Positions 1 to 64,000 of a DNA stretch of 64,000 nt are shown in pieces. Numbering within the stretch: the stretch's first letter is position 1; every line of letters starts with the position of its first letter. The notes beneath the pieces were generated by a model that was given only the letters and a program-made list of their open reading frames with translations, had not been told where the DNA came from and searched no databases. A program made the translations under genes and the position numbers. The DNA comes from a virus. The stretch covers positions 16,392-80,391 of IMG/VR virus record IMGVR_UViG_3300042881_004673; one strand, 5' to 3'.

Positions 1-404
1 TAGATAACAAAATAATTGATGAAGGAATTGAGTGGGCAAAAAACAATTTAGGGTTATTCTCTGTTGCACAAAGACATTACAAAAAAAGTGAAGTTGTTTA
101 TGCAAGTCCGGCTTTTTTAATTTTTAGTAAAAAAACATATGACACAATAGGTAGGCCTTCTTTTATTGAAACAGATAGATCTGATGTTGCTGGCGAATTA
201 ACACACACATGTTTAGAAAAGAAATTACCTGTTAATATAATCTATCCTTCACACGTTGAACAAAAACAATGGTTATTAGTTGGTAATGAAAGATTTGGTA
301 GAGGAACTACTTATGGTAATAGAGTATATCATGCATTTGAATCTAGAATTGGTAACGTAAGTTTATTTGTGAATAAATGTAAAGAAATATTAGGAGAAAA
401 ATAA
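1..404 (+). CDS. C-terminal part of an unknown protein in the glycosyltransferase cluster (5' end outside window)
   Basis: An open frame enters from the left edge and stops at TAA 402-404, which overlaps the next ATG (TAATG). The visible 133 residues include a stretch reading FLIFSKKTYDTIGRPSF and then FGRGTTYGN. I recognise no catalytic motif. The tight overlap with the downstream glycosyltransferase and the surrounding sugar-transfer genes suggest a glycan-related role, perhaps a glycosyltransferase, but this is inference from context only. Confidence 0.7.
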   Translation, partial: DNKIIDEGIEWAKNNLGLFSVAQRHYKKSEVVYASPAFLIFSKKTYDTIGRPSFIETDRSDVAGELTHTCLEKKLPVNIIYPSHVEQKQWLLVGNERFGRGTTYGNRVYHAFESRIGNVSLFVNKCKEILGEK

Positions 405-1108
405 TGACTAAAGAAACTTATGACTTTTGTATTATAATCACAACTTATAATAGAACTGAGATGTTAAATAAACTTCTGAATCAAATTGAAAGTGAGAAAA
501 AAAATCATAGAATTTTTGTTGCAATTTTTGATGATGGGGGTAATCAAAATATTGATATCAATAAAAGTTACCATAAAAAAATATCGTTATACCCAAACAA
601 CGGTAAACAAAAATATTACAACATAATCAATTCAACACTCAGTGTTTTAAAAAACATTTCAAGTGAGTATTTTATATACCTACCTGATGATATTTCATTG
701 GTTGAAAATTTCTTTGATGAAACAAAACGTATTTATGAATCTATTAATTTTTCAGATAAAATATGTTTATCTATTTTAACAGACGGTAGAGTAAATAAAA
801 CTAATTGGACAGACTTTAAAACTATTGATTATGGTGAATACTATAAAACACAGTGGAATGATTTATGTTTTATTGCAAAAAGAAATTTTTTCGAAACATT
901 AGAATTTAAAATCATACCAATTAGCCCAAACAGATGGAAAGGAAATCCGAATTTAAGTTCTGGGGTTGGACAACAAATAAGTAATAGACTAAACAAATTA
1001 GGTTTAGGAATGTATCACACTAAAAAATCTTTGGTTATTCACGGAGATCACGAATCTAAAATGAATTACCACGAAAGAAAAGTAACATCTTTAAAAACAA
1101 ATGAGTGA
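404..1108 (+). CDS. Family 2-like glycosyltransferase
   Basis: The 234-residue protein starts with CIIITTYNRTEMLNKLL, the usual first beta strand and helix of a GT-A fold family 2 glycosyltransferase. An acidic pair in YLPDDISL near residue 95 sits where the metal- and sugar-nucleotide-binding DxD motif belongs. Such enzymes move a sugar from a nucleotide donor to a protein, lipid or glycan in the cytoplasm. The start overlaps the upstream stop and the end overlaps the next gene by 8 bases, so the three genes are probably translated together. Given the Thr-rich fibre genes just downstream, a virion protein is a plausible acceptor, but no acceptor can be read from the sequence. Confidence 0.8.
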   Translation: MTKETYDFCIIITTYNRTEMLNKLLNQIESEKKNHRIFVAIFDDGGNQNIDINKSYHKKISLYPNNGKQKYYNIINSTLSVLKNISSEYFIYLPDDISLVENFFDETKRIYESINFSDKICLSILTDGRVNKTNWTDFKTIDYGEYYKTQWNDLCFIAKRNFFETLEFKIIPISPNRWKGNPNLSSGVGQQISNRLNKLGLGMYHTKKSLVIHGDHESKMNYHERKVTSLKTNE

Positions 1109-2042
1109 AAGAATAATAGTAAACGTCGCATCTTATAAAAGAACAGAATCTTTAATTAGGACTTTAGAATCAATAATCGATCAGTGTGACGAAATTAACG
1201 TTGCGCTCAATGATCATTATATGGAGGAAATTCCTGATTTTTTTTACCACAAAAAAATAAATCTTTTTTTTACTGACAATTCTATAGGTGATGCATTCAA
1301 GTATTTAAACTTAGTAAAAGTCGACGGGTATTACTTTTCAATAGATGACGATCTTATTTATCCGCCAACTTATGTTTCTGACACAATTAAAAGATGTAAA
1401 GAATTTAACAATAAAAAAGTTGTAACTTATCACGGAAGAAATTTCCCATCATTTCCAATATCTAGTTATTATAGATCCGCAAGTGAAAGGTATTCATGTT
1501 TAAGCAAAGTTAAAAACGACGTTAAAGTTCAATTTGGTGGAACTGGAGTAATGTGTTTCCATACCTCACTTATGAAAATACCTATTGACTATTTTAAAAA
1601 TCCAAACATGGCGGATGTTTGGATTGGAAAATACTGTATAGAAAATAATATAGAAATTATTTGTTTAAAACATGATGAAGGATATATGAAATATATTCCA
1701 CAAAAAACAACAATTTATAATGAAGCTTCAAAATCGGATAAAATTCAAACGGGATTAGTTAATGGATTATTTACTCCAAAATTTGTAGAAACAAAAATTG
1801 TAGAAACAAAAATTGTAGAAACAAAAATTGAGGATCAAGAATTTGTAAAAAAAAATACACTTAAAACACTTGAGTTAACTCAAAAACAAATAAATTACGA
1901 TAAAATAAATTCTATTTTTCAAAAAAGTAACCCAAAAACAATTACACAAGCAAAAAACAATCAAGAGGTGGTTAATATAAAATTAAACTCATCAACAATA
2001 TCAAAACTTATGGGTAAAGGTAATAAAAAGTTTAAAAAATAG
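1101..2042 (+). CDS. Glycosyltransferase-like protein with repeat-bearing tail
   Basis: 313 residues. The N-terminus (IIVNVASYKRTESLIRTL) and the acidic cluster SIDDDLIYP near residue 93 match a GT-A type glycosyltransferase. A later HDEGYMKY segment could hold the metal-binding His. The enzymatic part ends near residue 225. A lysine- and asparagine-rich tail follows, containing three perfect copies of VETKI and ending in a basic KKFKK. The tail resembles that of the glycosyltransferase at 7191-8153 (INYDKIN compared with INYNHIN), so the two probably share ancestry or a common binding partner. It is the last gene of the left operon, before the late-type promoter at 2063. Confidence 0.8.
   Translation: MSERIIVNVASYKRTESLIRTLESIIDQCDEINVALNDHYMEEIPDFFYHKKINLFFTDNSIGDAFKYLNLVKVDGYYFSIDDDLIYPPTYVSDTIKRCKEFNNKKVVTYHGRNFPSFPISSYYRSASERYSCLSKVKNDVKVQFGGTGVMCFHTSLMKIPIDYFKNPNMADVWIGKYCIENNIEIICLKHDEGYMKYIPQKTTIYNEASKSDKIQTGLVNGLFTPKFVETKIVETKIVETKIEDQEFVKKNTLKTLELTQKQINYDKINSIFQKSNPKTITQAKNNQEVVNIKLNSSTISKLMGKGNKKFKK
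1785..1829 (+). repeat. Three perfect tandem copies of a 15-base unit
   Basis: The unit gtagaaacaaaaatt occurs three times in frame inside the tail of the 1101-2042 gene and encodes VETKI each time. Perfect identity suggests recent expansion by slippage, so copy number may vary between isolates. Confidence 0.95.
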
Positions 2043-2062
2043 TTTTTATTTTGTTTTTGTAA

Positions 2063-2069
2063 TATTTAT
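2063..2069 (+). promoter_or_regulatory. TATTTAT late-type promoter box
   Basis: TATTTAT lies 17 bases before the fibre gene ATG at 2087, the same arrangement as at dozens of genes here. The long-spacing class suggests a short untranslated leader. Confidence 0.6.
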
Positions 2070-2086
2070 TAATAAAAAACATTATT

Positions 2087-4885
2087 ATGCCAATTAAACT
2101 AACAATATCACAACAACCTAACGGAGTTTTATTCTCAGGATCAGGAACACTTAATACAACCTCACTTCAAAATTTACCATCATGGGGATTAAACATGGGA
2201 ACTGGAATTTTTTTTAGAGGCCCAAGTAAAATTGTTGGTGGAGCCGTTGGTAATATAAAGTTACATTCAAACTTACTACAAAATTTAGTGCCAATAAGTA
2301 CATTATCAAGTAGTATATATGGTACTAGTGGTGTTATTAATTTAACGGGGGGGGCTATGAATTATTTTTTCTCAATAGGTAACCCTTGGAATGATAGTAA
2401 TTCTTTTCCAAACGCCCTATCTTATTCTGATAATTACATTTCAAATCAACCTTTTAATTTTTCATATCTTATACCTAATCAAACTTATACAAGTTTAGGT
2501 ATAGTTCCACAAAATAATACTTATAGTTGGACAAATCCGCAGTTAGGTGTTTCTGACAACGTACAGGTTGTGGTATTACAACCACAAAACGCGAATGTTA
2601 TAATTACTATACAACAAGTTTTAAATACTGTTAACGTAAGTGTTGTTGGAACAATAAACCCTAACGGATTAGTACCTAATGGTGTTTTTACTTATAATCC
2701 TGGTGGTTATTTAAAAGGTTCAAACCCAAATAAAAGGGTTTTTATGTTTCCTGATAACGCTCAGATGCAAACATGGCAGATAACATCATACCCTACACAA
2801 CCCTTTTCACTCAATCAAGGCATTGTTGCTGCCAATATTCAGCCATCACAACCACCATACTTTCTTATTGATAATTCTAGTTTTGGAATTAGTTCAAATG
2901 CGACAAGCGGTTACATAAATACATCAATGGTTTATAATGATCCTGGAGCAACGATTCAAACCTTAGGTTTCATTACAGGAACTTACATATGGATGGCGCC
3001 CAACAACGTATTCCAAATGAATGTTTTACCGCCACCATCACCTACACCAACTGTAACACCAACTAAGACTACAACACCAACAGTTACACCAACAAAAACA
3101 GTTACACCAACTGTTACTAAAACACCAACTGTAACACCAACAAATACCGCAACACCAACAAATACCGCAACACCAACTGTAACTCCAACAATTACGCCAA
3201 CAAATACTGCAACACCAACTGTCACACCGACACTTACTCTTACGCCAACAGTTACAAATACAGTTACACCGACAATAACCGCAACTCAAACTGAAACACC
3301 AACACCAACTGTTACACCTACCAATACTTTAACACCAACAGTTACGGCTACAAATACGCCGACATTAACTAAAACACCATCACCTACACCAACAACAACA
3401 CCAACTAACACTCCAAGTAACACACCAAACATATCATCAAACTGTTGTTCAAATCCTGAAAATCTTCCACAAGTTAATCAAACAGTTGTTAGAAACTTCA
3501 CAAACGTAACTGCTACAGGTTCTGGAAACATTGGAGTAGGTCCTAATGCTATTAATACGTATTACCAACAATATATAGGATCATTTACAATGTTGAGTGA
3601 TATTATTTTAGGAACAAATGGTGGGTTTACTTATACTTTAACTTTTTCAAATCAGATTCAAGGGATAAGATTTTTAATGTATGGAATGAATGTTAGTCCG
3701 GTATGTTCATTTACATTCACAACAGACAGTGGACCTATAACTATTACCACATGTCAAAGCGGATGTTTAAGTGTTTCTGGAAATGTTATTTCGACAAGTA
3801 CGCCATGTAATCTTCTTGCAGGGGCTGGTTATTTTGAAATAATACCTACCTCTCCTTTCACAATATTAACTATAACAGGACCAGGTGATTCGGGGGGTAC
3901 GGGTCTTCAACTATGTTATTTAGATGCAATAATTCCTTCACCAACACCGACACCAACAAATACCTTAACACCAACACCAACTGTTACCGTAAGTGTTACA
4001 CCAAGTATTGCTGCGTCACCAACAGCGACACCTACAAACACGGCAACACCAACAGTTACACCAACAGTTACACCAACGATTACTGAAACCCCAACACCTA
4101 CGGTTACTCCAACAATTACGGAAACACCGACCGAAACGCCAACAAATACACCAACATTAACACCAACAAATACGCCAACTGTTACTGTAACGCCAACTGT
4201 TACGGCAACTAACACGCAAACACCAACTGTAACACCGACTGAAACACCAACAAATACACCAACAGTAACGTCAACAGTAACACCAACTGTCACACCTACT
4301 GCAACTCCAACATTAACACCACAGTCAACAGTTACTCCAACTTTAACTTCAACACCAACTCTTACACCTACGGTAACTACAACGCCATCAGTAACGCCTA
4401 CATTAACGGCAACACCAACAGCGACTGTAACACCGACTATTTCAATTACACCGACGTTGACACCAACACCAACAACTTCACCAGCACCATCAAATGTGAC
4501 AATATTACTCAACACATTAATTGTTGATGGTTCAATTAACATGTTAGTTACAATTAATTATAACAATACAATTCCATTTGCAACTATTGTAAGTTTCAAC
4601 CTGAACTTGGTTTATACTAATGGAACAACGTATACAGTTCCGTTTACAATCAACATGCCGGCAAATACACCACAAGGATTTGGATCGTTTAATATTCCAG
4701 GAAATGCGGCACAAATATCACAAGGACTTACAAATATTAGTAATGTTGTGATTACCAATTATTCAGGAACCGTTATTCCAAATATTAATATTACGGTAAA
4801 TCCTACGCCAACACCAACACCTACAGCGACATTAACACCATTCCCAACAGTAACACCTTCACCGGCTAACTGTTGTATAATTTAA
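2087..4885 (+). CDS. Large Thr-Pro-rich fibre/adhesin-like protein (paralogue 1)
   Basis: 932 residues. An N-terminal beta-rich domain (about 1-314, opening [13 protein letters not shown]) is followed by a low-complexity Thr-Pro linker (315-448), then a globular domain opening with a CC pair (about 450-612). A second long Thr-Pro linker (614-803), a second beta-rich domain (804-903) and a short TPTPTPT stretch ending in SPANCC follow. There is no signal peptide, so this is not an exported cell protein; a virion fibre or decoration protein fits best. Its N- and C-terminal domains recur in the gene at 4960-7119. The linkers look like extended, mucin-like stalks rich in possible O-glycosylation sites, and several glycosyltransferase genes lie close by. 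Function as a receptor-binding fibre is inferred. Confidence 0.85.
3029..3430 (+). repeat. Thr-Pro low-complexity coding repeat 1
   Basis: Degenerate ACA/CCA-rich repeats encode TPTVTPT-type linkers. Open frames on the opposite strand through this block are artefacts of the base composition. Confidence 0.9.
3929..4495 (+). repeat. Thr-Pro low-complexity coding repeat 2
   Basis: Second, longer TPT linker of the same gene. Its similarity to the block at 5881-6708 makes recombination between paralogues possible. Confidence 0.9.
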
Positions 4886-4901
4886 TTTAAAAGATAAAAA
4901 A

Positions 4902-4936
4902 AATGATGGCCCGATAAAACAATTTGTCGGGTCATT
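4902..4936 (+). terminator. Hairpin between the two fibre genes
   Basis: AATGA...CCCGA pairs with TCGGGTCATT around a 12-base loop, with a 3-base bulge (TGG) on the left arm. No long T run follows, so termination may be partial or the hairpin may act in RNA processing. Confidence 0.55.
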
Positions 4937-4937
4937 G

Positions 4938-4944
4938 TATTTAT
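4938..4944 (+). promoter_or_regulatory. TATTTAT late-type promoter box
   Basis: Lies 15 bases before the ATG at 4960, directly after the hairpin that closes the first fibre gene. Confidence 0.6.
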
Positions 4945-4959
4945 ATATAAAAATAGATT

Positions 4960-7119
4960 ATGCCAATTACAATCAATATTTACCAACAACCTAACGGACT
5001 TCAATTCCAAGGATCAGGAACGCTAAACTTAGACTCATTTATTGGGAAAACACAAGGAAATGCGGCTAACGTAAATCAAGGTCTTAGATTCAGATCTAAT
5101 GCTTTAAATAATTTAGCTTTAAATAGATTATCATGGATAGGTCTTAATAATCCTAACACTAATTATAGGTTTTACCCTAATTTATTTACGACAATACCAA
5201 ATTTTGGAACCTCCTCAACAGATTATACTACCGCTATAAATACATTTGCAACAGGAGGTCAGTTTTTTATGGTGGGACAAGATGCGACTATAGGGCAATT
5301 AACCGTTCCACAGTCTTATGTTTCAGGTTTAAATTTTAGTTGGGGTTTTTTATTACCAAGTTTAACCTATGCTGGTTTAGGAATGTCTCCACAAACAATT
5401 ACACGAAGTTGGACTGGATCTACTGGTGTGGTTGAGACTCTAACAATTATCGTCAACCCATTACCAACGTCAAATGTTAATATAAACGTTATTGAAACTA
5501 ATGGAAATGTTTATGTTGAAGTTGTTGGAAATATAGGGACTGGATATGTAACGGCATGTGGACTTGGATTTGGACCTGGAAATTCAATATTCTCATCACA
5601 AAGATGGGTACAATTTGGGTCTAGTAGTGTTGGTTTTTGTAAAGTGCAAATAAATTCTTTCCCACCAAGTTTTGGGAATACCTCAAGAACCGCTAATATT
5701 GGATCTCAGTTCACTCCTTTTAGAGTTGACAATCAAGGGGCTTACTTTGATCAAAATGCTTTAACTGATGATATTAATACAAGTATAACTTTTACTGGAA
5801 CAACAATTGCCGGTATGGGTTTAAATACTGGAGTATATAATTGGTATGGACCCGATAATAATATCCAAATGAATATTATTGGACCAACACCAACACCAAC
5901 GGTTACGGCAACCAACACGCAAACACCAACCGTAACACCAACAAATACCGTTACACCCACAATTACGCCAACAGTAACGCCAACAGTTACGGAGACACCA
6001 ACACCAACACCTACACCTACAGTTACGCCAACAGTTACAACTACGGTTACTATTACACCAACTGAGACACCAACTAATACGCCAACACTTACGCCAACAC
6101 TTACAGAAACACCTACCCCAACAGTTACGGCAACTGTAACAGAAACTCCTACACCAACCGCAACAGAAACACCTACAGCAACACCTACAGCAACTGTAAC
6201 ACAATCTGTCACACCTACTATTACACCAACAACTACGGTTACTATTACGCCAACTGAGACACCAACTAATACACCAACACTTACACCAACAATAAGTATT
6301 ACACCTAGTTTTGCGTCTTCACCAACACCTACACCTACAATTACGGAAACACCTACTGTTACTCCTACTGTTACTCCTACGGTTACTGAAACACCTACAA
6401 ATACTCCGACAGTAACTCCAACAAATACAACAACACCAACACAAACAGTTACGGAAACACCAACTCAAACACCAACAGGAACTCCATCGGTTACACCAAC
6501 AGTTACGGAGACACCAACTCAAACACCAACAGGAACTCCATCGGTTACACCAACTATTACACCAACACTTACAGAAACACCATCGGTTACACCTACTAAT
6601 ACGATTACGCCTACGGCAACACAAACACTTACACCTACTGTTACTCAAACACAAACTCAAACTCCTACACCGACAGCAACTGTTACCCCATCTAAATCTC
6701 CAGCACCTGCCACTTTAAATGCAAATTTTAATGTAAATGTGGTTGATGGATCAATATCAGTAATAACAACTGTTTCTTACAATTTAGGAATTCCAGTTCC
6801 AACTATAGTTTACTTCACAGTAAATATTATTTTAACAAATGGTGTAATATTTACAGTCCCTGAAAGTATTACGATCCCTGCATCCACATTACAAGGATCT
6901 GTAACTACTACACTTCCAGGAAATGCGGCACAAGTATCTAACTTAAGTTATGTGAATAATATAACAATTACAAACTATGCTGGAGTTGTTATACCAAATA
7001 TTATAATTAGCATCAACCCAACACCAACACCTACGCCAACAGCAACATTAACACCACTACCAACTATAACACCTTCACCGGCTAATTGTTGTCCAATACT
7101 TGCAATACCAGGATCTTAA
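4960..7119 (+). CDS. Thr-Pro-rich fibre/adhesin-like protein (paralogue 2)
   Basis: 719 residues, a shorter paralogue of the 2087-4885 product. The opening [13 protein letters not shown] and GSGTLN match the opening of the first copy. A single Thr-Pro linker (about 308-583) joins the N-terminal beta-rich domain to a C-terminal domain (about 584-685) that aligns with that of paralogue 1 ([21 protein letters not shown]). The end again reads TPSPANCC before a short extra tail. The middle CC-containing domain of paralogue 1 is missing. There is no signal peptide. A paired set with different linker length and domain count suggests two forms of one stalked virion fibre; receptor specificity cannot be read. 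Confidence 0.85.
5881..6708 (+). repeat. Thr-Pro low-complexity coding repeat 3
   Basis: Continuous TPT-type linker of the second fibre. It contains a longer internal duplication around 6463-6558, where [16 protein letters not shown] occurs twice. Confidence 0.9.
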
Positions 7120-7190
7120 TTGGTGTCGGTGTTTACTATGTTTAATGTTGTAATAACTTTTTGTTAAAATAAAATACAAAAAAAGTTGAA

Positions 7191-8153
7191 TTGAGTCTTA
7201 GTATAATCATACCTACTTTCAAAAACGTAGAGTTTCTTCCTGAGTTATTTGACTCAATAGATAAATGTAATTTCACTGGTGAATACGAAGTTTTAATTGG
7301 AATTGATTCTTGTGAAGATACCTTAAAATATGTTTATGAAAATCAATTTCCAACAAACTTTAAGTTCTTCTTTTTTTTAGAAAACAAAGGTCCTTATTTA
7401 ATTAAAAATACTTTATCTGATTTATCTTCTTTTGATAAACTATTTTTCTTTGACTCAGATGATGTTATGATGCCTGATTTAATAAGTGAAATTGATTCAA
7501 AGTTAAACACGTATTTGGTTGTTAAACCAAAATACATGGACTTTAAAGATCAAAACGGTATTAGAGAATATGTTGGAAAAAAACCAACTTTTGGTGAAGG
7601 TGTGTTTGGTATTATAAAAGAATTGTTTATTGAAATGAATGGTTTTGAAGGGTGGCAAGTTGCCGCTGATTCAGATTTTATGGGTAGACTTTATAAGACA
7701 AATAAAAATATTCTACATACATCACACATTCTTTTCCATAGAAGAATACACCCTAACTCACTAACAATTCACCCAAGAACAGGATTGTCATCTGCGTTAA
7801 GGGGTAATTATTACCACATGAGTAAGAAGAAAACAATTGAAAATATTAAAAATAAAGAATTTTTAAAATCAAATTATAAGGTAGTTGATGTTGAAGACAA
7901 AATACTTTTAAAGTCACAAAATGATATTAATTTGGAGATTGAAGTAAGTGATTATGAGAAAAAAAAATTAAAACACGAATCTATTGCAGATATATTTTTA
8001 AATAAACCAAAAAATATTAAAACAGAGGTAAAGCCAAAAACAATCAATTATAACCATATTAACCAAAACACCAATTACCCAATCTCCTCACAACTATCAG
8101 TTGCATTAAAAAAGGCTAAATTAGAAAATATTAAAAAAAATCACCGTCGTTAA
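7191..8153 (+). CDS. Family 2 glycosyltransferase
   Basis: 320 residues. LSIIIPTFKNVEFLPEL is a classic family 2 opening, and FFFDSDDVMMPDL near residue 87 contains the DxD metal site. The start is a TTG; no in-frame ATG lies upstream and the homologous opening begins right there. After the catalytic domain (about 1-215) comes a Lys/Asn-rich tail similar to that of the 1101-2042 enzyme. It directly follows the fibre genes, which supports a role in modifying fibres or another virion glycan, though lipopolysaccharide remodelling is also possible. No TATTTAT box precedes it, so it may be read through from the fibre genes. Confidence 0.8.
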   Translation: MSLSIIIPTFKNVEFLPELFDSIDKCNFTGEYEVLIGIDSCEDTLKYVYENQFPTNFKFFFFLENKGPYLIKNTLSDLSSFDKLFFFDSDDVMMPDLISEIDSKLNTYLVVKPKYMDFKDQNGIREYVGKKPTFGEGVFGIIKELFIEMNGFEGWQVAADSDFMGRLYKTNKNILHTSHILFHRRIHPNSLTIHPRTGLSSALRGNYYHMSKKKTIENIKNKEFLKSNYKVVDVEDKILLKSQNDINLEIEVSDYEKKKLKHESIADIFLNKPKNIKTEVKPKTINYNHINQNTNYPISSQLSVALKKAKLENIKKNHRR

Positions 8154-8165
8154 GATTTTTTTGCT

Positions 8166-8173
8166 TATATTTG
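8166..8173 (+). promoter_or_regulatory. Host-type TATATTTG box
   Basis: Matches the Bacteroidota -7 consensus TAnnTTTG and ends exactly 4 bases before the ATG at 8178, which predicts a leaderless transcript. No convincing -33 TTTG is seen. Confidence 0.6.
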
Positions 8174-8177
8174 TTCT

Positions 8178-8549
8178 ATGAACAACACAAACAAAATAGG
8201 ACATGTAATCAAGGATGATCACATCAAAAAAGTTAAAAAACTTTTTAAGAAAAAATTAATTAAATGTGATGGTAAAGTTTGGTGCAAAAAAATTCAAATT
8301 GAAATAACTAACATCAGAAAATACAAACAAGGATATTACTTAAGCAAAGAGATTGTGCGTTACTGTTATGAGTTAGATGTTAAAATTAAATTCACAGATG
8401 AATTTGGGGTTTCCGAATCTTGGGTTAAAAACAATAAAAGAGGTATTAACAGTCGAGTTAGAAATTGGAGTAATGAGAAATTACTACAGGACGAATTACA
8501 GTTTTTTGGAATTGAAAACATTTGCGTGTCAAAGATTCAATATGTTTAG
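8178..8549 (+). CDS. Small basic protein of unknown function
   Basis: 123 residues, rich in lysine at the N-terminus (KKVKKLFKKKLIK). The middle contains SESWVKNNKRG, which looks like part of a helix-turn-helix or homeodomain-like segment, so DNA binding is possible but not shown. The gene has a host-type promoter with the start codon 4 bases after the box. This suggests expression by the unmodified host polymerase early in infection, unlike the late-type neighbours. Confidence 0.65.
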   Translation: MNNTNKIGHVIKDDHIKKVKKLFKKKLIKCDGKVWCKKIQIEITNIRKYKQGYYLSKEIVRYCYELDVKIKFTDEFGVSESWVKNNKRGINSRVRNWSNEKLLQDELQFFGIENICVSKIQYV

Positions 8550-8559
8550 AGTTCTTTTA

Positions 8560-8566
8560 TATTTAT
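8560..8566 (+). promoter_or_regulatory. TATTTAT late-type promoter box (short spacing)
   Basis: Lies 4 bases before the lysozyme ATG at 8571; short-spacing class, predicted leaderless. Confidence 0.6.
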
Positions 8567-8570
8567 TGAT

Positions 8571-9485
8571 ATGAAAGTGTCATTAACAGAAGAACAACTT
8601 AGATCATTCAATAATAGACTTATTTATGAAGGTATTTTGGACGACATGGTTTTCAAAATATCTTTAATTGTTGAGGACGGTAAAACCGAACCTGACATGG
8701 AGTGGGATTTCACCAATGTTAAAAAAGATATAGATAAATCAAAGTTATGGGTTAAAACAAAAGAAGATGCGATCCAATACGTTGAAAGTGTTGTGGATAA
8801 AATTAAAAATATTCCACCTGAATTAAGAAAAAAAATCTTAAAATATGTAATATATTCTTTTATTGGATTACTTTCAATTAAACAACTAAATAAAATGGTT
8901 GAACCAGTTGTAAAAAAGGCTGATCAAATTGAGAAAGAAACAATCGAAAAAATTATTTCACTAAGAATTAGAAAATCAAGTCCAGAATTATATGAACACA
9001 TGAGATATGAAGAAGGTTCCATAACAAAAAAAGGAGAACCTGTTTTGGTCGCCTATAATCTTGGTGATGGGGCATACACTATTGGTTATGGTCACGCAAT
9101 ATTTAGAGGTGAAAATGAAGGGTATGAATTCCTACCGAATTATAATAAAATAATACCAGGTAAAACTAAAATCACTAAAGATCAGGCGGAGATACTACTT
9201 AAAGACGATATTAGTAATTCCGAAGAGATAATAAATAAAATTCTTAATAAATGGGAAACAGAAGGTATTAAAATTAAGGTTAGTCAAGGAATGTATAATG
9301 CTATGGTATCAATGGCATATAATATGGGTCCTGGTATTATAAAAAGTGATTTTATTAAAGCTTTAAAATCGGGCAATACATATTTAGCGGCAGAAGAAAT
9401 ATTAACCACAAGTTCAAACCTGTTTAAAAAATTCCCCGGTCTTGAACCAAGAAGAATGAGGGAATATAAAATGTTTACATCATGA
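8571..9485 (+). CDS. Tagged T4-type lysozyme (GH24 muramidase)
   Basis: 304 residues. The C-terminal half (about 138-304) is a GH24 lysozyme that cuts the glycan strand of peptidoglycan. RYEEGS at 145-150 supplies the catalytic Glu, and the block GDGAYTIGYGH at 165-175 supplies the Asp/Thr pair. T4 lysozyme is about 164 residues, so residues 1-137 are extra. They begin with the tag MKVSLTEEQL and the [L/I]xE site LIYE near 20, and contain one hydrophobic segment at about 90-104 (KYVIYSFIGLLSI). The extension suggests a virion-packaged or membrane-anchored muramidase used at entry rather than a plain free endolysin. The next gene overlaps by ATGA. Confidence 0.88.
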   Translation: MKVSLTEEQLRSFNNRLIYEGILDDMVFKISLIVEDGKTEPDMEWDFTNVKKDIDKSKLWVKTKEDAIQYVESVVDKIKNIPPELRKKILKYVIYSFIGLLSIKQLNKMVEPVVKKADQIEKETIEKIISLRIRKSSPELYEHMRYEEGSITKKGEPVLVAYNLGDGAYTIGYGHAIFRGENEGYEFLPNYNKIIPGKTKITKDQAEILLKDDISNSEEIINKILNKWETEGIKIKVSQGMYNAMVSMAYNMGPGIIKSDFIKALKSGNTYLAAEEILTTSSNLFKKFPGLEPRRMREYKMFTS

Positions 9486-10165
9486 ATAAAGAAAAAATAT
9501 TAAAATTATTTAAAAACTTTGTGGGTGAAGAGGTAAACATTTCCGGACTTCAATGTATTCCTGTTGGGGTTGGTGAATATGGTTCACATAATTCTATTAT
9601 GGGTACCGGTTGGAATCCAAACCCATATCATCAAATTCACTTTAAAATAAAAAATCCAAATAATGTCTGTTATTTTTATGCAATAATTTATGAAGAGTTA
9701 TTAGAATTATTAGAAGAATTTACCCAATATATTAGTATTAAACTAAGACCAAATATAATATGGGAGGACACACAACCAAAATTTTATCTTAACGACGAAA
9801 CAAGAAACAAAATACAAAAAGTTTTTGACTCTGTAAAAGAAATTAAATTTACAACAGGAAATTTAGATGGTGATGGCAAAGAATATGTTATTGAAATAAA
9901 TTCAATTGGTTTTAACAATAAACATTTTGATCTTGAATCATTTTATCTCCAAAACAAGGTTGTTCCAATATCTGCAACAAAAAATGGCGAAAATGTTGAT
10001 GTGAGTGAGGTTATTTACAAATATATAGATGAGTTTTTACCTAAAGTAGAAACTTACTATGAGTCAGAAGAATATTATAAAAAAATAGATGAGATAATTA
10101 CCAAACATCCACTTTTAAATGCGGATTATATTGCGACTTATTACGATACAAAGTTTATCCAATAA
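9482..10165 (+). CDS. Protein of unknown function, coupled to the lysozyme gene
   Basis: 227 residues. The ATG overlaps the lysozyme stop (ATGA), so the two are translationally coupled. I recognise no family. The sequence is soluble-looking, with a Gly-rich early segment (GVGEYGSHNSIMGTGWNPNP) and an acidic C-terminal helix. It lacks an evident tag. Its 3' end overlaps the 3' end of the minus-strand UvrC-like gene by 11 bases. Confidence 0.75.
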   Translation: MNKEKILKLFKNFVGEEVNISGLQCIPVGVGEYGSHNSIMGTGWNPNPYHQIHFKIKNPNNVCYFYAIIYEELLELLEEFTQYISIKLRPNIIWEDTQPKFYLNDETRNKIQKVFDSVKEIKFTTGNLDGDGKEYVIEINSIGFNNKHFDLESFYLQNKVVPISATKNGENVDVSEVIYKYIDEFLPKVETYYESEEYYKKIDEIITKHPLLNADYIATYYDTKFIQ

Positions 10166-11429
10166 CTTTCTTTGATCTTTTTTGTCGGTGAAAAGTAATC
10201 ACGAATCGGTGAACTTCATTTTGAATCTCAGCCAATAAAAACCCAAACTCACTTCTTGGAATATCAAAACTTGACCCATCAATCTTGTGTATTGTTTGAG
10301 ATTGGTGTTTATCGTTTTTAGAAATGGAGATCAAATCAATAGAAGATAACAATCCAAGAGATTCAAATACTTTTTTTGCAACACCCAACTGACCTTTACC
10401 GCCATCAATAACAACAAGTGAAGGTAACTCTTGTTTCTCATTTAAAAGTCTTTTGAAACGACGATTTAATACCTCAGTAAATGATGCGTAGTCATCAGGA
10501 CCCTCAACAGTTTTGATATTGAACTTACGATAGTTTGACTTATCGGTCTTACCATTCTTGTAACGAACAAGGGCAGACACCTGACAATCACCAGCAGTGT
10601 GAGAGTTATCAAAAGCTTCAATAAGAGTTGGAACATTCAATAAACCAAATTGTTCTTTGAAAGATCTTGAAATATCACAATACTTTCTAACACGAAACGA
10701 CTCAAGTTTTTTCTCTAACAAATCAACAACATCCATTTTGTTTTTTAAGTTCTGAGAAATCTCAAACTCCATTTGTTCAGAATGATACTTCATAAACTTT
10801 CTCAAACGATTTCGAACCTTGTCAAACTGAAAGGAAAATACATCTCTCATCTCACTTACAATCTTTAAGTAAGAAAACTTCTGAATTGAGGAAACACAAG
10901 GAGCATTACAACGACCAAGATGAAATTCCAAACAAGTCTTGAACTTTTCATTTTGAATATTTTCTTCAGTCAAGTTATAAGAACAAGATCTAAGATTGAA
11001 AATGTCATGAACCATCTCATAGATCTCATAACAAGAGTTAGAACTTGTAGATTCCAAAAGAACTTCACCAGTAAAGTTAGAAGGGTTACAAACTAAAAGT
11101 CTTGGGAACTCATCCGAACTCAAAGTGATAAACCAACGACGAGATCTGTCATCTTTTGCTTTGATGTTGTATTTTGGTTTGTGTGATTTGATAAGTTCGT
11201 CTTCCAACAAAAGAGCTTGAGATTCATCATCAGTGGTCATGAACTCAACATCACGAATCTCATTTACCAAGAAAGTTGTCTTTTTATCTTTGTGGTTTTT
11301 TTGAAAGTAAGACTTAACTCGTTTAGGTAAAAACTTTGACTTACCCACATAGATAATCTGACCCTTCTCGTTTTTGAAAAGGTAACAGCCACTAGATTGG
11401 GGTATATTTGAAAGTTTCTCTGTAATCAC
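10155..11429 (-). CDS. uvrC: Short UvrC-like excision nuclease subunit
   Basis: 424 residues from a GTG start at 11429. The GIY-YIG domain is visible at the N-terminus: SGCYLF and IIYVGKS, an Arg-bearing helix, and the Glu in LLLEDELIKSHKPKYN. A UvrC-type Cys cluster follows (CLEFHLGRCNAPC), then the RNase H-like second nuclease domain (AFDNSHTAGD, VVIDGGKGQL, and an ending like HRFVITFHRQKR). Bacterial UvrC is about 600 residues, so the C-terminal helix-hairpin-helix DNA-binding region is missing. UvrC makes both incisions in nucleotide excision repair with UvrAB, so this copy may serve phage DNA repair with host partners. A longer in-frame start at 11483 exists, but the host-type promoter lies inside it, favouring the GTG. 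Confidence 0.85.
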   Translation of the reverse strand: MITEKLSNIPQSSGCYLFKNEKGQIIYVGKSKFLPKRVKSYFQKNHKDKKTTFLVNEIRDVEFMTTDDESQALLLEDELIKSHKPKYNIKAKDDRSRRWFITLSSDEFPRLLVCNPSNFTGEVLLESTSSNSCYEIYEMVHDIFNLRSCSYNLTEENIQNEKFKTCLEFHLGRCNAPCVSSIQKFSYLKIVSEMRDVFSFQFDKVRNRLRKFMKYHSEQMEFEISQNLKNKMDVVDLLEKKLESFRVRKYCDISRSFKEQFGLLNVPTLIEAFDNSHTAGDCQVSALVRYKNGKTDKSNYRKFNIKTVEGPDDYASFTEVLNRRFKRLLNEKQELPSLVVIDGGKGQLGVAKKVFESLGLLSSIDLISISKNDKHQSQTIHKIDGSSFDIPRSEFGFLLAEIQNEVHRFVITFHRQKRSKKVIG

Positions 11430-11433
11430 AATA

Positions 11434-11441
11434 CAAATATA
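11434..11441 (-). promoter_or_regulatory. Host-type TATATTTG box for the UvrC-like gene
   Basis: On the minus strand the box is followed by 4 bases (TATT) and then GTG, the same geometry as at 8166, 12663, 62348 and 62641. Confidence 0.65.
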
Positions 11442-11483
11442 GTAATTTTTTATGGTAATTTTAAGTAAAAATTTATTAATCAA

Positions 11484-11490
11484 TATTTAT
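11484..11490 (+). promoter_or_regulatory. TATTTAT late-type promoter box
   Basis: Lies 18 bases before the ATG at 11509. Confidence 0.55.
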
Positions 11491-11508
11491 TATTAATAAA
11501 ATAGAATA

Positions 11509-12300
11509 ATGGATGTAAATAGATTTAAAATATTGTTAGAATCTAAGTTAGGTAATATTAAAACATTAATATCTGAAGAAAAAAATGATGAAATAATCAA
11601 AATTCAAACAGATTTAGTTAATAAAGGTTATAATATTGGATTGTCTGGACCAAATAACGATGGTATTGATGGTGTTATGGGACCAAAAACAAAATTGGCA
11701 TATAAAAAAGAATTTGGCAAATCATATGGTGATGAGGTAACAAATAAATTAAATAATGACGAGTTAATAGGTAAAACGTCTATTAATGATTATGGTGAAA
11801 TATTGTTTTCTAAAAATAAAACAGCCCCATTACTTATGGTTTATGGTGGAATAAATGTTGGTGGAAAAAAAAGTGGGGTATATATGTGGGATTATGTTAA
11901 TAAATTAAAAGATAAATATACTATATTTGTTGCTAATGACCATAAGGTAAGTGGTCTTAATTCATATAAAAAAGTTTTAGAGTCTTTAAAGGAAAATAAT
12001 ATTACACCATCTTCTAAAATACTTTATTTATTTTCTGGTGGATATAAACCTGGAAAAGAATTACTAAATTCTAACTCAGGTGATTTTAGTGAAATTTTAC
12101 TTGTGGACATTTGGATGGGTGGGTCAGTAGGTAATTTTTATAAGAAATTTGTTAAAGACAATAGTTCAAAAGTTAAATATTATTATACCTCATTTGGATC
12201 TCAAAACGATGACGCTAAAAATTTTATATCCAAAATTGTTTCAAGTGTAAAAAATAGTAATCACATGGAAACAAATACTGATGCGGTTAACAATTTATAA
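11509..12300 (+). CDS. Tagged protein with a peptidoglycan-binding-like domain
   Basis: 263 residues. The start MDVNRFKILLESKLGN followed by LISEE is a tag of the same class as the two minus-strand genes at 61143 and 61662. Residues about 28-72 look like a peptidoglycan-binding domain (IKIQTDLVNKGYNIG, then DGIDGVMGPKTKLAYK). The remaining part (95-255) has an alternating hydrophobic pattern with YLFSGGYKPG, vaguely alpha/beta-hydrolase-like, but I cannot assign a reaction. A cell-wall-associated cargo or virion protein is likely. It stands alone between two minus-strand genes with its own late-type box. Confidence 0.75.
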   Translation: MDVNRFKILLESKLGNIKTLISEEKNDEIIKIQTDLVNKGYNIGLSGPNNDGIDGVMGPKTKLAYKKEFGKSYGDEVTNKLNNDELIGKTSINDYGEILFSKNKTAPLLMVYGGINVGGKKSGVYMWDYVNKLKDKYTIFVANDHKVSGLNSYKKVLESLKENNITPSSKILYLFSGGYKPGKELLNSNSGDFSEILLVDIWMGGSVGNFYKKFVKDNSSKVKYYYTSFGSQNDDAKNFISKIVSSVKNSNHMETNTDAVNNL

Positions 12301-12307
12301 TAATTAA

Positions 12308-12658
12308 TTACATATTTTTTAAAATCACTTCTAAAGTATAGATGGACTCACGATCTTGTTTAGTTTTAAATTCTTTAGATTTAAGATAGTTTAAACTATC
12401 AACTAATTCATCTCTCTTTGATTTAGGTTTTGTTATTACTTGGACATCCTCATAATCATCATAATCATTGTCATTATCGTCAACTAAATCTTTCATCCAC
12501 GAACTAACATCTAAATCGGCGGTTTTTAATTCGTCGTATAACCAATAATTATTATCTTCAGATTTAGAAGTTATTACATTAGTTATTTCGATGTTCTCAT
12601 CTTCTGGTTTAAGATCAAAGAACTCATAAACTCGGTCATTAATTTTTTTCATTATCAT
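12308..12658 (-). CDS. Small acidic protein of unknown function
   Basis: 116 residues from the ATG at 12658, chosen because it sits 4 bases after a host-type box; the frame is open slightly further upstream. The protein has an acidic run (DDNDNDYDDYEDV) in the middle and a charged C-terminal helix. No family recognised. Like the UvrC-like gene it is minus-strand with a host-type promoter, so it may be expressed early. Confidence 0.65.
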   Translation of the reverse strand: MIMKKINDRVYEFFDLKPEDENIEITNVITSKSEDNNYWLYDELKTADLDVSSWMKDLVDDNDNDYDDYEDVQVITKPKSKRDELVDSLNYLKSKEFKTKQDRESIYTLEVILKNM

Positions 12659-12662
12659 GTTA

Positions 12663-12670
12663 CAAATATA
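12663..12670 (-). promoter_or_regulatory. Host-type TATATTTG box
   Basis: Minus-strand box followed by TAAC and the ATG at 12658: the 4-base leaderless geometry. Confidence 0.65.
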
Positions 12671-12716
12671 CAAATATTTTTTAAATCAACTATTATTTAT
12701 TTAATTTTTTTTAAAG

Positions 12717-12723
12717 TATTTAT
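12717..12723 (+). promoter_or_regulatory. TATTTAT late-type promoter box (short spacing)
   Basis: Lies 5 bases before the ATG at 12729. Confidence 0.6.
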
Positions 12724-12728
12724 ATAAT

Positions 12729-15545
12729 ATGAAAGATCTTGTAATACAAATATTAACAGAAGAATCAAAAAAATTAATTTTTGAGTCTGGTATTAGAAAC
12801 ATAAAAGAATTATCTAAACGATATCCTAAGGCAAAAATATATTTTCATCAGGATTTGGATGGAGTGACAACTGCTTTAGGTATGAAAAACTACTTAGAAC
12901 AAAATGGAATTAAAGTGGTTGACTCTGAAATTATCCAATATGGTGATAAGGAATTTGCAATTAAAAAATTAGACGCCGAAGGTGATGTTATGCCGGTGTT
13001 AGTTGACTTTGCTCACGGTAAACCAATGTTTGTTATACATACTGACCATCACGATACGCAAGCTGGTGTAGAACAAGGAACATCAACCAATTTTAAAGCG
13101 TCAAGATCAAACGTTGAGACAATATCTCAAACCGTATCACCAAACGACATTTTTCCATCAGACGATATAACTTTAATTTCTACTGTTGATTCAGCAAACT
13201 ACGCACAATACGATATAACACCCGAAGAGGTAATGAATTATTTGTTTAAGGTAGATAAAGATCAATCATTACAAAAAAACAAAATGGTTATGGGAATGGT
13301 AACCAATAAATTATTATTAGCATTTAAAAACAAACCAAAATTTTTAGAAAATATCGTAATGAATGCAAATCCATCACTATTAAGTATTTTAATGTATATT
13401 AAATCTCAAATTAAAGATAGTGGATATGCTGATGTGGACACATTAGAAAAAAATAAAGAGATGTATGTCCAATCAATGAAGATAAATAAGAATGTTAAAG
13501 TTGATGATGGGATAATAGTTCAATATGGTGGAGGTAGTATGATGAAACCAGGATCATATGATAGATACACACCATTCAGAAATAATCCTGACGCTGACTT
13601 CTTGGTGATTGCTTGGCCCTTAGGGTTGGTACAAGCGTCTTGTAATCCATTTAAGAAAGAAAGAGCACTTAAAGGTGTGAACTTAGGTGAAATTAAAGAT
13701 GAGGTCTTAAACAAGTGGAAATCACAATTACAAAATAAAGACATTCCTTTGTCCACAATTAAATGGATATCTGAATCAGGAAAAAGTTTTAATGAAGAAT
13801 CTGTTGGTTTTACATTTAAAGACTTTAATGCTTTGTATGGAAAAGAATTTAAAAGAATGGATAATGGTGAAAAAATATTAAATGATATTGATGTTGTAAT
13901 GAAAAAACCATTTAGTGAATTGACACAAAACGAAATGAAAATGTTGGACTCAATTAGTGTAAACGCTTGGGATTTAATTAAATCAAATAGTGGTGGACAT
14001 AAATGTATTACCAATATTTCAGGATTGTCTTATTTAGGTAGATCTAAACGACCACCTGAAGGTAAATATAAATATAATTCTGAATCTGATGACTCTCCAT
14101 ATGTTAAATTTACTAAAATGATACAAAATGAATTTGCAAGAATTCTTAAAGAAAAAATTAAAGAAACTAATAATGTTAATGAAAATTACAACTTAATTAG
14201 AAAAAAAGATTTAATTCCAAATCAGATTAATTACAAAAATATAAAAAAAATGTTAATAAAAGAAGAAACATTTGGGGCTACTTGGAAATCACCAATACCA
14301 GGAGATGCTGATTTACTTCATGCGTTTGAAAGACGAAAATCTGACAAACAAGGGGCTCTTATTGGAACCCAAATTGAGGAGAAACTAAAAAAACTTTATG
14401 ATGATGGAATTAACCCTGACATAACTGATTTAAAGTTAAATGTAGATTCTAAAAACTCTACGGTAACGTGGAGCGCAACTATTGGTCCTAGTACTGATGG
14501 TAAAGCATACATGGGAATTTCAACAAGAGGATCTACTGGTGGTAGTTCAGAAAAACGAGCTTTAGATCAAGTAGGTCCTTTAAAACAACAATTAAGTTCA
14601 AAAGGATATCAAGACATAACACCAATCACTTTTGACGGAAAAGACCATTTTGTAAATCCATCTGGTAATAAAATTCACCAATACTTTTTCAAATATACAG
14701 ACCCAAATAAATATCCACCTCACCCAACTAAAGATGGTTTAAATGTTGATAACACTAATACATCTTTAACAACAAACTCATCAGAAAATGATTTATTTGG
14801 TATAAAAGGTATTTTATCCAAAATTAAAGAAAAATTATTCAAAAACAAAACAAACACAAAAAGTAGTGATACAACAAGCAATAATACAACAAGTGGTGAC
14901 ACAACAAGTAATAATACAACCACCACAGATTCCGATTTTAAAACAATAACAAAAAAAGTAATTGCAAATTTTGAAGGAGGATATTGGAATCCATTTTGCC
15001 CGCACCCAACTAGCCGTATGGGTAAATCAACTGAGACTATGTTTGGTTTGGATAGGTATAATGGTAATATTGAAAGCACTGATAAAGGAAAAGAATTTTT
15101 TAAGATTATAGACGATGAAAAAATCGCAGCTGGAGCCACATCTAGTGGTGAAGGTAAAAACATGAAATGGACAAACATGGGTAACTTTTGTAAAAAATGG
15201 AAATGGTTATATAGAGGTGGAGATAAAAAAGAAAAATTAGAAGATCTTGCAACTGAAATTATGGAAAAATACTTTAATAAAAACATGAGTAGTTATATTA
15301 AAGACTCTAAGACCAAAGAAAAAATTATGGGAAATAAAGGATTATTAGTGCATATGTCATACGCAAGTTGGAATGGTCCCGGATTCTTTCAAAAATTCGG
15401 AAGAAAATTAGAAGCCGCGGTAAAAGACGGAAAATCCGACAAAGAATTAATTGATGTTGCCTGTCAATCAAGATTAGACACTGGATTAAACCAAAGTAAA
15501 GTAATAGAGGCCATTAAAAATCCTGATGGGATGAAAACGGCTTAA
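12729..15545 (+). CDS. Tagged DHH-type phosphoesterase fused to a lysozyme-like C-terminal domain
   Basis: 938 residues in at least three parts. The N-terminus MKDLVIQILTEE is a tag and LIFE gives a second [L/I]xE site. Residues about 35-470 carry DHH-superfamily motifs: YFHQDLDG at 38-45, VDFAHG near 93 and HTDHHDTQ near 104, suggesting a metal-dependent phosphoesterase acting on nucleotides or nucleic-acid ends. An internal tag (NIKKMLIKEE) lies at about 505-515. The next domain (515-680) is unknown, and a Ser/Thr/Asn-rich linker (about 690-735) follows. The last 200 residues (FEGGYWNPFCPHPTSRMG and HMSYASWNGPGFFQKF) resemble phage muramidase/transglycosylase domains. The architecture suggests a precursor cut into separate enzymes. 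Confidence 0.8.
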   Translation: MKDLVIQILTEESKKLIFESGIRNIKELSKRYPKAKIYFHQDLDGVTTALGMKNYLEQNGIKVVDSEIIQYGDKEFAIKKLDAEGDVMPVLVDFAHGKPMFVIHTDHHDTQAGVEQGTSTNFKASRSNVETISQTVSPNDIFPSDDITLISTVDSANYAQYDITPEEVMNYLFKVDKDQSLQKNKMVMGMVTNKLLLAFKNKPKFLENIVMNANPSLLSILMYIKSQIKDSGYADVDTLEKNKEMYVQSMKINKNVKVDDGIIVQYGGGSMMKPGSYDRYTPFRNNPDADFLVIAWPLGLVQASCNPFKKERALKGVNLGEIKDEVLNKWKSQLQNKDIPLSTIKWISESGKSFNEESVGFTFKDFNALYGKEFKRMDNGEKILNDIDVVMKKPFSELTQNEMKMLDSISVNAWDLIKSNSGGHKCITNISGLSYLGRSKRPPEGKYKYNSESDDSPYVKFTKMIQNEFARILKEKIKETNNVNENYNLIRKKDLIPNQINYKNIKKMLIKEETFGATWKSPIPGDADLLHAFERRKSDKQGALIGTQIEEKLKKLYDDGINPDITDLKLNVDSKNSTVTWSATIGPSTDGKAYMGISTRGSTGGSSEKRALDQVGPLKQQLSSKGYQDITPITFDGKDHFVNPSGNKIHQYFFKYTDPNKYPPHPTKDGLNVDNTNTSLTTNSSENDLFGIKGILSKIKEKLFKNKTNTKSSDTTSNNTTSGDTTSNNTTTTDSDFKTITKKVIANFEGGYWNPFCPHPTSRMGKSTETMFGLDRYNGNIESTDKGKEFFKIIDDEKIAAGATSSGEGKNMKWTNMGNFCKKWKWLYRGGDKKEKLEDLATEIMEKYFNKNMSSYIKDSKTKEKIMGNKGLLVHMSYASWNGPGFFQKFGRKLEAAVKDGKSDKELIDVACQSRLDTGLNQSKVIEAIKNPDGMKTA

Positions 15546-15641
15546 ATAACATATTGTGGTTTTTTATGTTACCAAAAAGTTAAGTTTGATTTTAAAATTA
15601 TGTTTAAGTAAATTTATAACTATCTATTATTAAAAAGAATT

Positions 15642-15767
15642 GTGGTTTTAATTTTATTAGTAGTGTTGTCTTTAGTTTTAATAATTTTAAAAGATCGTAA
15701 AGATTATTTTAAGTATAAAAAAAAATATGGAGTTATCAAATCTTGTAACGATTGTAATACCTTGTAA
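15642..15767 (+). CDS. Possible small single-span membrane peptide
   Basis: A 41-codon frame from GTG encodes a hydrophobic helix (VVLILLVVLSLVLIIL) then a basic, Cys-bearing tail. It overlaps the first 41 bases of the following glycosyltransferase. The clear membrane segment supports it, but the GTG start and overlap leave it uncertain. Confidence 0.4.
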   Translation: MVLILLVVLSLVLIILKDRKDYFKYKKKYGVIKSCNDCNTL

Positions 15768-16449
15768 AAACGAAAAGGATATTATATTAAAAACGTTGGA
15801 CCTATTAAACTATCAAGTTGATATACATAACGTAAAAGTTGTTGTATGTGACGCATCAAATGATGGGATAACAAAATTAGATCTAATTACAAGGTTAGAG
15901 TATGTGAATAGAACCGACCTGTTTGTCTTACGAGTAATGGATGGTGGACTTCCAGCAATAGCAAGAAACAACGGATTCAAACTTGTTACAACACCATATG
16001 TGTTGTTTATGGATGCTGATGTATTCTTATTAGACCCAAAGGTATTAATAAGATCGGTAATAAAGATAAAAAAACACAATTTAGATCTAGTAACAACAAA
16101 GTTTCGTTCTGATAATGGGAATTATAATTACGTGTATAAGGTATTTGATTTAATACAGACACTCTCCAAGTGGTCAACACCATTCTGCCTTGGTGGATAT
16201 ATGTTAGTTCGTTCAGAAACGTTTAAGTCAATCGGAGGTTTTGATGAAGAGATTAAAGTTGCTGAAGATTATATGCTTTCAAAACAAATTAAACCAAAGA
16301 AATTCGGAAGAATAAACAATATTGTATATACACCACCAAGAAGATTTGAAAACAAAGGTGTGATGTATATGTTAAGACTTATGTTATCATCATTTTTCAA
16401 CAAAAATAACAAAGAATACTTTACAAACGACAAAGGTTATTGGAAATGA
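15727..16449 (+). CDS. Family 2 glycosyltransferase
   Basis: 240 residues. NLVTIVIPCKNEKDIILKTL is the N-terminal strand-helix of family 2 enzymes, and VLFMDADVFLLDP near residue 96 contains the DxD motif. EDYMLSKQIK near 182 resembles the acceptor-site acidic ED. A hydrophobic amphipathic C-terminus (VMYMLRLMLSSFF) suggests membrane association, as in enzymes that glycosylate lipids. The end overlaps the next gene by ATGA, so it is coupled to an LpxH-like phosphatase; together they may remodel a host glycolipid or build a virion glycan. Confidence 0.82.
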   Translation: MELSNLVTIVIPCKNEKDIILKTLDLLNYQVDIHNVKVVVCDASNDGITKLDLITRLEYVNRTDLFVLRVMDGGLPAIARNNGFKLVTTPYVLFMDADVFLLDPKVLIRSVIKIKKHNLDLVTTKFRSDNGNYNYVYKVFDLIQTLSKWSTPFCLGGYMLVRSETFKSIGGFDEEIKVAEDYMLSKQIKPKKFGRINNIVYTPPRRFENKGVMYMLRLMLSSFFNKNNKEYFTNDKGYWK

Positions 16450-17159
16450 AAAAGTGGAGAACAATTATAATGAGTGATTTACATTTAGGCGCCAGACAAT
16501 CACAAACAAATAAGATATTAAGATTCTTAGAAGAGAATGAATCTGAAACACTAATATTAAATGGTGACATTATTGATGGATGGGCATTAAAGGGTGGTGG
16601 TAAATGGAAAAAAGATTGTTCAAAGATATTCAGACGGTTTATGAAACGATCAGAAGATGGAACAAAGGTAGTATATATTAGAGGAAATCACGATGACTTT
16701 TTAAAACCATTTGTTCCGTTCTTATTAAACAACATAGAGATTGTTAGAAAATACACACACATCGGAGCGGACGGAAGAAGTTACTATTGTTTTCATGGAG
16801 ACGTATTGGACTTTGTTATTATGAAAGTAAGATGGTTGGCAGTTCTTGGTGGATGGTCATATGATTTGGTGATAAGATTAAATACATTTTATAACTACAT
16901 AAGAAGAAAGTTTAACTTACCATACCATTCATTGGCAAATGATATTAAACAATCTGTAAAGGGGGCAATCAACTTTGTGTCTGATTTTGAGGAAAACGCA
17001 AAAGGTTTATCAAAACAAAAAGGATTTGATGTTGCGGTATGTGGACACATTCACCAACCTAAGTTAGATGTGGATTATATGAATTCAGGAGACTTCTGTG
17101 AGAACTCCACATGTCTTGTGGAGGATTTTAAAGGTAAGTGGCAAATAATGTATATGTGA
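16446..17159 (+). CDS. LpxH-like calcineurin-family phosphoesterase
   Basis: 237 residues from the ATG at 16446 (another in-frame ATG at 16440). All metallophosphoesterase motifs are visible in order: SDLHLG, NGDIIDGW, RGNHDD, FHGDV and GHIHQP. The pattern is closest to UDP-2,3-diacylglucosamine pyrophosphatases, which release lipid X in lipid A synthesis. Length is typical for that family (about 240-270). The coupling to a membrane-type glycosyltransferase supports a role in outer-membrane lipid or glycan chemistry. Substrate is inferred; relatives with other nucleotide-sugar lipids exist. Confidence 0.82.
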   Translation: MKKWRTIIMSDLHLGARQSQTNKILRFLEENESETLILNGDIIDGWALKGGGKWKKDCSKIFRRFMKRSEDGTKVVYIRGNHDDFLKPFVPFLLNNIEIVRKYTHIGADGRSYYCFHGDVLDFVIMKVRWLAVLGGWSYDLVIRLNTFYNYIRRKFNLPYHSLANDIKQSVKGAINFVSDFEENAKGLSKQKGFDVAVCGHIHQPKLDVDYMNSGDFCENSTCLVEDFKGKWQIMYM

Positions 17160-17163
17160 ATAC

Positions 17164-17170
17164 TATTTAT
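17164..17170 (+). promoter_or_regulatory. TATTTAT late-type promoter box (short spacing)
   Basis: Lies 4 bases before the ATG at 17175. Confidence 0.6.
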
Positions 17171-17174
17171 CATT

Positions 17175-17651
17175 ATGAACCTACAAGAATCTATAAGAAG
17201 AATATTAAGAGAAGAATTTAATGAAGATAAGAATCTTTATGGTGAGAAATTAAAACCATGTTCAAGAAATCCAATGACAGGGTTTTACAAGGATGGGTAT
17301 TGTAGAACAGGAAATAATGACACAGGAAGTCATACGGTGTGCGCAAAAGTAACAGAAGAGTTTTTAGAGTTTACCAATTCAATGGGGAACAATCTTGATA
17401 TGTTGGAACCTGGTGACAAATGGTGTTTATGTGCAAAAAGATGGGAAGAGGCAAACAAAGAGGGAGTTGCTCCTGAAATGATTAAAAGTTCAACAAACAT
17501 TAAAACATTAAATATAATTGGTGGTATTGAACAAGAACTTGATGAATACGCAAGAACACTTAAAAACGCAAGACAACAGGGGGTTGGGTTAAGATTCCCA
17601 AAGTCGGCAATAAAGGCAAACCCAGCAAGGTTTAGGCCATACAACAGGTAA
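17175..17651 (+). CDS. Tagged DUF2237-family protein
   Basis: 158 residues. The first 14 residues are the tag MNLQESIRRILREE. The rest matches the small bacterial DUF2237 family: NPMTGFYKDGYCRTG, GSHTVCAKVTEEFLEF, GDKWCLCAKRWEEA and GVAP occur in the family order. The biochemical function of DUF2237 is not known; conserved Cys and Trp residues suggest metal or cofactor binding. A housekeeping-type domain attached to the phage tag is a clear case of a cellular gene recruited as tagged cargo. It heads a run of small genes. Confidence 0.85.
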   Translation: MNLQESIRRILREEFNEDKNLYGEKLKPCSRNPMTGFYKDGYCRTGNNDTGSHTVCAKVTEEFLEFTNSMGNNLDMLEPGDKWCLCAKRWEEANKEGVAPEMIKSSTNIKTLNIIGGIEQELDEYARTLKNARQQGVGLRFPKSAIKANPARFRPYNR

Positions 17652-17652
17652 T

Positions 17653-17817
17653 ATGAAAAAAATAATAAGATTAACAGAATCAGAACTTATTTCATTAGTT
17701 AAAAGAGTAATGAAAGAAGGTGAACTTACAGAAAAATGTTGGGCAGGATATACTCAAAAAGGTATGAAGACAATGTTTGGTAAGAGATACCCTAACTGTG
17801 TTAAGAAGACAAAGTAA
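17653..17817 (+). CDS. Tagged 54-residue protein
   Basis: Begins 1 base after the previous stop. The tag KKIIRLTESELISLVKRV is followed by a compact body (CWAGYTQKGMKTMFGKRY, then PNCVKK). Similar short CW-GY-KGMK-MFGK sequences occur, as far as I remember, in other large phages; function unknown. It shows that even a body of about 25 residues is given a full tag. Confidence 0.8.
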   Translation: MKKIIRLTESELISLVKRVMKEGELTEKCWAGYTQKGMKTMFGKRYPNCVKKTK

Positions 17818-17818
17818 T

Positions 17819-18451
17819 ATGTCATATTTAAATGCAAACCTACCAATAATTAACTGTTTAATTAGAAACGAATTTTTATTTAACCATAAAAAAGGAAATG
17901 GTGAATTTACACCATGTGATGTTCATTCGGTTGCATCGATTCAAGGGAGAACACCTTTATTTGAGGCATTCTTGGAGAACGGAGTAAATTGGACACGAAG
18001 ACCAATACACGCATTTGTATGGAAAGAAGATGCGGAAGTATTAGATTTAACTGAACATATATATTGGGATTGTTTTAGTCCTTACATTGACGTAAAAGTT
18101 AGGGAGAGACTATCAGGTTTAAGAGCCGATTTAATATCAATCACTGGAGTTAAAAGAGTGGGAACATATCTATTCACACTTGATTGGTCTCACGAAAATA
18201 GAAACAATCTTGATTTAGGTTTTTCTGAAACACCTGAACACAAATGTGGTCACGTATTCAAAATGGATAATGGTAATTATTTTATTTATCCCAACAACAG
18301 GATAATTTGGTTTGACAGAGCTTGGACATTTAATAGGATAGATAAGAATCCTGGTTATGAAATAGATTTAAATATATATTCGGTGGAGAATAAAACATAT
18401 CACACTACAGATTATTCATACATGACTGAGTTCGCCAAAGATAACGAATAA
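17819..18451 (+). CDS. Conserved-looking phage protein of unknown function
   Basis: 210 residues from the ATG at 17819, which follows the previous stop by 1 base; a TTG 42 bases upstream would overlap the previous gene and is rejected. The protein is soluble-looking, rich in Asn, Trp and Tyr (WTRRPIHAFVWKEDAEVLD). It has no tag, signal peptide or membrane segment. No family recognised. It closes the operon before the terminator at 18467. Confidence 0.75.
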   Translation: MSYLNANLPIINCLIRNEFLFNHKKGNGEFTPCDVHSVASIQGRTPLFEAFLENGVNWTRRPIHAFVWKEDAEVLDLTEHIYWDCFSPYIDVKVRERLSGLRADLISITGVKRVGTYLFTLDWSHENRNNLDLGFSETPEHKCGHVFKMDNGNYFIYPNNRIIWFDRAWTFNRIDKNPGYEIDLNIYSVENKTYHTTDYSYMTEFAKDNE

Positions 18452-18466
18452 AAGACATTTTAAATC

Positions 18467-18496
18467 AATCTTCACTTAAAATGTGAGGATTTTTTT
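18467..18496 (+). terminator. Rho-independent terminator
   Basis: AATCTTCAC pairs with GTGAGGATT (one G-T pair) around TTAAAAT, followed by a run of T. Confidence 0.8.
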
Positions 18497-18506
18497 TTAT
18501 CTAAGG

Positions 18507-18513
18507 TATTTAT
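18507..18513 (+). promoter_or_regulatory. TATTTAT late-type promoter box (short spacing)
   Basis: Lies 6 bases before the ATG at 18520 and heads a five-gene overlapping operon. Confidence 0.6.
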
Positions 18514-18519
18514 AATAAT

Positions 18520-19167
18520 ATGAAACACCTAATTAGAAAAATATTAAAAGAGGAGGTAAATAAGAAATACCCAAAACCAACACCAAACGTTGAAAAACTA
18601 ATATATAATTGGTTAAATAACTATTTTTCAGGATCTAAAATGTATCAAACAAAGGACTATGCGTTTAGCTATACTTTTGAATGGTGTAATAATGGTATGG
18701 AAATAGCTCAAGCTATTATAGATTTTAACCATGATCACGATGCTTGGGATGACAAAAGAAAAACAAGTGAACGAAATTTTGAATCAGGAGAATTTTCAAT
18801 ACCTGAAGATATTATAGATGATTTAGAAACTGATATACCGGTAAGAAGAAACTATTTAAGATATATTGTAGAAGAATGGTTTGAAGATACATTGTTAGAA
18901 AAAATCAAAAGTGCATTGGGAAGAAATGATATATCAATAGATGATTTTTCTGAACACCCTAAAAAGTCTCAAGTTTGCGTTCCTCCTGTTTCAAAACCTG
19001 AAGGGGTTACAGATGATGAAATGATTGATTTTATTGTCAAAAATACTTTATTTAGAAGAGATGAGTTAGAAAAAAGAATTGTAGATGAACGTGAATGGTT
19101 GGAAAAATTATATACAGATAAACTGCGTAGCTCAGAAGTGGATAGAGTAAGAGGAAGTAGATGGTAA
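18520..19167 (+). CDS. Tagged protein of unknown function
   Basis: 215 residues starting with MKHLIRKILKEE, which has the [L/I]xE junction LKE. The body is hydrophilic, with a long charged C-terminal helix (about 165-215) likely to be coiled coil. No enzyme motif seen. The stop TAA overlaps the next ATG (TAATG). Confidence 0.75.
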   Translation: MKHLIRKILKEEVNKKYPKPTPNVEKLIYNWLNNYFSGSKMYQTKDYAFSYTFEWCNNGMEIAQAIIDFNHDHDAWDDKRKTSERNFESGEFSIPEDIIDDLETDIPVRRNYLRYIVEEWFEDTLLEKIKSALGRNDISIDDFSEHPKKSQVCVPPVSKPEGVTDDEMIDFIVKNTLFRRDELEKRIVDEREWLEKLYTDKLRSSEVDRVRGSRW

Positions 19168-19613
19168 TGAGAAAACTTATTAAACACATATTAAAAGAAG
19201 AAGTATCTAAACAACAAATAGATAAGGGTATTGATATTGTTATTAACGGATTAAAAAAAGAATTTCCATTTGTTGTTGGTTGGAAATTACATGACAATTA
19301 TGATGAATATATAACAAGCATTTATATTGATTTGGTTGTTGAATATGAAAAAGTAAAAGAGTTCTATGGTTTAAAACCTAAAATGACGTATAGCCTTGAA
19401 TATATTAAAAACAGACAAGTGGCATATGTCCTTACTCCATTTAAATATGAAGGCAATTTTGACCCATATATAGAGTCTCAAAAATTAAGTGAATATGTAT
19501 TTGAAATGTATGAATATATACCTGAAGAATTAAAGTTAGAAGAAAAGGATACGTATGGTTCTTCAAGGACTAACTATAAAGCATTAAAAGTTGATGATTT
19601 TATTTTTGTTTAA
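19167..19613 (+). CDS. Tagged protein of unknown function
   Basis: 148 residues from the ATG at 19167. An ATG two codons earlier is possible, but the tag MRKLIKHILKEE aligns with its neighbours only from 19167, and the TAATG overlap matches the operon style. The body (residues 15-148) mixes strands and charged helices; no family recognised. Confidence 0.75.
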   Translation: MRKLIKHILKEEVSKQQIDKGIDIVINGLKKEFPFVVGWKLHDNYDEYITSIYIDLVVEYEKVKEFYGLKPKMTYSLEYIKNRQVAYVLTPFKYEGNFDPYIESQKLSEYVFEMYEYIPEELKLEEKDTYGSSRTNYKALKVDDFIFV

Positions 19614-19936
19614 TGAGAGGACTAATTAGATACATATTGAAAGAAGAAACAGAAGAAATTGACCAAAAGGTTATGAATTTTCTTGTGCGAAGATATGAAG
19701 TTAAAGAAATAAATATTGACGACAATATTAGACTTAAAAGGATTCATTTCAAAGTAGATGATGATTATTATAATATTGGAACTTTTGATAATAAAAAAAG
19801 ACAAGTAAGATTGATTTTAAATATGTTAGAAGATAATAATGTTACAGAACCAATTGATAATTTTTCAAATGAAAACAATCCATATAGACAAAAAGTTATT
19901 AGAACAATTAAAAAGTTTTTATCCCAAGTAATGTAA
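19613..19936 (+). CDS. Tagged small protein of unknown function
   Basis: 107 residues with the tag MRGLIRYILKEE. The start overlaps the previous stop by one base, and its own stop overlaps the next start in the same way. The body is acidic and soluble; no motif recognised. Its closest neighbours share only the tag, which argues that the tag is a separate functional unit. Confidence 0.75.
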   Translation: MRGLIRYILKEETEEIDQKVMNFLVRRYEVKEINIDDNIRLKRIHFKVDDDYYNIGTFDNKKRQVRLILNMLEDNNVTEPIDNFSNENNPYRQKVIRTIKKFLSQVM

Positions 19937-20370
19937 TGAAAGAGTTAATTAGACACATATTAAAAGAAGAAGAAAATGAAAACCTAAAAGAAAGGTTTGT
20001 TAGATCCGCCCAATCCATTCCTTATATTATCCAAAGTAATGTAGATTCAAATCTTTTTACAGAAATTGAAATTGGAAGTATTAATTATAATAACAATCAT
20101 AACAGCATTGATGGTGAATTGTTAATAACATCTTGGTGTGATGATCCTGACCTTTTTTCGTTTACAAACCAACTGAAATTAGTTGATAAAGAATTGGACA
20201 CAGTTTTACTTAATTATTCATTTACAAGTAACGGTTCTTTTGGGAAAAAGAAAGGTAAATATAATAACTTGATGTGTTGGTTTATTGGTTGTGAATGGAG
20301 TGCTGAAGGTGATTATACAATGAAGATGAAATACCATTTTACGCAAGAAGAATATGATGATGGTGAATAA
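19936..20370 (+). CDS. Tagged protein of unknown function
   Basis: 144 residues with the tag MKELIRHILKEE ending in the LKE junction. The body has a central Gly-Ser turn (SNGSFGKKKG) and a Trp-rich stretch (CWFIGCEWSAEG). No family recognised. Its last 17 bases overlap the start of the long polyprotein-like gene. Confidence 0.75.
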   Translation: MKELIRHILKEEENENLKERFVRSAQSIPYIIQSNVDSNLFTEIEIGSINYNNNHNSIDGELLITSWCDDPDLFSFTNQLKLVDKELDTVLLNYSFTSNGSFGKKKGKYNNLMCWFIGCEWSAEGDYTMKMKYHFTQEEYDDGE

Positions 20371-23300
20371 AGATTTAATTAGACATATCTTAAAAGAGGA
20401 AACTCGTGACACCAAATCAAAACTAATTAAACAAATTGAAGATGAGGGGTTGTATTCTATTGCTGAATTAGTTGGGGGATTAGACAACCTAAAGAAGATA
20501 CTAAAAGATAACCCCGAAATGGTTGAAAGAATTGAAAACCAAAAAGGGTTAGTTAAAGTGTCTTGGACAACGGATGGAGACGATCCATCAATTGATTTGC
20601 CATTTAAAATTATTGGTGCAGGGTGGAATATATGGATGACTAATAGTTGGCCAATAGTTAATATTATTTATAATGAAAATAAATTAACTAAAGATGAGAA
20701 TTATAAATTTAAAGATTTTTTATATGATTCTTTTAATGATGAAAGTTCGGTAAGAGTTCTTAAACTTAATAGTGATGAACCTAGAATGCATAAAACCTAT
20801 GTTCAGTTAGGGGAAATAAATGGGAAAACTGCACAAAAAAATACAACCGATTTAAGTCGCAGTTATGATCTGTCTGATATTCGGGAAATAGTAGAAACGT
20901 TAGGATATGATAATATTATTAAAGAGGAGGTAGATAACACTAAAGAAATTCAAAAAAATTTAAGAACAATTAAGATATTGTTATCTCAAATTAGTTGGGA
21001 AGGACTTTGTGATATATGGGTAGAATATAATCCTGTTGATAAGGATTATGAAATCAGATCCAAGTCAATAAAAAGACATTTTGATCATGACGAAATTGTT
21101 AATGAATTAAATTTTGTGGAAGAATCAATAAAAGCTATGGGTCTCAGACCTTATGTATTTTCACCATGGCATGTTGATAATTGTGAGGATGAGGTTGAGT
21201 TTATGAACGAAAGTATAGATAAAAGTGATGAGAAAAGAAACAAGATCATAGAAAAAATTATGGACAACATTATTTTTCCTGAATATAAACATATCATTTG
21301 TGGTTATGATGTAAAAAATGATGAGGTTTTTAATGAACCTGTAGTTAATGTTACTTTTATTGGTGGGTATGGAACAAAACTTTGGCCTACCACACAAGGA
21401 ATTCAAAAAATGTATAGTGATGTTTTAGATGAAATTTGGAATACTATTTACGATTACATTAATATTCCAGTTGGCGTTACTATGGAAACAACGCCCAAAT
21501 GTGATGAACAAGAAAACATTTATCTTAGAGAATCAATTGGCAAATCTGAAAATAATAAACTTAAGTTGGTTAAAGATATTATATATACCATGTTTGATAA
21601 TATTATAGATTTAGAATACATCGCCAAAAGAAATGAGATTATGGTTTACTATGATACACAAGAAGAGTTAGAGAGTTCAGAAATATGTGATACTATAAAT
21701 GATTATACCAATTTAAATGTTGTTCCTTGGTATGACTACAAGAAACGAACAGAATTAAAAAAGGACCCTGATTTTTACATAGATACTGAAAGATATGAGG
21801 AAGAACTTAATGAAAATTATAGCCCTGCTGGTAAAGAAATAATTCCAAACGAAATTGTTATACATAAATCTAATCCTAAGTTCAGAGACAAGATTATAGA
21901 ACAAGGATTAAAAGTTCGTGCTGGTGAATGTTATAAAATATATGCAGGATATGGAACAAAATGTAAACCTGCAATATTTGCAACCAACTCAACAAATAAG
22001 AGATCGTGGTTTGATTCTACTTATGATGATGATGTTTGGGAAATTGATACAACAATGATGCCCGAAATCAAATGGTATAAGGATAGACACTACGAATCAA
22101 GTAAAAAACATATAGTAACCTTTCAAGACATACCTAAAGAGGCAATCAAACTTATCTATGAAGGTTCAGGTAAAGATGGGGGAATAATGGAATCAGTTGA
22201 CAAATCTGAAGACAAAAAACTTAAGTTGGTTACAAAAATGATTCATGAGTTTTTTGATGATGTTAGTTTTATTGATATTAAAAAATATGAAAATAAACCA
22301 ATGATAAGAGTTTATTTTGATAACGATGAATATGCTGGTAATGAAGAGACTTATTTTGCTGAACAAATACAAGATAAAATATATGAATATACAGGTATTA
22401 AACTTATTCCGTATTGGCACAATATTCAGTATAACACTGATGCAGATTTTCGTTTAGATGCCATTAAACTAAAATACGATAATGAAGGAAATGTTATAAA
22501 TGAATCTGAAGAAAAACAACCAAAGTATGTTAATATAATTAAAAATCTTATAGAACCATTTAAAGAAGAAGAAGATTGTGTTTGCGAAATTAGAGTAACA
22601 TCCGAAGACGATTTTTATATTATTTATTTGGTATTTGGAACGGAAGAACTAAATGATAAATTTTCTAGTTTTCTTCAAAGAGCTGAATATACAATAAATT
22701 TAAGAAATGATGTTAAAAACACAATTAAAGATTATTTGCCAATAGATAATATATATGTTGGATCCATATCAAAACCAAATTGCGAATGGAAACCCATGAA
22801 TGAATCTACATTCTTTCTTAGAAGGGTTGATACGAGTTTAATGGAAAAAGAGTTCTTTGAGAATTTAAATATTATTACCGATGTTTATTTAGATAAATAT
22901 AATAATGGTGTGGGTTTTAATTTTGAAACCTTTGAAGATCATGCCATAAATTATTTTATAGATAATTATTACAATGATTTAACTAATTACGGAGAAAATG
23001 ATTACCCGTATGATGAGATTTATAAATTCCTTTCAAATCATTTTCATAATAAGATTAAAGATAAATACGACACTTTTTTTGGTCGTAATATAAATGAATC
23101 AGAAAATAAAAAACAATCCTTATTAAAGACAATAGAAAAGGAAGGGTTATATAATTTTATAGAAATGTCTGGATTAGACATTAGTCAAATTAGTTCGGTT
23201 TTAAAAAACATGGATAACCCTAAAGAAGTATTAAAACAATATATCAGGGATTTTGTTTTAAAACATGGTAATAAATGGGGAGATAATAGTGGAACACTTA

Positions 23301-23527
23301 GTGGATATGAAATCCAATTAAGTGATAACAAATATGTTGACGATATAACGGTTCAAGACAGCGACCAAATTGCTGTTGAGATATTGGAATTTGATCAAGA
23401 CGAGTATGGACATACTGAACAAAACGACCAATACATAACAACTATTAACAACCTAACTAATGATGAGTTATTAACTATTATTTCTTGGATGATGGAAACA
23501 ATTAAAAATGGTGATTGGAATAGATAA
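20354..23527 (+). CDS. Tagged long protein with regularly spaced [L/I/M]xE sites (possible polyprotein)
   Basis: 1057 residues, starting at one of three adjacent ATGs and carrying the tag DLIRHILKEE. Potential prohead-protease sites recur roughly every 100 residues: IIKEE (about 191), MNES (286), LRES (393), LNE (487), IMES (613), INES (717), MNES (817) and INES (915). Several are followed by a repeated signature such as KSENNKLKLV. The segments after 286, 393 and 613 look like copies of one domain, and 915-950 resembles 20-55 (EGLYNFIEMSGLD compared with EGLYSIAELVGGLD). Residues 487-605 form a different domain (IVIHKSNPKFRDKIIEQGL, then IFATNS) resembling ADP-ribosyltransferase-like folds. 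Likely several tagged proteins fused in series. Confidence 0.8.
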   Translation: MMMVNKDLIRHILKEETRDTKSKLIKQIEDEGLYSIAELVGGLDNLKKILKDNPEMVERIENQKGLVKVSWTTDGDDPSIDLPFKIIGAGWNIWMTNSWPIVNIIYNENKLTKDENYKFKDFLYDSFNDESSVRVLKLNSDEPRMHKTYVQLGEINGKTAQKNTTDLSRSYDLSDIREIVETLGYDNIIKEEVDNTKEIQKNLRTIKILLSQISWEGLCDIWVEYNPVDKDYEIRSKSIKRHFDHDEIVNELNFVEESIKAMGLRPYVFSPWHVDNCEDEVEFMNESIDKSDEKRNKIIEKIMDNIIFPEYKHIICGYDVKNDEVFNEPVVNVTFIGGYGTKLWPTTQGIQKMYSDVLDEIWNTIYDYINIPVGVTMETTPKCDEQENIYLRESIGKSENNKLKLVKDIIYTMFDNIIDLEYIAKRNEIMVYYDTQEELESSEICDTINDYTNLNVVPWYDYKKRTELKKDPDFYIDTERYEEELNENYSPAGKEIIPNEIVIHKSNPKFRDKIIEQGLKVRAGECYKIYAGYGTKCKPAIFATNSTNKRSWFDSTYDDDVWEIDTTMMPEIKWYKDRHYESSKKHIVTFQDIPKEAIKLIYEGSGKDGGIMESVDKSEDKKLKLVTKMIHEFFDDVSFIDIKKYENKPMIRVYFDNDEYAGNEETYFAEQIQDKIYEYTGIKLIPYWHNIQYNTDADFRLDAIKLKYDNEGNVINESEEKQPKYVNIIKNLIEPFKEEEDCVCEIRVTSEDDFYIIYLVFGTEELNDKFSSFLQRAEYTINLRNDVKNTIKDYLPIDNIYVGSISKPNCEWKPMNESTFFLRRVDTSLMEKEFFENLNIITDVYLDKYNNGVGFNFETFEDHAINYFIDNYYNDLTNYGENDYPYDEIYKFLSNHFHNKIKDKYDTFFGRNINESENKKQSLLKTIEKEGLYNFIEMSGLDISQISSVLKNMDNPKEVLKQYIRDFVLKHGNKWGDNSGTLSGYEIQLSDNKYVDDITVQDSDQIAVEILEFDQDEYGHTEQNDQYITTINNLTNDELLTIISWMMETIKNGDWNR

Positions 23528-23573
23528 GTAATATGAAATATAACATTAGTGAACACAAAGATAATTATACTAT

Positions 23574-24170
23574 ATGAACCTACAAGAGAACATAAGAAGA
23601 ATATTAAAGGAGGAAACTGATGGCGTTAACGCCTTAATAGATGTTATTACATCAAGACATGAAATGTCTGATGAGTTAATAGAAAAGGTAAAAGACTTTA
23701 TTTCACAATCAAACTGCAAAAAAATAGAATTTGCCAATTTTAAGATGCCGGCTATGGGAGTTGCTTTACATGATGGTGTGTTAATAAATAAAATTGCGTT
23801 AAACCAAAGGTTAGAATACCTATTGTTTATTATATTTCACGAGACCGCACATCAGTATCAGTTTAAAAAGTATGGTGAAGATATAATGTATGAGTGTTAT
23901 CTTGGTGATATAAGTGTTGAGGAAGCAGCAAAACTAATGAAACATACTGAAGAAGTTGCAGATGAGTTTGCAGGAAAAAAAATTAAACAACTTCAAAAAC
24001 AAGGATTGTTAGATAAAGGGTTTATTCCTCCTTCATTATATAAAAATGTTCCTATCTCACAAATAGTTGCAATGGTAGGGTTTTACAGATCACAATTAAA
24101 ACAACAGAACATAACAACTCCTGATAAGATCAGTGAGTTCTTTTATAATATGGTTAAAAATAATATATAG
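23574..24170 (+). CDS. Tagged HExxH zinc metallopeptidase-like protein
   Basis: 198 residues. The tag MNLQENIRRILKEE is followed by a domain with the zinc motif HETAH at 89-93 inside a hydrophobic helix (EYLLFIIFHETAH). HTEEVADEFAG at 124-134 can supply the third ligand, as in gluzincin-type peptidases. The short length fits a minimal protease domain with no signal peptide. Together with 50574-51206 it is one of two tagged proteins with HExxH. If packaged, it could cleave host proteins on entry; substrate unknown. The stop TAG directly abuts the orphan tag ORF. Confidence 0.8.
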   Translation: MNLQENIRRILKEETDGVNALIDVITSRHEMSDELIEKVKDFISQSNCKKIEFANFKMPAMGVALHDGVLINKIALNQRLEYLLFIIFHETAHQYQFKKYGEDIMYECYLGDISVEEAAKLMKHTEEVADEFAGKKIKQLQKQGLLDKGFIPPSLYKNVPISQIVAMVGFYRSQLKQQNITTPDKISEFFYNMVKNNI

Positions 24171-24206
24171 ATGAACCTACAGGAAAACATACAAAGTATT
24201 AGATAA
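24171..24206 (+). CDS. Orphan tag ORF (11 residues)
   Basis: ATG follows the previous stop at once and encodes MNLQENIQSIR then TAA. This is the tag of the gene at 25756 (MNLQENIQRIR) with no cargo. Either a remnant of a deleted cargo gene or a landing site into which cargo could be joined. Translation is not proven. Confidence 0.6.
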   Translation: MNLQENIQSIR

Positions 24207-24211
24207 ATAAT

Positions 24212-25129
24212 ATGAAAATAAAATCAATCAATGTTATCAATGGAAAAAACAAATGGAGTGAGTCCAAAGATAAGCTTATTCATATGATTTTAGATTTGGG
24301 TGAATTTGAAGAAAAACCATCAGATAAAATAGAAGGATTTTACGAAAGAATAAAAGAATATTTACCATCATTAAAAAGTCACAGATGTTCTGAAGGAAAA
24401 CCAGGAGGGTTTCTTAAAAGAATTAAAGATGGAACATGGATGGGACACATTATAGAACATGTGGCATTGGAATTACAAACACTTGCCGGAATGAATACAG
24501 GATGGGGAAGAACAAGAGGAGTTAAAGGACAAAAAGGAGTGTATAATGTTGTGTTTAATTATGAAAACAAAGACAGTGGAAAACTAGCCGCAAGAGAAGC
24601 ATTTAATGTTGTGAATGATATTATAAATGATATAGATCCAAAAATAGATAGAATAGTTAAAAAATTAAAACCAAAAAACTTAAAAGAATCCATAAGAAGA
24701 ATATTAAGGGAAGAAACCAACATTAAACCCATTCTAAACAATTTACTTAATATGTTGTTTGATGGATTTGATGATATCTATTATGATTGGGCTCAATATA
24801 ATTGTGGAATGGGTGTTTGTTGTGACCCATATGCTGTTGGGTTTGTTCTTCCAAAAAATAATTATGATGATTATTTATTCAAATTGGTTGATGGTAATAA
24901 CTATGACGATAATGGTAAATACTTTAAAGAAGTAATGGGTGAGTTACCTGAAGTATGTTATGAAATGCCTGATGTTAAAAACCCAAACTTTAATTTTATA
25001 ATATTTTACGAAGTGTTTGCCGAAGAAATTGAGGATTACTTGGGACGTAAAGGTAATTGGAAAATTGAGTTACTAGCTTTAATAAATGAAAAGTTTGGTT
25101 GTAAGGCCACTAATATAATGTTTATATGA
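24212..25129 (+). CDS. Cyanophycin-synthetase N-terminal-like domain joined by an internal tag to an unknown domain
   Basis: 305 residues. Residues 1-150 match the N-terminal domain of cyanophycin synthetase: VINGKNKWS, MILDLGEFEEKPS, SEGKPGGFLKRI, GTWMGHIIEHVALELQ and GVYNVVFNYEN all occur in the family order. The ATP-grasp and Mur-ligase parts are absent, so no cyanophycin synthesis is expected. At about 156-169 sits a complete internal tag (NLKESIRRILREE), followed by an unrelated acidic domain (170-305) with CGMGVCCDPYAVG. The first part lacks an N-terminal tag. The arrangement suggests either a read-through fusion or deliberate release of the second half by protease. Confidence 0.8.
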   Translation: MKIKSINVINGKNKWSESKDKLIHMILDLGEFEEKPSDKIEGFYERIKEYLPSLKSHRCSEGKPGGFLKRIKDGTWMGHIIEHVALELQTLAGMNTGWGRTRGVKGQKGVYNVVFNYENKDSGKLAAREAFNVVNDIINDIDPKIDRIVKKLKPKNLKESIRRILREETNIKPILNNLLNMLFDGFDDIYYDWAQYNCGMGVCCDPYAVGFVLPKNNYDDYLFKLVDGNNYDDNGKYFKEVMGELPEVCYEMPDVKNPNFNFIIFYEVFAEEIEDYLGRKGNWKIELLALINEKFGCKATNIMFI

Positions 25130-25144
25130 AAGAACAAATAATTT

Positions 25145-25177
25145 AATCCTCCACTTGTAAAGATGGGGGATTTTTTG
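25145..25177 (+). terminator. Rho-independent terminator
   Basis: AATCCTCCA pairs with TGGGGGATT around a 10-base loop, followed by T6. Confidence 0.85.
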
Positions 25178-25190
25178 TATATTAGCGGTA

Positions 25191-25463
25191 ATGAAAGACC
25201 TAACTGAATATATAGAAACACTGCTCGATGGGATTAAAAACGCCTGCGAGGTAAATTATGTGAACAATATCTACGAGGTTAATGTTATAAGAGACTATCG
25301 TAATTGTGAGGAGAGATATAAAGTTATGGCATATCGTAATCATAATTTAGTAATGGAAATAATGAAAACTTTAAAATCATATCTTCCAAAATCATTATAT
25401 GTTATTAGGGTTAAAGAAATTAATATTCCAATATCATTTATATCGTTACATTATGCAAAGTAA
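25191..25463 (+). CDS. Small protein of unknown function, related to 27456-27737
   Basis: 90 residues. The N-terminal pattern (YIETLLDGI, VNY, RYKVMAYRNHN) can be aligned with the product of 27456-27737, so the two are probably paralogues that flank the non-coding region. There is no tag and no membrane segment. It overlaps the next gene by 11 bases. Confidence 0.65.
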   Translation: MKDLTEYIETLLDGIKNACEVNYVNNIYEVNVIRDYRNCEERYKVMAYRNHNLVMEIMKTLKSYLPKSLYVIRVKEINIPISFISLHYAK

Positions 25464-25734
25464 ATTAGAACATATTGTGGAAAAATACTTCAAGGTGATA
25501 AATTTATTACCATATGGTGATATTAATGTAAGCATAAAAGATCAAATCGGGATTTGTCTCATTACAATATATGTTAAAACATATGAAGATTATTGTGAAT
25601 ATTATAAATCTGATAATAAAACCCCAATGAAGTTAAGTGATATAAAAGATGATATGGAAAATATGTTTCCATATGTGTTTAAGGTATTATGTAAATTAAA
25701 TAAGGATCGTATAAAAGAGTATGGGGTTAATTGA
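25453..25734 (+). CDS. Small protein of unknown function
   Basis: 93 residues from the ATG at 25453. The frame extends upstream with a TTG at 25399, but that would overlap most of the previous gene's end. The protein (QSKLEHIVEKYFKVINLLPY) is mostly helical and charged. No family recognised. Confidence 0.6.
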   Translation: MQSKLEHIVEKYFKVINLLPYGDINVSIKDQIGICLITIYVKTYEDYCEYYKSDNKTPMKLSDIKDDMENMFPYVFKVLCKLNKDRIKEYGVN

Positions 25735-25744
25735 TATATAAGTA

Positions 25745-25751
25745 TATTTAT
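25745..25751 (+). promoter_or_regulatory. TATTTAT late-type promoter box (short spacing)
   Basis: Lies 4 bases before the ATG at 25756. Confidence 0.6.
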
Positions 25752-25755
25752 TAAT

Positions 25756-26277
25756 ATGAACCTACAAGAAAACATACAAAGGATTAGATCAATGATGGGG
25801 GTTATATCTGAAAAGTTAGAAGATATACAAGGAACACCATTATATCATAAAACCTCAACTGAAACTGGAATTAAAATAATAAATTCGGATTCTCTTATCG
25901 GAACCAAACCTTCTGATGAATATCTTAATATAGATAAAAGATTGGCTGACACAGAAAAACAAAGTGCGATATCACTCACAAGAGAAAAAAATTGGAAGCC
26001 CGATCAATCAATAGGTAAAGGGTCAGGTGAAAGTATTTCAAATGATGACATGGTATTTGTTCTTGATAAATCAAGATTAGAAACAAAGTATGAAGTAGAA
26101 CCATTTAATTATTATGGTTTAGACCCTAACGATACTGGAACAAGTAAAGGTGGTGAGTTTGAGGAAAGAGTATTAACCAATAGAATTCATCCACTTCATA
26201 GGTATCTTGTTGATATAATATACAAAGGAAGTGATCCTGAAATACAAGTAATAATTAATGATTATTTAAATAGATGA
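25756..26277 (+). CDS. Tagged ADP-ribosyltransferase-like protein
   Basis: 173 residues. The tag MNLQENIQRIRSMMGVISE ends in an ISE junction. The body has the layout of small ART-fold proteins: PLYHKTSTETGIKII (the His/Tyr-type first strand), AISLTREKNW (middle), VFVLDKSRLE, and FEERVLTN, which offers a Glu-rich catalytic region. In T4 the ADP-ribosyltransferase Alt is packaged and injected with the same kind of N-terminal signal, which makes this call attractive. The motif match is by eye and not decisive. It overlaps the next gene by ATGA. Confidence 0.7.
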   Translation: MNLQENIQRIRSMMGVISEKLEDIQGTPLYHKTSTETGIKIINSDSLIGTKPSDEYLNIDKRLADTEKQSAISLTREKNWKPDQSIGKGSGESISNDDMVFVLDKSRLETKYEVEPFNYYGLDPNDTGTSKGGEFEERVLTNRIHPLHRYLVDIIYKGSDPEIQVIINDYLNR

Positions 26278-26603
26278 ACCTACAAGAGAACATAAGAAGA
26301 ATATTAAGGGAAGAGTCGGGACTTAGTCCAAGGTTCCTTAGAAGAGTTCCTATGGATAAGTTAGAGGAGTCTTTTGGTCACGCATTAAAACTAGCAACAA
26401 AAAAATATTATAGATATCGACCTATATTAAATGACGATTACAAATTACATTTTTTTACAAAGGAAGTTGTGGAATTATTATTAGATTCAGTATCACATTT
26501 AATGTATCCAACAATAAAAGGGTCGTGGTATGATGAAGAGTTTTCAAATGTAAAAAAACATTTCAAAGATAGAATAACAGAATGGTGGGAAACCTTAGAT
26601 TAA
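26274..26603 (+). CDS. Tagged small protein of unknown function
   Basis: 109 residues with the tag MNLQENIRRILREE. The first 35 bases are nearly identical to the start of the 23574 gene. The body is basic in the middle (KLATKKYYRYRP) and ends in WWETLD. No family recognised. It is the last gene before the long non-coding region. Confidence 0.72.
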   Translation: MNLQENIRRILREESGLSPRFLRRVPMDKLEESFGHALKLATKKYYRYRPILNDDYKLHFFTKEVVELLLDSVSHLMYPTIKGSWYDEEFSNVKKHFKDRITEWWETLD

Positions 26604-27455
26604 TTAAGATTATACGATCAATTCATTCGGTTCATAGTCTTCCACTTCGTTTCAGAATTCACCTCATAAATTTATCCTATACTCTTAACGAGAGTAATCT
26701 TTACCTTTGTATAACAAACAAGAGTAATCTTTACCTTTGTATAAAGGATATGTGGTAATTATTGGGACATATCTTAAACAGTAATGTAATGTATAAATCG
26801 TTTACATGATGAGGTTCTCATGTATAGAAAGTTTACCTGATAGTTCCCCCCCATTTAATCACTCACATCTACGATGTTCGTTCTCCATTTATAAGTGACA
26901 CAATTAGTAAACACTATGGTGATCATATTAGTAGGTGGTTTATAATGGGGAACAAAGTTCCCCCACATATTACCACCAAGTTAGAGTAGATCAATTAGTT
27001 ACTTATGTTTTATATCGTTAGAGTCAGGATAAACCTGATATAAGTTATATGAAAGGTAAGTAGTTTACATGTATATAGTATGTCGTTATTATTAAGGTGT
27101 CAAAGGTTGAAAGGAACTTAAGTTGGTCATAAGTGGTCACTTATGGGTCGTTGAAGTTATCTATAAGTGATCTACTAACGTCCTAAAGGACTGTCCGCGG
27201 CTATGGGACTTTAACTATACTATTTTCGCTGGAAAATACAAGTAGTGAAAAAAGTGGTCCTGTAGGTATCTACAGAGGGGGTTTATTCATTCTCACTATA
27301 GCAACAGGACTATTATCGGTGGGAGAAAGTGGGTAGAACACTATGGGGAATAAGTGGTAGAAAGTGGGAAGGGGACTGTGTAGTGACGCGAGCGAGCCTG
27401 ACATTTTGACAAAAACAAGAAAATTAACATATTTATTTATTAACAATCCCCCCTT
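26604..27455 (+). other. Non-coding region, 852 bases, rich in short inverted repeats
   Basis: No plausible gene is seen on either strand. The base mix is richer in G runs than the flanking genes. Visible elements are two 23-base direct repeats (26691 and 26721), an inverted repeat GGGGAAC-AAA-GTTCCCC at 26947-26963, and CATAAGTG-GT-CACTTATG near 27130-27147. There is no tRNA and no clear terminator. It could hold a structured RNA or a replication or packaging site. Confidence 0.6.
26691..26743 (+). repeat. Pair of 23-base direct repeats
   Basis: The sequence starting agagtaatctttacc occurs at 26691-26713 and 26721-26743, a period of 30 bases. It may be a protein-binding iteron pair. Confidence 0.9.
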
Positions 27456-27737
27456 ATGATACATCTAATAGACAAATTCGAAACAACACTAAGTGAAATT
27501 AACGGGACCATTACGGTCAATTATAGACATGACATATTGACAGGTTACTGTGAGTATAGAATTGTGGAGGTGAATAACAGATTTAAACAGAAGGCATGGT
27601 TACTTACCAATACAGACATGGGGGATGTGATAGAGTATGTGCATAGTAATATGCCCCTATCAGATAATGATCTAATGGTTGTGGATAAATTAATCAGAGA
27701 TCACTCGCTTAAAGCTGTTCAAGATCTTCATCGGTAA
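27456..27737 (+). CDS. Small protein of unknown function, related to 25191-25463
   Basis: 93 residues. FETTLSEI, VNYRHDI and CEYRIVEVNNRFKQKAW align with the 25191 product. No tag, signal peptide or membrane segment. It is the only convincing gene in about 1.8 kb. Confidence 0.6.
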   Translation: MIHLIDKFETTLSEINGTITVNYRHDILTGYCEYRIVEVNNRFKQKAWLLTNTDMGDVIEYVHSNMPLSDNDLMVVDKLIRDHSLKAVQDLHR

Positions 27738-28410
27738 TGATGTGAGAACGGATCCATCCACTTAGTTTAGAGGTGGGGAAAGTTTTTAAGGACATAATAG
27801 ATAATACCATAACACATATAGTGAACAGTCCAATCATAACCCACAAGATACTAATATAGTATAGGGGATTATACATAACGATTCTTATATGTAGGTTCAA
27901 CCAATGGTTCACATGGTAATGGTCTACAGATCATAAGTGAGATCCCCACACCAAAGAGGGGAAGAGTAAGATATATTAATAGGTTTCTCATAGTAATATA
28001 AAGATAAGTATAATATATCACATAGACAAATCATTTCATCAATTAAATCATGGGGACCCTTATATATATTATAAGGCAGGTTGGAGTCTACACTCCAAGC
28101 ATCCCCAAGACTGCCAGCCCGACTCGATCTCTCATTGTCTATACAAAGATACGAAACCCTAATGACAATAACAAATAAGTTGACAACTAAATTATCAATT
28201 AAGTTATTAACAACGGGCCCCCTCCCTTACATAGTGGCATGGGGGGCTATGTCCAATATGACCCCCTCCCCCCTCCGTATCCCCCCCATATATGACATTA
28301 TGACAGGCCATAGGGGGGTTCAATCCTCTCTATGGTGTATTCGTGAAAAAAATTCTGGAAAAATTTTTGGGAAAAAATTGAAACTATTCCCCCATTACAT
28401 AGTGATGGTA
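27738..28410 (+). other. Non-coding or unassigned region with C/G tracts
   Basis: No gene can be supported. The stretch around 28218-28320 has repeated runs of 5-7 C or G and small inverted repeats (ACATAG/CTATGT and CCATAG/CTATGG), very unlike the AT-rich surroundings. A minus-strand hydrophobic frame (27709-27912, GTG start) and a plus-strand TTG frame (28081) exist but are not convincing. Confidence 0.55.
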
Positions 28411-28417
28411 TATTTAT
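28411..28417 (+). promoter_or_regulatory. TATTTAT late-type promoter box
   Basis: Lies 16 bases before the ATG at 28434; the surrounding 30 bases resemble those at 29440. Confidence 0.6.
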
Positions 28418-28433
28418 TACTAAAGAAAATATT

Positions 28434-29153
28434 ATGAAAAGAATTATAAGATTAACTGAATCAGATCTAACAAGGATTGTTAAACGTATAATAATGGAGG
28501 AGCAATGTTCTGCACCACCTCAATGGTTAATGAATTATCAACTCGACGGTAAATTAGGAAAGGGTGAATGTTCTAATTGGGAATGGAGAAAAGACACATA
28601 TACTTTTTTATTTATAAATCCTAAAGTTAAGATATTAATATTGAGTATTAATCCGAATGAGATTGAAGAGGATCAATTAAACGAACTTAAACAAATATTT
28701 GGTGAACCCAAAATTACGGAAAAATATTACACATTTAAATATACTTTCTCAAACCAAGAAGATGGTGGGGATTTAAATCAAACACTTGATAAATTACAAG
28801 GAAAGGTTCCATGGATCGCATCCCTTAACGAGTCTGACATAAGACGTATATTGGAAAACGCCTTCACTAAAATGAGAAGAAGGGATGGTGAACCTATTGT
28901 AAGAAAAACGGATTTAGTAAAAGGTGTTATACATGATTTATCTATGAAAATGTCCAAAGAATATGGTTTGGATGAATATGAGGGTGATGATAACATTCCT
29001 GAGTATCTAATGCCTTATCTTGATGAAATCTCTGAAGTTGTATCTAATATTGATACAATGTTAATTTGGGATGCTGTTTATGAATCCCTCGATACCCCCG
29101 AAATAAATGATCTAATTGATAAAATTGTTGATGAATATGGCGAAGATAATTAA
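28434..29153 (+). CDS. Tagged protein of unknown function
   Basis: 239 residues. The tag KRIIRLTESDLTRIVKR runs into RIIMEEQ, with an IME junction. The body (25-239) is acidic and ends in a long helical acidic segment. ASLNESDIRRILENAF near residue 130 looks like an internal tag-like repeat (NESDIRRIL), echoing the start of 43420. No enzyme motif recognised. A terminator follows closely. Confidence 0.78.
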   Translation: MKRIIRLTESDLTRIVKRIIMEEQCSAPPQWLMNYQLDGKLGKGECSNWEWRKDTYTFLFINPKVKILILSINPNEIEEDQLNELKQIFGEPKITEKYYTFKYTFSNQEDGGDLNQTLDKLQGKVPWIASLNESDIRRILENAFTKMRRRDGEPIVRKTDLVKGVIHDLSMKMSKEYGLDEYEGDDNIPEYLMPYLDEISEVVSNIDTMLIWDAVYESLDTPEINDLIDKIVDEYGEDN

Positions 29154-29159
29154 TATGAT

Positions 29160-29189
29160 CCCCATTCTCTAATACAGGTGGGGTTTTTT
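29160..29189 (+). terminator. Rho-independent terminator
   Basis: CCCCA pairs with TGGGG, followed by T6. The same CCCCA...TGGGG form recurs at 31400, 33556 and 35581. Confidence 0.85.
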
Positions 29190-29259
29190 GTTTTATGTAA
29201 AACGACCCCCCTCTTTCTTATGTTTACATTATTAACTAATATCATTAACGTTTAACTAT

Positions 29260-29412
29260 ATGAGAAATCTTGGAATCATATTATCTGCATTGGTAACCAT
29301 TATTTTGGTTATATATTATGTGAACCCATTTATCATATATCTTATTGGATGTTATCAGGTTGGAGTATGGATTGGGGACGCCATGATTAAGTTGATTGAA
29401 AAAGATGATTGA
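29260..29412 (+). CDS. Small membrane protein
   Basis: 50 residues: MRNLGIILSALVTIILVIYY forms a membrane helix, followed by a second hydrophobic stretch (PFIIYLIGCYQVGVWIG) and an acidic end (EKDD). Size and topology allow a holin or spanin-like accessory role, but this cannot be decided. It has no tag. Confidence 0.5.
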   Translation: MRNLGIILSALVTIILVIYYVNPFIIYLIGCYQVGVWIGDAMIKLIEKDD

Positions 29413-29445
29413 TAAAAATAATATCCCTATTATGAGGTGATGGTA

Positions 29446-29452
29446 TATTTAT
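29446..29452 (+). promoter_or_regulatory. TATTTAT late-type promoter box
   Basis: Lies 17 bases before the ATG at 29470. Confidence 0.6.
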
Positions 29453-29469
29453 TAATAAAAGAAAATATT

Positions 29470-29835
29470 ATGTCAAAAATTATAAGATTAACGGAAAGAG
29501 ATTTATCTCGTATTGTTAGACAAACGATTATGGAGATGGAATCCTCTAGTGAATTTACAAACCATACTGGTTCTCCTACTAAGGTATCTATAATCAAGTT
29601 TAATAAAAAAATGGATTATGACGGGGCTTTGTCCATGTTGAAAACATATGGATCAACATATCGTTTTCCAAACAATTGGGGTAGTATAAAAGACACATTT
29701 AATAGTGGGGAGTATTGGGATAGTACTACACATGGGACATACAACATATCATATTACAATATGAAAGATAAACAATTACATCATGGGCATAGACTGCATA
29801 AAAAATATTTAATATTAGTTAAAAAAAATAAATAA
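29470..29835 (+). CDS. Tagged protein of unknown function
   Basis: 121 residues from the ATG at 29470, where the tag SKIIRLTERDLSRIVRQ begins; the frame opens earlier at 29437 but that part lies across the promoter box. The junction is TIMEM. The body is rich in Ser, Tyr and Asn with a basic C-terminus (LHHGHRLHKKYLILVKKNK). No family recognised. Confidence 0.75.
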   Translation: MSKIIRLTERDLSRIVRQTIMEMESSSEFTNHTGSPTKVSIIKFNKKMDYDGALSMLKTYGSTYRFPNNWGSIKDTFNSGEYWDSTTHGTYNISYYNMKDKQLHHGHRLHKKYLILVKKNK

Positions 29836-29860
29836 TTTTAATTATTAAACAAAATTAATT

Positions 29861-30208
29861 ATGAAAAGAATTATAAGATTAACGGAAAGAGATTTAACAA
29901 GAATTGTTAGAAGAGTTATAAAAGAAAATGCTGATAAAACAAACATCTATTATAGGAGATGTGAGGGTGGTTACGGTTTAATTGAACCCGAAAGTTTTGA
30001 GTTTTTACCTGGTGATGATAAATTTATAAAATTCCTTAGAAAACCTGATCCTAATTTTGATAATGGAAATAGTAAAAGTATTGGTAAGTGTCTTGCTTAT
30101 GAAGAACCAATGGAAGGGTTATGTTTTGATATAATTGTTGAAGAAGGTGAAGGTGGTAGAAAAATTGCTTATAGTGGAATTGATTGTGAGACAAGGGAAA
30201 GATGGTAG
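29861..30208 (+). CDS. Tagged small protein of unknown function
   Basis: 115 residues. The tag KRIIRLTERDLTRIVRR is followed by VIKEN (IKE junction). The body has four Cys and a Gly-rich centre (VEEGEGGRKIAYSGIDC). It follows 29835 by 25 bases with no own TATTTAT box, so it is probably in the same transcript. Confidence 0.75.
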   Translation: MKRIIRLTERDLTRIVRRVIKENADKTNIYYRRCEGGYGLIEPESFEFLPGDDKFIKFLRKPDPNFDNGNSKSIGKCLAYEEPMEGLCFDIIVEEGEGGRKIAYSGIDCETRERW

Positions 30209-30258
30209 TGTTTTTTAACAACTGATATATTTTAAGAGTGGGGTTTTTTATTTCCTTA

Positions 30259-30265
30259 TATTTAT
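30259..30265 (+). promoter_or_regulatory. TATTTAT late-type promoter box (short spacing)
   Basis: Lies 5 bases before the ATG at 30271. Confidence 0.6.
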
Positions 30266-30270
30266 CATAT

Positions 30271-30687
30271 ATGAAAGTAGTCATAACTAAATCACAATAT
30301 CAGAAAATCGTATTTAATTTATTGGATGTCTTGTATGGTCCCAATATTTCATTTAAAAAAGATGAGAATTCAGATGTATTTGAGATTTTATCAGATGATG
30401 ATGTAGAAATTTTTAGAGTTTATACAAAAGAGGGAAGATCTAAAGGATGTAAAAGAGATTTGTTAGTTCTTTCTAATACAATGGAGGACATTCAATCGTA
30501 TGTGCCACCATCGGTATTAAGAAAAAAATTATTTGCTAAAACTGTTATTTCTTATGTTAATGAAAAAACGGATCTTGATGTTGATTGTATTGATTTTGCG
30601 TATGAAATATATGATAATGATGAAACTTATTTCGAAAAAAAATATAGATTTAACGTTAAAAAAAATAAAAAAACTCACAATCGATAG
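30271..30687 (+). CDS. Tagged protein, paralogue of 37271-37711
   Basis: 138 residues from the ATG at 30271, chosen because MKVVITKSQYQKIVF aligns with the start of the paralogue MKVEISKKQYQRVIY. Shared blocks are LLDVLYGP, FRVYT, KGCKRDL, KLFAKTVISYVNEKT and DCIDF, and both end in a basic FNVKKNKK. This tag is of the KIIITESQ class but lacks a clear [L/I]xE site, so it may not be cleaved. Function unknown; the pair is roughly half identical. Confidence 0.78.
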   Translation: MKVVITKSQYQKIVFNLLDVLYGPNISFKKDENSDVFEILSDDDVEIFRVYTKEGRSKGCKRDLLVLSNTMEDIQSYVPPSVLRKKLFAKTVISYVNEKTDLDVDCIDFAYEIYDNDETYFEKKYRFNVKKNKKTHNR

Positions 30688-30718
30688 GTTTTTTTATTTT
30701 TTTTTTTGAACATAGAAG

Positions 30719-30725
30719 TATTTAT
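30719..30725 (+). promoter_or_regulatory. TATTTAT late-type promoter box
   Basis: Lies 17 bases before the ATG at 30743; the box, leader and first codons are nearly identical to those at 32162-32206. Confidence 0.65.
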
Positions 30726-30742
30726 AAATAAATTAAAATATT

Positions 30743-31387
30743 ATGGGAAGAATTATAAGATTAACGGAAAGAGATTTAACAAGAATTGTTAGAAGAGTTA
30801 TTAGAGAGGAACAAACAAATGTTAATGATGATTATTATTTTATTGACGAAAAAAGTATTTATGAACCACAATATGGGTATGGTGGTGGTAATGCGTTCCA
30901 AACTGTAAGAGGAACAGAAGTTTGGTTGAATAATGCCGCTCAGACATCATGGCCTGCGGGTGATGCGGTTAAAACAAAAAAGGCGGCACAAAAACTTATA
31001 AAAGCTTTATCAGGATTAGATATTAGCGGAAGTGGTGCCAAGTTGGCTCAAGAAGTTGCAACCGAATGGAAAACATACGGTTTGATTGATCAAAATGAAT
31101 TTTTAAGGCAGTGGGATGTGTTAGCAGCAAAACAAGGAGAATATTTCAACCTTAGTGGCGGGAACATGTTTAAATGGATGTCACCTTGGGAAGAATTGTT
31201 TGATGATAATGAGCATGATATTGCAAGTCAAATGATTGATCATAGTATAGCAAGAGTTAAAACTTACTGTCAACCTTATGCGGATCAAAAAACTAAAGCC
31301 GCAAGAGGTGTTGGAACATATTCTAAAAATGTAATTTGTGATTTGTTTGTAACTAATGATCTAAGAAGTCCTATGTTTAAAGACTAA
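30743..31387 (+). CDS. Tagged protein of unknown function
   Basis: 214 residues with the tag GRIIRLTERDLTRIVRRV and the junction IREEQ. The body is richer in Ala/Gly than its neighbours (NAAQTSWPAGDAVKTKKAAQ) and looks like a compact helical domain. It may act as a virion component or injected effector; no motif recognised. A terminator follows at 31400. Confidence 0.76.
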   Translation: MGRIIRLTERDLTRIVRRVIREEQTNVNDDYYFIDEKSIYEPQYGYGGGNAFQTVRGTEVWLNNAAQTSWPAGDAVKTKKAAQKLIKALSGLDISGSGAKLAQEVATEWKTYGLIDQNEFLRQWDVLAAKQGEYFNLSGGNMFKWMSPWEELFDDNEHDIASQMIDHSIARVKTYCQPYADQKTKAARGVGTYSKNVICDLFVTNDLRSPMFKD

Positions 31388-31399
31388 TAAAATTTATAA

Positions 31400-31430
31400 C
31401 CCCATTTTCTAATAAGAGTGGGGTTTTTTT
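31400..31430 (+). terminator. Rho-independent terminator
   Basis: CCCCA pairs with TGGGG, followed by T7. Confidence 0.85.
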
Positions 31431-31475
31431 ATGATATAAAATTCTTCCTTTCTTATTGGGCGCCGGAACCCCGTC

Positions 31476-31496
31476 CCGACTTCGTCGGTTTTTTTT
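31476..31496 (+). terminator. Second hairpin terminator
   Basis: CCGAC-TTC-GTCGG followed by T8, inside an unusually GC-rich 30-base patch (GGCGCCGG at 31459). Confidence 0.8.
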
Positions 31497-31560
31497 ATCT
31501 TATTTATAATTTACTTAAGTGGGTATTTCAGAAAAGGTGTCGGTTTTTTTGTTTATACCA

Positions 31561-31567
31561 TATTTAT
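31561..31567 (+). promoter_or_regulatory. TATTTAT late-type promoter box (short spacing)
   Basis: Lies 5 bases before the ATG at 31573. Confidence 0.6.
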
Positions 31568-31572
31568 TATAT

Positions 31573-32142
31573 ATGAAAAAAATTATAAGATTAACAGAAA
31601 ATGATTTGTATAGAATTGTTCGACAAGTTATTAGTGAAGAAGAAGTTTCTTATAATGTATTAAACAAATACTTAATATCTAAACCAGAGTTAATACCGTT
31701 ATATCAAGAGATTGAAAAAGTTCTTGGTGATAAATTTACTGAAAAACATTTTACCGATGAAATCAAATATTCGGGAGGATTAAAAGAACTAAGTGGAAAA
31801 CTTTTACCAAAAACTATTAATTCTTTTAATTTGTTAAAAAGCAAATTTCCTAATATAACCTATTCAGATAAAAGTTATCGTACTTATAAACTTCAAAAAG
31901 ATATGTTTTTAGATAGCGCTAAATCACACGGAAATACTATTTCAGGTGGGCTAATTCAAGCGGCTTTACCTGGATTTAGTCAACACCACACAGGAAAATC
32001 TTTAGACCTTGCTAATTATAAAAAAAATGGAGTTTCACAATTAACACCTGAAATATTACAAAAATATAATTTTTCACTTCCATACCAATATAAAACATCA
32101 TTCAGAATGGCAGAACCTTGGCACATATATTTAAATAACTAA
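31573..32142 (+). CDS. Tagged VanY/M15-type peptidoglycan peptidase
   Basis: 189 residues from the ATG at 31573, where the tag KKIIRLTENDLYRIVRQV begins; the junction is ISEEE. Residues about 95-187 form an M15 D-Ala-D-Ala carboxypeptidase/endopeptidase domain: SYRTYKLQ near 101, LPGFSQHHTGKSLDLA with zinc ligands His138 and Asp145, and AEPWHIYL with the catalytic Glu181 and zinc His184. Such enzymes cut the peptide side chains of peptidoglycan and many phage endolysins use this fold. With a tag it is probably carried in the particle, complementing the tagged GH24 muramidase. No signal peptide or membrane segment. Confidence 0.87.
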   Translation: MKKIIRLTENDLYRIVRQVISEEEVSYNVLNKYLISKPELIPLYQEIEKVLGDKFTEKHFTDEIKYSGGLKELSGKLLPKTINSFNLLKSKFPNITYSDKSYRTYKLQKDMFLDSAKSHGNTISGGLIQAALPGFSQHHTGKSLDLANYKKNGVSQLTPEILQKYNFSLPYQYKTSFRMAEPWHIYLNN

Positions 32143-32161
32143 TTTTTTTTGAATATATAAG

Positions 32162-32168
32162 TATTTAT
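32162..32168 (+). promoter_or_regulatory. TATTTAT late-type promoter box
   Basis: Lies 17 bases before the ATG at 32186; copy of the 30719 leader. Confidence 0.65.
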
Positions 32169-32185
32169 AAATAAATTAAAATATT

Positions 32186-32719
32186 ATGGGAAGAATTATA
32201 AGATTAACAGAAAGAGATTTGACTCGCATCGTTAGAAGAGTTATTAGAGAAAATGAAGAAGAGTGGATTGACCAATCACAAGATATGGATGATGAATCAG
32301 ACTTTTCAAAAATGGAACTAGAACAAAGTAGTAAAGAGGCGACAGAACAATTGAGTCCTGAAGAGCAAGATATGTTACGTGATTTTATAGAAAGTAACGG
32401 TATTGAATCTTTACAATCAATAGTTAAAGATTCTTTGGAGTCTGTATTGACGGAAGAGGATGAAAATGAAATGGGTGATAATGAATACGAAATAAGAAGT
32501 ATCATTGATAAAATTATTGGTTATAGTTCAATTGGTGCTGTATTAGCGATTGTTCCGGCAGCAATGTTTATAAGTGCGGGAATTGCTGCGGCTTTAGGTG
32601 TTTATGCTTTAGCAAGTAATACTCTTAGAGATTCCGCTTGGTTTAAAAGAAAAGGTTATGATAAATACCAAACAGGACACCATTACGGAAAATCCGATAA
32701 AAGTAGAAACAACAGATAA
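32186..32719 (+). CDS. Tagged protein with a C-terminal hydrophobic hairpin
   Basis: 177 residues. The tag GRIIRLTERDLTRIVRRV with junction IREN is followed by a very acidic stretch (30-105). A hydrophobic Ala/Gly-rich region at about 113-148 (IGAVLAIVPAAMFISAGI, then AAALGVYAL) could span a membrane twice, and the C-terminus is basic. The layout resembles the tagged gene at 44092-44652. A membrane-inserting effector is possible, but function is unknown. Confidence 0.76.
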   Translation: MGRIIRLTERDLTRIVRRVIRENEEEWIDQSQDMDDESDFSKMELEQSSKEATEQLSPEEQDMLRDFIESNGIESLQSIVKDSLESVLTEEDENEMGDNEYEIRSIIDKIIGYSSIGAVLAIVPAAMFISAGIAAALGVYALASNTLRDSAWFKRKGYDKYQTGHHYGKSDKSRNNR

Positions 32720-32721
32720 TA

Positions 32722-33216
32722 ATGAAAAGAATTATAAGATTAACCGAATCAGATTTAACAAGACTTGTTAAAAAAACTATTATGGAACTTGATAGGTCAA
32801 CTTATGATAGAGCTGCTGATGTTGCAGGTGAAAAAGGATATAATAAATTGTCTGATAGATTTCGTGAATACGGAAAAGAATTTGGTTTAAATCAAGAAAG
32901 AGATAATATCGTAATGGTTGTAGATCGTGGAGGTGAAGACCAAGTTTTAAACGTTAGAATTAATGATCTAAAAAGTGATTCTAACTATTCTATGAGTTTT
33001 ACTTTGGAAACAGAAGAACTTGATAAAGGAACTAAAAGAAAGTTTGAATTAAACAAATATTCGGATAACATAGAATTTTATCTGAATGGTCAATTTCCAT
33101 CTTTGCCACAGACAAGGAAAGATGCAAAAAAAGTTTTAAGGTTGTTTGAAAACAATGGAGTTGATGTAAGTAAAATTGACCCAAGATCAATATCATATGA
33201 TGACAGTGGATTTTAA
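32722..33216 (+). CDS. Tagged protein of unknown function
   Basis: 164 residues starting 2 bases after the previous stop. The tag KRIIRLTESDLTRLVKKT ends in the junction IMEL. The body is charged and soluble with a C-terminal helix (TRKDAKKVLRLFENNG). No family recognised. Part of a three-gene tagged operon ending at the 33556 terminator. Confidence 0.75.
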   Translation: MKRIIRLTESDLTRLVKKTIMELDRSTYDRAADVAGEKGYNKLSDRFREYGKEFGLNQERDNIVMVVDRGGEDQVLNVRINDLKSDSNYSMSFTLETEELDKGTKRKFELNKYSDNIEFYLNGQFPSLPQTRKDAKKVLRLFENNGVDVSKIDPRSISYDDSGF

Positions 33217-33240
33217 ATGATAAACTAAAGAAATAAAGAT

Positions 33241-33528
33241 ATGAAAAGAATTATAAGATTAACTGAATCAGATTTAACAAGATTAGTTAAACAAGTTATT
33301 AGTGAAAACTACGAAAACTCATTATACTCAGATATTATGGAACTAATAAAAAATTCTAACTCAAGTCATGAAGAAACCATTAGTGTTTTAAATTCTATTG
33401 TTGATGAAATGTCTTCTTCAAGGAGATTAAGACGAGATGTAGAAAAAAGATTTCGTGATGATAATGAAATCACAAGTAATGATCCACGATATCTTTACGA
33501 CATGGGACGTGGAGTATCAGGTCATTAA
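33241..33528 (+). CDS. Tagged small protein of unknown function
   Basis: 95 residues. The tag KRIIRLTESDLTRLVKQV ends in the junction ISEN. The short body is helical, with a charged middle (SSRRLRRDVEKRFRDD). The first 45 bases are almost identical to those of the 32722 gene while the rest is unrelated. Confidence 0.74.
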   Translation: MKRIIRLTESDLTRLVKQVISENYENSLYSDIMELIKNSNSSHEETISVLNSIVDEMSSSRRLRRDVEKRFRDDNEITSNDPRYLYDMGRGVSGH

Positions 33529-33555
33529 AAATTAATAAATAAAATTTTTATAAAA

Positions 33556-33585
33556 CCCCATTCTCTAACAAGAGTGGGGTTTTTT
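33556..33585 (+). terminator. Rho-independent terminator
   Basis: CCCCA..CTCT pairs with AGAG.TGGGG, followed by T6. Confidence 0.88.
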
Positions 33586-33634
33586 GTTTCACTTATTTAA
33601 ATGTTGGGGTATATTTAAAATTATATATTATTCT

Positions 33635-34033
33635 ATGGTTAGAAAAGACATTTATAAAATTGACATACAAGATGGTTTATATTTTTTAGTATTTCATAAA
33701 ACATTTAATGGTGGGTTTGGATCCGCAGTATCTTTATATGTGAATGAATTCGAATATTTAAAATTTGATTGTTTTGGGGAGAATGAAGGTCATTATCATA
33801 TTTATGATGAAATAACAAATGAGATCATATATTTTATTGAAAAAACATGTGAAGAACAAATAACTCGTACTTCATATGAATTAATTAATAATATTGACAC
33901 ATATTTAAATAAAAGTAAAAATGTGGATATAAAAAATTTTAAAATAAATCACAAAGATTTTATAGAAAAAATAGATGATGTAAAAAATAAAATGTTAGAA
34001 TATGAATATAATTTTTATTCTACTTTAAGATAA
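33635..34033 (+). CDS. Untagged protein of unknown function
   Basis: 132 residues from the ATG at 33635; an upstream extension to 33584 would run into the terminator and is rejected. GLYFLVFHKTFNGGFGSAVS and an acidic middle are visible. No tag, signal peptide or known motif. It is followed 11 bases later by the methyltransferase-like gene, so the two probably form an operon. Confidence 0.7.
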   Translation: MVRKDIYKIDIQDGLYFLVFHKTFNGGFGSAVSLYVNEFEYLKFDCFGENEGHYHIYDEITNEIIYFIEKTCEEQITRTSYELINNIDTYLNKSKNVDIKNFKINHKDFIEKIDDVKNKMLEYEYNFYSTLR

Positions 34034-34044
34034 AATATAAAACA

Positions 34045-34698
34045 ATGACACCACACCATTTATCAGAAAAATTTTACACCTCGATTAATTTGGTGGTAAA
34101 TAAGACACAGCCAAAAAAAATACTATTTTTAGCAAAAGTCTTTTGTGAAGAATGGTTATTACCTAATATGTTAACGTATTCAGATGATGTTCATATTGAT
34201 TATATTCTAATACAAGAAGATGAGGTTATTGGTCTTGAGTGTGAAATTAAAGATGGAATGAAATATAATTTTCCACATAACTATGTTTCATTTGATGAGT
34301 TTAAAAACTTTTTATTTTTGGATTCTTATGATTTTATTATAATGGATACGGTTCATTATAAGGACTATATGGATTACATTTTTAAAAACATAATTCCTTT
34401 GTGTGACGGTTATGTTTTATTACATGATACATTACCACAAAGTGAGGGATCTTTGACAATACCTCGTAGATCTGATACTAGTCCTTGGGTTGGTCAAACA
34501 TATATTTCATTTCATAATTTTTATTTGGGAAATAAGAATATATCATATAATTTTGATGATGGTTATGTTGGTTATGGTTTAATTGATTGTTCTAAAAATA
34601 ATATTAATGTTGATTATGATGACACAATAATTTGGGGACTAGATCAAATTAAACTTAGTTCCATCCCTCACGAACAATTTAATAATGTTATAATGTAA
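34045..34698 (+). CDS. Possible class I methyltransferase-like protein
   Basis: 217 residues. KKILFLAKVFCEEWLLPNML, then YDFIIMDTVHYKDYMDYIF and YVLLHDTLPQSEG, resemble the later strands of small-molecule or sugar methyltransferases (strand 4 acidic motif, then a strand ending in HD). The glycine-rich SAM-binding loop is weak or missing, so the call is tentative. An alternative is a glycan-modifying enzyme lacking SAM binding. It has no tag. Confidence 0.6.
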   Translation: MTPHHLSEKFYTSINLVVNKTQPKKILFLAKVFCEEWLLPNMLTYSDDVHIDYILIQEDEVIGLECEIKDGMKYNFPHNYVSFDEFKNFLFLDSYDFIIMDTVHYKDYMDYIFKNIIPLCDGYVLLHDTLPQSEGSLTIPRRSDTSPWVGQTYISFHNFYLGNKNISYNFDDGYVGYGLIDCSKNNINVDYDDTIIWGLDQIKLSSIPHEQFNNVIM

Positions 34699-34748
34699 AA
34701 AAAAATAAATAATTAATAATAAAAGTGAGATTTTTTGCAACATCAACA

Positions 34749-34755
34749 TATTTAT
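34749..34755 (+). promoter_or_regulatory. TATTTAT late-type promoter box
   Basis: Lies 31 bases before the ATG at 34787; the leader contains a duplicated aataaattaaaac unit that lengthens the usual spacing. Confidence 0.55.
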
Positions 34756-34773
34756 TAATAAATTAAAACAAAT

Positions 34774-34855
34774 AAATTAAAACATTATGGGAAAAATAGT
34801 AAGATTAACTGAATCAGATTTAGTTAGAATTGTAAAAAGAGTAATTAATGAAGGT
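34774..34855 (+). repeat. 82-base exact duplication, copy 1 (leader plus tag)
   Basis: Identical to 35229-35310. It covers the last 13 leader bases and the first 23 codons, and ends right after the INEG junction, where the two genes diverge. Confidence 0.95.
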
Positions 34856-35113
34856 CTGAGTACAGCACTTATGGCACCATTAACTGTTGGTGGTAAAACA
34901 TATCAAGTGCAACTTTTTGGTAGAGATACGGTTGCTTTTGTTAGTAAAAATGATGTAAACACTGAGATTAAAGACAGAGATCTAATTGGAAAACTTAATA
35001 CGGCGGCCGGATTTGCTTATGAAGCAATTCCAACATCAACCGGAACAGCGTCAGTTGGGTATATTAAAAATCACTGTTCTAAATACGGTAATCTTTGTAG
35101 TAAATTACCATAA
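34787..35113 (+). CDS. Tagged small protein, paired with 35242-35538
   Basis: 108 residues with the tag GKIVRLTESDLVRIVKRV and the junction INEG. The body is a short beta-rich module (GGKTYQVQLFGRDTVAFVS, then LIGKLNTAAG) that can be aligned with that of the 35242 product (NGKKYNLLVYGNGTVAYDD, MIKKLNALSG). It ends with a short Cys-bearing tail (CSKYGNLCSKLP). Function unknown; probably a recent tandem duplication whose bodies have diverged. Confidence 0.76.
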   Translation: MGKIVRLTESDLVRIVKRVINEGLSTALMAPLTVGGKTYQVQLFGRDTVAFVSKNDVNTEIKDRDLIGKLNTAAGFAYEAIPTSTGTASVGYIKNHCSKYGNLCSKLP

Positions 35114-35162
35114 TGGTAGTTGGGTTTACCAAAGATCTTTATAATTAAAATAATATTTAAAA

Positions 35163-35197
35163 TCCCCACATTAAAATTAAGATTGTTGGGTTTTTTT
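35163..35197 (+). terminator. Weak hairpin terminator
   Basis: CCCCA...TTGGG with a long loop followed by T7. Confidence 0.55.
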
Positions 35198-35209
35198 AAA
35201 ACATAAACA

Positions 35210-35216
35210 TATTTAT
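35210..35216 (+). promoter_or_regulatory. TATTTAT late-type promoter box
   Basis: Lies 25 bases before the ATG at 35242. Confidence 0.55.
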
Positions 35217-35228
35217 TAAAAAATTAAA

Positions 35229-35310
35229 AAATTAAAACATTATGGGAAAAATAGTAAGATTAACTGAATCAGATTTAGTTAGAATTGTAAAAAGAGTAAT
35301 TAATGAAGGT
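35229..35310 (+). repeat. 82-base exact duplication, copy 2 (leader plus tag)
   Basis: Second copy of 34774-34855; sequence identity stops abruptly after the tag junction. Confidence 0.95.
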
Positions 35311-35538
35311 ACATCTTCTGGGCCATTCATAGTTAATGGTAAAAAGTATAATCTATTAGTTTATGGAAATGGAACAGTTGCGTACGATGATGGTATGGGT
35401 AGGGGAGTTATGGACCCCGCTATGATTAAAAAATTAAACGCTCTGTCTGGAATGGATATGCCCAGTACCGGAGTCGTAGAAGTAAAGAAACTTATGTCAT
35501 ACCCCAAACTTTATATGTGGTATAATCATCAACAATAG
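35242..35538 (+). CDS. Tagged small protein, paired with 34787-35113
   Basis: 98 residues. The first 23 codons are identical at DNA level to the 34787 gene. The body (NGKKYNLLVYGNGTVAYDD, then a Met-rich MGRGVMDPAMIKKLN) shows weaker similarity. No enzymatic motif. A good terminator follows at 35581. Confidence 0.75.
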   Translation: MGKIVRLTESDLVRIVKRVINEGTSSGPFIVNGKKYNLLVYGNGTVAYDDGMGRGVMDPAMIKKLNALSGMDMPSTGVVEVKKLMSYPKLYMWYNHQQ

Positions 35539-35580
35539 GTTCTTGGAGACACAGTATAAAGGTACATAAAAGTAACTAAA

Positions 35581-35611
35581 CCCCATCTTTTAATTAAGTT
35601 TGGGGTTTTTT
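35581..35611 (+). terminator. Rho-independent terminator
   Basis: CCCCA pairs with TGGGG, followed by T6. Confidence 0.82.
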
Positions 35612-35622
35612 GTTTTCCATTA

Positions 35623-35629
35623 TATTTAT
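35623..35629 (+). promoter_or_regulatory. TATTTAT late-type promoter box (short spacing)
   Basis: Lies 5 bases before the ATG at 35635; heads a three-gene operon with ATGA overlaps. Confidence 0.62.
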
Positions 35630-35634
35630 CATAT

Positions 35635-36435
35635 ATGAAAATCATTCTTACAGAAGATCAGTATGAACAATTAACTGAAATGATTAAACTAGACATCAAG
35701 GTGGGTGACACCATAATGGGTGGCAAGTTTAAAAATAAGAAGGTTGTTGTAAAAACAATTGGAAAAAATGATAAGGGAGATATTACAATTAACGGTAAAC
35801 CATTATTGAGATTCAGAATTATAAAAGAATCCAATAATGCTGGTCTTAGAAGACGTGAAAGAATTGAGGAACTGTTCCACGATTATTTATTATCTAATAA
35901 TGTAACCCCTCAGGATTCGTTTGAGGGATACTTTCAATCATTGTGTTGGGACATTGCAATTAAGGTTGTAGATAGATCAAATGTTACCCTTAGAAACCAA
36001 ATCATTCGATTTATTAAAAATTATTTTTATGAAGAATTTAAAGGGTGGTGGGAAAGAAAACAAAAAAGAATGGGTATTAATGAAAATTCGTCAAGATCAG
36101 AAAAGATAAAAAAGTATTTAAAAAATAAATTGAATATTGATTTTACCGACAAGATCCAACAAATAACTTCCACATATGATGTTCCAACAAGTTTTGATGA
36201 TGGTATTGCTCCATCAACTATCAGAACATATTTGAATCATTGGGGTCCGATGTATCTTGTTAAAATTGATGGTGAAAATTATTTATATCAAGATAGAGGT
36301 GATTTTGAAATGTTTATTGATGAGGATGGATATTGGAATAAAGATGAAATCCCTGAAAAACTTGGTATCTCTGTATTGGGGTTAAGGTTCTCAGATATTC
36401 TTGACATGTATTTTTATGAGGAGGACCAAATATGA
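35635..36435 (+). CDS. Tagged two-part protein; C-terminal domain shared with 36432 and 39408
   Basis: 266 residues. The tag MKIILTEDQYEQL contains an LTE site. Residues about 20-65 look like a small KOW/beta-barrel (VGDTIMGGKFKNKKVVVK). A helical segment (70-140) leads to INENSSRSEKIKKYLKNKL, again an INE site. The C-terminal domain (about 150-266) recurs in the 36432 and 39408 products: FTDKIQQITS, WGPMYL, LYQDRGDFE, DEDG, LGI-V-GLRFSDILD. The INE site right before the shared domain suggests it may be released by cleavage. Function unknown. Confidence 0.76.
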   Translation: MKIILTEDQYEQLTEMIKLDIKVGDTIMGGKFKNKKVVVKTIGKNDKGDITINGKPLLRFRIIKESNNAGLRRRERIEELFHDYLLSNNVTPQDSFEGYFQSLCWDIAIKVVDRSNVTLRNQIIRFIKNYFYEEFKGWWERKQKRMGINENSSRSEKIKKYLKNKLNIDFTDKIQQITSTYDVPTSFDDGIAPSTIRTYLNHWGPMYLVKIDGENYLYQDRGDFEMFIDEDGYWNKDEIPEKLGISVLGLRFSDILDMYFYEEDQI

Positions 36436-37274
36436 AAATAATTATAACGGAAAACCAACTTAAAACGGTAGTATTTAAAAACATTAATGAATCCGCACCC
36501 AAAGATATAGAAAAAAGATATAAAACATATTCAAAACTTTTAAATGAACTAACAGAAACATTTGATTGGGTATCTAAAATTGATGTTAAATTAAGTTCTA
36601 CCGCCGAAGCAGGTGGATGGAGAAATGAAGAGAGTAAACCACTATTAAAAGTGTCAGTTTATTTTAAAAACTATCAAAAAATTCGAATGACGACACAGTT
36701 TGAGTTATTTGATGAAATAAGCTTTATTCACGATATGTTTTTTCCTCAACTAACCGGTGACCCTCTTATATATTCAGATAATGTTACAGCATATTTTTCA
36801 GTTAAATCAGTTTTTCCAAACGGTAAAACGGACTCCTTCCCAAGTCAAAACCAAATTGTTTCGGGGGATTATGACGCTGTAAGTCAAATTAGTGAATCAA
36901 ATGAAAAAAATAAAATTTTTCTTAAAGATAAGTTTGGAATTGACCTTGACGGAAAAATTAGAATGATTCAAAGTTATGAAGAACTTCCACTTGTGTTTGC
37001 CTCACATTTTTACCCAAAAGATTTTAACAGGATGTTAAATGATGGTGGTCCGTTTTATGTGATGAGCATTAATAAAGGTTATAAAATTGGTAATACATAT
37101 GTAAACAAACTTTATTTATATCGACCTCGAGTTGACGGATCTAGTTATTTAGTAGACCAAGATGGGTATAATAAAGCCGAATCCACTTTTTTGGAAAATC
37201 TTGGAGTTGATGTAATGGGTTTAACAATTAAAGATTTGGTTAACATATATTTTAATGAGGAGGATCAAATATGA
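36432..37274 (+). CDS. Tagged protein sharing a C-terminal domain with 35635 and 39408
   Basis: 280 residues; ATG overlaps the previous stop (ATGA). The tag KIIITENQLKTVVFKN is followed by INES. The N-terminal domain (25-145) is different from its neighbours. Just before the shared C-terminal domain stands ISESNEKNKIFLKDKFGIDL, carrying an ISE site. The domain itself (about 165-280) shows GGPFYVMS, LYRPRVDG, VDQDGY and LGVDVMGLTIKDLV, and ends EEDQI exactly like its neighbour. Confidence 0.76.
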   Translation: MKIIITENQLKTVVFKNINESAPKDIEKRYKTYSKLLNELTETFDWVSKIDVKLSSTAEAGGWRNEESKPLLKVSVYFKNYQKIRMTTQFELFDEISFIHDMFFPQLTGDPLIYSDNVTAYFSVKSVFPNGKTDSFPSQNQIVSGDYDAVSQISESNEKNKIFLKDKFGIDLDGKIRMIQSYEELPLVFASHFYPKDFNRMLNDGGPFYVMSINKGYKIGNTYVNKLYLYRPRVDGSSYLVDQDGYNKAESTFLENLGVDVMGLTIKDLVNIYFNEEDQI

Positions 37275-37711
37275 AAGTAGAAATAAGTAAAAAACAATAT
37301 CAAAGGGTCATTTATAATTTATTAGATACATTGTATGGGCCAAAACTTTCATATGAAAGAAAAAAAGATATGATTTACATATATTCAAATGATAATGATC
37401 CTTTTGAAAATGAGTTGATTGGAGAAGGTGATGCGATATTTAGAGTTTATACGGGTAGTGGTAAAGGTAAAGGATGTAAAAAAGATTTGTATGTTACTTC
37501 TGAGACCGGAGAAGAAATTGAAGATTTTATACCAAAAGCCGCAACAAGAAAAAAATTATTTTCCAAAACTGTTATTTCTTATGTTAATGAAAAAACGGGA
37601 CTTGATATTGATTGTATTGATTTTTGGTATCACACAGGTTTAGAGGATTATTCGTCTAGCTACGATAAATATAATTTTAATGTGAAAAAGAATAAAAAGA
37701 TTAGAACATAA
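37271..37711 (+). CDS. Tagged protein, paralogue of 30271-30687
   Basis: 146 residues; start overlaps the previous stop. MKVEISKKQYQRVIYNLLD opens like the 30271 product, and the blocks FRVYTGSGKGKGCKKDL, KLFSKTVISYVNEKTGLD and DCIDFWY are shared. The C-terminus is basic. Function unknown. The same family appearing in two separate operons suggests duplication and dispersal of cargo types. Confidence 0.77.
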   Translation: MKVEISKKQYQRVIYNLLDTLYGPKLSYERKKDMIYIYSNDNDPFENELIGEGDAIFRVYTGSGKGKGCKKDLYVTSETGEEIEDFIPKAATRKKLFSKTVISYVNEKTGLDIDCIDFWYHTGLEDYSSSYDKYNFNVKKNKKIRT

Positions 37712-37737
37712 ACAGTGCGGGTTTTTGTTTTATATAC

Positions 37738-37744
37738 TATTTAT
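37738..37744 (+). promoter_or_regulatory. TATTTAT late-type promoter box
   Basis: Lies 17 bases before the ATG at 37762. Confidence 0.6.
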
Positions 37745-37761
37745 TAACAAACGATAATATC

Positions 37762-38205
37762 ATGAATAGAAGTTATAGTAAAATTAGACACATACAAGAG
37801 GCAAACTTTCGTTTGGAAAGGAGATTGATCTCTGAACAAGCCGTTCCTCAGCAAGTTACTGACTTGTTTAATGAATTAAAAAAAGTTCCTCTTTATCAAG
37901 AATCTAATGCTTTAAGAGCGGACGGAAATAGAGTATACTATATAGGAAACATTGGTGGAACAAGCAAAACCGGAATGTTTGGTAAGGATAAATCTGAAAT
38001 TGGAACCCTTACAAACGCCACCGATCCTAACGCTAGATTTTTTGAGTGGACAGGAACAGGATGGAAACGAGGTGAACAACAAAACAAGTATTATGATGTG
38101 GCGGCCGTTGATCAGAATACGGCACTTAAAGATTATGCAAATCTATCTCTACCACAACAATCAAATCAACAAAGTCCTACCAATAATGTGGCAATCACCA
38201 ATTAA
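37762..38205 (+). CDS. Tagged protein of unknown function (HIQEAN-type tag)
   Basis: 147 residues. A different tag variant, SKIRHIQEANFRLERRLISEQ, ends in an ISE junction. The body (22-130) contains a Gly-rich turn (YYIGNIGGTSKTGMFGKDKS) and the C-terminus is a Gln/Asn-rich disordered tail. No family recognised. Confidence 0.73.
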   Translation: MNRSYSKIRHIQEANFRLERRLISEQAVPQQVTDLFNELKKVPLYQESNALRADGNRVYYIGNIGGTSKTGMFGKDKSEIGTLTNATDPNARFFEWTGTGWKRGEQQNKYYDVAAVDQNTALKDYANLSLPQQSNQQSPTNNVAITN

Positions 38206-38223
38206 TTAAACTAGCCATAGAAT

Positions 38224-38703
38224 ATGGGTAATTATGTAAATTTACCGGACAAATCTCTTAGGGTTATAATAATGACTCTAAATAAAGAATTTGACGAAAA
38301 CAATATTGATATTGAGGGAAATGATATTTTCGAAGAAGATACTGTTAATCTTATTGATGCTACATTGGAATATTTTGGTATTGGAGGTCAAGATATTGAA
38401 TTATACTCATATTTCATTTCTTTATGTCTTTTAAATCCTGGTTATTTGGATAAGACTGTTCCAATACAAAGACCTAAATTAAACAAATATGAAGTTATTC
38501 ATAGTGAGTCATCTAGGGTTTATAAAACTACCACATATAGAACCGTAATACCATCATATATTGAGTTGGATGAAAATATGATTGGTGATTTAAGGTCAAT
38601 AGAGTTATATGATTATTGGGATGGTGAAGAGATTAGTGATTATGTGGACGATTCAGAAACAACTGATGACTCAGTGGAGGAAATAAATAGAATTCAAGAG
38701 TAG
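38224..38703 (+). CDS. Acidic protein, paralogue of 41770-42249
   Basis: 159 residues without a tag. NPGYLDKTVPIQRPKLNKYE and the late block YDYWDGEEISDY align with NPNFTTEPINRPELKKYE and YEPYEGEEIDSE of the 41770 product. The C-terminus is highly acidic (DDSETTDDSVEE). Function unknown; the two copies flank a run of tagged genes. Confidence 0.7.
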   Translation: MGNYVNLPDKSLRVIIMTLNKEFDENNIDIEGNDIFEEDTVNLIDATLEYFGIGGQDIELYSYFISLCLLNPGYLDKTVPIQRPKLNKYEVIHSESSRVYKTTTYRTVIPSYIELDENMIGDLRSIELYDYWDGEEISDYVDDSETTDDSVEEINRIQE

Positions 38704-38757
38704 AAAATTTAAATAAAAACAATTTATCAAACTAATTATAACAAAACAATTTATATT

Positions 38758-39339
38758 ATGAAAAAATTATTATTAAAAATCACATCTTTATTAGGGTTGA
38801 AAAAAAATAAAACTTCTGTAGATCGAGCAGTAAAAATATACAAAGGTAAATTTGCGTTTTGTGGAGCTTCAGGAGCAGAAGCAACTGGAAATATTGTTAC
38901 AGTCCAAGGTAGAAAATTTAAAGAGGGTCGTTCAGTATGTCCAGTAATGAATGGTCCGTCAATTGCAAACCTTAAATTGGTCCCAAACCCATCTGTTACT
39001 CCTGATGGAACTGAAGATACAGTATGGTCTTTCTTTTGGTATTATGATGAGGTTCCTCAAGCACCAACTTGGGAAACTTTACCTACAGTAAATCGTTCAT
39101 TTGTAATTGGAGATACTCCAAACACTCAAATGAGTAATATGTTCTGTATGCCATGTAAGATTTTTAAAACTATTAATGGTGTTGAATTGGCAGAATGTGT
39201 TGGGCCATTAAATGAGATGGCAGTTCCTTTAAGAAGAGCCATTAGAGTTCATTCTGGTCAAACATCGATTACACAAGCACCTGAAGGATCGTCGTATCCG
39301 GTTGGAACTGTGATTCCAACAACTACTGATTCTGAATAA
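38758..39339 (+). CDS. Untagged protein of unknown function, possibly structural
   Basis: 193 residues. A basic hydrophobic N-terminus (KKLLLKITSLLGLKKNK) precedes a beta-rich body with five Cys, including CMPC. The TPEG/PVGTVIPTTTD ending is typical of extended virion proteins, but no family is recognised. The N-terminus is not a clean signal peptide. A terminator follows at 39361. Confidence 0.7.
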   Translation: MKKLLLKITSLLGLKKNKTSVDRAVKIYKGKFAFCGASGAEATGNIVTVQGRKFKEGRSVCPVMNGPSIANLKLVPNPSVTPDGTEDTVWSFFWYYDEVPQAPTWETLPTVNRSFVIGDTPNTQMSNMFCMPCKIFKTINGVELAECVGPLNEMAVPLRRAIRVHSGQTSITQAPEGSSYPVGTVIPTTTDSE

Positions 39340-39360
39340 TCTAACTAAATTTAAATCAAA

Positions 39361-39385
39361 CCCCGCCTAATCAGTGGGGTTTTTT
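39361..39385 (+). terminator. Rho-independent terminator
   Basis: CCCCGC pairs with GTGGGG around a 7-base loop, followed by T6. Confidence 0.85.
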
Positions 39386-39395
39386 ATTTCCTACA

Positions 39396-39402
39396 TATTT
39401 AT
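39396..39402 (+). promoter_or_regulatory. TATTTAT late-type promoter box (short spacing)
   Basis: Lies 5 bases before the ATG at 39408. Confidence 0.6.
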
Positions 39403-39407
39403 CATAT

Positions 39408-39842
39408 ATGAAAATCATTATAACGGAATCTCAATCGGGCGTAATTAAAAGATACGAAAGAATGGTTAGGAATATAAAAAAAAGTATTTCTGAAAATGTG
39501 TCAAGATCGGAAAAAATAAAAAAATTTTTAAAAGATAAACTGAATATTGATTTTACAAATGGAATCAAACAAATAACATCTCAAGAGGATATCCCACGAG
39601 TTTTTATTGATGACGCTTTAAGTTGGGGGGAGTTAAAAAAGTCTTTAAATTTTTGGGGACCTATGTATCTATTTGAACTTGAAAGTCATAAAATTTTATA
39701 TCAAGATAGAGGTGATTTTGAATGGTTTATGGATGAAAATGGTCATGAATATGTTGATGATGAAATTACTGAACATCTTGGGATTGGAATTATGGGGTTA
39801 AGATTCTCAGATATTGTTGACACATATTTTGAGGAAAAATAG
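39408..39842 (+). CDS. Tagged minimal form of the 35635/36432 C-terminal domain
   Basis: 144 residues. The tag KIIITESQSGVIKRYERM and an ISEN site precede the shared domain directly: SRSEKIKKFLKDKLNIDFT, WGPMYLFEL, LYQDRGDFEWF, MDENG, GIMGLRFSDIVD. Here the tag is fused straight to the domain with no intervening module, which shows that the domain is the constant cargo in this family. Function unknown. Confidence 0.77.
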   Translation: MKIIITESQSGVIKRYERMVRNIKKSISENVSRSEKIKKFLKDKLNIDFTNGIKQITSQEDIPRVFIDDALSWGELKKSLNFWGPMYLFELESHKILYQDRGDFEWFMDENGHEYVDDEITEHLGIGIMGLRFSDIVDTYFEEK

Positions 39843-39893
39843 TTTTTATAACCCTACATTAAAAAACTAATTAAAAATTTTTGTTTTATTTAA

Positions 39894-39900
39894 TATTTAT
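39894..39900 (+). promoter_or_regulatory. TATTTAT late-type promoter box
   Basis: Lies 17 bases before the ATG at 39918. Confidence 0.6.
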
Positions 39901-39917
39901 ATATAAAGAATAACATT

Positions 39918-40307
39918 ATGAGGAGAATTATAATTGACCAACAAGAAAAAAATAGAATTCTAAACATGTATGTTTTTAAAACAAAAAAAAATAAACTAAG
40001 AGAGGGTATTGAATCACAAGAAACATTTGATATTGAAATAACAGGCCCTGATAAAGAAACAGGAAACTTAAGTTTAAAAAATATTAAAGTTGATCCAACA
40101 GACAAGTGTAAGGTAATATTTGATTATAATATATCGGGAGAAGGTATTAAACAATATTTTGAGATGGGCCAATTAATGGGAAATGAGGGGGAATATTCGT
40201 GTTCCAAAAATCAATTTTTATTAGAATCCAAACTTGGTAAAAGAGTTTATGTAACAAACGAAACAAACGAAACAATTAAAAATCATTGTTTAAGTTGTAA
40301 AGTTTAA
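39918..40307 (+). CDS. Tagged protein of unknown function
   Basis: 129 residues. RRIIIDQQEKNRILNMYVFK is a variant tag related to those of 42869 and 53705 (EK-RI-L pattern), with an LRE site about 34. The body is a small beta-rich domain with Cys at its end (NHCLSCKV). No family recognised. Confidence 0.72.
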   Translation: MRRIIIDQQEKNRILNMYVFKTKKNKLREGIESQETFDIEITGPDKETGNLSLKNIKVDPTDKCKVIFDYNISGEGIKQYFEMGQLMGNEGEYSCSKNQFLLESKLGKRVYVTNETNETIKNHCLSCKV

Positions 40308-40325
40308 TTTTTTTAAAAACTAAAG

Positions 40326-40332
40326 TATTTAT
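40326..40332 (+). promoter_or_regulatory. TATTTAT late-type promoter box
   Basis: Lies 18 bases before the ATG at 40351. Confidence 0.6.
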
Positions 40333-40350
40333 ATTATAAAAAATAATATT

Positions 40351-40677
40351 ATGAGAAGAGATATAAGACTAACAGAAAGAGATTTAACAAGACTCGTTAA
40401 AAGAATTGTTAGAGAAGAAGATGAATTTGATATAGAACAAACAGTTATGGACGCAGGAGAATTTGAAGTTGAAGATATCCCTGAAGAATGTAAAGGGAAT
40501 GACCCTGGAATGTCAAAAATTGATATGTTAACTGGATGTATTGGTAGTATAACAAAAAAATCAACGTCTTTAACGTCGGCATTAACGGCTCTAACCGCCC
40601 TATTGACTACGGCTGAGACTGAATCTGCCGCTAGCACTGTTGCAGAGTCAAGAAGAAGAAGATATAGAAATTATTAA
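40351..40677 (+). CDS. Tagged small protein with a Ser/Thr/Ala helix
   Basis: 108 residues. Tag RRDIRLTERDLTRLVKR with VREE in place of the usual [L/I]xE. An acidic stretch is followed by a Ser/Thr/Ala-rich segment (TSLTSALTALTALLTT) and a basic end (ESRRRRYRNY). The same SRRR-Y ending is seen inside the 44092 product. Function unknown. Confidence 0.72.
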   Translation: MRRDIRLTERDLTRLVKRIVREEDEFDIEQTVMDAGEFEVEDIPEECKGNDPGMSKIDMLTGCIGSITKKSTSLTSALTALTALLTTAETESAASTVAESRRRRYRNY

Positions 40678-40704
40678 ATAACTAATATAATTTTTATTTA
40701 ATCA

Positions 40705-40729
40705 CCCACCCCAATAAGGTGGGTTTTTT
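40705..40729 (+). terminator. Rho-independent terminator
   Basis: CCCACC pairs with GGTGGG around a 7-base loop, followed by T6. Confidence 0.87.
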
Positions 40730-40740
40730 ATTTTACAAGG

Positions 40741-40747
40741 TATTTAT
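40741..40747 (+). promoter_or_regulatory. TATTTAT late-type promoter box (short spacing)
   Basis: Lies 5 bases before the ATG at 40753. Confidence 0.6.
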
Positions 40748-40752
40748 CTCAT

Positions 40753-41337
40753 ATGAAGATTATAATTTCTGAATCCCAATATTCAAATATTTTTGAATCT
40801 AATAACGAGAAGCAATCAAACCTCATCTATAAAATGTGGAATGATGGTATGGATATTTATGAGATATCAGAATTAATAGGTCTGAAAGAATCTCAAGTTA
40901 TTTATTATCTTAAAGATAAAGAAATTAGAATTAGTTGTGATTTATCATATATAATTATCCAAATACTTTATAGAACAAGTTTAATTAATAAAAACTTTAA
41001 CTTTAATAACGGAGAAATGATTCTAAACTTAAATTGGGATAGTTTTGGTGGGTCTGTTAATTTTGAATATGAAGATAAAAAATATAAATTGTCAGGGATG
41101 GCAACACCTTATTGGGATGGAAACTGCTCAACACCGGTTGATGGTTCTTATTTTGAAGATATAGAGTCAGGAGATTACTATGATGAATATGATAATTCAG
41201 GTATTAGAACAGATTACACACCATCTAAATTTAAATCGATTCAAGAACTCATTGATTTTTTAAATAACGAATACCCTAAATTGTTAATTTCACCAATAAA
41301 GGAATTGATTCATTATTTTAAAAATAAATATATGTAA
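40753..41337 (+). CDS. Tagged protein with a helix-turn-helix-like segment
   Basis: 194 residues. The tag KIIISESQYSNIFES has ISE and IFE sites. Residues about 23-55 (LIYKMWNDGMDIYEISELIG, then LKESQVIYYLKDK) have the pattern of a resolvase/sigma-type helix-turn-helix, in which a small residue-rich turn is followed by a recognition helix. The remainder (70-194) is acidic and unknown. A tagged DNA-binding protein could enter the host with the genome and act on early transcription, which is inference only. Confidence 0.74.
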   Translation: MKIIISESQYSNIFESNNEKQSNLIYKMWNDGMDIYEISELIGLKESQVIYYLKDKEIRISCDLSYIIIQILYRTSLINKNFNFNNGEMILNLNWDSFGGSVNFEYEDKKYKLSGMATPYWDGNCSTPVDGSYFEDIESGDYYDEYDNSGIRTDYTPSKFKSIQELIDFLNNEYPKLLISPIKELIHYFKNKYM

Positions 41338-41342
41338 ATTAT

Positions 41343-41756
41343 ATGATATCTGAAAAACACATAGAAAGAATTAATAAGGTGATCAAAGACATGGTCTTTG
41401 ATTATGATGGTAAAATATTTACTCCTGACTTAAATATTGATTTTCAGTATCAATTTATAATCACTGGCCAAAGAAGAATGATTTCTGTTGGAGAATATTA
41501 CGATCATTTGGATGTGTTAGTTGAGATTATTGATGGTAACGAAAGAACCACTAAGTTTTTTGTTGTTTTTAAAACTTTGAATGATAATTTAAACAAAGAT
41601 TATATGTTAACCAATTATTTGGGAAATTCAATTAGTGATGAGTTATCTTATTTCTTTGGTGAAGATTATGTTAGAGTTAGACTTGTAAAAATACAATTTA
41701 GTGAAGAATATAACCAAAAAATAAATGATACGAGTTTAAAAATCCTAAAAAAATAA
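41343..41756 (+). CDS. Protein of unknown function with a tag-like start
   Basis: 137 residues. MISEKHIERINKVIKDMVFD resembles the start of 43420 (MINESDIKRIVKKV), so it may be a divergent tag. The body contains LNIDFQYQFIITGQRRM and a C-terminal charged segment. It follows the HTH gene by 5 bases. No family recognised. Confidence 0.68.
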   Translation: MISEKHIERINKVIKDMVFDYDGKIFTPDLNIDFQYQFIITGQRRMISVGEYYDHLDVLVEIIDGNERTTKFFVVFKTLNDNLNKDYMLTNYLGNSISDELSYFFGEDYVRVRLVKIQFSEEYNQKINDTSLKILKK

Positions 41757-41769
41757 CTATATATTATAT

Positions 41770-42249
41770 ATGTCAAGAAAAATAGAACAATATCCTGATA
41801 AGGCGATTAGACCAATTTTACTTTCAATTGTTGAATCTTTAGAAAACGATGGAGTGTTTATTGCAGATATGAGAGAAGACTATGAAAATGAATTCCAACA
41901 GTCATACCCAATTATTGAATCAGAGTTGGAAAGTTATGGTTTAGAAAACGAATTTGAAGATGTCACTTACATTATGTATTTATTTATTAATAACCCAAAT
42001 TTTACGACAGAACCAATTAATAGACCTGAATTAAAAAAATATGAAATTTTACATATTGTGGATAGAACAATTAATGTCCATGATACTTATTTAACTAATT
42101 TTGATAGTTATATTCCACTAACAAAAGATATTTTACGAGACATGCAATCCGATAGTTTATATGAACCATATGAAGGTGAAGAAATTGATTCGGAACATAT
42201 GGATTCAGATTGGAATGATGATTGGATTGATGAAATTAATGAGGTTTAA
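41770..42249 (+). CDS. Acidic protein, paralogue of 38224-38703
   Basis: 159 residues, the same length as its paralogue. Helical N-terminus, then the shared segment with INRPELKKYEILH, and a highly acidic end (GEEIDSEHMDSDWNDDW). No tag. Possibly a DNA-mimic or chaperone-like acidic protein, but nothing decides this. Confidence 0.7.
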   Translation: MSRKIEQYPDKAIRPILLSIVESLENDGVFIADMREDYENEFQQSYPIIESELESYGLENEFEDVTYIMYLFINNPNFTTEPINRPELKKYEILHIVDRTINVHDTYLTNFDSYIPLTKDILRDMQSDSLYEPYEGEEIDSEHMDSDWNDDWIDEINEV

Positions 42250-42266
42250 TTTTTAATTTTTTGTTT

Positions 42267-42274
42267 TATATTTG
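42267..42274 (+). promoter_or_regulatory. Host-type TATATTTG box
   Basis: Ends 6 bases before the ATG at 42281. Confidence 0.55.
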
Positions 42275-42280
42275 TTATTA

Positions 42281-42598
42281 ATGAAAAGAGCAAGTGTGAA
42301 ATTATTTGATTTGGTTTATGGTGAATTAATTCCCGTAGAATCAAAAATCTTTGGTAAAATGGTTTTTATATTTTATACCATAGATGATCAATTAAGACCA
42401 CAGATTGTTTATTATCCATCAACTAAAGAAATAAAAACTTTAAGATCTCTTGAAATTGAGTTCTCAGAATTCATTCCACTTCAAAGAGACGAATTCATTC
42501 TACAATTTTCTAATTGGATTAGAGAGAGGTATTACGATGAAATGTTATTTAAAGGAATTGATTACATTGACTTTTTAGAAGAACTACTGGTTTTTTAA
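42281..42598 (+). CDS. Small protein of unknown function
   Basis: 105 residues from the ATG at 42281; a TTG 9 bases upstream is less likely. It opens with a basic segment (KRASVKLFDLVYGELIPVES) and has a host-type rather than a late-type promoter. No tag, signal peptide or family recognised. Confidence 0.65.
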   Translation: MKRASVKLFDLVYGELIPVESKIFGKMVFIFYTIDDQLRPQIVYYPSTKEIKTLRSLEIEFSEFIPLQRDEFILQFSNWIRERYYDEMLFKGIDYIDFLEELLVF

Positions 42599-42620
42599 TT
42601 AAACTTTTATTTCCTTATTG

Positions 42621-42627
42621 TATTTAT
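42621..42627 (+). promoter_or_regulatory. TATTTAT late-type promoter box
   Basis: Lies 16 bases before the ATG at 42644. Confidence 0.55.
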
Positions 42628-42643
42628 TAACTATATATGTATT

Positions 42644-42823
42644 ATGAATAATGAACAAAAGGCCGAAAAGTATAATCAACTAATGTATGAATATACAAAA
42701 ACACAAAACAAAATTTCCTCAATCAAGGGTGAATCACTTAATTTAAACGAAAACCAACTAAAAGAAATAAAACTTCTTGAGGGTAAATTGGAGTTAATTA
42801 TGAGAACCGCATCTTTTTTATAA
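42644..42823 (+). CDS. Small helical protein
   Basis: 59 residues (MNNEQKAEKYNQLMYEY...), mostly charged helix and likely coiled coil. It has a late-type box and ends just before the next one. No tag; function unknown. Confidence 0.6.
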   Translation: MNNEQKAEKYNQLMYEYTKTQNKISSIKGESLNLNENQLKEIKLLEGKLELIMRTASFL

Positions 42824-42842
42824 AGATTTTAATTATTTTAAG

Positions 42843-42849
42843 TATTTAT
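42843..42849 (+). promoter_or_regulatory. TATTTAT late-type promoter box
   Basis: Lies 19 bases before the ATG at 42869. Confidence 0.58.
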
Positions 42850-42868
42850 ACATATAAAATAATGTATC

Positions 42869-43345
42869 ATGGGTCAATTTATAGTTTCTGAAAGTGAAAA
42901 AAAACAAATAAGACTTCTTTATGAGGTAAACAAACCATTACCACAAGCATCAAATTTTGTTAAGACTTTGGCAAGATATTTAAACATAGAACCAAGCGCT
43001 ATAATTGGTCTTGATTGGTCTTTATATAAAAATGATAATGACATAAAAACACAATTAGTTAATCTTTTTGAAACATCAAAAAAAACCGTAACTAACAAAA
43101 TTAACAATGTTAAACTTAATACTTCACTATTTAATGTCTTAAAGCAAAAATTAATTTCATATGTTCCAAATGATGCAACAAAAGAACAAAAAGATTATTT
43201 TGATGAAATAAAAAAAGGACTCACAACAGATCAAACAACCACAACAGTTAAACAAAATCAACCAACTTCAAATGTGTATAGCTTTGATAGCTTCCAACCA
43301 ACTCAAACAAAACCCACTTTATCGAGATTTCAATCACTTATTTAA
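42869..43345 (+). CDS. Tagged protein of unknown function
   Basis: 158 residues. GQFIVSESEKKQIRLLYE is a tag of the SES/NES-EK class, ending in LYE. The body is a helical domain (about 25-110) followed by a Thr/Gln/Pro-rich disordered tail. No family recognised; the disordered tail is common in virion-associated cargo. Confidence 0.73.
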   Translation: MGQFIVSESEKKQIRLLYEVNKPLPQASNFVKTLARYLNIEPSAIIGLDWSLYKNDNDIKTQLVNLFETSKKTVTNKINNVKLNTSLFNVLKQKLISYVPNDATKEQKDYFDEIKKGLTTDQTTTTVKQNQPTSNVYSFDSFQPTQTKPTLSRFQSLI

Positions 43346-43397
43346 ACATAATACATAAATTTAATTATAGTTATATTAAAATATTTAGTTTATGGTA

Positions 43398-43404
43398 TAT
43401 TTAT
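43398..43404 (+). promoter_or_regulatory. TATTTAT late-type promoter box
   Basis: Lies 15 bases before the ATG at 43420. Confidence 0.58.
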
Positions 43405-43419
43405 ATATAAAAATATTAT

Positions 43420-43755
43420 ATGATAAATGAGTCAGATATAAAAAGAATAGTTAAAAAAGTAAAATCCGATAATATAAATGAAGGATTATTTGACACGTTT
43501 TTTGGTCGTGGATATTCTGGATACGCAAATGACCTATCAGAAATTATGGAAGATCTTATTTCTAACGTATATTATGATAAAAATTTAATTGCGTCAGTTA
43601 AAAACCTTTATTACGATATTAAAGATTCAAATCTTGACAGAAGACAAAAACAAGAATTAACCGATATTATAGGTGGATTATATCAAACTTTAGAAAGTTC
43701 AAAAAATAATTTAGAAAGATATCTTAAAAGAATAGAAAGATTAAATAGAATATAA
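43420..43755 (+). CDS. Tagged small helical protein
   Basis: 111 residues. The tag INESDIKRIVKKVKSDNINEG has INE at both ends. The body begins with LFDTFFGRGYSGYANDLSEI and is otherwise helical (KQELTDIIGGLYQTLESSKN). Resembles a small structural or core protein; function unknown. Confidence 0.73.
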   Translation: MINESDIKRIVKKVKSDNINEGLFDTFFGRGYSGYANDLSEIMEDLISNVYYDKNLIASVKNLYYDIKDSNLDRRQKQELTDIIGGLYQTLESSKNNLERYLKRIERLNRI

Positions 43756-43762
43756 AAAAATT

Positions 43763-43930
43763 ATGGGATTTAAAATATATATTACGGAAAAACAATTAGA
43801 CGTGGTTCTTAAAGATTTAATGTTAGTTGAGCAATATCCTCTATTACCAAATCAAGATACCCCACAATTAACCCACATTAAAAAAAAGAAAATAATGCCA
43901 GTCCCTAATCCGAAGAAATATTCAAAATAA
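43763..43930 (+). CDS. Tagged 55-residue protein, possibly truncated by an in-frame stop
   Basis: The start GFKIYITEKQLDVVLKDLM is a KIIITESQ-class tag with an LVE site. The rest is a short basic Pro-rich segment ending KKYSK. After the TAA at 43928-43930 the same frame stays open for 28 more codons (ending FGLTKGLK, stop at 44017). The short product may therefore be a truncated form of an 84-residue protein. Confidence 0.65.
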   Translation: MGFKIYITEKQLDVVLKDLMLVEQYPLLPNQDTPQLTHIKKKKIMPVPNPKKYSK

Positions 43931-44068
43931 AGAGTCTGCGCTAGACTACTAAAAAAACATGTGTCAGAATTTAAAAAAGTAATCTACGCTTTTGGTTTAA
44001 CTAAAGGATTAAAATAAACAAAAAACGATAAAGTAATTTATTAAAATAAACTTTTAAAAATAAATAGA

Positions 44069-44075
44069 TATTTAT
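44069..44075 (+). promoter_or_regulatory. TATTTAT late-type promoter box
   Basis: Lies 16 bases before the ATG at 44092. Confidence 0.6.
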
Positions 44076-44091
44076 ATAAAAAACAAAAAAA

Positions 44092-44652
44092 ATGGGAAAA
44101 AAAATTAGACTAACAGAATCTGCATTTCATTCTTTAATTAGAAGACTTGTTATTGAAACTAAAGAAAAAATGGACGACGAGGATTCGGATCATGATGATA
44201 TGGACAATGAAAGTGATTACTCAGAAATGAGTAAGGAAATGGCGGTTAAAAAAATCTCCACTTATCTAAAAAGACGACTATCAAAAAATCAAGAAGAAAA
44301 ATTAAAAGATAAAATACAAGATAAAATAGAAATAGAGGAGTCAAGAAGAAGATATGGTAGATATCTAAATGAAGAGGATGACGAAGATAAAAATTTATCA
44401 TCAAGAAAATCTGACCGTAAAGAAAAAATTGTAATTGGGGCTGGCGCTGGTATATCAGTAACAGGAGCGGTTGCAGCACTTGGATCAATTATGGGTTATT
44501 CCGAAAGTCAATTGACAAGTTTAATTCACGATATTACAGCAAATGCTGGTCTTGGTAATTTTACAGGTCCTGTAACATACGCTATGATTGCCGCTGGTAT
44601 AGCACTACTATTTAAAGGTCTTGATATGAAACATAGAAGAAAAAACTCTTAA
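44092..44652 (+). CDS. Tagged protein with C-terminal membrane hairpin
   Basis: 186 residues. Tag GKKIRLTESAFHSLIRRLVIE. A strongly acidic then basic helical region (25-85) ends in ESRRRYGRYLNEED, which contains an LNE site. The last 85 residues hold two hydrophobic Gly/Ala-rich segments (IVIGAGAGISVTGAVAALGS and GPVTYAMIAAGIALLFKG). The layout resembles the 32186 product. Possibly a membrane-active injected protein; not proven. Confidence 0.75.
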   Translation: MGKKIRLTESAFHSLIRRLVIETKEKMDDEDSDHDDMDNESDYSEMSKEMAVKKISTYLKRRLSKNQEEKLKDKIQDKIEIEESRRRYGRYLNEEDDEDKNLSSRKSDRKEKIVIGAGAGISVTGAVAALGSIMGYSESQLTSLIHDITANAGLGNFTGPVTYAMIAAGIALLFKGLDMKHRRKNS

Positions 44653-44665
44653 TATCATTTAAAAT

Positions 44666-44696
44666 AAAAAAACCCATCTATTCGATGGGTTTTTTG
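44666..44696. terminator. Bidirectional terminator between convergent genes
   Basis: A-run, ACCCATC-TATTC-GATGGGT, T-run. It works in both directions and the minus-strand gene's stop codon lies inside it. Confidence 0.9.
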
Positions 44697-45022
44697 TTTT
44701 CTAAATATTTTTCCAAAATTAAAATAATTTCATCAATCTCTTCTTTATCTTCATTGCTAACCAACTTTAATTTTTTATGTTTAATTATATATTTCCACAT
44801 AAATAAATAATGAAGAATAATCACCAATAATATTGTAATAAAAGTTATATCAACAAAAATTAAATATGGGATAACCATAAAGATAAAAGTTATAATAAAA
44901 TTATATTTGTCAGAATTAGATCTAACTAAACTTTTATAACCACGAATAACCTTTTCTAATTCTTTTTGTGGTAGATCTTTATAAAGACTAGCCTCCTTTT
45001 TAATTTTTAACATATCTTTCAT
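44678..45022 (-). CDS. Small membrane protein with two transmembrane segments
   Basis: 114 residues. The middle (FIITFIFMVIPYLIFVDI, then TFITILLVIILHYLFMW) forms two adjacent membrane helices, flanked by charged ends. It carries a host-type TATATTTG box 18 bases upstream, so it is likely expressed by host polymerase. Such proteins can be superinfection-exclusion or membrane-remodelling factors, but there is no direct evidence. Confidence 0.72.
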   Translation of the reverse strand: MKDMLKIKKEASLYKDLPQKELEKVIRGYKSLVRSNSDKYNFIITFIFMVIPYLIFVDITFITILLVIILHYLFMWKYIIKHKKLKLVSNEDKEEIDEIILILEKYLENKKPIE

Positions 45023-45040
45023 ATTAATTAACGATAATTA

Positions 45041-45048
45041 CAAATATA
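45041..45048 (-). promoter_or_regulatory. Host-type TATATTTG box
   Basis: Minus-strand box 18 bases before the ATG at 45022, with an ordinary short leader. Confidence 0.55.
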
Positions 45049-45072
45049 TTAATAAAAAATTAATTTAAAAAA

Positions 45073-45498
45073 TTATTCTACAGAAATTAATTCTAATTCA
45101 AAAATTAAATTTTTTCCGGACAACGGATGGTTAGCGTCTAAAACAATGTTATCTTCATTAATTTCTTTAACAACAACATTCATTGGTCCTTGTGGTGTTG
45201 TTGTTTGTAACATTTGACCGACCTCAATATTTTCAGGAACTCTGTCTTTTGGAACTTCAGCAATTAACTCCTCTTTTCTTTCACCATAAGCGTCCATGTA
45301 ATCAATCTCAATTGTTTTTTTATCGCCTTCTTTCATGCCAATCAAACCCTTCTCAAATCCAGGAATCAAAGACCCTTTGCCCAAAGTTGCTGCTAATGGT
45401 TCTCTACCTTCAGTTAAAGAAGAATCAAAAATAGACCCATCTTCTAATTTACCCGTGTAATTTACAGTCACGGAACTGTTTACATCTACAATTTTCAT
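45073..45498 (-). CDS. FKBP-type peptidyl-prolyl isomerase (SlyD-like)
   Basis: 141 residues, the usual length of the catalytic core of SlyD/FkpB proteins. VNYTGKLEDGSIFDSS, LIPGFEKGLIGMKEGDKK and the ending DANHPLSGKNLIFELEL are family signatures; the insert-in-flap domain lies between about 70 and 120. The His-rich metal-binding tail of E. coli SlyD is missing. The enzyme speeds proline isomerisation and acts as a folding helper, which could serve the Pro-rich fibres. No signal peptide, so cytoplasmic. Confidence 0.88.
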   Translation of the reverse strand: MKIVDVNSSVTVNYTGKLEDGSIFDSSLTEGREPLAATLGKGSLIPGFEKGLIGMKEGDKKTIEIDYMDAYGERKEELIAEVPKDRVPENIEVGQMLQTTTPQGPMNVVVKEINEDNIVLDANHPLSGKNLIFELELISVE

Positions 45499-45703
45499 AT
45501 TTTAAATTTTTTATAAAATATAAACAACGGATTTAAATATGTAAAATGGTATTTATTAAATTATGGTAAATTTTTAAATCTATCTTGATAAGTTTAATCA
45601 TTTTACATACAATTTATACCTAATGGTTAAATTCTAATGTTAAAAATTAGCAATTGTCTCCGTTTAATTTTTATTTAATAACAACTCAACCAAATTAAAC
45701 TCG

Positions 45704-45710
45704 TATTTAT
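45704..45710 (+). promoter_or_regulatory. TATTTAT late-type promoter box (short spacing)
   Basis: Lies 3 bases before the ATG at 45714, the tightest spacing in the window. Confidence 0.6.
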
Positions 45711-45713
45711 AGT

Positions 45714-48170
45714 ATGAAACATTTATTACTTTTATTTTTATTTCCCCTTTTTGTTTATTCGCAATATTGTCCGGCTTTAGGGCCAGATCAACTATTACCT
45801 TGTGGTGTTAACTCAACCACTTTAACGGCGGACTTAAGTCAGTGTGGGCCTGGTGGACCAAATCCAAATCAAACAACAAACTACGGTGTAACAAACATTC
45901 CTTATGTTGCCCAAGCCAACACAGGAACACAAGTCTTTTTAGGTGATGATGCAATATCTCAACCACAAAACATAGGGTTTACCTTTTGTTTTTTTGGAAA
46001 TACATACACACAGTTCTACATTGGATCTAATGGATGGATTGGTTTTTCAGGTGGTCAACCAGCAACCTTTGCGTCAGTTGCAATTCCTAATGGTGGGTTA
46101 AATGTTCCAAAGAATTGTATTATGGGTCCTTGGCAAGACTGGCACCCGGGCATCGGCGGGCAAATCAGATATCAAATTAGTGGAGTTGCCCCTTGTAGAA
46201 AATTAACAGTTAGTTGGATTAACGTTCCTATGTATTTGTGCACTAATTTACAAGGTAATTTTCATATTGTAATCTATGAATCAACAAATGTAATTGAAAA
46301 CCACATACAGAGTAAACCAAATTGTCCTAATTGGGCTCTTGGAACAGCAGTTCAAGGGATTCATAACCAACCGGGAACTATTGGTATTGTTGTCCCTGGT
46401 AGAAACTCAACACAATGGTCAACTCAAAACAACTCATATAGATGGACACCAAGTGGTCCTACAGTTCAACCTGTATTAACATGGTATCAAGTAGGTAATC
46501 CAAATCCAATCGGAACGGGCCCTACAATCACAGTTACACCCCCTCTTGCTGGCGCAAATTACACTTGTCATTTAGTTTATCCTATTTGTAATGCCGGATG
46601 GTCAACCTGTAACGCAGGTATTGGTAATTTAGGGCCCGACACTGTCTTTGTTGCACCAGGTCCACCACAATTGCCACCACCAAATTTAGTTCTACAAGAC
46701 CCAAACTGTAATAATGGGTGTAATGGATCAATTACTGTGGTTCCTAATGGTGGAACAGGAGTAACAACTATCTCTTGGAACGGTGGATCAACAAACTTAA
46801 CCCTAAACAACTTATGTAGTGGTAACTATTTGTTTAATTTAGTGGATGCCGCAGGTTGCACATACAGTGGATCAGCAACTTTACTTAATCCCCCACCATT
46901 ACAATCCCCCCAATTTGTGAATATCAACCCAACTTGCTTTGGTTATTGTGATGGAACATCAACTGTAAACCCAATTGATGGTGTTGCACCATATACATTC
47001 CTTTGGGGTAACAGTCAAACCACTCAAACGGCAACAAATCTATGTTCAGGACAACAAACTGTTACGGTTTATGATCAATATAACTGCCCCGCACAAGGAA
47101 CAACAACATTGATTGATCCTCCAATGGTTACAATCAACCAAATCACAGGTTTAGATACGGTTTGTTATAACTCTACAGTCAATCCTTATGGTGTTACAAG
47201 TGTTTTCCCTAACTTAGGGTATGTTTGGACTAACACAATAGGAAATATCACTACAGGACAAGGGACAGACCAAATAAATTTAGATGTTACTGGTGTAAAT
47301 GGGGGTAATTACCCTAACTCACTATCGGTTATTGGTGTTAATCAACTTGGATGTCAGTCATTACCTGAAACTTTTAACCTTGTTGTGTTAAATATTCTTC
47401 CATCAATCACTCAAGTTGGTCCATTTTGTGAATATGACAACTGTATTAACCTAAATGGTACCCCACAAGGTGGAATTTTTAGTGGATTAAACGTTTGGGG
47501 TGGACAATACTGTCCAAATAACGGATTTATTGGTCTTGATGTTGTGAATTACAACTATATTCAGTCAGGTTGTTTGTTTAATACATCAATAAATGTTCAA
47601 GTATACCCAAGACCACTCATTTCTCCTGTTGTAAACGGTGTTGTTTTTGAAAATACCGAGTATCATGAGATATGTGAGGGAGATACCATTACCGATATCT
47701 TTGATGCAGTGTCTGCAAGTGGTGGATATAACGAATGGTACTCGTTTGGAGACACAACAATTAGTCAAACATTAAATATTACTTGGGATCAAGATGGAAT
47801 ATTCCAATTTCAAGTGGTTAGATGGGACAATGGATGTGTTTCTAACCCCGAAAACTTCATTGTAACCTTAGAATTGTGTCCAAATGAGATATTTTACATA
47901 CCAAACGCCTTTACACCTAATGGTGATGAAAGAAATAACACATTTAAACCCATAATTACGTCAGGAGTAGACGTTTTTAACTATGTATTTGTAATATATA
48001 ACCGTTGGGGACAGATAATATGGGAATCTTATAACACAAACATGGGTTGGGATGGTAATTATGACGATAAACCATGTCAAGATGGTGTTTATACTTGGAA
48101 ATTAAGATTTAAAACACCTAAAACTGACAAAATAAATGAATTTATAGGTAATTTAACATTAGTTAAATAG
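45714..48170 (+). CDS. Secreted SprB-repeat protein with T9SS type B sorting domain
   Basis: 818 residues. A Sec signal peptide (MKHLLLLFLFPLFVYSQ) is followed by a Cys-rich beta domain (to about 245). Two SprB-like repeats lie at about 321-398 and 399-475 (NGGTGVTTISWNGGST and IDGVAPYTFLWGNSQT, each followed by an LCSG turn). The last 95 residues are the gliding-motility C-terminal domain (type B CTD): FYIPNAFTPNGDERNNTF, VIYNRWGQIIWES, GWDGNYDDK, GVYTWKLRF. In flavobacteria this domain sends proteins through the type IX secretion system to the cell surface. The gene has a late-type box, so it belongs to this genome's own regulation. Finding such a host surface adhesin in a phage is unusual. 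Confidence 0.88.
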   Translation: MKHLLLLFLFPLFVYSQYCPALGPDQLLPCGVNSTTLTADLSQCGPGGPNPNQTTNYGVTNIPYVAQANTGTQVFLGDDAISQPQNIGFTFCFFGNTYTQFYIGSNGWIGFSGGQPATFASVAIPNGGLNVPKNCIMGPWQDWHPGIGGQIRYQISGVAPCRKLTVSWINVPMYLCTNLQGNFHIVIYESTNVIENHIQSKPNCPNWALGTAVQGIHNQPGTIGIVVPGRNSTQWSTQNNSYRWTPSGPTVQPVLTWYQVGNPNPIGTGPTITVTPPLAGANYTCHLVYPICNAGWSTCNAGIGNLGPDTVFVAPGPPQLPPPNLVLQDPNCNNGCNGSITVVPNGGTGVTTISWNGGSTNLTLNNLCSGNYLFNLVDAAGCTYSGSATLLNPPPLQSPQFVNINPTCFGYCDGTSTVNPIDGVAPYTFLWGNSQTTQTATNLCSGQQTVTVYDQYNCPAQGTTTLIDPPMVTINQITGLDTVCYNSTVNPYGVTSVFPNLGYVWTNTIGNITTGQGTDQINLDVTGVNGGNYPNSLSVIGVNQLGCQSLPETFNLVVLNILPSITQVGPFCEYDNCINLNGTPQGGIFSGLNVWGGQYCPNNGFIGLDVVNYNYIQSGCLFNTSINVQVYPRPLISPVVNGVVFENTEYHEICEGDTITDIFDAVSASGGYNEWYSFGDTTISQTLNITWDQDGIFQFQVVRWDNGCVSNPENFIVTLELCPNEIFYIPNAFTPNGDERNNTFKPIITSGVDVFNYVFVIYNRWGQIIWESYNTNMGWDGNYDDKPCQDGVYTWKLRFKTPKTDKINEFIGNLTLVK

Positions 48171-48174
48171 TAGA

Positions 48175-48181
48175 TATTTAT
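48175..48181 (+). promoter_or_regulatory. TATTTAT late-type promoter box (short spacing)
   Basis: Lies 4 bases before the ATG at 48186. Confidence 0.6.
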
Positions 48182-48185
48182 TTAT

Positions 48186-48845
48186 ATGAGTAAAAAACAA
48201 AATCCTAAGTTAAAAGAGGGTGATCGCATAGTTCTAATATACATGCCAGGTGAAGATGTTGATACAGGAACCAAAGGAAAGGTTAAAAGAATAGGTCAAC
48301 AACCTAGTTTTGGGTCAGAATTTGACTATATGTATGATGTAGAGTGGTATGATGACGATGAAAAGGTTATATCTACCCTATCTTTACTCCCACAGAGCGA
48401 TACTTGGATGTTAGATCGTGAATATAGTCAAAACGACCAAAATGACCTAAATGAAGGTAGAATTATAGATCTTGATGAGTTAATAAAACGACATGAGTGG
48501 TCAAGACTCTTTAAAAAGTCTGATTTAAAGTCTATTATGGAGTATTTAAACGCAATTAAACAATTGGGTGTGGTAAATATGTTTGAATCAGGTCAATTTT
48601 TAGGTAAAACTGAGGATTATTTGACCACATACTTTAATTTATACCGTAAACAACAAGATTTAGACGATAAAGATGAAGAATTGATTAAAAAAATCTTAGA
48701 AATGTCAGAAATGGTTAGAAATATCATGATTTCAGCCGCAGTTACTGATTTAGAACAGAAAAATAAAGAAATTACGGGATCATCAGCAACACATAGGGTA
48801 AATAGACTTGCAACTGAGGTTGTAAAATACTTTATGACTCAATAA
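48186..48845 (+). CDS. Untagged protein with a KOW/SH3-like N-terminus
   Basis: 219 residues. KEGDRIVLIYMPGEDVDTGT followed by KGKVKRIG is typical of a small beta-barrel (KOW or SH3 type). LNEGRIIDLDEL near 92 has an LNE site. The C-terminal half is helical. Possibly a virion or RNA-binding protein; not recognised. Confidence 0.68.
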   Translation: MSKKQNPKLKEGDRIVLIYMPGEDVDTGTKGKVKRIGQQPSFGSEFDYMYDVEWYDDDEKVISTLSLLPQSDTWMLDREYSQNDQNDLNEGRIIDLDELIKRHEWSRLFKKSDLKSIMEYLNAIKQLGVVNMFESGQFLGKTEDYLTTYFNLYRKQQDLDDKDEELIKKILEMSEMVRNIMISAAVTDLEQKNKEITGSSATHRVNRLATEVVKYFMTQ

Positions 48846-48917
48846 TAACGTTTTTTTTATTTAAACACTTGATTATATCATATAATTTGCTCATTTTTAC
48901 ATAAAAACAAACAAATT

Positions 48918-49190
48918 ATGACATTTTTATCAATTTCTTTACTAATTTTTAGTATAATTATTCTTTTTACAACCATTTTATTCATATATTGGTGGAAAAA
49001 ATACGGAAAATCACTATTTTTTACCTTAAAAGACCTAAAAAACATGCAAAATCCATCAAATTTTACTAAAAACCTTAATAATTTGGGTAATTTAGAAGAT
49101 TTTTACAAAAATATTGGTAGTTTTGGAGGTCAAATTGGTAATTTTAACCAAAGAATGGGTGAAATTGCTAAAAAAATAACTAAAAAATAG
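48918..49190 (+). CDS. Small membrane-anchored protein
   Basis: 90 residues. The N-terminal helix (FLSISLLIFSIIILFTTILF) spans the membrane, and the rest is a soluble Asn/Gly-rich and basic tail ending KKITKK. Single-span topology with a long cytoplasmic tail. Function unknown. Confidence 0.65.
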   Translation: MTFLSISLLIFSIIILFTTILFIYWWKKYGKSLFFTLKDLKNMQNPSNFTKNLNNLGNLEDFYKNIGSFGGQIGNFNQRMGEIAKKITKK

Positions 49191-49244
49191 ATAAAATTCT
49201 CGAAAAAGACCTGTTTTTGGTCATTTTTTGTCTATATATATAAC

Positions 49245-49272
49245 AAAAAAACCCCTAAAATAGGGGTTTTTT
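49245..49272. terminator. Bidirectional terminator between convergent genes
   Basis: A6, ACCCCTA-AAA-TAGGGGT, T5. Serves 48918-49190 and the minus-strand 49344-49871. Confidence 0.9.
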
Positions 49273-49343
49273 GATTAAAATAGAGGTTATTTTAGTCTTT
49301 TTGTATAATATCCTCAATAAAAAAATTAGTTATAATGTGGACG

Positions 49344-49871
49344 TTAAACTCCCTTAATTAAATTTAATGATTGTTTTAAATATTCTTTTGATCTTGGTGA
49401 TGGGGTAAATTCATCTTCTTTTGTTTGTAAATTTAAAACCCTTTCAATATCCTTAACTAATTCAGTTCCGTGTTCATTTTCCTTATATAATTCAATAATT
49501 TTGTCCATTGCTTTATGACAATCACCTGTTGTTTCATCATAATAATTTTTATTTCTAAACTTATTTAAATGATTCATCATTTCATAAGATAAATGGGAAC
49601 CACCATCTTTTACATCTTTAAATAACCTAATGTTATTTAAAATACCTAAAGTATCTACCATAGAATTAACGCCCATAGATCTTTTTGTGATACCAGGAGT
49701 GTATTTCGAGTATTCGTCAGATCTACCAACAATTTCTTCTAATGGTATAACGTTTTCGGGTATACATTTAGGTTTTTTAATTTCCTTTTTAGAATTAATC
49801 TCATTTTCCTCATTTAAAACAGATCTTACAATCTTATTTATTTTAAAGTCTAATAGTTTATTTGATCTCAT
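49344..49871 (-). CDS. Tagged protein of unknown function
   Basis: 175 residues. The tag RSNKLLDFKINKIVRSVLNEE has an LNE junction and closely resembles the internal tag of the 56370 gene (LEFKINNILNEE). The body is helical and charged. IPLEEIVGRSDEYSKYTPG near residue 40 is the only distinctive stretch. A minus-strand late-type box precedes it, so the box works on both strands. Confidence 0.75.
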   Translation of the reverse strand: MRSNKLLDFKINKIVRSVLNEENEINSKKEIKKPKCIPENVIPLEEIVGRSDEYSKYTPGITKRSMGVNSMVDTLGILNNIRLFKDVKDGGSHLSYEMMNHLNKFRNKNYYDETTGDCHKAMDKIIELYKENEHGTELVKDIERVLNLQTKEDEFTPSPRSKEYLKQSLNLIKGV

Positions 49872-49900
49872 ATGTTTTGAAATTTTATTATTATATTTAG

Positions 49901-49918
49901 TATTTATATAAATAAATA
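49901..49918. promoter_or_regulatory. Divergent pair of TATTTAT boxes
   Basis: Plus-strand TATTTAT at 49901-49907 serves 49928. Minus-strand boxes at 49908-49914 and 49912-49918 serve 49871. They sit back to back in one AT palindrome. Confidence 0.65.
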
Positions 49919-49927
49919 TACAATACT

Positions 49928-50515
49928 ATGAGAATTGTTGAAAATGTTGTAAAACAAGTGTTAGAAGAATATTATAACCACCCGATGAAATTAAAAAATA
50001 ATGTATTAATTTCAGATATATTAAAATATCACTTAGAAAAAAAAATACCTTTATCTGAAAATATTCTTAAAACTTATTCAAGATCCTTTATCAATTTAAT
50101 AAATGAAGTAAGAAGACTTTATAATCAAGGACATATTATATTAAATAACGAAGATCGTTTAATTGTGGAATCAGATTTAGGTAAAAAAGTAATTTTAGAG
50201 AATGGTGAAAATGTCTATTTAGAAATTCCTATGGAAAATTTAGAATTTATTTCAGAGGCAGAATATCAAGGAAGAAAAGTTCAGTTGGGTAAACCTATGC
50301 AAGGGGACATTAAGAAGTCTAAAGTTTACGTAAAAAACGACAAAGGAAAGGTTGTTAAAGTAAATTTTGGTTTTGGTGGAAAATCGGCCAAAGGTAAAAT
50401 AATGACAATTAAAAAAAACAATCCTGATAGGAGAAAATCATTTAGAGCAAGACATAATTGTGATAATCCTGGGCCAAAGTGGAAACCAAGATACTGGAGT
50501 TGCAAAGCATGGTAA
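49928..50515 (+). CDS. Tagged virion-type protein with an RKSFRARH/RYWSCKAW ending
   Basis: 195 residues. Tag RIVENVVKQVLEEYY with an LEE site, then LNEVRRLYNQG. The C-terminus contains KVYVKNDKGKVVKVNFG, then NPDRRKSFRARHNCDNPGP and PRYWSCKAW. From memory, the same basic, Cys- and Trp-bearing ending is found in structural or prohead-core-type proteins of T4-related phages; I cannot give a specific assignment. It is one of the better pieces of evidence for a T4-like particle. Confidence 0.78.
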   Translation: MRIVENVVKQVLEEYYNHPMKLKNNVLISDILKYHLEKKIPLSENILKTYSRSFINLINEVRRLYNQGHIILNNEDRLIVESDLGKKVILENGENVYLEIPMENLEFISEAEYQGRKVQLGKPMQGDIKKSKVYVKNDKGKVVKVNFGFGGKSAKGKIMTIKKNNPDRRKSFRARHNCDNPGPKWKPRYWSCKAW

Positions 50516-50573
50516 AAATTTAATTATATTATAAAAAGAAGAAGATTTAGATCAAGAATTAAATAAAAAATAT

Positions 50574-51206
50574 ATGACTTTAACCAAACAGACAATAGTT
50601 GAATCTTATAAGTATGATTCTTTGATAAGAAAAATTGTCAAAGATATTGTCACACTATATAAGGAAAAGGGTGTGGGAGAATATTATCTTCCTGAGGACA
50701 TTAATGAGAATGAATATGAATATCATTTTAAAGATATTTTTGTTACTGTTGAATTATTATTAGAGGAATCCAAAAGTGTTGATGGATTTTTATTAAACGC
50801 GGATTACTATTCTGACGACGATGATGGTGAAGATGTTGTCATTGTTAAAATCGTATATAATCCTGAAACAAAAAATAAAATATTATATGACATGATTGGA
50901 GAGTTAAATGAAATTTTAGCTCATGAATTAAGACACAACTACCAAAAAAACAAAGGTTTATTCGACTTTAATGTTGAACCAAATGATGATGAAGATGACG
51001 AAGAAGAAGGATATGATTATTACACAAAACCAAAAGAATTAGATTCTCAATACTACGGATTTAAAAGAATGTCTAAAATTACGGGAAGACCATTTAATGA
51101 TGTAATGATAGGTTGGTTTAAAAAGTATAAGGATGTTCATAAAATGAACGACGATGAAGTAAAACTTACCATTAAGAAAATATTAGACTATAAGACTAAT
51201 CTTTAA
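50574..51206 (+). CDS. HExxH metallopeptidase-like protein, probably tagged
   Basis: 210 residues. TLTKQTIVESYKYDSLIRKI resembles a tag with an IVE site. The zinc motif HELRH lies at 117-121 in a hydrophobic helix (ELNEILAHELRHNYQK). KPKELDSQYYGF at 153-164 offers a third, Glu ligand. An acidic insert (DDEDDEEEG) lies between them. This architecture matches small phage or bacterial HExxH peptidases. It is convergent with 51196-51816 and overlaps it by 11 bases. Confidence 0.78.
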   Translation: MTLTKQTIVESYKYDSLIRKIVKDIVTLYKEKGVGEYYLPEDINENEYEYHFKDIFVTVELLLEESKSVDGFLLNADYYSDDDDGEDVVIVKIVYNPETKNKILYDMIGELNEILAHELRHNYQKNKGLFDFNVEPNDDEDDEEEGYDYYTKPKELDSQYYGFKRMSKITGRPFNDVMIGWFKKYKDVHKMNDDEVKLTIKKILDYKTNL

Positions 51207-51816
51207 ATCTTTTAATTATCTTATCTATTAATGTTGTTAATAAATTAGACGCAAAAATACCACCAGTGTAATGACTAACACCAGTTACAATTAGATTGAC
51301 TTGTTGTTCTGATAAATCAAGATCTGACATATCTTTTAATAAAGGAACTAATGGGATTAAAAAAGTATAAGCAATCATGTTAGAAACTTTTGAAAATGTA
51401 ATATTTAAACTATCTAAAAAATTAAACATAGCATCTTTTAGTTCGTAAGATTTTATCATTGCCCTATCAAAAAAAGTTATTAATTTTTTTTCTTTTATAA
51501 TTTCTAAAACTTTATGTAATTTTTCTTTATTGGTTGAGAAAAACGTTAAAGTTATTCCAAAACAAATTAAAGTAATGTCAGATTCTGATAAGTTTGAATA
51601 ACGATCCTCCATGTAATTTGAGATTGGACCAACAAATCCCCCAATAACAGAACCCCAAGTTAATAAAAAAGTAAAATCAATTCCAAATTGTTTTTTAACA
51701 TCTTTTAAAAATTTCTTTGTAAAGTCTCTTGATTTTTCAAAAATTCCGGCAATTTCTTCCTCTTGTTGTTCTTTTAATAATTTAATAAATTGTGATTCCG
51801 TTAAAATTAAATCCAT
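51196..51816 (-). CDS. Tagged multi-span membrane protein
   Basis: 206 residues. The tag DLILTESQFIKLLKEQQ ends in an LKE site. Four hydrophobic segments follow at about 50-70 (LLTWGSVIGGFVGPIS), 80-95 (ITLICFGITLTFF), 147-162 (MIAYTFLIPLVPLL) and 178-196. It is minus-strand with a late-type box at 51839. A tagged integral membrane protein would be an odd capsid cargo, so the tag may mark something else for this gene; function unknown. Confidence 0.73.
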   Translation of the reverse strand: MDLILTESQFIKLLKEQQEEEIAGIFEKSRDFTKKFLKDVKKQFGIDFTFLLTWGSVIGGFVGPISNYMEDRYSNLSESDITLICFGITLTFFSTNKEKLHKVLEIIKEKKLITFFDRAMIKSYELKDAMFNFLDSLNITFSKVSNMIAYTFLIPLVPLLKDMSDLDLSEQQVNLIVTGVSHYTGGIFASNLLTTLIDKIIKRFKD

Positions 51817-51838
51817 AACATAAGTATATATCTATATA

Positions 51839-51845
51839 ATAAATA
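51839..51845 (-). promoter_or_regulatory. TATTTAT late-type promoter box on the minus strand
   Basis: Lies 22 bases before the ATG at 51816. Confidence 0.55.
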
Positions 51846-51898
51846 TAGAATAAATAAAACATTTAGTGTTTTAAAAAAAATATTTGATAAACGATAAA

Positions 51899-51905
51899 TA
51901 TTTAT
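51899..51905 (+). promoter_or_regulatory. TATTTAT late-type promoter box
   Basis: Lies 17 bases before the ATG at 51923. Confidence 0.6.
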
Positions 51906-51922
51906 TAAAAAACAAAACAACT

Positions 51923-52585
51923 ATGAACGCATATTTTTTTAAAATGGATAAACAAGAAAAAGACAATATCTTGGATCAACATAAACATATTTATGATGGT
52001 TATGTGACTAAATATAATCAACAGAGTAATCAGACTCCATTATATGTTCAGGATTTGGCAAACGATAAGATGGGTTTAACTGTAAATAACAAAGGAGTTG
52101 TTAAACCATATAGCAACATGAATATTAATGAAACACACACAGGATCAGACATGATTGGTGGTGACCCACAATCTCAAAGTAATATGAAATACCGTCATTT
52201 AAAAAACGGAACTGTTGATTTTGATAATTTTTCTGATACTAATTTAGTAGATAAAGACACTATGAATGATAACTACCCTTCTCCAAACGAAAACGAACAA
52301 GAATATGTGAGCTATGGTAATTTTAAAGATGAAATGAGTCAAAATTTAGATCAATATGAATATGACATTGATGAGTTAGAGGATTACTCAACAGATGGTT
52401 TATATTCGGATAATGATGAAACGGAAGATGATGAAACGGAAGATGATGAAACGGAAGATGATGAAGATTATAATTTTTCTGATGACTTAGATATTTCTAG
52501 TGTTGACGAAGAAAACCAATATGATGTTTTATCAAACATAAATGAGTCTTTAAATATGTTTAAAAAATTTAAAAATTATAATTAA
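51923..52585 (+). CDS. Acidic, disordered protein with a tag-like start
   Basis: 220 residues from the ATG at 51923. The frame is open further upstream (to 51884), but that part crosses the promoter box. The start NAYFFKMDKQEKDNILDQHK resembles the EK-xIL tag class. The rest is low-complexity and acidic, with three copies of DETED and an INES site near the end (SNINESLNMFKKF). Likely disordered; possibly a scaffold or DNA-mimic protein. Confidence 0.7.
   Translation: MNAYFFKMDKQEKDNILDQHKHIYDGYVTKYNQQSNQTPLYVQDLANDKMGLTVNNKGVVKPYSNMNINETHTGSDMIGGDPQSQSNMKYRHLKNGTVDFDNFSDTNLVDKDTMNDNYPSPNENEQEYVSYGNFKDEMSQNLDQYEYDIDELEDYSTDGLYSDNDETEDDETEDDETEDDEDYNFSDDLDISSVDEENQYDVLSNINESLNMFKKFKNYN
52415..52459 (+). 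repeat. Three perfect tandem copies of a 15-base unit
   Basis: gatgaaacggaagat repeated three times, encoding the acidic DETED repeat. Confidence 0.95.
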
Positions 52586-52587
52586 AA

Positions 52588-52887
52588 ATGGAAATTCAAG
52601 AATTAATATTTTTTTATCTTCACGAAAATATAAACACTGTTGAGGTTCATTTTAGATTAAATATTGATTCTGAAGAAGAGATGAGAACGGATTTTATTAG
52701 TTTAAGCGAAGCTTCTGATTTTGGGTATGAAATAATAATGGAAGATTACAATACCCAAGACGAAGAAGATGAAGACGAATTTTATTGGTTAGAATCCCCA
52801 TCAATTGATGAGGATAATCTAATGATTTTTTTAAATGAGTATTACGTTATTAATCCAGATAAATTACCAAAACCTGAATTTACTTAA
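52588..52887 (+). CDS. Small acidic protein
   Basis: 99 residues, starting 2 bases after the previous stop. Very acidic (DEEDEDEF). No tag; function unknown. It overlaps the minus-strand lipoprotein gene by 4 bases. Confidence 0.65.
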   Translation: MEIQELIFFYLHENINTVEVHFRLNIDSEEEMRTDFISLSEASDFGYEIIMEDYNTQDEEDEDEFYWLESPSIDEDNLMIFLNEYYVINPDKLPKPEFT

Positions 52888-53384
52888 GGACCAACTCTAG
52901 TTAAAAACATGGTTGTTGTTTCCCCACTAGTATTTGACCCAAAATCATAACTACCTGAAGTTCTTATTGCAAGACTCTCTACCCCATCATCAAGAATTTT
53001 CCACACACGACGAGTTCCATCATAGTTAAAAACAATATAACCATAATCATATACACTACGTTGGCCATGAGTATAGTAAGTATATTTTTTACTCCAAGTT
53101 GTGCCACCACTCGGTAAATCAACAGGGTTAAAATATATTATGGAATAATCCAATGCCAACCTTGTAAAACCAACAGAGATAGAGTCTATTGGCTTTGTTT
53201 CACTTTCATTAACATAAAGATCGCCAGGATAGAAAACTTGATTTAAACCTGAGTTGTCCCTATTTTCATAGGTAATTTTATCAATTCTATATTCACCACT
53301 TAAACTAAGTAGAGGTGGTTGGGCGTATTTCACACAAGAAGTTATTAAAACTAAGGAAATAAAGGATATAAGTATTTTTTTCAT
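52884..53384 (-). CDS. Secreted lipoprotein with a host-type promoter
   Basis: 166 residues. A lipobox signal peptide (KKILISFISLVLITSC) puts the mature Cys at about residue 17. The rest is a beta-rich domain of unknown function (LSGEYRIDKITYENR), resembling lipocalin-like or small beta-barrel lipoproteins. The gene is minus-strand with a TATATTTG box 15 bases upstream. Phage lipoproteins under host-type promoters often block superinfection, which is a possibility here, not shown. Confidence 0.78.
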   Translation of the reverse strand: MKKILISFISLVLITSCVKYAQPPLLSLSGEYRIDKITYENRDNSGLNQVFYPGDLYVNESETKPIDSISVGFTRLALDYSIIYFNPVDLPSGGTTWSKKYTYYTHGQRSVYDYGYIVFNYDGTRRVWKILDDGVESLAIRTSGSYDFGSNTSGETTTMFLTRVGP

Positions 53385-53399
53385 ATTTAATTGTTTTTA

Positions 53400-53407
53400 C
53401 AAATATA
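53400..53407 (-). promoter_or_regulatory. Host-type TATATTTG box
   Basis: Minus-strand box 15 bases before the lipoprotein ATG at 53384. Confidence 0.6.
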
Positions 53408-53431
53408 ACCATTTTTTTATGTTTTTAAAAC

Positions 53432-53438
53432 TATTTAT
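53432..53438 (+). promoter_or_regulatory. TATTTAT late-type promoter box
   Basis: Lies 9 bases before the ATG at 53448, between the two common spacings. Confidence 0.5.
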
Positions 53439-53447
53439 AAAAAAAAA

Positions 53448-53678
53448 ATGGATTTAGATAAAATTATTTATTTGTTAACAACATATACTTACCCAACAAA
53501 TAAAAAAGAAATGGGGGAACAAGATGAGTCGCCACCATCCACAGGTGGAGCTGCATATCCTACTGTAACAAAATGGGAGACGGGGTTAACAAGAAGTGTT
53601 GCAAATCAAATTGATTACAAGGCCAAATGGAAAGATTTATACAAAATAACGAGAGGTAAGTCAAATACTTTATTATAA
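53448..53678 (+). CDS. Small protein of unknown function
   Basis: 76 residues. A second in-frame ATG (EMGEQDESPPSTGGAAYP) lies at residue 22. The distinctive part is KWETGLTRSVANQIDYKAKW, a pattern I associate with small structural proteins of large phages but cannot name. No membrane segment. Confidence 0.6.
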   Translation: MDLDKIIYLLTTYTYPTNKKEMGEQDESPPSTGGAAYPTVTKWETGLTRSVANQIDYKAKWKDLYKITRGKSNTLL

Positions 53679-53693
53679 ACAAAATTAGTAGAT

Positions 53694-53700
53694 ATTTATA
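53694..53700 (+). promoter_or_regulatory. TATTTAT late-type promoter box (short spacing)
   Basis: Lies 4 bases before the ATG at 53705; heads a three-gene operon of large proteins. Confidence 0.62.
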
Positions 53701-53704
53701 AATT

Positions 53705-55018
53705 ATGGTAAGAAATATACAAATTAATGAATCTGAAAAAAGAGAGTTATTAAAACAACATTCTAACAATAAATCTTTTTTAATTGAAGATGATGTTGTT
53801 TTTACAAATTGGTTAAGTTCCGATAATAAATATGTCGTATTTATGGATCAATTAATTGAAGTAAAAACAAAAACAAATTTAGGGGATATTTGGAAAAATC
53901 CAGACAACCTATTTTTATTTTTAGAACATCTTTATAAAACTTCCAAATTTACATCGGTAATAAAAGAAGAAGCGTCTAACTTTTTTTCCAAAAGACTTAT
54001 AATGGAAGGTAATAGAGATTTATCGTCAATTAAACATTTAATTAAAATTTTAATTAAAGAAGATAATGCAATCCAATGGCTTTGGAATAAAGGAGTACAG
54101 GGAGTAAAAGCTGTGGGTAATTTTGTGGTAGACACCGTAAAATCAACCTACACAGGCATTAAAGACACACTTTCACAAGCTTGGGATGGTATAAAAGCGG
54201 CAGGTATTGCAATTTCTAAAGGGGATTTTACAGAACTTATGGCAATAATTGGCAGAGGGTTTTTATGGGCGGCAAGAAAAATAAGGTCCGCCGCTTATAG
54301 CACTGTTGGTATGATTGTAGATGCCATTTTAATAGCGACTGGTGTTGGTAAAATTGGTCAGGTAGTTGTTTGGGCGATCATTGTTGCGTTAGACCTTTAT
54401 GAATTTATTAACGAAGATTATGAAAACAAAGATGATCCTATGTGGGTAAGATATTTATTTTTTGGATGTGATGTTTTAGGGTTAGTTTTTGCTGGGGCAG
54501 CTGCGGGAGGAGCAAGAGCCGTAATAAAAGGGGTTTTTAAAGGAATTTCTTCAGGGGCTGAAGCGGCAGTAACAATCGCTAAAAACAAATCCATAATGGG
54601 AATTCTTACAAAAATGGTTGGAGCGATGAAAGATTTACCAGCTAAATTCGCTCAGCATTCTGCAAAACTTGGAACAGGTTTTTTTGCTAAGTTATTTGGA
54701 CCGGCTTTAACTGGTCTTGGAAAGGTAGTTACCGGGTTTTTAAATTCAATAAAATCATTATTTAGTAAACCACAATTTAGACCTGTTTTAATACAACTTG
54801 GATTAATAACTGGATTAGGAGCTTATGGTGAAATACAAAAAGAAAAACTTTCCGATTTAGAAACCAAAAAGAAAGAAATGGATAAACAAAACGCAATTAA
54901 TGCGGCATCGGTTGAAAAACAAAATAAAGAATTGGCAACAAAATCTGATGATTTATTGGCAGCTTTAGATACTGGTGAGAATAATTTGGACGATATAAAT
55001 GCATGGGGAAATGATTAA
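53705..55018 (+). CDS. Tagged large hydrophobic protein with an internal tag
   Basis: 437 residues. N-terminal tag VRNIQINESEKRELLKQH with INE, then LIED. At about 109-122 an internal tag (IKHLIKILIKED) closely matches the N-terminal tag of 18520 (MKHLIRKILKEE). What follows (125-395) is Gly/Ala-rich with long amphipathic and hydrophobic segments (STVGMIVDAILIATGVG, LGLVFAGAAAGGARA), like tail-tip or pore-forming proteins. A coiled-coil-like end (KEKLSDLETKKKEMDKQ) closes it. Possibly a membrane-penetrating ejection protein. Confidence 0.77.
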   Translation: MVRNIQINESEKRELLKQHSNNKSFLIEDDVVFTNWLSSDNKYVVFMDQLIEVKTKTNLGDIWKNPDNLFLFLEHLYKTSKFTSVIKEEASNFFSKRLIMEGNRDLSSIKHLIKILIKEDNAIQWLWNKGVQGVKAVGNFVVDTVKSTYTGIKDTLSQAWDGIKAAGIAISKGDFTELMAIIGRGFLWAARKIRSAAYSTVGMIVDAILIATGVGKIGQVVVWAIIVALDLYEFINEDYENKDDPMWVRYLFFGCDVLGLVFAGAAAGGARAVIKGVFKGISSGAEAAVTIAKNKSIMGILTKMVGAMKDLPAKFAQHSAKLGTGFFAKLFGPALTGLGKVVTGFLNSIKSLFSKPQFRPVLIQLGLITGLGAYGEIQKEKLSDLETKKKEMDKQNAINAASVEKQNKELATKSDDLLAALDTGENNLDDINAWGND

Positions 55019-55019
55019 T

Positions 55020-56357
55020 ATGGAAAAAGAAATACTAAACGAAATATTAAGGATTAGATTATTATCAAATTATGATATGAAATCAACTTTAACTGAAAAC
55101 GAAGAAATTATTTTAAAAGAAGGTAAGGGTGATACGGTTGTTAACACTATAAAAACTGTTGACGATATTGCAAAAATAGAAAGACAAATGTTGAAAGCAT
55201 CAGAAAATGAATTAAGAACCGCTTTAAATCAAGGTAAAAAACTTACTATTACCGCTAAAGACGGAATAACATTATTAAAAACAACTGATGAAATTATTGG
55301 AGCACTAAAGGCTGGTAAACTAGCGCCAGCTGAAGCTGGAAAAGTTTATAGAAACGCATTTAGAAACACAACAGATATTAAATTACTTCAGGGTATTGCC
55401 GATAAAACGGTGGAGGGAGCAAGTTTTATTAATAAGTATGGGAATTTAAATAAATCAGAGTTTATTTCAAGGGTAACAAAAGACATGAAAATAGGTCCAC
55501 AACAAGCGGAGGCTCTTTTTAAATCTAACACAAAAAGATTATCTATTATAGGTAACACGGGCGAAAACTTAGTTAAAAACACAGGTAAAAACACAGGTAA
55601 AAACGCAGGTAAAAACGCAGGTAAAAATTCTCAAAATATTAACATCAATATTAACAATAACGTTAAAAATATGAGTAATGCTGAATATGCAAAATATTTG
55701 GATGGATATGCTGATGATCTTTATAAGGCTACAGGTAAAGATGCGGATGATTTAGCGCGAAATAGTGGTTTTAAAAATTTTGATGATTGGGGTAGAAGAG
55801 ATCCTGATGGAATGTTAAGAGTTATAGAATCTGAAACTAGGTCTAATACGGGATTTTTTGGTAGACTTTTTGCTAAAGGTAATAGATGGGCCATTGTATG
55901 GTCAATTGTTAAATGGGGATCATTAGCGGTTGGGGCTTATTGGTTATATAAAAAATTGTTTGGAGATAATGCTCCAAACCCTTGTGAACCAGGAACTCAT
56001 ATGGTTGAAGGAAAAGGTTGTATTCCTGATGGTGGAGACGGCGGAGGCGGAGGCGGCGGAGGCGGTGGAGGCGGTGGAGACACAGAAGATGAAGGACCTA
56101 ATGATGAAAACCTTAAAGATTCCGAAGGAAATAAATATGTTGAATGTGAACCACCTTATTATAAAGGATGTATCGGAAAAAAAGGTGATGACAATATTAA
56201 AAAGGCTCAAGATTGTTTGGGAGTAACGCCTAATGGATTCTTTAATCAAGAAACAGAAGACGCACTAAAAAATAAAATAAATAAAAAAAGTTTCACTTCT
56301 TCAGACATGAGTGCTATATGTGCTAAAAGTTATGGTGGAGGAAGTTTTCAAATTTAA
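55020..56357 (+). CDS. Tagged membrane protein with TGKN repeats, poly-Gly linker and PG-binding-like end
   Basis: 445 residues from the ATG at 55020 (1 base after the previous stop; two upstream ATGs overlap the previous gene). Tag-like start EKEILNEILRIRLLSNYD with LTE and LKE sites. The helical N-terminal half leads to four TGKN/AGKN repeats (about 190-205). A membrane segment (IVWSIVKWGSLAVGAYWLY) lies near 300, then a poly-Gly linker (about 339-355). The C-terminal region (DNIKKAQDCLGVTPNGFF) resembles a peptidoglycan-binding domain. The layout suggests an envelope-penetrating virion protein. Confidence 0.76.
   Translation: MEKEILNEILRIRLLSNYDMKSTLTENEEIILKEGKGDTVVNTIKTVDDIAKIERQMLKASENELRTALNQGKKLTITAKDGITLLKTTDEIIGALKAGKLAPAEAGKVYRNAFRNTTDIKLLQGIADKTVEGASFINKYGNLNKSEFISRVTKDMKIGPQQAEALFKSNTKRLSIIGNTGENLVKNTGKNTGKNAGKNAGKNSQNINININNNVKNMSNAEYAKYLDGYADDLYKATGKDADDLARNSGFKNFDDWGRRDPDGMLRVIESETRSNTGFFGRLFAKGNRWAIVWSIVKWGSLAVGAYWLYKKLFGDNAPNPCEPGTHMVEGKGCIPDGGDGGGGGGGGGGGGGDTEDEGPNDENLKDSEGNKYVECEPPYYKGCIGKKGDDNIKKAQDCLGVTPNGFFNQETEDALKNKINKKSFTSSDMSAICAKSYGGGSFQI
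56032..56082 (+). repeat. GC-rich GGA/GGC repeat encoding poly-glycine
   Basis: A run of GGN codons, by far the most GC-rich patch in the window. Slippage-prone, so length may vary. Confidence 0.9.
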
Positions 56358-56369
56358 AAAATAAAAAAA

Positions 56370-58085
56370 ATGGATGTAAGTAGTATTTTAAGTAAAATTT
56401 TAAATGAAGAATATGTGGTAGGTAAAACCGGAAGAGGTATAAATTATAAAGACACTAATTTGGTATTATCAAACGCCAAAACAAATTGCCCAACTTTAAA
56501 GTTTTTAGGTGGTATAAAATCAATGACACCATCATCCCCTATAGATGGAAATGTTCCTTTAATGAATAAGTTTCCCGAAATTTACAATATGACACCAGAT
56601 GCTGTTGCCTATGCGTCGGGTAAACTTGGTAGTGAAAATATTGTGGTTTTTGGTGTTGTAGATCCTAACACACAATCAGGAAAAAGAGGTTTATTAGCTT
56701 ATACAGTTGCCTCAGGACTAAAACCTCAAAGATTCCCAGGAGGAGCTGGAACCGGATGTGGAGAACTACAAAGATTTGAGGATTATGGTCAAGGTAATTT
56801 ATCTGAATATAATAAAGCGGTGTTAGATTCTTATTTAAAAAGATATGGTGGTATGTATACCACTGCTGAACCGTCTAATATGAGTAATTTTATTGCAGTT
56901 GAATATAGAGATTTAAGACAAAATGGTAAACAATTGCCTTGGGATGGTGATCCTCAGGGAAAAGTTTGGAGAAAAGTTGAGGGTGGTAGTCAACAATTTC
57001 TTGACAACGCCGAAGAAACTGACAAGATAATGAAAGAACAAGGATTTACCGACATACAACCTTCAAATCAAACTGAATTGGGTTTAGGGTTTACTTTAAA
57101 ATCGGCAAAAGACAATTTGGGAACTATGGGGATTGACTCAAGTGTGGCCACAACTAAGGCGTATTGGCCAACTAGAAATGGTGGTGTTGTTTTTGACCCA
57201 ACTCCTGATCAATGTAGAGAATTTGTAAGACTACTTAAAGCTTGTAAAAATAACGATAAAAGTGTTACTAAAGATCAGTGTAATGAAAAACTAATACAAA
57301 GAAAGTTAAGTACAATTAGTTGTAATAAAAAAGGAATGTTTAAAGCGGGAGGAATACTTGGTCTTAAAGATGATTTTGAAGCCTTAATAGGTGACCCTAC
57401 GTATTATGGTTTACAGAATTTAGCGACTGGTCTTGGAACAGTTACTCAGGGCAATATCACAGCAGAATCAACTTTAGAGTTTAAGATCAATAATATTTTA
57501 AATGAAGAACATAGAAAATTTTCGTTTAATAATGTTAAAAAACATCAATATAATTTTAATAAAGAGTTGGTTGAGGATTTTTCATCTCAGTTAGTTTTAA
57601 GTGCCTATTTTGATCTTCAAAAATCTATGAAAAAATTAAACAGATTAAATGAAGGTCTTGCTGGCGATATCTTTGGTGGTCTTGGGTTTAACTTAGGAGA
57701 CAAACTAATGGGGGGTGCAAAAGAAACCATCGTTACTTACATTGTCAAAAAACTTGGGTTTAAGGCGGATGATTTTATCACATTACTTATTATAAATGTT
57801 TTTGCAAATTTAGATGTTGCTGACTACAAAGAATTTTTTACTAATTGTTCTAAATTTACAAAAATAATTGTAAAATCCGCGCTAGAAGCTTGGTTGGATC
57901 TGGCCATGAAAAAAATTGGGAGCGGGAAGGGGTCTATGGAAGGGTTTGTTTATTCGGCGCTTAAAAATACGGTAACAGAAACCGCGGCACAAACAACAGT
58001 ATTTAAAAGATTAGAAATTTTAGCAGAAAATATGGTTTGTCCAATAGTTCAAAATATAGATGATATGGGAGAAGCTTTAATTTAA
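56370..58085 (+). CDS. Tagged large protein with an internal tag
   Basis: 571 residues. Tag DVSSILSKILNEE. The N-terminal domain (20-365) contains GAGTGCGELQRFEDYGQGN and a Cys pair region (DQCREFVRLLKACKNND). At about 370-381 an internal tag (EFKINNILNEEHRK) opens a second, mostly helical part with RLNEGLAG (LNE again) and hydrophobic stretches (ITLLIINVFANLDVAD). It is third in the operon with 53705 and 55020, so the three may form one virion complex. No family recognised. Confidence 0.77.
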   Translation: MDVSSILSKILNEEYVVGKTGRGINYKDTNLVLSNAKTNCPTLKFLGGIKSMTPSSPIDGNVPLMNKFPEIYNMTPDAVAYASGKLGSENIVVFGVVDPNTQSGKRGLLAYTVASGLKPQRFPGGAGTGCGELQRFEDYGQGNLSEYNKAVLDSYLKRYGGMYTTAEPSNMSNFIAVEYRDLRQNGKQLPWDGDPQGKVWRKVEGGSQQFLDNAEETDKIMKEQGFTDIQPSNQTELGLGFTLKSAKDNLGTMGIDSSVATTKAYWPTRNGGVVFDPTPDQCREFVRLLKACKNNDKSVTKDQCNEKLIQRKLSTISCNKKGMFKAGGILGLKDDFEALIGDPTYYGLQNLATGLGTVTQGNITAESTLEFKINNILNEEHRKFSFNNVKKHQYNFNKELVEDFSSQLVLSAYFDLQKSMKKLNRLNEGLAGDIFGGLGFNLGDKLMGGAKETIVTYIVKKLGFKADDFITLLIINVFANLDVADYKEFFTNCSKFTKIIVKSALEAWLDLAMKKIGSGKGSMEGFVYSALKNTVTETAAQTTVFKRLEILAENMVCPIVQNIDDMGEALI

Positions 58086-58115
58086 TTTTTTTTTTGTTTA
58101 TCTAATTTTTTTATA

Positions 58116-58123
58116 TATCTTTG
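58116..58123 (+). promoter_or_regulatory. Host-type TATCTTTG box
   Basis: Matches TAnnTTTG and lies 16 bases before the ATG at 58140. Confidence 0.58.
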
Positions 58124-58139
58124 TAGAAATTAATCTACT

Positions 58140-58835
58140 ATGAAAAACACAATAAGCCCTCTGTCTTCCCTATTAATTATAGGTTTCTTTGTTTTTTGCC
58201 TTTTAAATGTAAAGCCTCAAAAAACCAATGATACAAATAAAAACCTCTATTCGCAAAACGAACAGACGGTATCTGATGGCGGTGGATACACCCCAAAAAA
58301 AATACAAAGATCTCAAGAAACAATAGACTATTTTAATGAAATTGTTTTTAATACCGAATTTAAAGGAAAAAGGGAAAGTGCCTTCAAATGGAATAAAAAC
58401 ATGAAAATATATGTTGAGGGCGAAAAAATTGATTATTTGATGGTAGAATTAAATGATATTGTTTCAGAACTTAATAATATTATTAACACTATTGAAATAG
58501 AAATTGTTAAAAACCCTAAAGATGCCAATATGTTTATTTATCTTGGGTCAAGTGATGGTTTTGCCAATTATTGCCCAAATTTAGATCGTTCTTTATTAAC
58601 AAATAATTGGGGTCTTTTTAGTGTTGGATCGGTAAAAGGTTATATGTATGTTGATATCAATAGAGCAAATGAAGTAGAACAAAAACACTTACTTCGTGAA
58701 GAGTTAACACAATCTTTAGGGTTGTTTAATGACTCTTACAAATACCCTGAAAGTATTTATTATCAAGGTTGGACAACAACAACAGAATACGCACCAATTG
58801 ATGTTGAACTTATTGAAATGTTATACAATGAATAA
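58140..58835 (+). CDS. Exported DUF2927-like protein
   Basis: 231 residues. An N-terminal hydrophobic segment (LSSLLIIGFFVFCLLNV) acts as a signal or anchor; there is no clean lipobox. The mature part contains HLLREELTQSLGLFNDSYKY, then PESIYY, the signature of the DUF2927 family, thought to be metallopeptidase-like, with the Glu pair and Asp as candidate catalytic residues. It has a host-type promoter and no tag. Possibly a surface or periplasmic factor. Confidence 0.75.
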   Translation: MKNTISPLSSLLIIGFFVFCLLNVKPQKTNDTNKNLYSQNEQTVSDGGGYTPKKIQRSQETIDYFNEIVFNTEFKGKRESAFKWNKNMKIYVEGEKIDYLMVELNDIVSELNNIINTIEIEIVKNPKDANMFIYLGSSDGFANYCPNLDRSLLTNNWGLFSVGSVKGYMYVDINRANEVEQKHLLREELTQSLGLFNDSYKYPESIYYQGWTTTTEYAPIDVELIEMLYNE

Positions 58836-59013
58836 TATATTTGTAATTATTAAAAACGTTAGTCTTCCAAATAACCGAATACTGCCTGTGATAATGTTAA
58901 ACGAACAAGGAGAGGTGTGGGAATTTGATGATAAAGACAAAGTCCAAGAGATGGTAAACATATTAAATACCAACACCGATTCGGGCCATAAATACGAAAT
59001 TAAGAAGATTTGA
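58828..59013 (+). CDS. Small protein of unknown function
   Basis: 61 residues from the ATG at 58828, which overlaps the previous gene by 8 bases. NNIFVIIKNVSLPNNRILPV then VWEFDDKDKVQEMVN. A short alpha/beta protein; no family recognised. The tRNA-Arg follows 6 bases after its stop. Confidence 0.62.
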   Translation: MNNIFVIIKNVSLPNNRILPVIMLNEQGEVWEFDDKDKVQEMVNILNTNTDSGHKYEIKKI

Positions 59014-59019
59014 TACCAT

Positions 59020-59091
59020 GGTTCCGTAGTGAAAGGGATATCACAGTAGATTTCTAATCTTCTATTCCTGGTTCGAATCCAGGCGGGACTA
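59020..59091 (+). tRNA. tRNA-Arg (anticodon TCT)
   Basis: 72 bases. Acceptor GGTTCCG pairs with CGGGACT (two G-T pairs), D-arm GTGA/TCAC, anticodon loop TTTCTAA (TCT) with one stem mismatch, T-arm CCTGG-TTCGAAT-CCAGG. CCA is not encoded. Reads AGA, a codon favoured in AT-rich genes. Confidence 0.88.
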
Positions 59092-59110
59092 CAATTTAAT
59101 TAAAAAAACA

Positions 59111-59206
59111 ATGGAAGATATACACCAACAAATTCACGAAGAGTTTATTAACTCAGAAAACTATGAAAAATATTTATACGAATTAAACCAATATGGCTTG
59201 ATTTAA
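59111..59206 (+). CDS. Possible 31-residue ORF
   Basis: MEDIHQQIHEEFINSENYEK... is charged and helical, placed between the tRNA-Arg and the next gene. Support is only the open frame and codon use like its neighbours. Confidence 0.45.
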   Translation: MEDIHQQIHEEFINSENYEKYLYELNQYGLI

Positions 59207-59217
59207 AAAAAAATTTG

Positions 59218-59225
59218 TATCTTTA
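59218..59225 (+). promoter_or_regulatory. Host-type TATCTTTA box
   Basis: One base off TAnnTTTG; followed by 4 bases (CAGT) and the ATG at 59230. Confidence 0.5.
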
Positions 59226-59229
59226 CAGT

Positions 59230-59727
59230 ATGAAAAACAAACTACCATACGAAGCCACAGGAAACGCAATTAAAGGATATACTGAGTCATCAACCGCCAA
59301 AGGCGAAAGAAATGATTGTGTTGTTAGAGCATTTGCGTCTTCATTTGAAGTATCTTATGATTATGCTCACAGGTATGTTGCCGATGAATTTGGAAGAAAA
59401 CCAAGAAATGGTACATACGGAACGGTATCTAAACTTGTCAAAATGGGTGACAGTTTGTTTAAGGTTAACGGCAAAAAAATTCGTCCTGTTGGGATAAGAC
59501 ATAATGACCAAATGTTAAGATCATTAATGTATGATGTGACAATCAAAGGTGAAACAAAGAAAAGAAACATGACTGTGGGCACATTTGTTAAACAAAACCC
59601 AAAAGGCACATTCTTTGTTCTTGTTAACCGACATGCGTTTACAATCAAAGATGGTGTTGTTATTGGAAACCCTGAAGATGCCACCAAGACTAAAAAAATC
59701 ATGAGATGTGCATTTGAGATAAAATAA
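59230..59727 (+). CDS. Papain-like cysteine peptidase-type protein
   Basis: 165 residues from the ATG at 59230, the third Met of the open frame. GERNDCVVRAFA carries the candidate catalytic Cys with Asn-Asp before it, NRHAFTIKDGVVIGNPED the His and the following Asn/Asp. This N-D-C ... H ... pattern is shared by small phage and plasmid cysteine peptidase-like proteins. No tag or signal peptide. The role could be protein processing or host shut-off. Confidence 0.74.
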   Translation: MKNKLPYEATGNAIKGYTESSTAKGERNDCVVRAFASSFEVSYDYAHRYVADEFGRKPRNGTYGTVSKLVKMGDSLFKVNGKKIRPVGIRHNDQMLRSLMYDVTIKGETKKRNMTVGTFVKQNPKGTFFVLVNRHAFTIKDGVVIGNPEDATKTKKIMRCAFEIK

Positions 59728-59749
59728 ATTAAAAAATTTTCATAAAATG

Positions 59750-59781
59750 TTTGGCAGTTTAAAACAAACGCCATATATTTG
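59750..59781 (+). promoter_or_regulatory. Complete host-type promoter of the tRNA region
   Basis: TTTG at 59750-59753, then 20 bases, then TATATTTG at 59774-59781: a textbook Bacteroidota promoter, about 12 bases before the first hairpin. Confidence 0.8.
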
Positions 59782-59792
59782 TAAGAGAAACA

Positions 59793-59831
59793 ACGGGGGT
59801 AGGAAGTGAGAGGTTGGTGTCCTACTCCCGT
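59793..59831 (+). ncRNA. Long hairpin at the 5' end of the RNA cluster
   Basis: ACGGGGGTAGGA pairs with TCCTACTCCCGT (12 bp with one G-T pair) around a 15-base loop. Too large for a terminator with no T run, so a structured leader or small RNA. Confidence 0.7.
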
Positions 59832-59965
59832 GAAGAAATAAGAAGTTCATTGAAATTAAAATATTGTGGTGGTAAGAAACGGGAAACTCGTAAAGTGCAT
59901 TAACCTGTTGACATAAGATGGTGAAACGAGAGTGTGTGTCAGCTACTTAACTACAAAATTAAAAT

Positions 59966-60119
59966 AGTCAGGTGGTGGAATGTTAGACACATAGTGACAC
60001 GCACGGCAACCTTGAATAAGTGCACTTTGAAAAGGCAATGCGAATGATGAAGAACACTACCTCACTGTGCGTAGGTAAAATTCAAAGTGTTCATGCAGGT
60101 TAGAATCCTGTCCTGACTA
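59966..60119 (+). ncRNA. 154-base tRNA-like RNA
   Basis: AGTCAGG pairs perfectly with CCTGACT, followed by a discriminator A. The 3' end has a T-arm (GCAGG-TTAGAAT-CCTGT) and the 5' end a D-arm of the Leu/Ser type (GTG-GAATGTTAGA-CAC). The region that should hold the anticodon is about 110 bases long. Inside it ACGCAC (59999-60004) can pair with GTGCGT (60067-60072) and CACTTTGAA (60023-60031) with TTCAAAGTG (60081-60089); these cross and would form a pseudoknot. Candidates are a tRNA with an intron or a reduced tmRNA-like molecule. Confidence 0.6.
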
Positions 60120-60174
60120 CAACTAAGGAAGTATATGAGAGTCCTGAATTGTACACAAAATATCCCTATTGACA

Positions 60175-60190
60175 TCTCGGAAAGACGAGA
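60175..60190 (+). ncRNA. Small hairpin before tRNA-Ile
   Basis: TCTCG-GAAAGA-CGAGA ends 4 bases before the tRNA. The same GAAAGA loop occurs before tRNA-Asp at 60550, on a different stem, suggesting a processing signal. Confidence 0.6.
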
Positions 60191-60194
60191 ATAT

Positions 60195-60268
60195 AGTTAA
60201 TTAGCTCAGTTGGTTAGAGCGATTCCCTGATACGGAATAGGTCATTGGTTCGAGTCCAGTATTAACTA
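60195..60268 (+). tRNA. tRNA-Ile (anticodon GAT)
   Basis: 74 bases. Acceptor AGTTAAT/ATTAACT perfect; D-arm GCTC/GAGC; anticodon arm ATTCC-CTGATAC-GGAAT; T-arm ATTGG-TTCGAGT-CCAGT. CCA is not encoded. Confidence 0.92.
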
Positions 60269-60273
60269 CATAT

Positions 60274-60346
60274 CGCGGGATGTGGAAATTGGTCATCCGC
60301 TCGGTCTCATAAGCCGAGATTACAGGTTCGAGCCCTGTTCCCGCAA
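60274..60346 (+). tRNA. tRNA-Met (anticodon CAT) with initiator-like features
   Basis: 73 bases. Acceptor CGCGGGA/TCCCGCA leaves the first pair as C1-A72, the mark of bacterial initiator tRNA. The D-stem pair 11-24 is G-C (purine-pyrimidine), also initiator-like. Loop CTCATAA has CAT. The anticodon stem has only two of the three G-C pairs usual in initiators. T-arm ACAGG-TTCGAGC-CCTGT. CCA is not encoded. Confidence 0.88.
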
Positions 60347-60351
60347 CTAAA

Positions 60352-60412
60352 AGGGTAGAATATTCGTAAGGGCCTTTCCTGAAAGATGGCTAGCTAGGCC
60401 CGTGTCTACCCT
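60352..60412 (+). ncRNA. 61-base tRNA-like structured RNA lacking a T-arm
   Basis: AGGGTAG pairs perfectly with CTACCCT, and inside GGGCCT with AGGCCC. No TTCGA T-loop or clear anticodon arm is seen. It sits exactly where a tRNA would, between tRNA-Met and tRNA-Glu, followed by a short T run; a decayed tRNA or a small structured RNA. Confidence 0.55.
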
Positions 60413-60419
60413 TATTTTT

Positions 60420-60491
60420 GGTCCCATCGACTATCGGTTAGGTCGTCAGGTTTTCATCCTGGAAAGTCGGGTTCGATTCCCGGTGGGACTA
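60420..60491 (+). tRNA. tRNA-Glu (anticodon TTC)
   Basis: 72 bases. Acceptor GGTCCCA/TGGGACT (one G-T); D-arm GACT/GGTC; anticodon arm TCAGG-TTTTCAT-CCTGG; T-arm TCGGG-TTCGATT-CCCGG. CCA is not encoded. Confidence 0.92.
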
Positions 60492-60497
60492 CTATAG

Positions 60498-60541
60498 CTA
60501 ACCAAGCTTTACTACGATACGGGTTCATACCTGTGGGTTAG
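60498..60541 (+). ncRNA. 44-base acceptor/T-arm-like minihelix
   Basis: CTAACC pairs with GGTTAG, enclosing a T-arm-like hairpin (ACGGG-TTCATA-CCTGT) and 15 unpaired bases where D and anticodon arms should be. Looks like a tRNA reduced to its top half. Confidence 0.5.
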
Positions 60542-60549
60542 GGGTGACG

Positions 60550-60565
60550 ATCAGGAAAGACTGAT
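60550..60565 (+). ncRNA. Small hairpin before tRNA-Asp
   Basis: ATCAG-GAAAGA-CTGAT, 6 bases before the tRNA; shares the loop of the 60175 hairpin. Confidence 0.6.
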
Positions 60566-60571
60566 AAACTT

Positions 60572-60644
60572 GGTCCCGTGGTTGAATGGTTACAATTCCA
60601 CCCTGTCACGGTGCGAGATACGGGTTCGAATCCCGTCGGGACCG
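60572..60644 (+). tRNA. tRNA-Asp (anticodon GTC)
   Basis: 73 bases. Acceptor GGTCCCG/CGGGACC perfect with G discriminator, as expected for Asp; D-arm GTTG/CAAT; loop CTGTCAC with one mismatched base pair in the anticodon stem; T-arm ACGGG-TTCGAAT-CCCGT. CCA is not encoded. Confidence 0.9.
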
Positions 60645-60668
60645 CTAAACTTTAAAAAAATAACTATT

Positions 60669-61109
60669 ATGAAAACACTTTTTTTAACTCTGTCGTTATT
60701 TTTTGTTAATTTTTTTAATTCACAAGTTATTAAAATTAAGGTATCTGAAGTTATGGACTCTTACGGACAAGACACCAGTGTTTTAAATGTTATAAATAAT
60801 GATAGTCTTATCTACGAACATAGAAAAGTTAATAGTTTTTATGATATTGATTTAACCAATAATAGATTTTTTATTATAAAAAGTAATGGTGTTGAAGTTG
60901 AGGGTGATATATCCTTTGATGTTAAAGACGGAATTTACATAATTAATTTCTTAGTTGATGGATACACTACCGGATTGGTTGTAAATTTAAATAATGAACA
61001 AGTCGCATGGTTTTCAATATCCGAACAATTTGTTTTAGATTCCGATATTTTACAGACTTATATTGAAATTTGTATATTTATTAACTTTCAAATATTAAAA
61101 AGTTCTTAA
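60669..61109 (+). CDS. Small exported protein
   Basis: 146 residues from the ATG at 60669; earlier starts would lie inside the tRNA-Asp gene. A Sec signal peptide (KTLFLTLSLFFVNFFNSQ) precedes a beta-rich domain of unknown function (IKIKVSEVMDSYGQDTSV). No lipobox. Possibly periplasmic; no family recognised. It follows the tRNA cluster with only 24 bases in between, so it may share its transcript. Confidence 0.75.
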   Translation: MKTLFLTLSLFFVNFFNSQVIKIKVSEVMDSYGQDTSVLNVINNDSLIYEHRKVNSFYDIDLTNNRFFIIKSNGVEVEGDISFDVKDGIYIINFLVDGYTTGLVVNLNNEQVAWFSISEQFVLDSDILQTYIEICIFINFQILKSS

Positions 61110-61114
61110 TAAAC

Positions 61115-61142
61115 GTCCCATCATAATTGTTGGGGTTTTTTA
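61115..61142. terminator. Weak terminator between convergent genes
   Basis: CCCA...TGGG with a long loop followed by T6, just before the minus-strand stop at 61143. Confidence 0.55.
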
Positions 61143-61646
61143 TTAGGGCCTTGTCGGATTAACTTGTTTAAGAATGTTAGTTATGGCAGTAACTGCTGTG
61201 TTAGACGGTGTTGTATTAACCCTTGAAACCCCATCAATTTTAGTCATCTTATTCATAATAGGATCTATTAATCCAGTATTTATAAATGTTTTCATGGTGG
61301 GGACAGCTTTAAATTGATAGTCATAAATAGCCCTAAGTCTTACCCCATCAACATTAAGTTCTGTATTCCCAAAGTATGGCTTCCACACAATCTCTTCTTC
61401 ACCACTAGAGTCTCTCATTCCCGTTGTTCTTTTAACTGAAAAATAATTCTTAGGTTTATTAGGGTTGTCTGTGTAATATTGATTTAATGAGTTATTATAG
61501 AATGTTGCAACCCCTTGTAGTGCGGTTGTTATATTTGTATTTACAGTGAGTGAATCAAACACTTCATTAATTAATGGTTTAGAATCTCCCATGGTGGATT
61601 CCATTAAGTTGTAAAATCTTTTTTTATAATCGTTAATTTTTTTCAT
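61143..61646 (-). CDS. Tagged protein of unknown function (FYNLMEST class)
   Basis: 167 residues. KKINDYKKRFYNLMEST, then MGDSKPLINE: a tag of a second class ending in INE. The first 35 residues match the next gene (61662), while the bodies differ. The body is soluble, with a middle Pro/Trp segment (EEIVWKPYFGNTELNVDG) and a Thr/Asn-rich end. Probably transcribed from the late-type box at 62317 together with 61662. Confidence 0.75.
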   Translation of the reverse strand: MKKINDYKKRFYNLMESTMGDSKPLINEVFDSLTVNTNITTALQGVATFYNNSLNQYYTDNPNKPKNYFSVKRTTGMRDSSGEEEIVWKPYFGNTELNVDGVRLRAIYDYQFKAVPTMKTFINTGLIDPIMNKMTKIDGVSRVNTTPSNTAVTAITNILKQVNPTRP

Positions 61647-61661
61647 AATTGTTGGGTTTTA

Positions 61662-62303
61662 TTAAGGTTTTGTAGATGATTGGGGTTTTGTAGGTGCCTC
61701 GGGCATTGCGTATGAGGTGAGTCGTTCTGTATAAATTGGGTTAATAATATCTATGTAATTTTTAAAGGTTGTTTTATTTACATACCGATCACGTACTTGT
61801 CCACTATAAATCCCTATTCTTGAAGTATCAGTATGATCACCACCAGCGGCTTTAAATGCTGCCTGAAGACCTGGAGTATTGTATATAACTGAAAAAAATC
61901 TATCAACATCTGTAATTAAATTTCTTAATCCCACTAAAGCACTTACTAAAAATATCTGAGCGGCCATCATTGAAAGTTCACCATTCATTGTAGTTACCGC
62001 TATATTAATATTAGGATTCAGCTTTCTTACCCACGAATTCCACTGAGCAGGTCTATTACTGTCATTAGTCTTTTCAACTAATGAAGGAAACAAAGTTAAA
62101 TCTCTTACCCATGGACCGTTGGACAATGAAACTTTAGGAACGGTTTTAAACGCCTCGAAAGATGCTTTGTCTTTAAAATCCCTACTTCTTCCTTTTATTG
62201 CTCCAGGTGGAGTATAAACTTCCATAAGTAATGGTCTAACATCACCAATTGTGGATTCCATTAAGTTGTAAAATCTTTTTTTATGATCGTTAATATTTTT
62301 CAT
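61662..62303 (-). CDS. Tagged protein of unknown function (FYNLMEST class)
   Basis: 213 residues. KNINDHKKRFYNLMEST, then IGDVRPLLME, giving an LME junction. The body has a hydrophobic stretch (MMAAQIFLVSALVGLRNLI) and ends in a Pro/Thr/Lys-rich tail (EAPTKPQSSTKP). With 61143 it forms a minus-strand pair with a minus-strand late-type box. No family recognised. Confidence 0.75.
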   Translation of the reverse strand: MKNINDHKKRFYNLMESTIGDVRPLLMEVYTPPGAIKGRSRDFKDKASFEAFKTVPKVSLSNGPWVRDLTLFPSLVEKTNDSNRPAQWNSWVRKLNPNINIAVTTMNGELSMMAAQIFLVSALVGLRNLITDVDRFFSVIYNTPGLQAAFKAAGGDHTDTSRIGIYSGQVRDRYVNKTTFKNYIDIINPIYTERLTSYAMPEAPTKPQSSTKP

Positions 62304-62316
62304 AATTTATTTTATT

Positions 62317-62323
62317 ATAAATA
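62317..62323 (-). promoter_or_regulatory. TATTTAT late-type promoter box on the minus strand
   Basis: Lies 13 bases before the ATG at 62303. Confidence 0.58.
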
Positions 62324-62347
62324 TGCTAATAATTAAAATAAAATACT

Positions 62348-62355
62348 TATATTTG
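62348..62355 (+). promoter_or_regulatory. Host-type TATATTTG box
   Basis: Followed by exactly 4 bases (TATT) and the ATG at 62360. Confidence 0.65.
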
Positions 62356-62359
62356 TATT

Positions 62360-62629
62360 ATGAAAAAATTTGAAGATTTAGAGTTTGAAAAAATTGAAGA
62401 CGCACCTTTCCAAATTGGTGTGAAGTGTCGAATGATGTTTGAAAATGGATACGGTGTATCTGTTGTTTCTCACACACATTCATATGGTGGTAAAGATGGT
62501 TTGTTTGAAGTTGCCGTTTTGGGTAAAGATGGTGATATAACCTACGATACTTCGGTAACGGATGATGTGATTGGTTATTTAAATCCAAAAGATGTTACAG
62601 AAATTATGGAGAATGTGCAGTCTTTATAA
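62360..62629 (+). CDS. Small protein of unknown function
   Basis: 89 residues. A compact alpha/beta protein with a His-rich turn (VSHTHSYGGKDGLFEVAV) and an acidic end. Leaderless host-type promoter. No tag or membrane segment; not recognised. Confidence 0.68.
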   Translation: MKKFEDLEFEKIEDAPFQIGVKCRMMFENGYGVSVVSHTHSYGGKDGLFEVAVLGKDGDITYDTSVTDDVIGYLNPKDVTEIMENVQSL

Positions 62630-62640
62630 AAAAAATTGTT

Positions 62641-62648
62641 TATATTTG
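62641..62648 (+). promoter_or_regulatory. Host-type TATATTTG box
   Basis: Followed by exactly 4 bases (TAAT) and the ATG at 62653. Confidence 0.65.
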
Positions 62649-62652
62649 TAAT

Positions 62653-62931
62653 ATGACTGACGAACAAAGAAAAGCTTTAGATAATGTTATGGATTGGTTT
62701 GACTTTGAAAAAGTTCATAAAACCATGAGATCTTTACGATGGCAGTGGGATGGTGCTGAAGAAGGAATACCTTGTATGGGTGAGATTCGAGAAAAGGCAA
62801 GAGAGTTATTAACGGATTCGATTGAACGAGAAACAAGTGTCGGATCTGGAGGTTTTCAAGTGACCTATATTCCTGTAGAGGGATTTTTAAAACTTGAATT
62901 CATAGTATCTGAATGGGATGCTTTGATTTAA
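62653..62931 (+). CDS. Small protein of unknown function
   Basis: 92 residues. TDEQRKALDNVMDWFDFEKV then a Trp-rich stretch and a glycine hinge (TSVGSGGFQVTY). Leaderless host-type promoter, so probably early. No family recognised. Confidence 0.68.
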   Translation: MTDEQRKALDNVMDWFDFEKVHKTMRSLRWQWDGAEEGIPCMGEIREKARELLTDSIERETSVGSGGFQVTYIPVEGFLKLEFIVSEWDALI

Positions 62932-62974
62932 AAAAAATGTATAATTGTTTAACTTAAAATAAAAAAAATAAACT

Positions 62975-63217
62975 ATGTCGTTAAAATCGGGAAACAAAGG
63001 ACGCTACATCCAAAAAGTAGGACATTTAGACATCTACGCAAAAGACAGTCTTAAACCAGCTAAAGCCTCAAAATTAAAATGGTTAAAAGGTGAGGTTAAA
63101 AACACAGAGTATGTTGTGTATCATGCTAAAAAAATTGTTGAGTCAGGTTTTAAAACCAAAGAATTGGCGGTTAATAAGGCATCAGAACTAATGAAAAAAC
63201 ACATTGCTAAATCTTAA
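62975..63217 (+). CDS. Small basic protein
   Basis: 80 residues, rich in Lys (LKPAKASKLKWLKGEVKN). Repetitive basic helices suggest nucleic-acid binding. No tag; function unknown. Confidence 0.65.
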   Translation: MSLKSGNKGRYIQKVGHLDIYAKDSLKPAKASKLKWLKGEVKNTEYVVYHAKKIVESGFKTKELAVNKASELMKKHIAKS

Positions 63218-63227
63218 TTATAAAAAT

Positions 63228-63437
63228 ATGAGAAAAATTTTAGCAAAAGTTGTTGGTTGTTTAATTTCATTTATTGGAATTGTATTTTGTTCAATATATG
63301 TTCAACATAAAATATCAATTATTTCGATAATATTAGGGTTGTTTGGGGTCATAATAATTTACCCAATATTTGAACATTGGACTAACTACTTTGAACGTTT
63401 ATTTGAAAAAAAAGATTTAGAGTCAAATAGTAATTAG
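63228..63437 (+). CDS. Small membrane protein with two transmembrane segments
   Basis: 69 residues from the ATG at 63228; a TTG upstream is less likely. Two hydrophobic helices (VVGCLISFIGIVFCSIYV and ISIISIILGLFGVIIIYPIF) and a charged tail. Holin-like size and topology, but not assignable. Confidence 0.65.
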   Translation: MRKILAKVVGCLISFIGIVFCSIYVQHKISIISIILGLFGVIIIYPIFEHWTNYFERLFEKKDLESNSN

Positions 63438-63494
63438 TTAGTGTTATTTGCTAATCATTAGTCTTTTTTTTAATTTAAATCAAAATTTTATACG

Positions 63495-63501
63495 TATTTA
63501 T
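63495..63501 (+). promoter_or_regulatory. TATTTAT late-type promoter box
   Basis: Lies 14 bases before the ATG at 63516. Confidence 0.55.
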
Positions 63502-63515
63502 AACAAATATATATC

Positions 63516-63608
63516 ATGGAAATAGAAATTTATATCGCAATAGGAATACCGGTTTGTTTGGTTGGAATTCTAACCTGTATGTATATGGTAAATAAACATA
63601 AATTGTAA
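63516..63608 (+). CDS. Tiny membrane peptide
   Basis: 30 residues: EIEIYIAIGIPVCLVGILTC forms one membrane helix, then a short basic end (MVNKHKL). Supported by a late-type promoter; translation unproven. Confidence 0.5.
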   Translation: MEIEIYIAIGIPVCLVGILTCMYMVNKHKL

Positions 63609-63625
63609 TTTAACCAATTTGTTTA

Positions 63626-63632
63626 TATTTAT
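63626..63632 (+). promoter_or_regulatory. TATTTAT late-type promoter box
   Basis: Lies 27 bases before the ATG at 63660. Confidence 0.5.
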
Positions 63633-63659
63633 AGTAAAATAAACATTAAATATTTTATT

Positions 63660-63833
63660 ATGAAATTAACAAAAGAAAAATTATTGGGCATCGTTAGGCA
63701 TACCATTACATTTATTGGCGGTATTCTTGTCATGAAAGGAATCGTTGAGGATTCAATGGTGCAAGAAATCTTAGGAGGAGCCACTACATTGGCAGGAGCC
63801 ATTTGGTCAATTGTTGTTAAAAACAAAAATTAA
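63660..63833 (+). CDS. Holin-like small membrane protein
   Basis: 57 residues with two hydrophobic segments (ITFIGGILVMKGIV and EILGGATTLAGAIWSIVV) joined by a short loop, and a basic end. Size and topology fit class II holins, which release endolysin. The call rests on topology only. A terminator follows. Confidence 0.65.
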   Translation: MKLTKEKLLGIVRHTITFIGGILVMKGIVEDSMVQEILGGATTLAGAIWSIVVKNKN

Positions 63834-63854
63834 CTTTTATTATTTTTAAAATTA

Positions 63855-63880
63855 AAAACCCACTTTTGGTGGGTTTTTTT
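63855..63880 (+). terminator. Rho-independent terminator
   Basis: ACCCAC-TTTTG-GTGGGT followed by a T run. Confidence 0.87.
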
Positions 63881-63891
63881 ATTAATCATTA

Positions 63892-63898
63892 TATTTAT
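63892..63898 (+). promoter_or_regulatory. TATTTAT late-type promoter box
   Basis: Lies 19 bases before the ATG at 63918. Confidence 0.55.
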
Positions 63899-63917
63899 CA
63901 TTTATAAGTTTGAAAAT

Positions 63918-64000
63918 ATGACAGGAATTATTATTGCGTTTATAACAGGTGTTTTAGGACCTATACTTTTAGTTTACATTAAAAATAAATTAGAAAAGAA
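63918..64000 (+). CDS. Start of a membrane protein (3' end outside window)
   Basis: TGIIIAFITGVLGPILLVYI forms a membrane helix, then a basic KNKLEK. The frame is open to the window edge. Another holin- or spanin-sized protein is possible. Confidence 0.55.
   Translation, partial: MTGIIIAFITGVLGPILLVYIKNKLEK

What the first reader, a model, noticed from the sequence alone, without database searches (positions are those of the whole stretch)
59966..60119. 154-base tRNA-like RNA with an oversized, pseudoknotted middle
Perfect 7-bp acceptor, good T-arm and Leu/Ser-type D-arm flank about 110 bases with two crossing helices. It may be a tRNA with an unusual intron or a miniature tmRNA. A frame in it reads ANDEEHY, recalling the tmRNA tag ANDENYALAA, but continues LTVRR rather than ALAA, so this may be chance.
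Basis: partly seen in the sequence, partly recalled or inferred. Interest (0 to 1): 0.65.

Follow-up and report, generated by a model that had tools for sequence, protein, structure and literature searches.

The report
tRNA frame carrying pseudoknotted phage RNA
A phage gene looks like a tRNA whose decoding arm has been replaced by a separate folded RNA module, one of more than a hundred different modules that related phages carry in near-identical tRNA frames, so the phages appear to use tRNA as a generic carrier for unknown small RNAs.

Summary
The tRNA-like outside is real: acceptor AGTCAGG/CCTGACT, Leu-type D-arm, T-arm, A73, C74. The middle is not an intron and not a tag reading frame. 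The window RNA belongs to a phage-specific family I found here: 234 distinct members (about 179 unrelated middles) share this frame but carry different inserts in place of the anticodon arm. They lie in phage tRNA arrays, always on the tRNA strand, with 1-9 copies per record.

The window's insert (59995-60092) is itself a conserved ~100-nt RNA module. I collected 32 distinct copies in three settings: inside tRNA frames, directly behind tRNA(-like) 3' ends, and free-standing, closed by their own 9-17-bp helix (including a Porphyromonas gingivalis phage). 28 aligned copies support a pseudoknotted fold by covariation: 95.8% of cells paired, covariation score 0.41 against 0.11 shuffled. The apical loop is a covarying palindrome (AGCGCU, AGUACU, ACUAGU, ACCGGU, ACGCGU, GUGCAC...), which suggests homodimers by loop-loop pairing.

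Rfam, ARAGORN (tmRNA mode) and the open papers searched hold nothing like it. Most likely it is a tRNA-processed, dimerising, trans-acting phage RNA. Its target is unknown and no expression data were available.

The parts
59966..59972 (+). 5' strand of acceptor stem (AGTCAGG)
   Evidence: constant in 191 of 234 family members, (members were selected for at least 6 of 7 acceptor pairs)
59973..59990 (+). positions 8-9 (TG) and Leu-type D-arm (GTG-GAATGTTAGA-CAC); G19 is lost in this lineage
59995..60092 (+). cargo: conserved pseudoknotted RNA module replacing anticodon arm and variable loop
   Evidence: CM R1 match 59995-60095, 108 bits (the window is one of the sequences the model was built from); alignment A1
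59999..60004 (+). pseudoknot strand ACGCAC, pairs with 60067-60072
   Evidence: two pairs with compensatory change in P. gingivalis phage copy (ACGAGC/GCTCGT)
60006..60041 (+). helix P2 (60006-60008/60039-60041) and P3 (60010-60013/60032-60035)
   Evidence: P2: all 3 pairs change on both sides (GCA/UGC, ACA/UGU, AGG/CCU)
60018..60027 (+). palindromic apical segment AAGTGCACTT (putative loop-loop dimer contact)
   Evidence: 10 distinct hexamers at this place, 28 of 30 positions self-complementary vs 11.8 shuffled, 0/20000
60052..60092 (+). helix P4 (60052-60057/60087-60092) enclosing hairpin P5 (60058-60062/60073-60077)
   Evidence: all 6 P4 pairs show two-sided changes
60067..60072 (+). pseudoknot strand GTGCGT in the P5 loop
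60095..60111 (+). T-arm GCAGG-TTAGAAT-CCTGT (C56 is A in this lineage)
60112..60120 (+). 3' strand of acceptor CCTGACT, discriminator A73, encoded C74
   Evidence: A73 in 219 and C74 in 229 of 234 members

Best explanation
The RNA is a natural chimera made by a phage, probably of Bacteroidota. A tRNA-Leu-like frame (acceptor, D-arm, T-arm) encloses an independent, conserved, pseudoknotted RNA module in place of the anticodon arm. Shown by sequence comparison: the family, the interchangeable cargos, the cargo's fold and its palindromic loop. Inferred: it is transcribed with the tRNA array; the frame is cut out by host RNase P and the tRNA 3' pathway, giving a stable RNA with defined ends; the cargo pairs with itself in trans through the palindromic loop to form a homodimer; and the product acts in trans as a structural or binding RNA against a host or phage target that is not yet known. 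In this view the frame does for the cargo what the free-standing copies do with their own terminal helix: it closes, protects and matures it. Other phages put other cargos into the same frame.
For: Frame with exchangeable cargo: 234 distinct members in about 179 cargo clusters, 1-9 per phage record. Every member with a tRNA in its locus is on that tRNA's strand (144/144, median gap 215 nt). The same cargo appears in different frames: the window cargo in AGTCAGG and in TGTCAGA/TCTGACA (L276); another in AGTCAGG and AGTGCAG/CTGCACT; another in TGTCAGG, TGTAAGG, TGTATCG and TGTAGAG frames, all compensated. Cargo fold: 95.8% of cells paired, 14 pairs with two-sided changes, covariation 0.412 vs 0.114 shuffled, sliding controls 0.026-0.081. 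Three settings for one cargo, with unrelated 9-17-bp closing helices when free-standing. Palindrome covariation; the same argument is used for OLE and GOLLD homo-oligomers (PMC12286853). Palindromes are not enriched in the other inserts (85 vs 121 expected), so the signal is specific to this cargo. Over the 29 insert clusters with two or more members, consensus folds have 26 compensated pairs vs 10 in column-shuffled controls.
Against: No transcript data. In the window lineage the tRNA elbow is weakened (G19 and C56 both changed; U19-A56 could pair here but not in L048/L049), so the frame may not be a good RNase P or CCA-enzyme substrate. In the GUGCAC class of loops the palindrome could instead fold as a short hairpin with a UGCA loop. 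The pseudoknot rests on two covarying pairs in one distant sequence. No protein partner or target was found.
Confidence: 0.62

Rival explanations
1. It is a functional tRNA gene with an unusual intron that is removed to leave a normal tRNA-Leu.
For: Leu-type D-arm, acceptor and T-arm; ARAGORN draws it when introns are allowed.
Against: Only AUAG and AU would remain between the D- and T-arms, so no anticodon arm is left. The cargo occurs free-standing outside any tRNA. No group I match in Rfam. Short family members also lack a normal anticodon arm.
Confidence: 0.02
2. It is a miniature tmRNA with a tag reading frame.
For: tRNA-like ends plus a pseudoknot; ANDEEHY in one frame.
Against: No tmRNA model match; no G3-U70; reading frame broken by indels in relatives; a free-standing cargo has no tRNA half.
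Confidence: 0.01
3. The frame is the active part: a tRNA mimic that is charged with an amino acid or acts as a decoy for a tRNA-binding host enzyme or anti-phage tRNase; the cargos only keep it from entering the ribosome.
For: Constant acceptor, A73 and Leu-type D-arm across 234 members. Leucyl-tRNA synthetase does not need the anticodon (general knowledge).
Against: The window's cargo is far better conserved than a filler needs to be and persists without the frame. Frames change acceptor sequence while keeping the cargo. The elbow is degenerate in the window lineage.
Confidence: 0.15
4. The cargo is a cis-acting or catalytic element (an undescribed ribozyme or processing signal) that matures neighbouring tRNAs; its place inside tRNA frames is a by-product of recombination in tRNA arrays.
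For: Many copies lie directly behind a tRNA(-like) 3' end and are followed by a shared hairpin module. Some loop and joining-region nucleotides are invariant.
Against: The framed copies sit inside a closed tRNA-like structure, and free-standing copies have their own closing helix and varied neighbours. No cleavage motif recognised.
Confidence: 0.13

Closest known systems
T4 species 1 RNA (rnaC), phage T4 tRNA cluster
   Same: Stable ~140-nt phage RNA of unknown function beside tRNAs (late RNA, PMC9697503); its 3' end reads as a T-arm plus acceptor-like strand (CCGGGTTCGAATCCCGG CGTTTCGTA).
   Different: By eye its acceptor pairs only 5 of 7 bases, no Leu-type D-arm is apparent, and neither the frame nor the cargo sequence is shared.
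GOLLD, ROOL and OLE RNAs
   Same: GOLLD and ROOL: phage or prophage RNAs of unknown function near tRNA islands. All three form homo-oligomers; in OLE and GOLLD covarying palindromic loops support this (PMC12286853).
   Different: They are several hundred nt long, have no tRNA-like frame, and give no Rfam match here.
tmRNA
   Same: tRNA-like ends, pseudoknot, no anticodon arm.
   Different: No G3-U70, no conserved tag frame, no model match.
Bacterial Y RNA (YrlA) and Ro
   Same: A tRNA-like domain joined to another domain; some phages encode both parts (general knowledge).
   Different: TROVE/Ro found in 1 of 24 phage records, 23 of which carry the family pattern; no Rfam match.
Murine gammaherpesvirus 68 TMERs
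   Same: A viral tRNA-like unit used to carry and process another RNA (general knowledge; papers located).
   Different: Eukaryotic virus; the cargo is microRNA hairpins appended 3' of the tRNA-like unit, not inserted in it.

Membership tests
tRNA | acceptor, D- and T-arms | tested here: met
   Rfam tRNA model finds several framed family members, e.g. 47.3 bits, but not the window RNA
tRNA | anticodon arm with 7-nt loop | tested here: not met
   replaced by a 98-nt module
tmRNA | match to tmRNA models | tested here: not met
tmRNA | G3-U70 alanine identity pair | tested here: not met
   pair 3-70 is U-A in all 62 distinct frames
tmRNA | conserved tag reading frame | tested here: not met
   indels inside the frame among relatives
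group I intron in a tRNA | conserved intron core and flanking exons that rebuild a tRNA | tested here: not met
YrlA Y RNA | Ro (TROVE) protein encoded with it | tested here: not met
   1 of 24 records; the records may be fragments
YrlA Y RNA | Rfam model match | tested here: not met
   no match
GOLLD/ROOL/OLE | Rfam model match | tested here: not met
GOLLD/ROOL/OLE (works like) | covarying self-complementary loop indicating homo-oligomers | tested here: met
   the oligomer itself cannot be tested with these tools
T4 species 1 RNA | sequence or structural homology | tested here: inconclusive
   shared T-arm and position only, read by eye

The most novel reading that the evidence does not exclude
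Phages use a tRNA chassis as a general cassette for exchangeable small structured RNAs, a natural version of the laboratory 'tRNA scaffold'. They swap more than a hundred different cargos through the constant ends; the window's cargo is a new class of small, self-dimerising pseudoknotted RNA.
Probability: 0.5. Interest if true: 0.9.

Novelty: new variant of a known kind. Interest (0 to 1): 0.8.

Why it matters
It reveals a large, apparently undescribed set of phage RNAs that tRNA finders miss or mislabel: ARAGORN of 234 members as tRNAs with scattered or undefined anticodons. If the tRNA frame is a carrier, it offers a simple way for a phage to mature and stabilise many different RNAs with host tRNA enzymes, and a ready-made library for asking what phage RNAs of unknown function, including T4 species 1 and the GOLLD/ROOL class, do during infection. 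The dimer prediction can be tested directly in vitro with loop swaps.

Tried and rejected
Single-sequence folding: no signal (z -0.5). Rfam at relaxed thresholds, window and one non-framed copy: only chance hits. Helix CACTTTGAA/TTCAAAGTG: 51.6% paired vs 49.0% shuffled, no covariation. Anticodon stem TAGTG/CACTA: broken in L050 (TAATG) and overlapping helix P4. Ro/Y-RNA system: rejected. A consistent protein neighbour of the free-standing copies (for example capsid or portal genes, as for a packaging RNA): not found, neighbours vary. Host origin: cargo model 0 of 395 genomes of the phylum sampled through a Chitinophagaceae MAG; frame pattern in 1 of 395, the MAG that carries a phage-like contig; frame 5' pattern in only 4 contigs of 85,000 species. 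Literature: open-access PMC only, so an unheld paper or preprint could describe it. The first BLAST hit to a P. gingivalis phage (E 0.01) looked like chance but proved real with a better query (E 1e-8).

Full report
WHAT IS THERE. The window is part of an 80-kb virus record. Bases 59966-60119 (+) carry acceptor AGTCAGG/CCTGACT, TG at 8-9, a Leu-type D-arm, a T-arm, A73 and C74. The gene lies between a protein gene and tRNA-Ile in a tRNA array on the same strand. ARAGORN and Rfam do not report it at normal settings.

THE FRAME IS A FAMILY. A search for the middle of the RNA returned phage contigs with 95-100% identical copies whose similarity begins and ends within a few bases of the RNA ends while the flanks differ. 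Further relatives keep the same ends, TAGTCAGGTGGYGGAATTGGTAGACGC ... ACAGGTTCRAATCCTGTCCTGACTA, but carry unrelated middles. In the loci held at that point I count 234 distinct members in about 179 insert clusters. Most are 70-190 nt long; a few longer entries span two genes. Individual phage records hold 1-9 copies; the reversed-pattern control is zero. All 144 members with a tRNA in their locus are on that tRNA's strand, at a median distance of 215 nt. T-stem and acceptor pairs change in a compensated way: 20 cells changed on both sides against 4.3 in shuffles; the acceptor part of this count is biased because members were selected for at least 6 of 7 acceptor pairs. The family is phage-specific as far as tested: 4 contigs in 85,000 bacterial and archaeal species and 1 of 395 sampled genomes of one phylum.

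CARGO MOVES BETWEEN FRAMES. One search found cargo relatives in other frames. One cargo sits in AGTCAGG frames and, in the complete podovirus MW202828.1, in AGTGCAG/CTGCACT. Another sits in TGTCAGG, TGTAAGG, TGTATCG and TGTAGAG frames. The window cargo sits in TGTCAGA/TCTGACA in L276. The frame and the cargo therefore vary independently. Over the 29 insert clusters with two or more members, consensus folds contain 26 compensated pairs and 12 broken cells, against 10 and 18.7 in column-shuffled controls; the mean insert folding z-score is -0.62 +/- 0.10. The inserts are structured RNAs as a group, not random filler.

THE WINDOW'S CARGO IS AN RNA MODULE OF ITS OWN. Scanning viral contigs for ACCTCACTGTGCGTAGGT and trimming gave 32 distinct copies of the module. 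They occur (a) inside tRNA frames (window, L048, L050, L224, L276, L283, L286); (b) following tRNA(-like) 3' ends or in array spacers and followed by TTGAC plus a GGAAAGA hairpin (L054, L074, L124, L151, L287 and others); (c) free-standing, closed by a helix of 9-17 bp with unrelated sequences, sometimes followed by a T-run (L108, L272, L274, L282 and others, and a P. gingivalis phage between its capsid and adaptor genes). On an alignment of 28 distinct copies (A1) the structure P2, P3, P4, P5 plus pseudoknot has 95.8% of cells paired, 14 of 24 pairs with two-sided changes and a covariation score of 0.412, against 0.114 in shuffles and 0.026-0.081 in slid controls. P4 changes at all six pairs and P2 at all three (GCA/UGC, ACA/UGU, AGG/CCU). 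The pseudoknot ACGCAC/GTGCGT is ACGAGC/GCTCGT in the P. gingivalis phage. The structure was drawn by me on this alignment, which favours it over slid versions; the two-sided changes are the stronger evidence.

PALINDROMIC LOOP. The apical loop reads AGCGCU, AGUACU, ACUAGU, ACCGGU, ACGCGU, GUGCAC, UCUAGA or UUGCAA, with two imperfect variants: 10 distinct hexamers, 28 of 30 positions self-complementary, shuffled mean 11.8, 0 of 20000 shuffles as high. A less position-bound test gives 20 of 24 distinct loops with a 6-nt palindrome, shuffled mean 5.9, maximum 12. Adjacent bases change together, which cannot be pairing within one strand; the same reasoning was used to support intermolecular kissing loops in OLE and GOLLD (PMC12286853). 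Palindromes are not enriched in the other inserts. The likely meaning is a homodimer. In the GUGCAC class a short hairpin with a UGCA loop is an alternative.

WHAT IT IS NOT. An intron is excluded by anatomy: only AUAG and AU lie between the cargo and the two arms. tmRNA fails on model, identity pair and reading frame. Ro/Y RNA fails on the partner protein (1 of 24 records).

HOW IT PROBABLY WORKS. Inferred: the array transcript is cut by RNase P and the tRNA 3' enzymes, releasing a stable RNA whose cargo dimerises and acts in trans. The free-standing copies show that the cargo needs only a closing helix; the tRNA frame would supply that helix plus processing. Target and partners are unknown. 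No expression data were available, and every functional step is inference. The host is also inferred: a copy in a Porphyromonas phage and one family-bearing Chitinophagaceae MAG contig point to Bacteroidota, no more.

NOVELTY. No Rfam family, database annotation or open-access paper found here describes the frame family or the cargo. T4 species 1 RNA may be an isolated relative in kind. Preprints and subscription papers could not be searched.

Noticed in passing
window 59862-59960: Another conserved inter-tRNA RNA-like element (39 loci; the distinct copies shown are 91-100% identical) with its own 7-bp terminal helix TTGTGGT/ACTACAA and no T-arm.
   Followed up: partly
window 59790-59845: Strong hairpin CGGGGGTAGGA...TCCTACTCCCG conserved in 10 loci of related phages.
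   Followed up: partly
window 60120-60194: Element directly behind the tRNA-like 3' end (13 loci), ending in TTGAC plus a CGGAAAGACG hairpin; the same 3' module follows many non-framed copies of the window cargo.
   Followed up: partly
window 60348-60418 and 60493-60571: Two more conserved spacer elements between tRNAs (29 and 19 loci), one closed by AAGGGTAGA/TCTACCCTT, the other with an AGGAAAGACT hairpin.
   Followed up: partly
L270 (MW202828.1) 523-697: A complete 60.8-kb environmental podovirus carries two adjacent unannotated tRNA-like RNAs without a normal anticodon arm, with acceptors AGTGCAG and AGCAGAG (6 of 7 paired).
   Followed up: partly
L066, L093, L136, L151 (M054 cargo family): A long cargo (GGCAGACACACCCACTCGTCTCGTGGGCGC...) sits in four different tRNA frames with fully compensated acceptor changes; not studied further.
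   Followed up: partly
L065, L100, L104: Cargo family CTATACTTAAGCAG-stem-GCTGGGTAA-stem with an evident covarying helix (4 compensated pairs in 3 sequences).
   Followed up: partly
NC_000866 70908-71046 (T4 rnaC): T4 species 1 RNA ends in a textbook T-arm plus an acceptor-like strand; comparing T-even variants of its middle part could show whether it is a framed RNA too.
   Followed up: no
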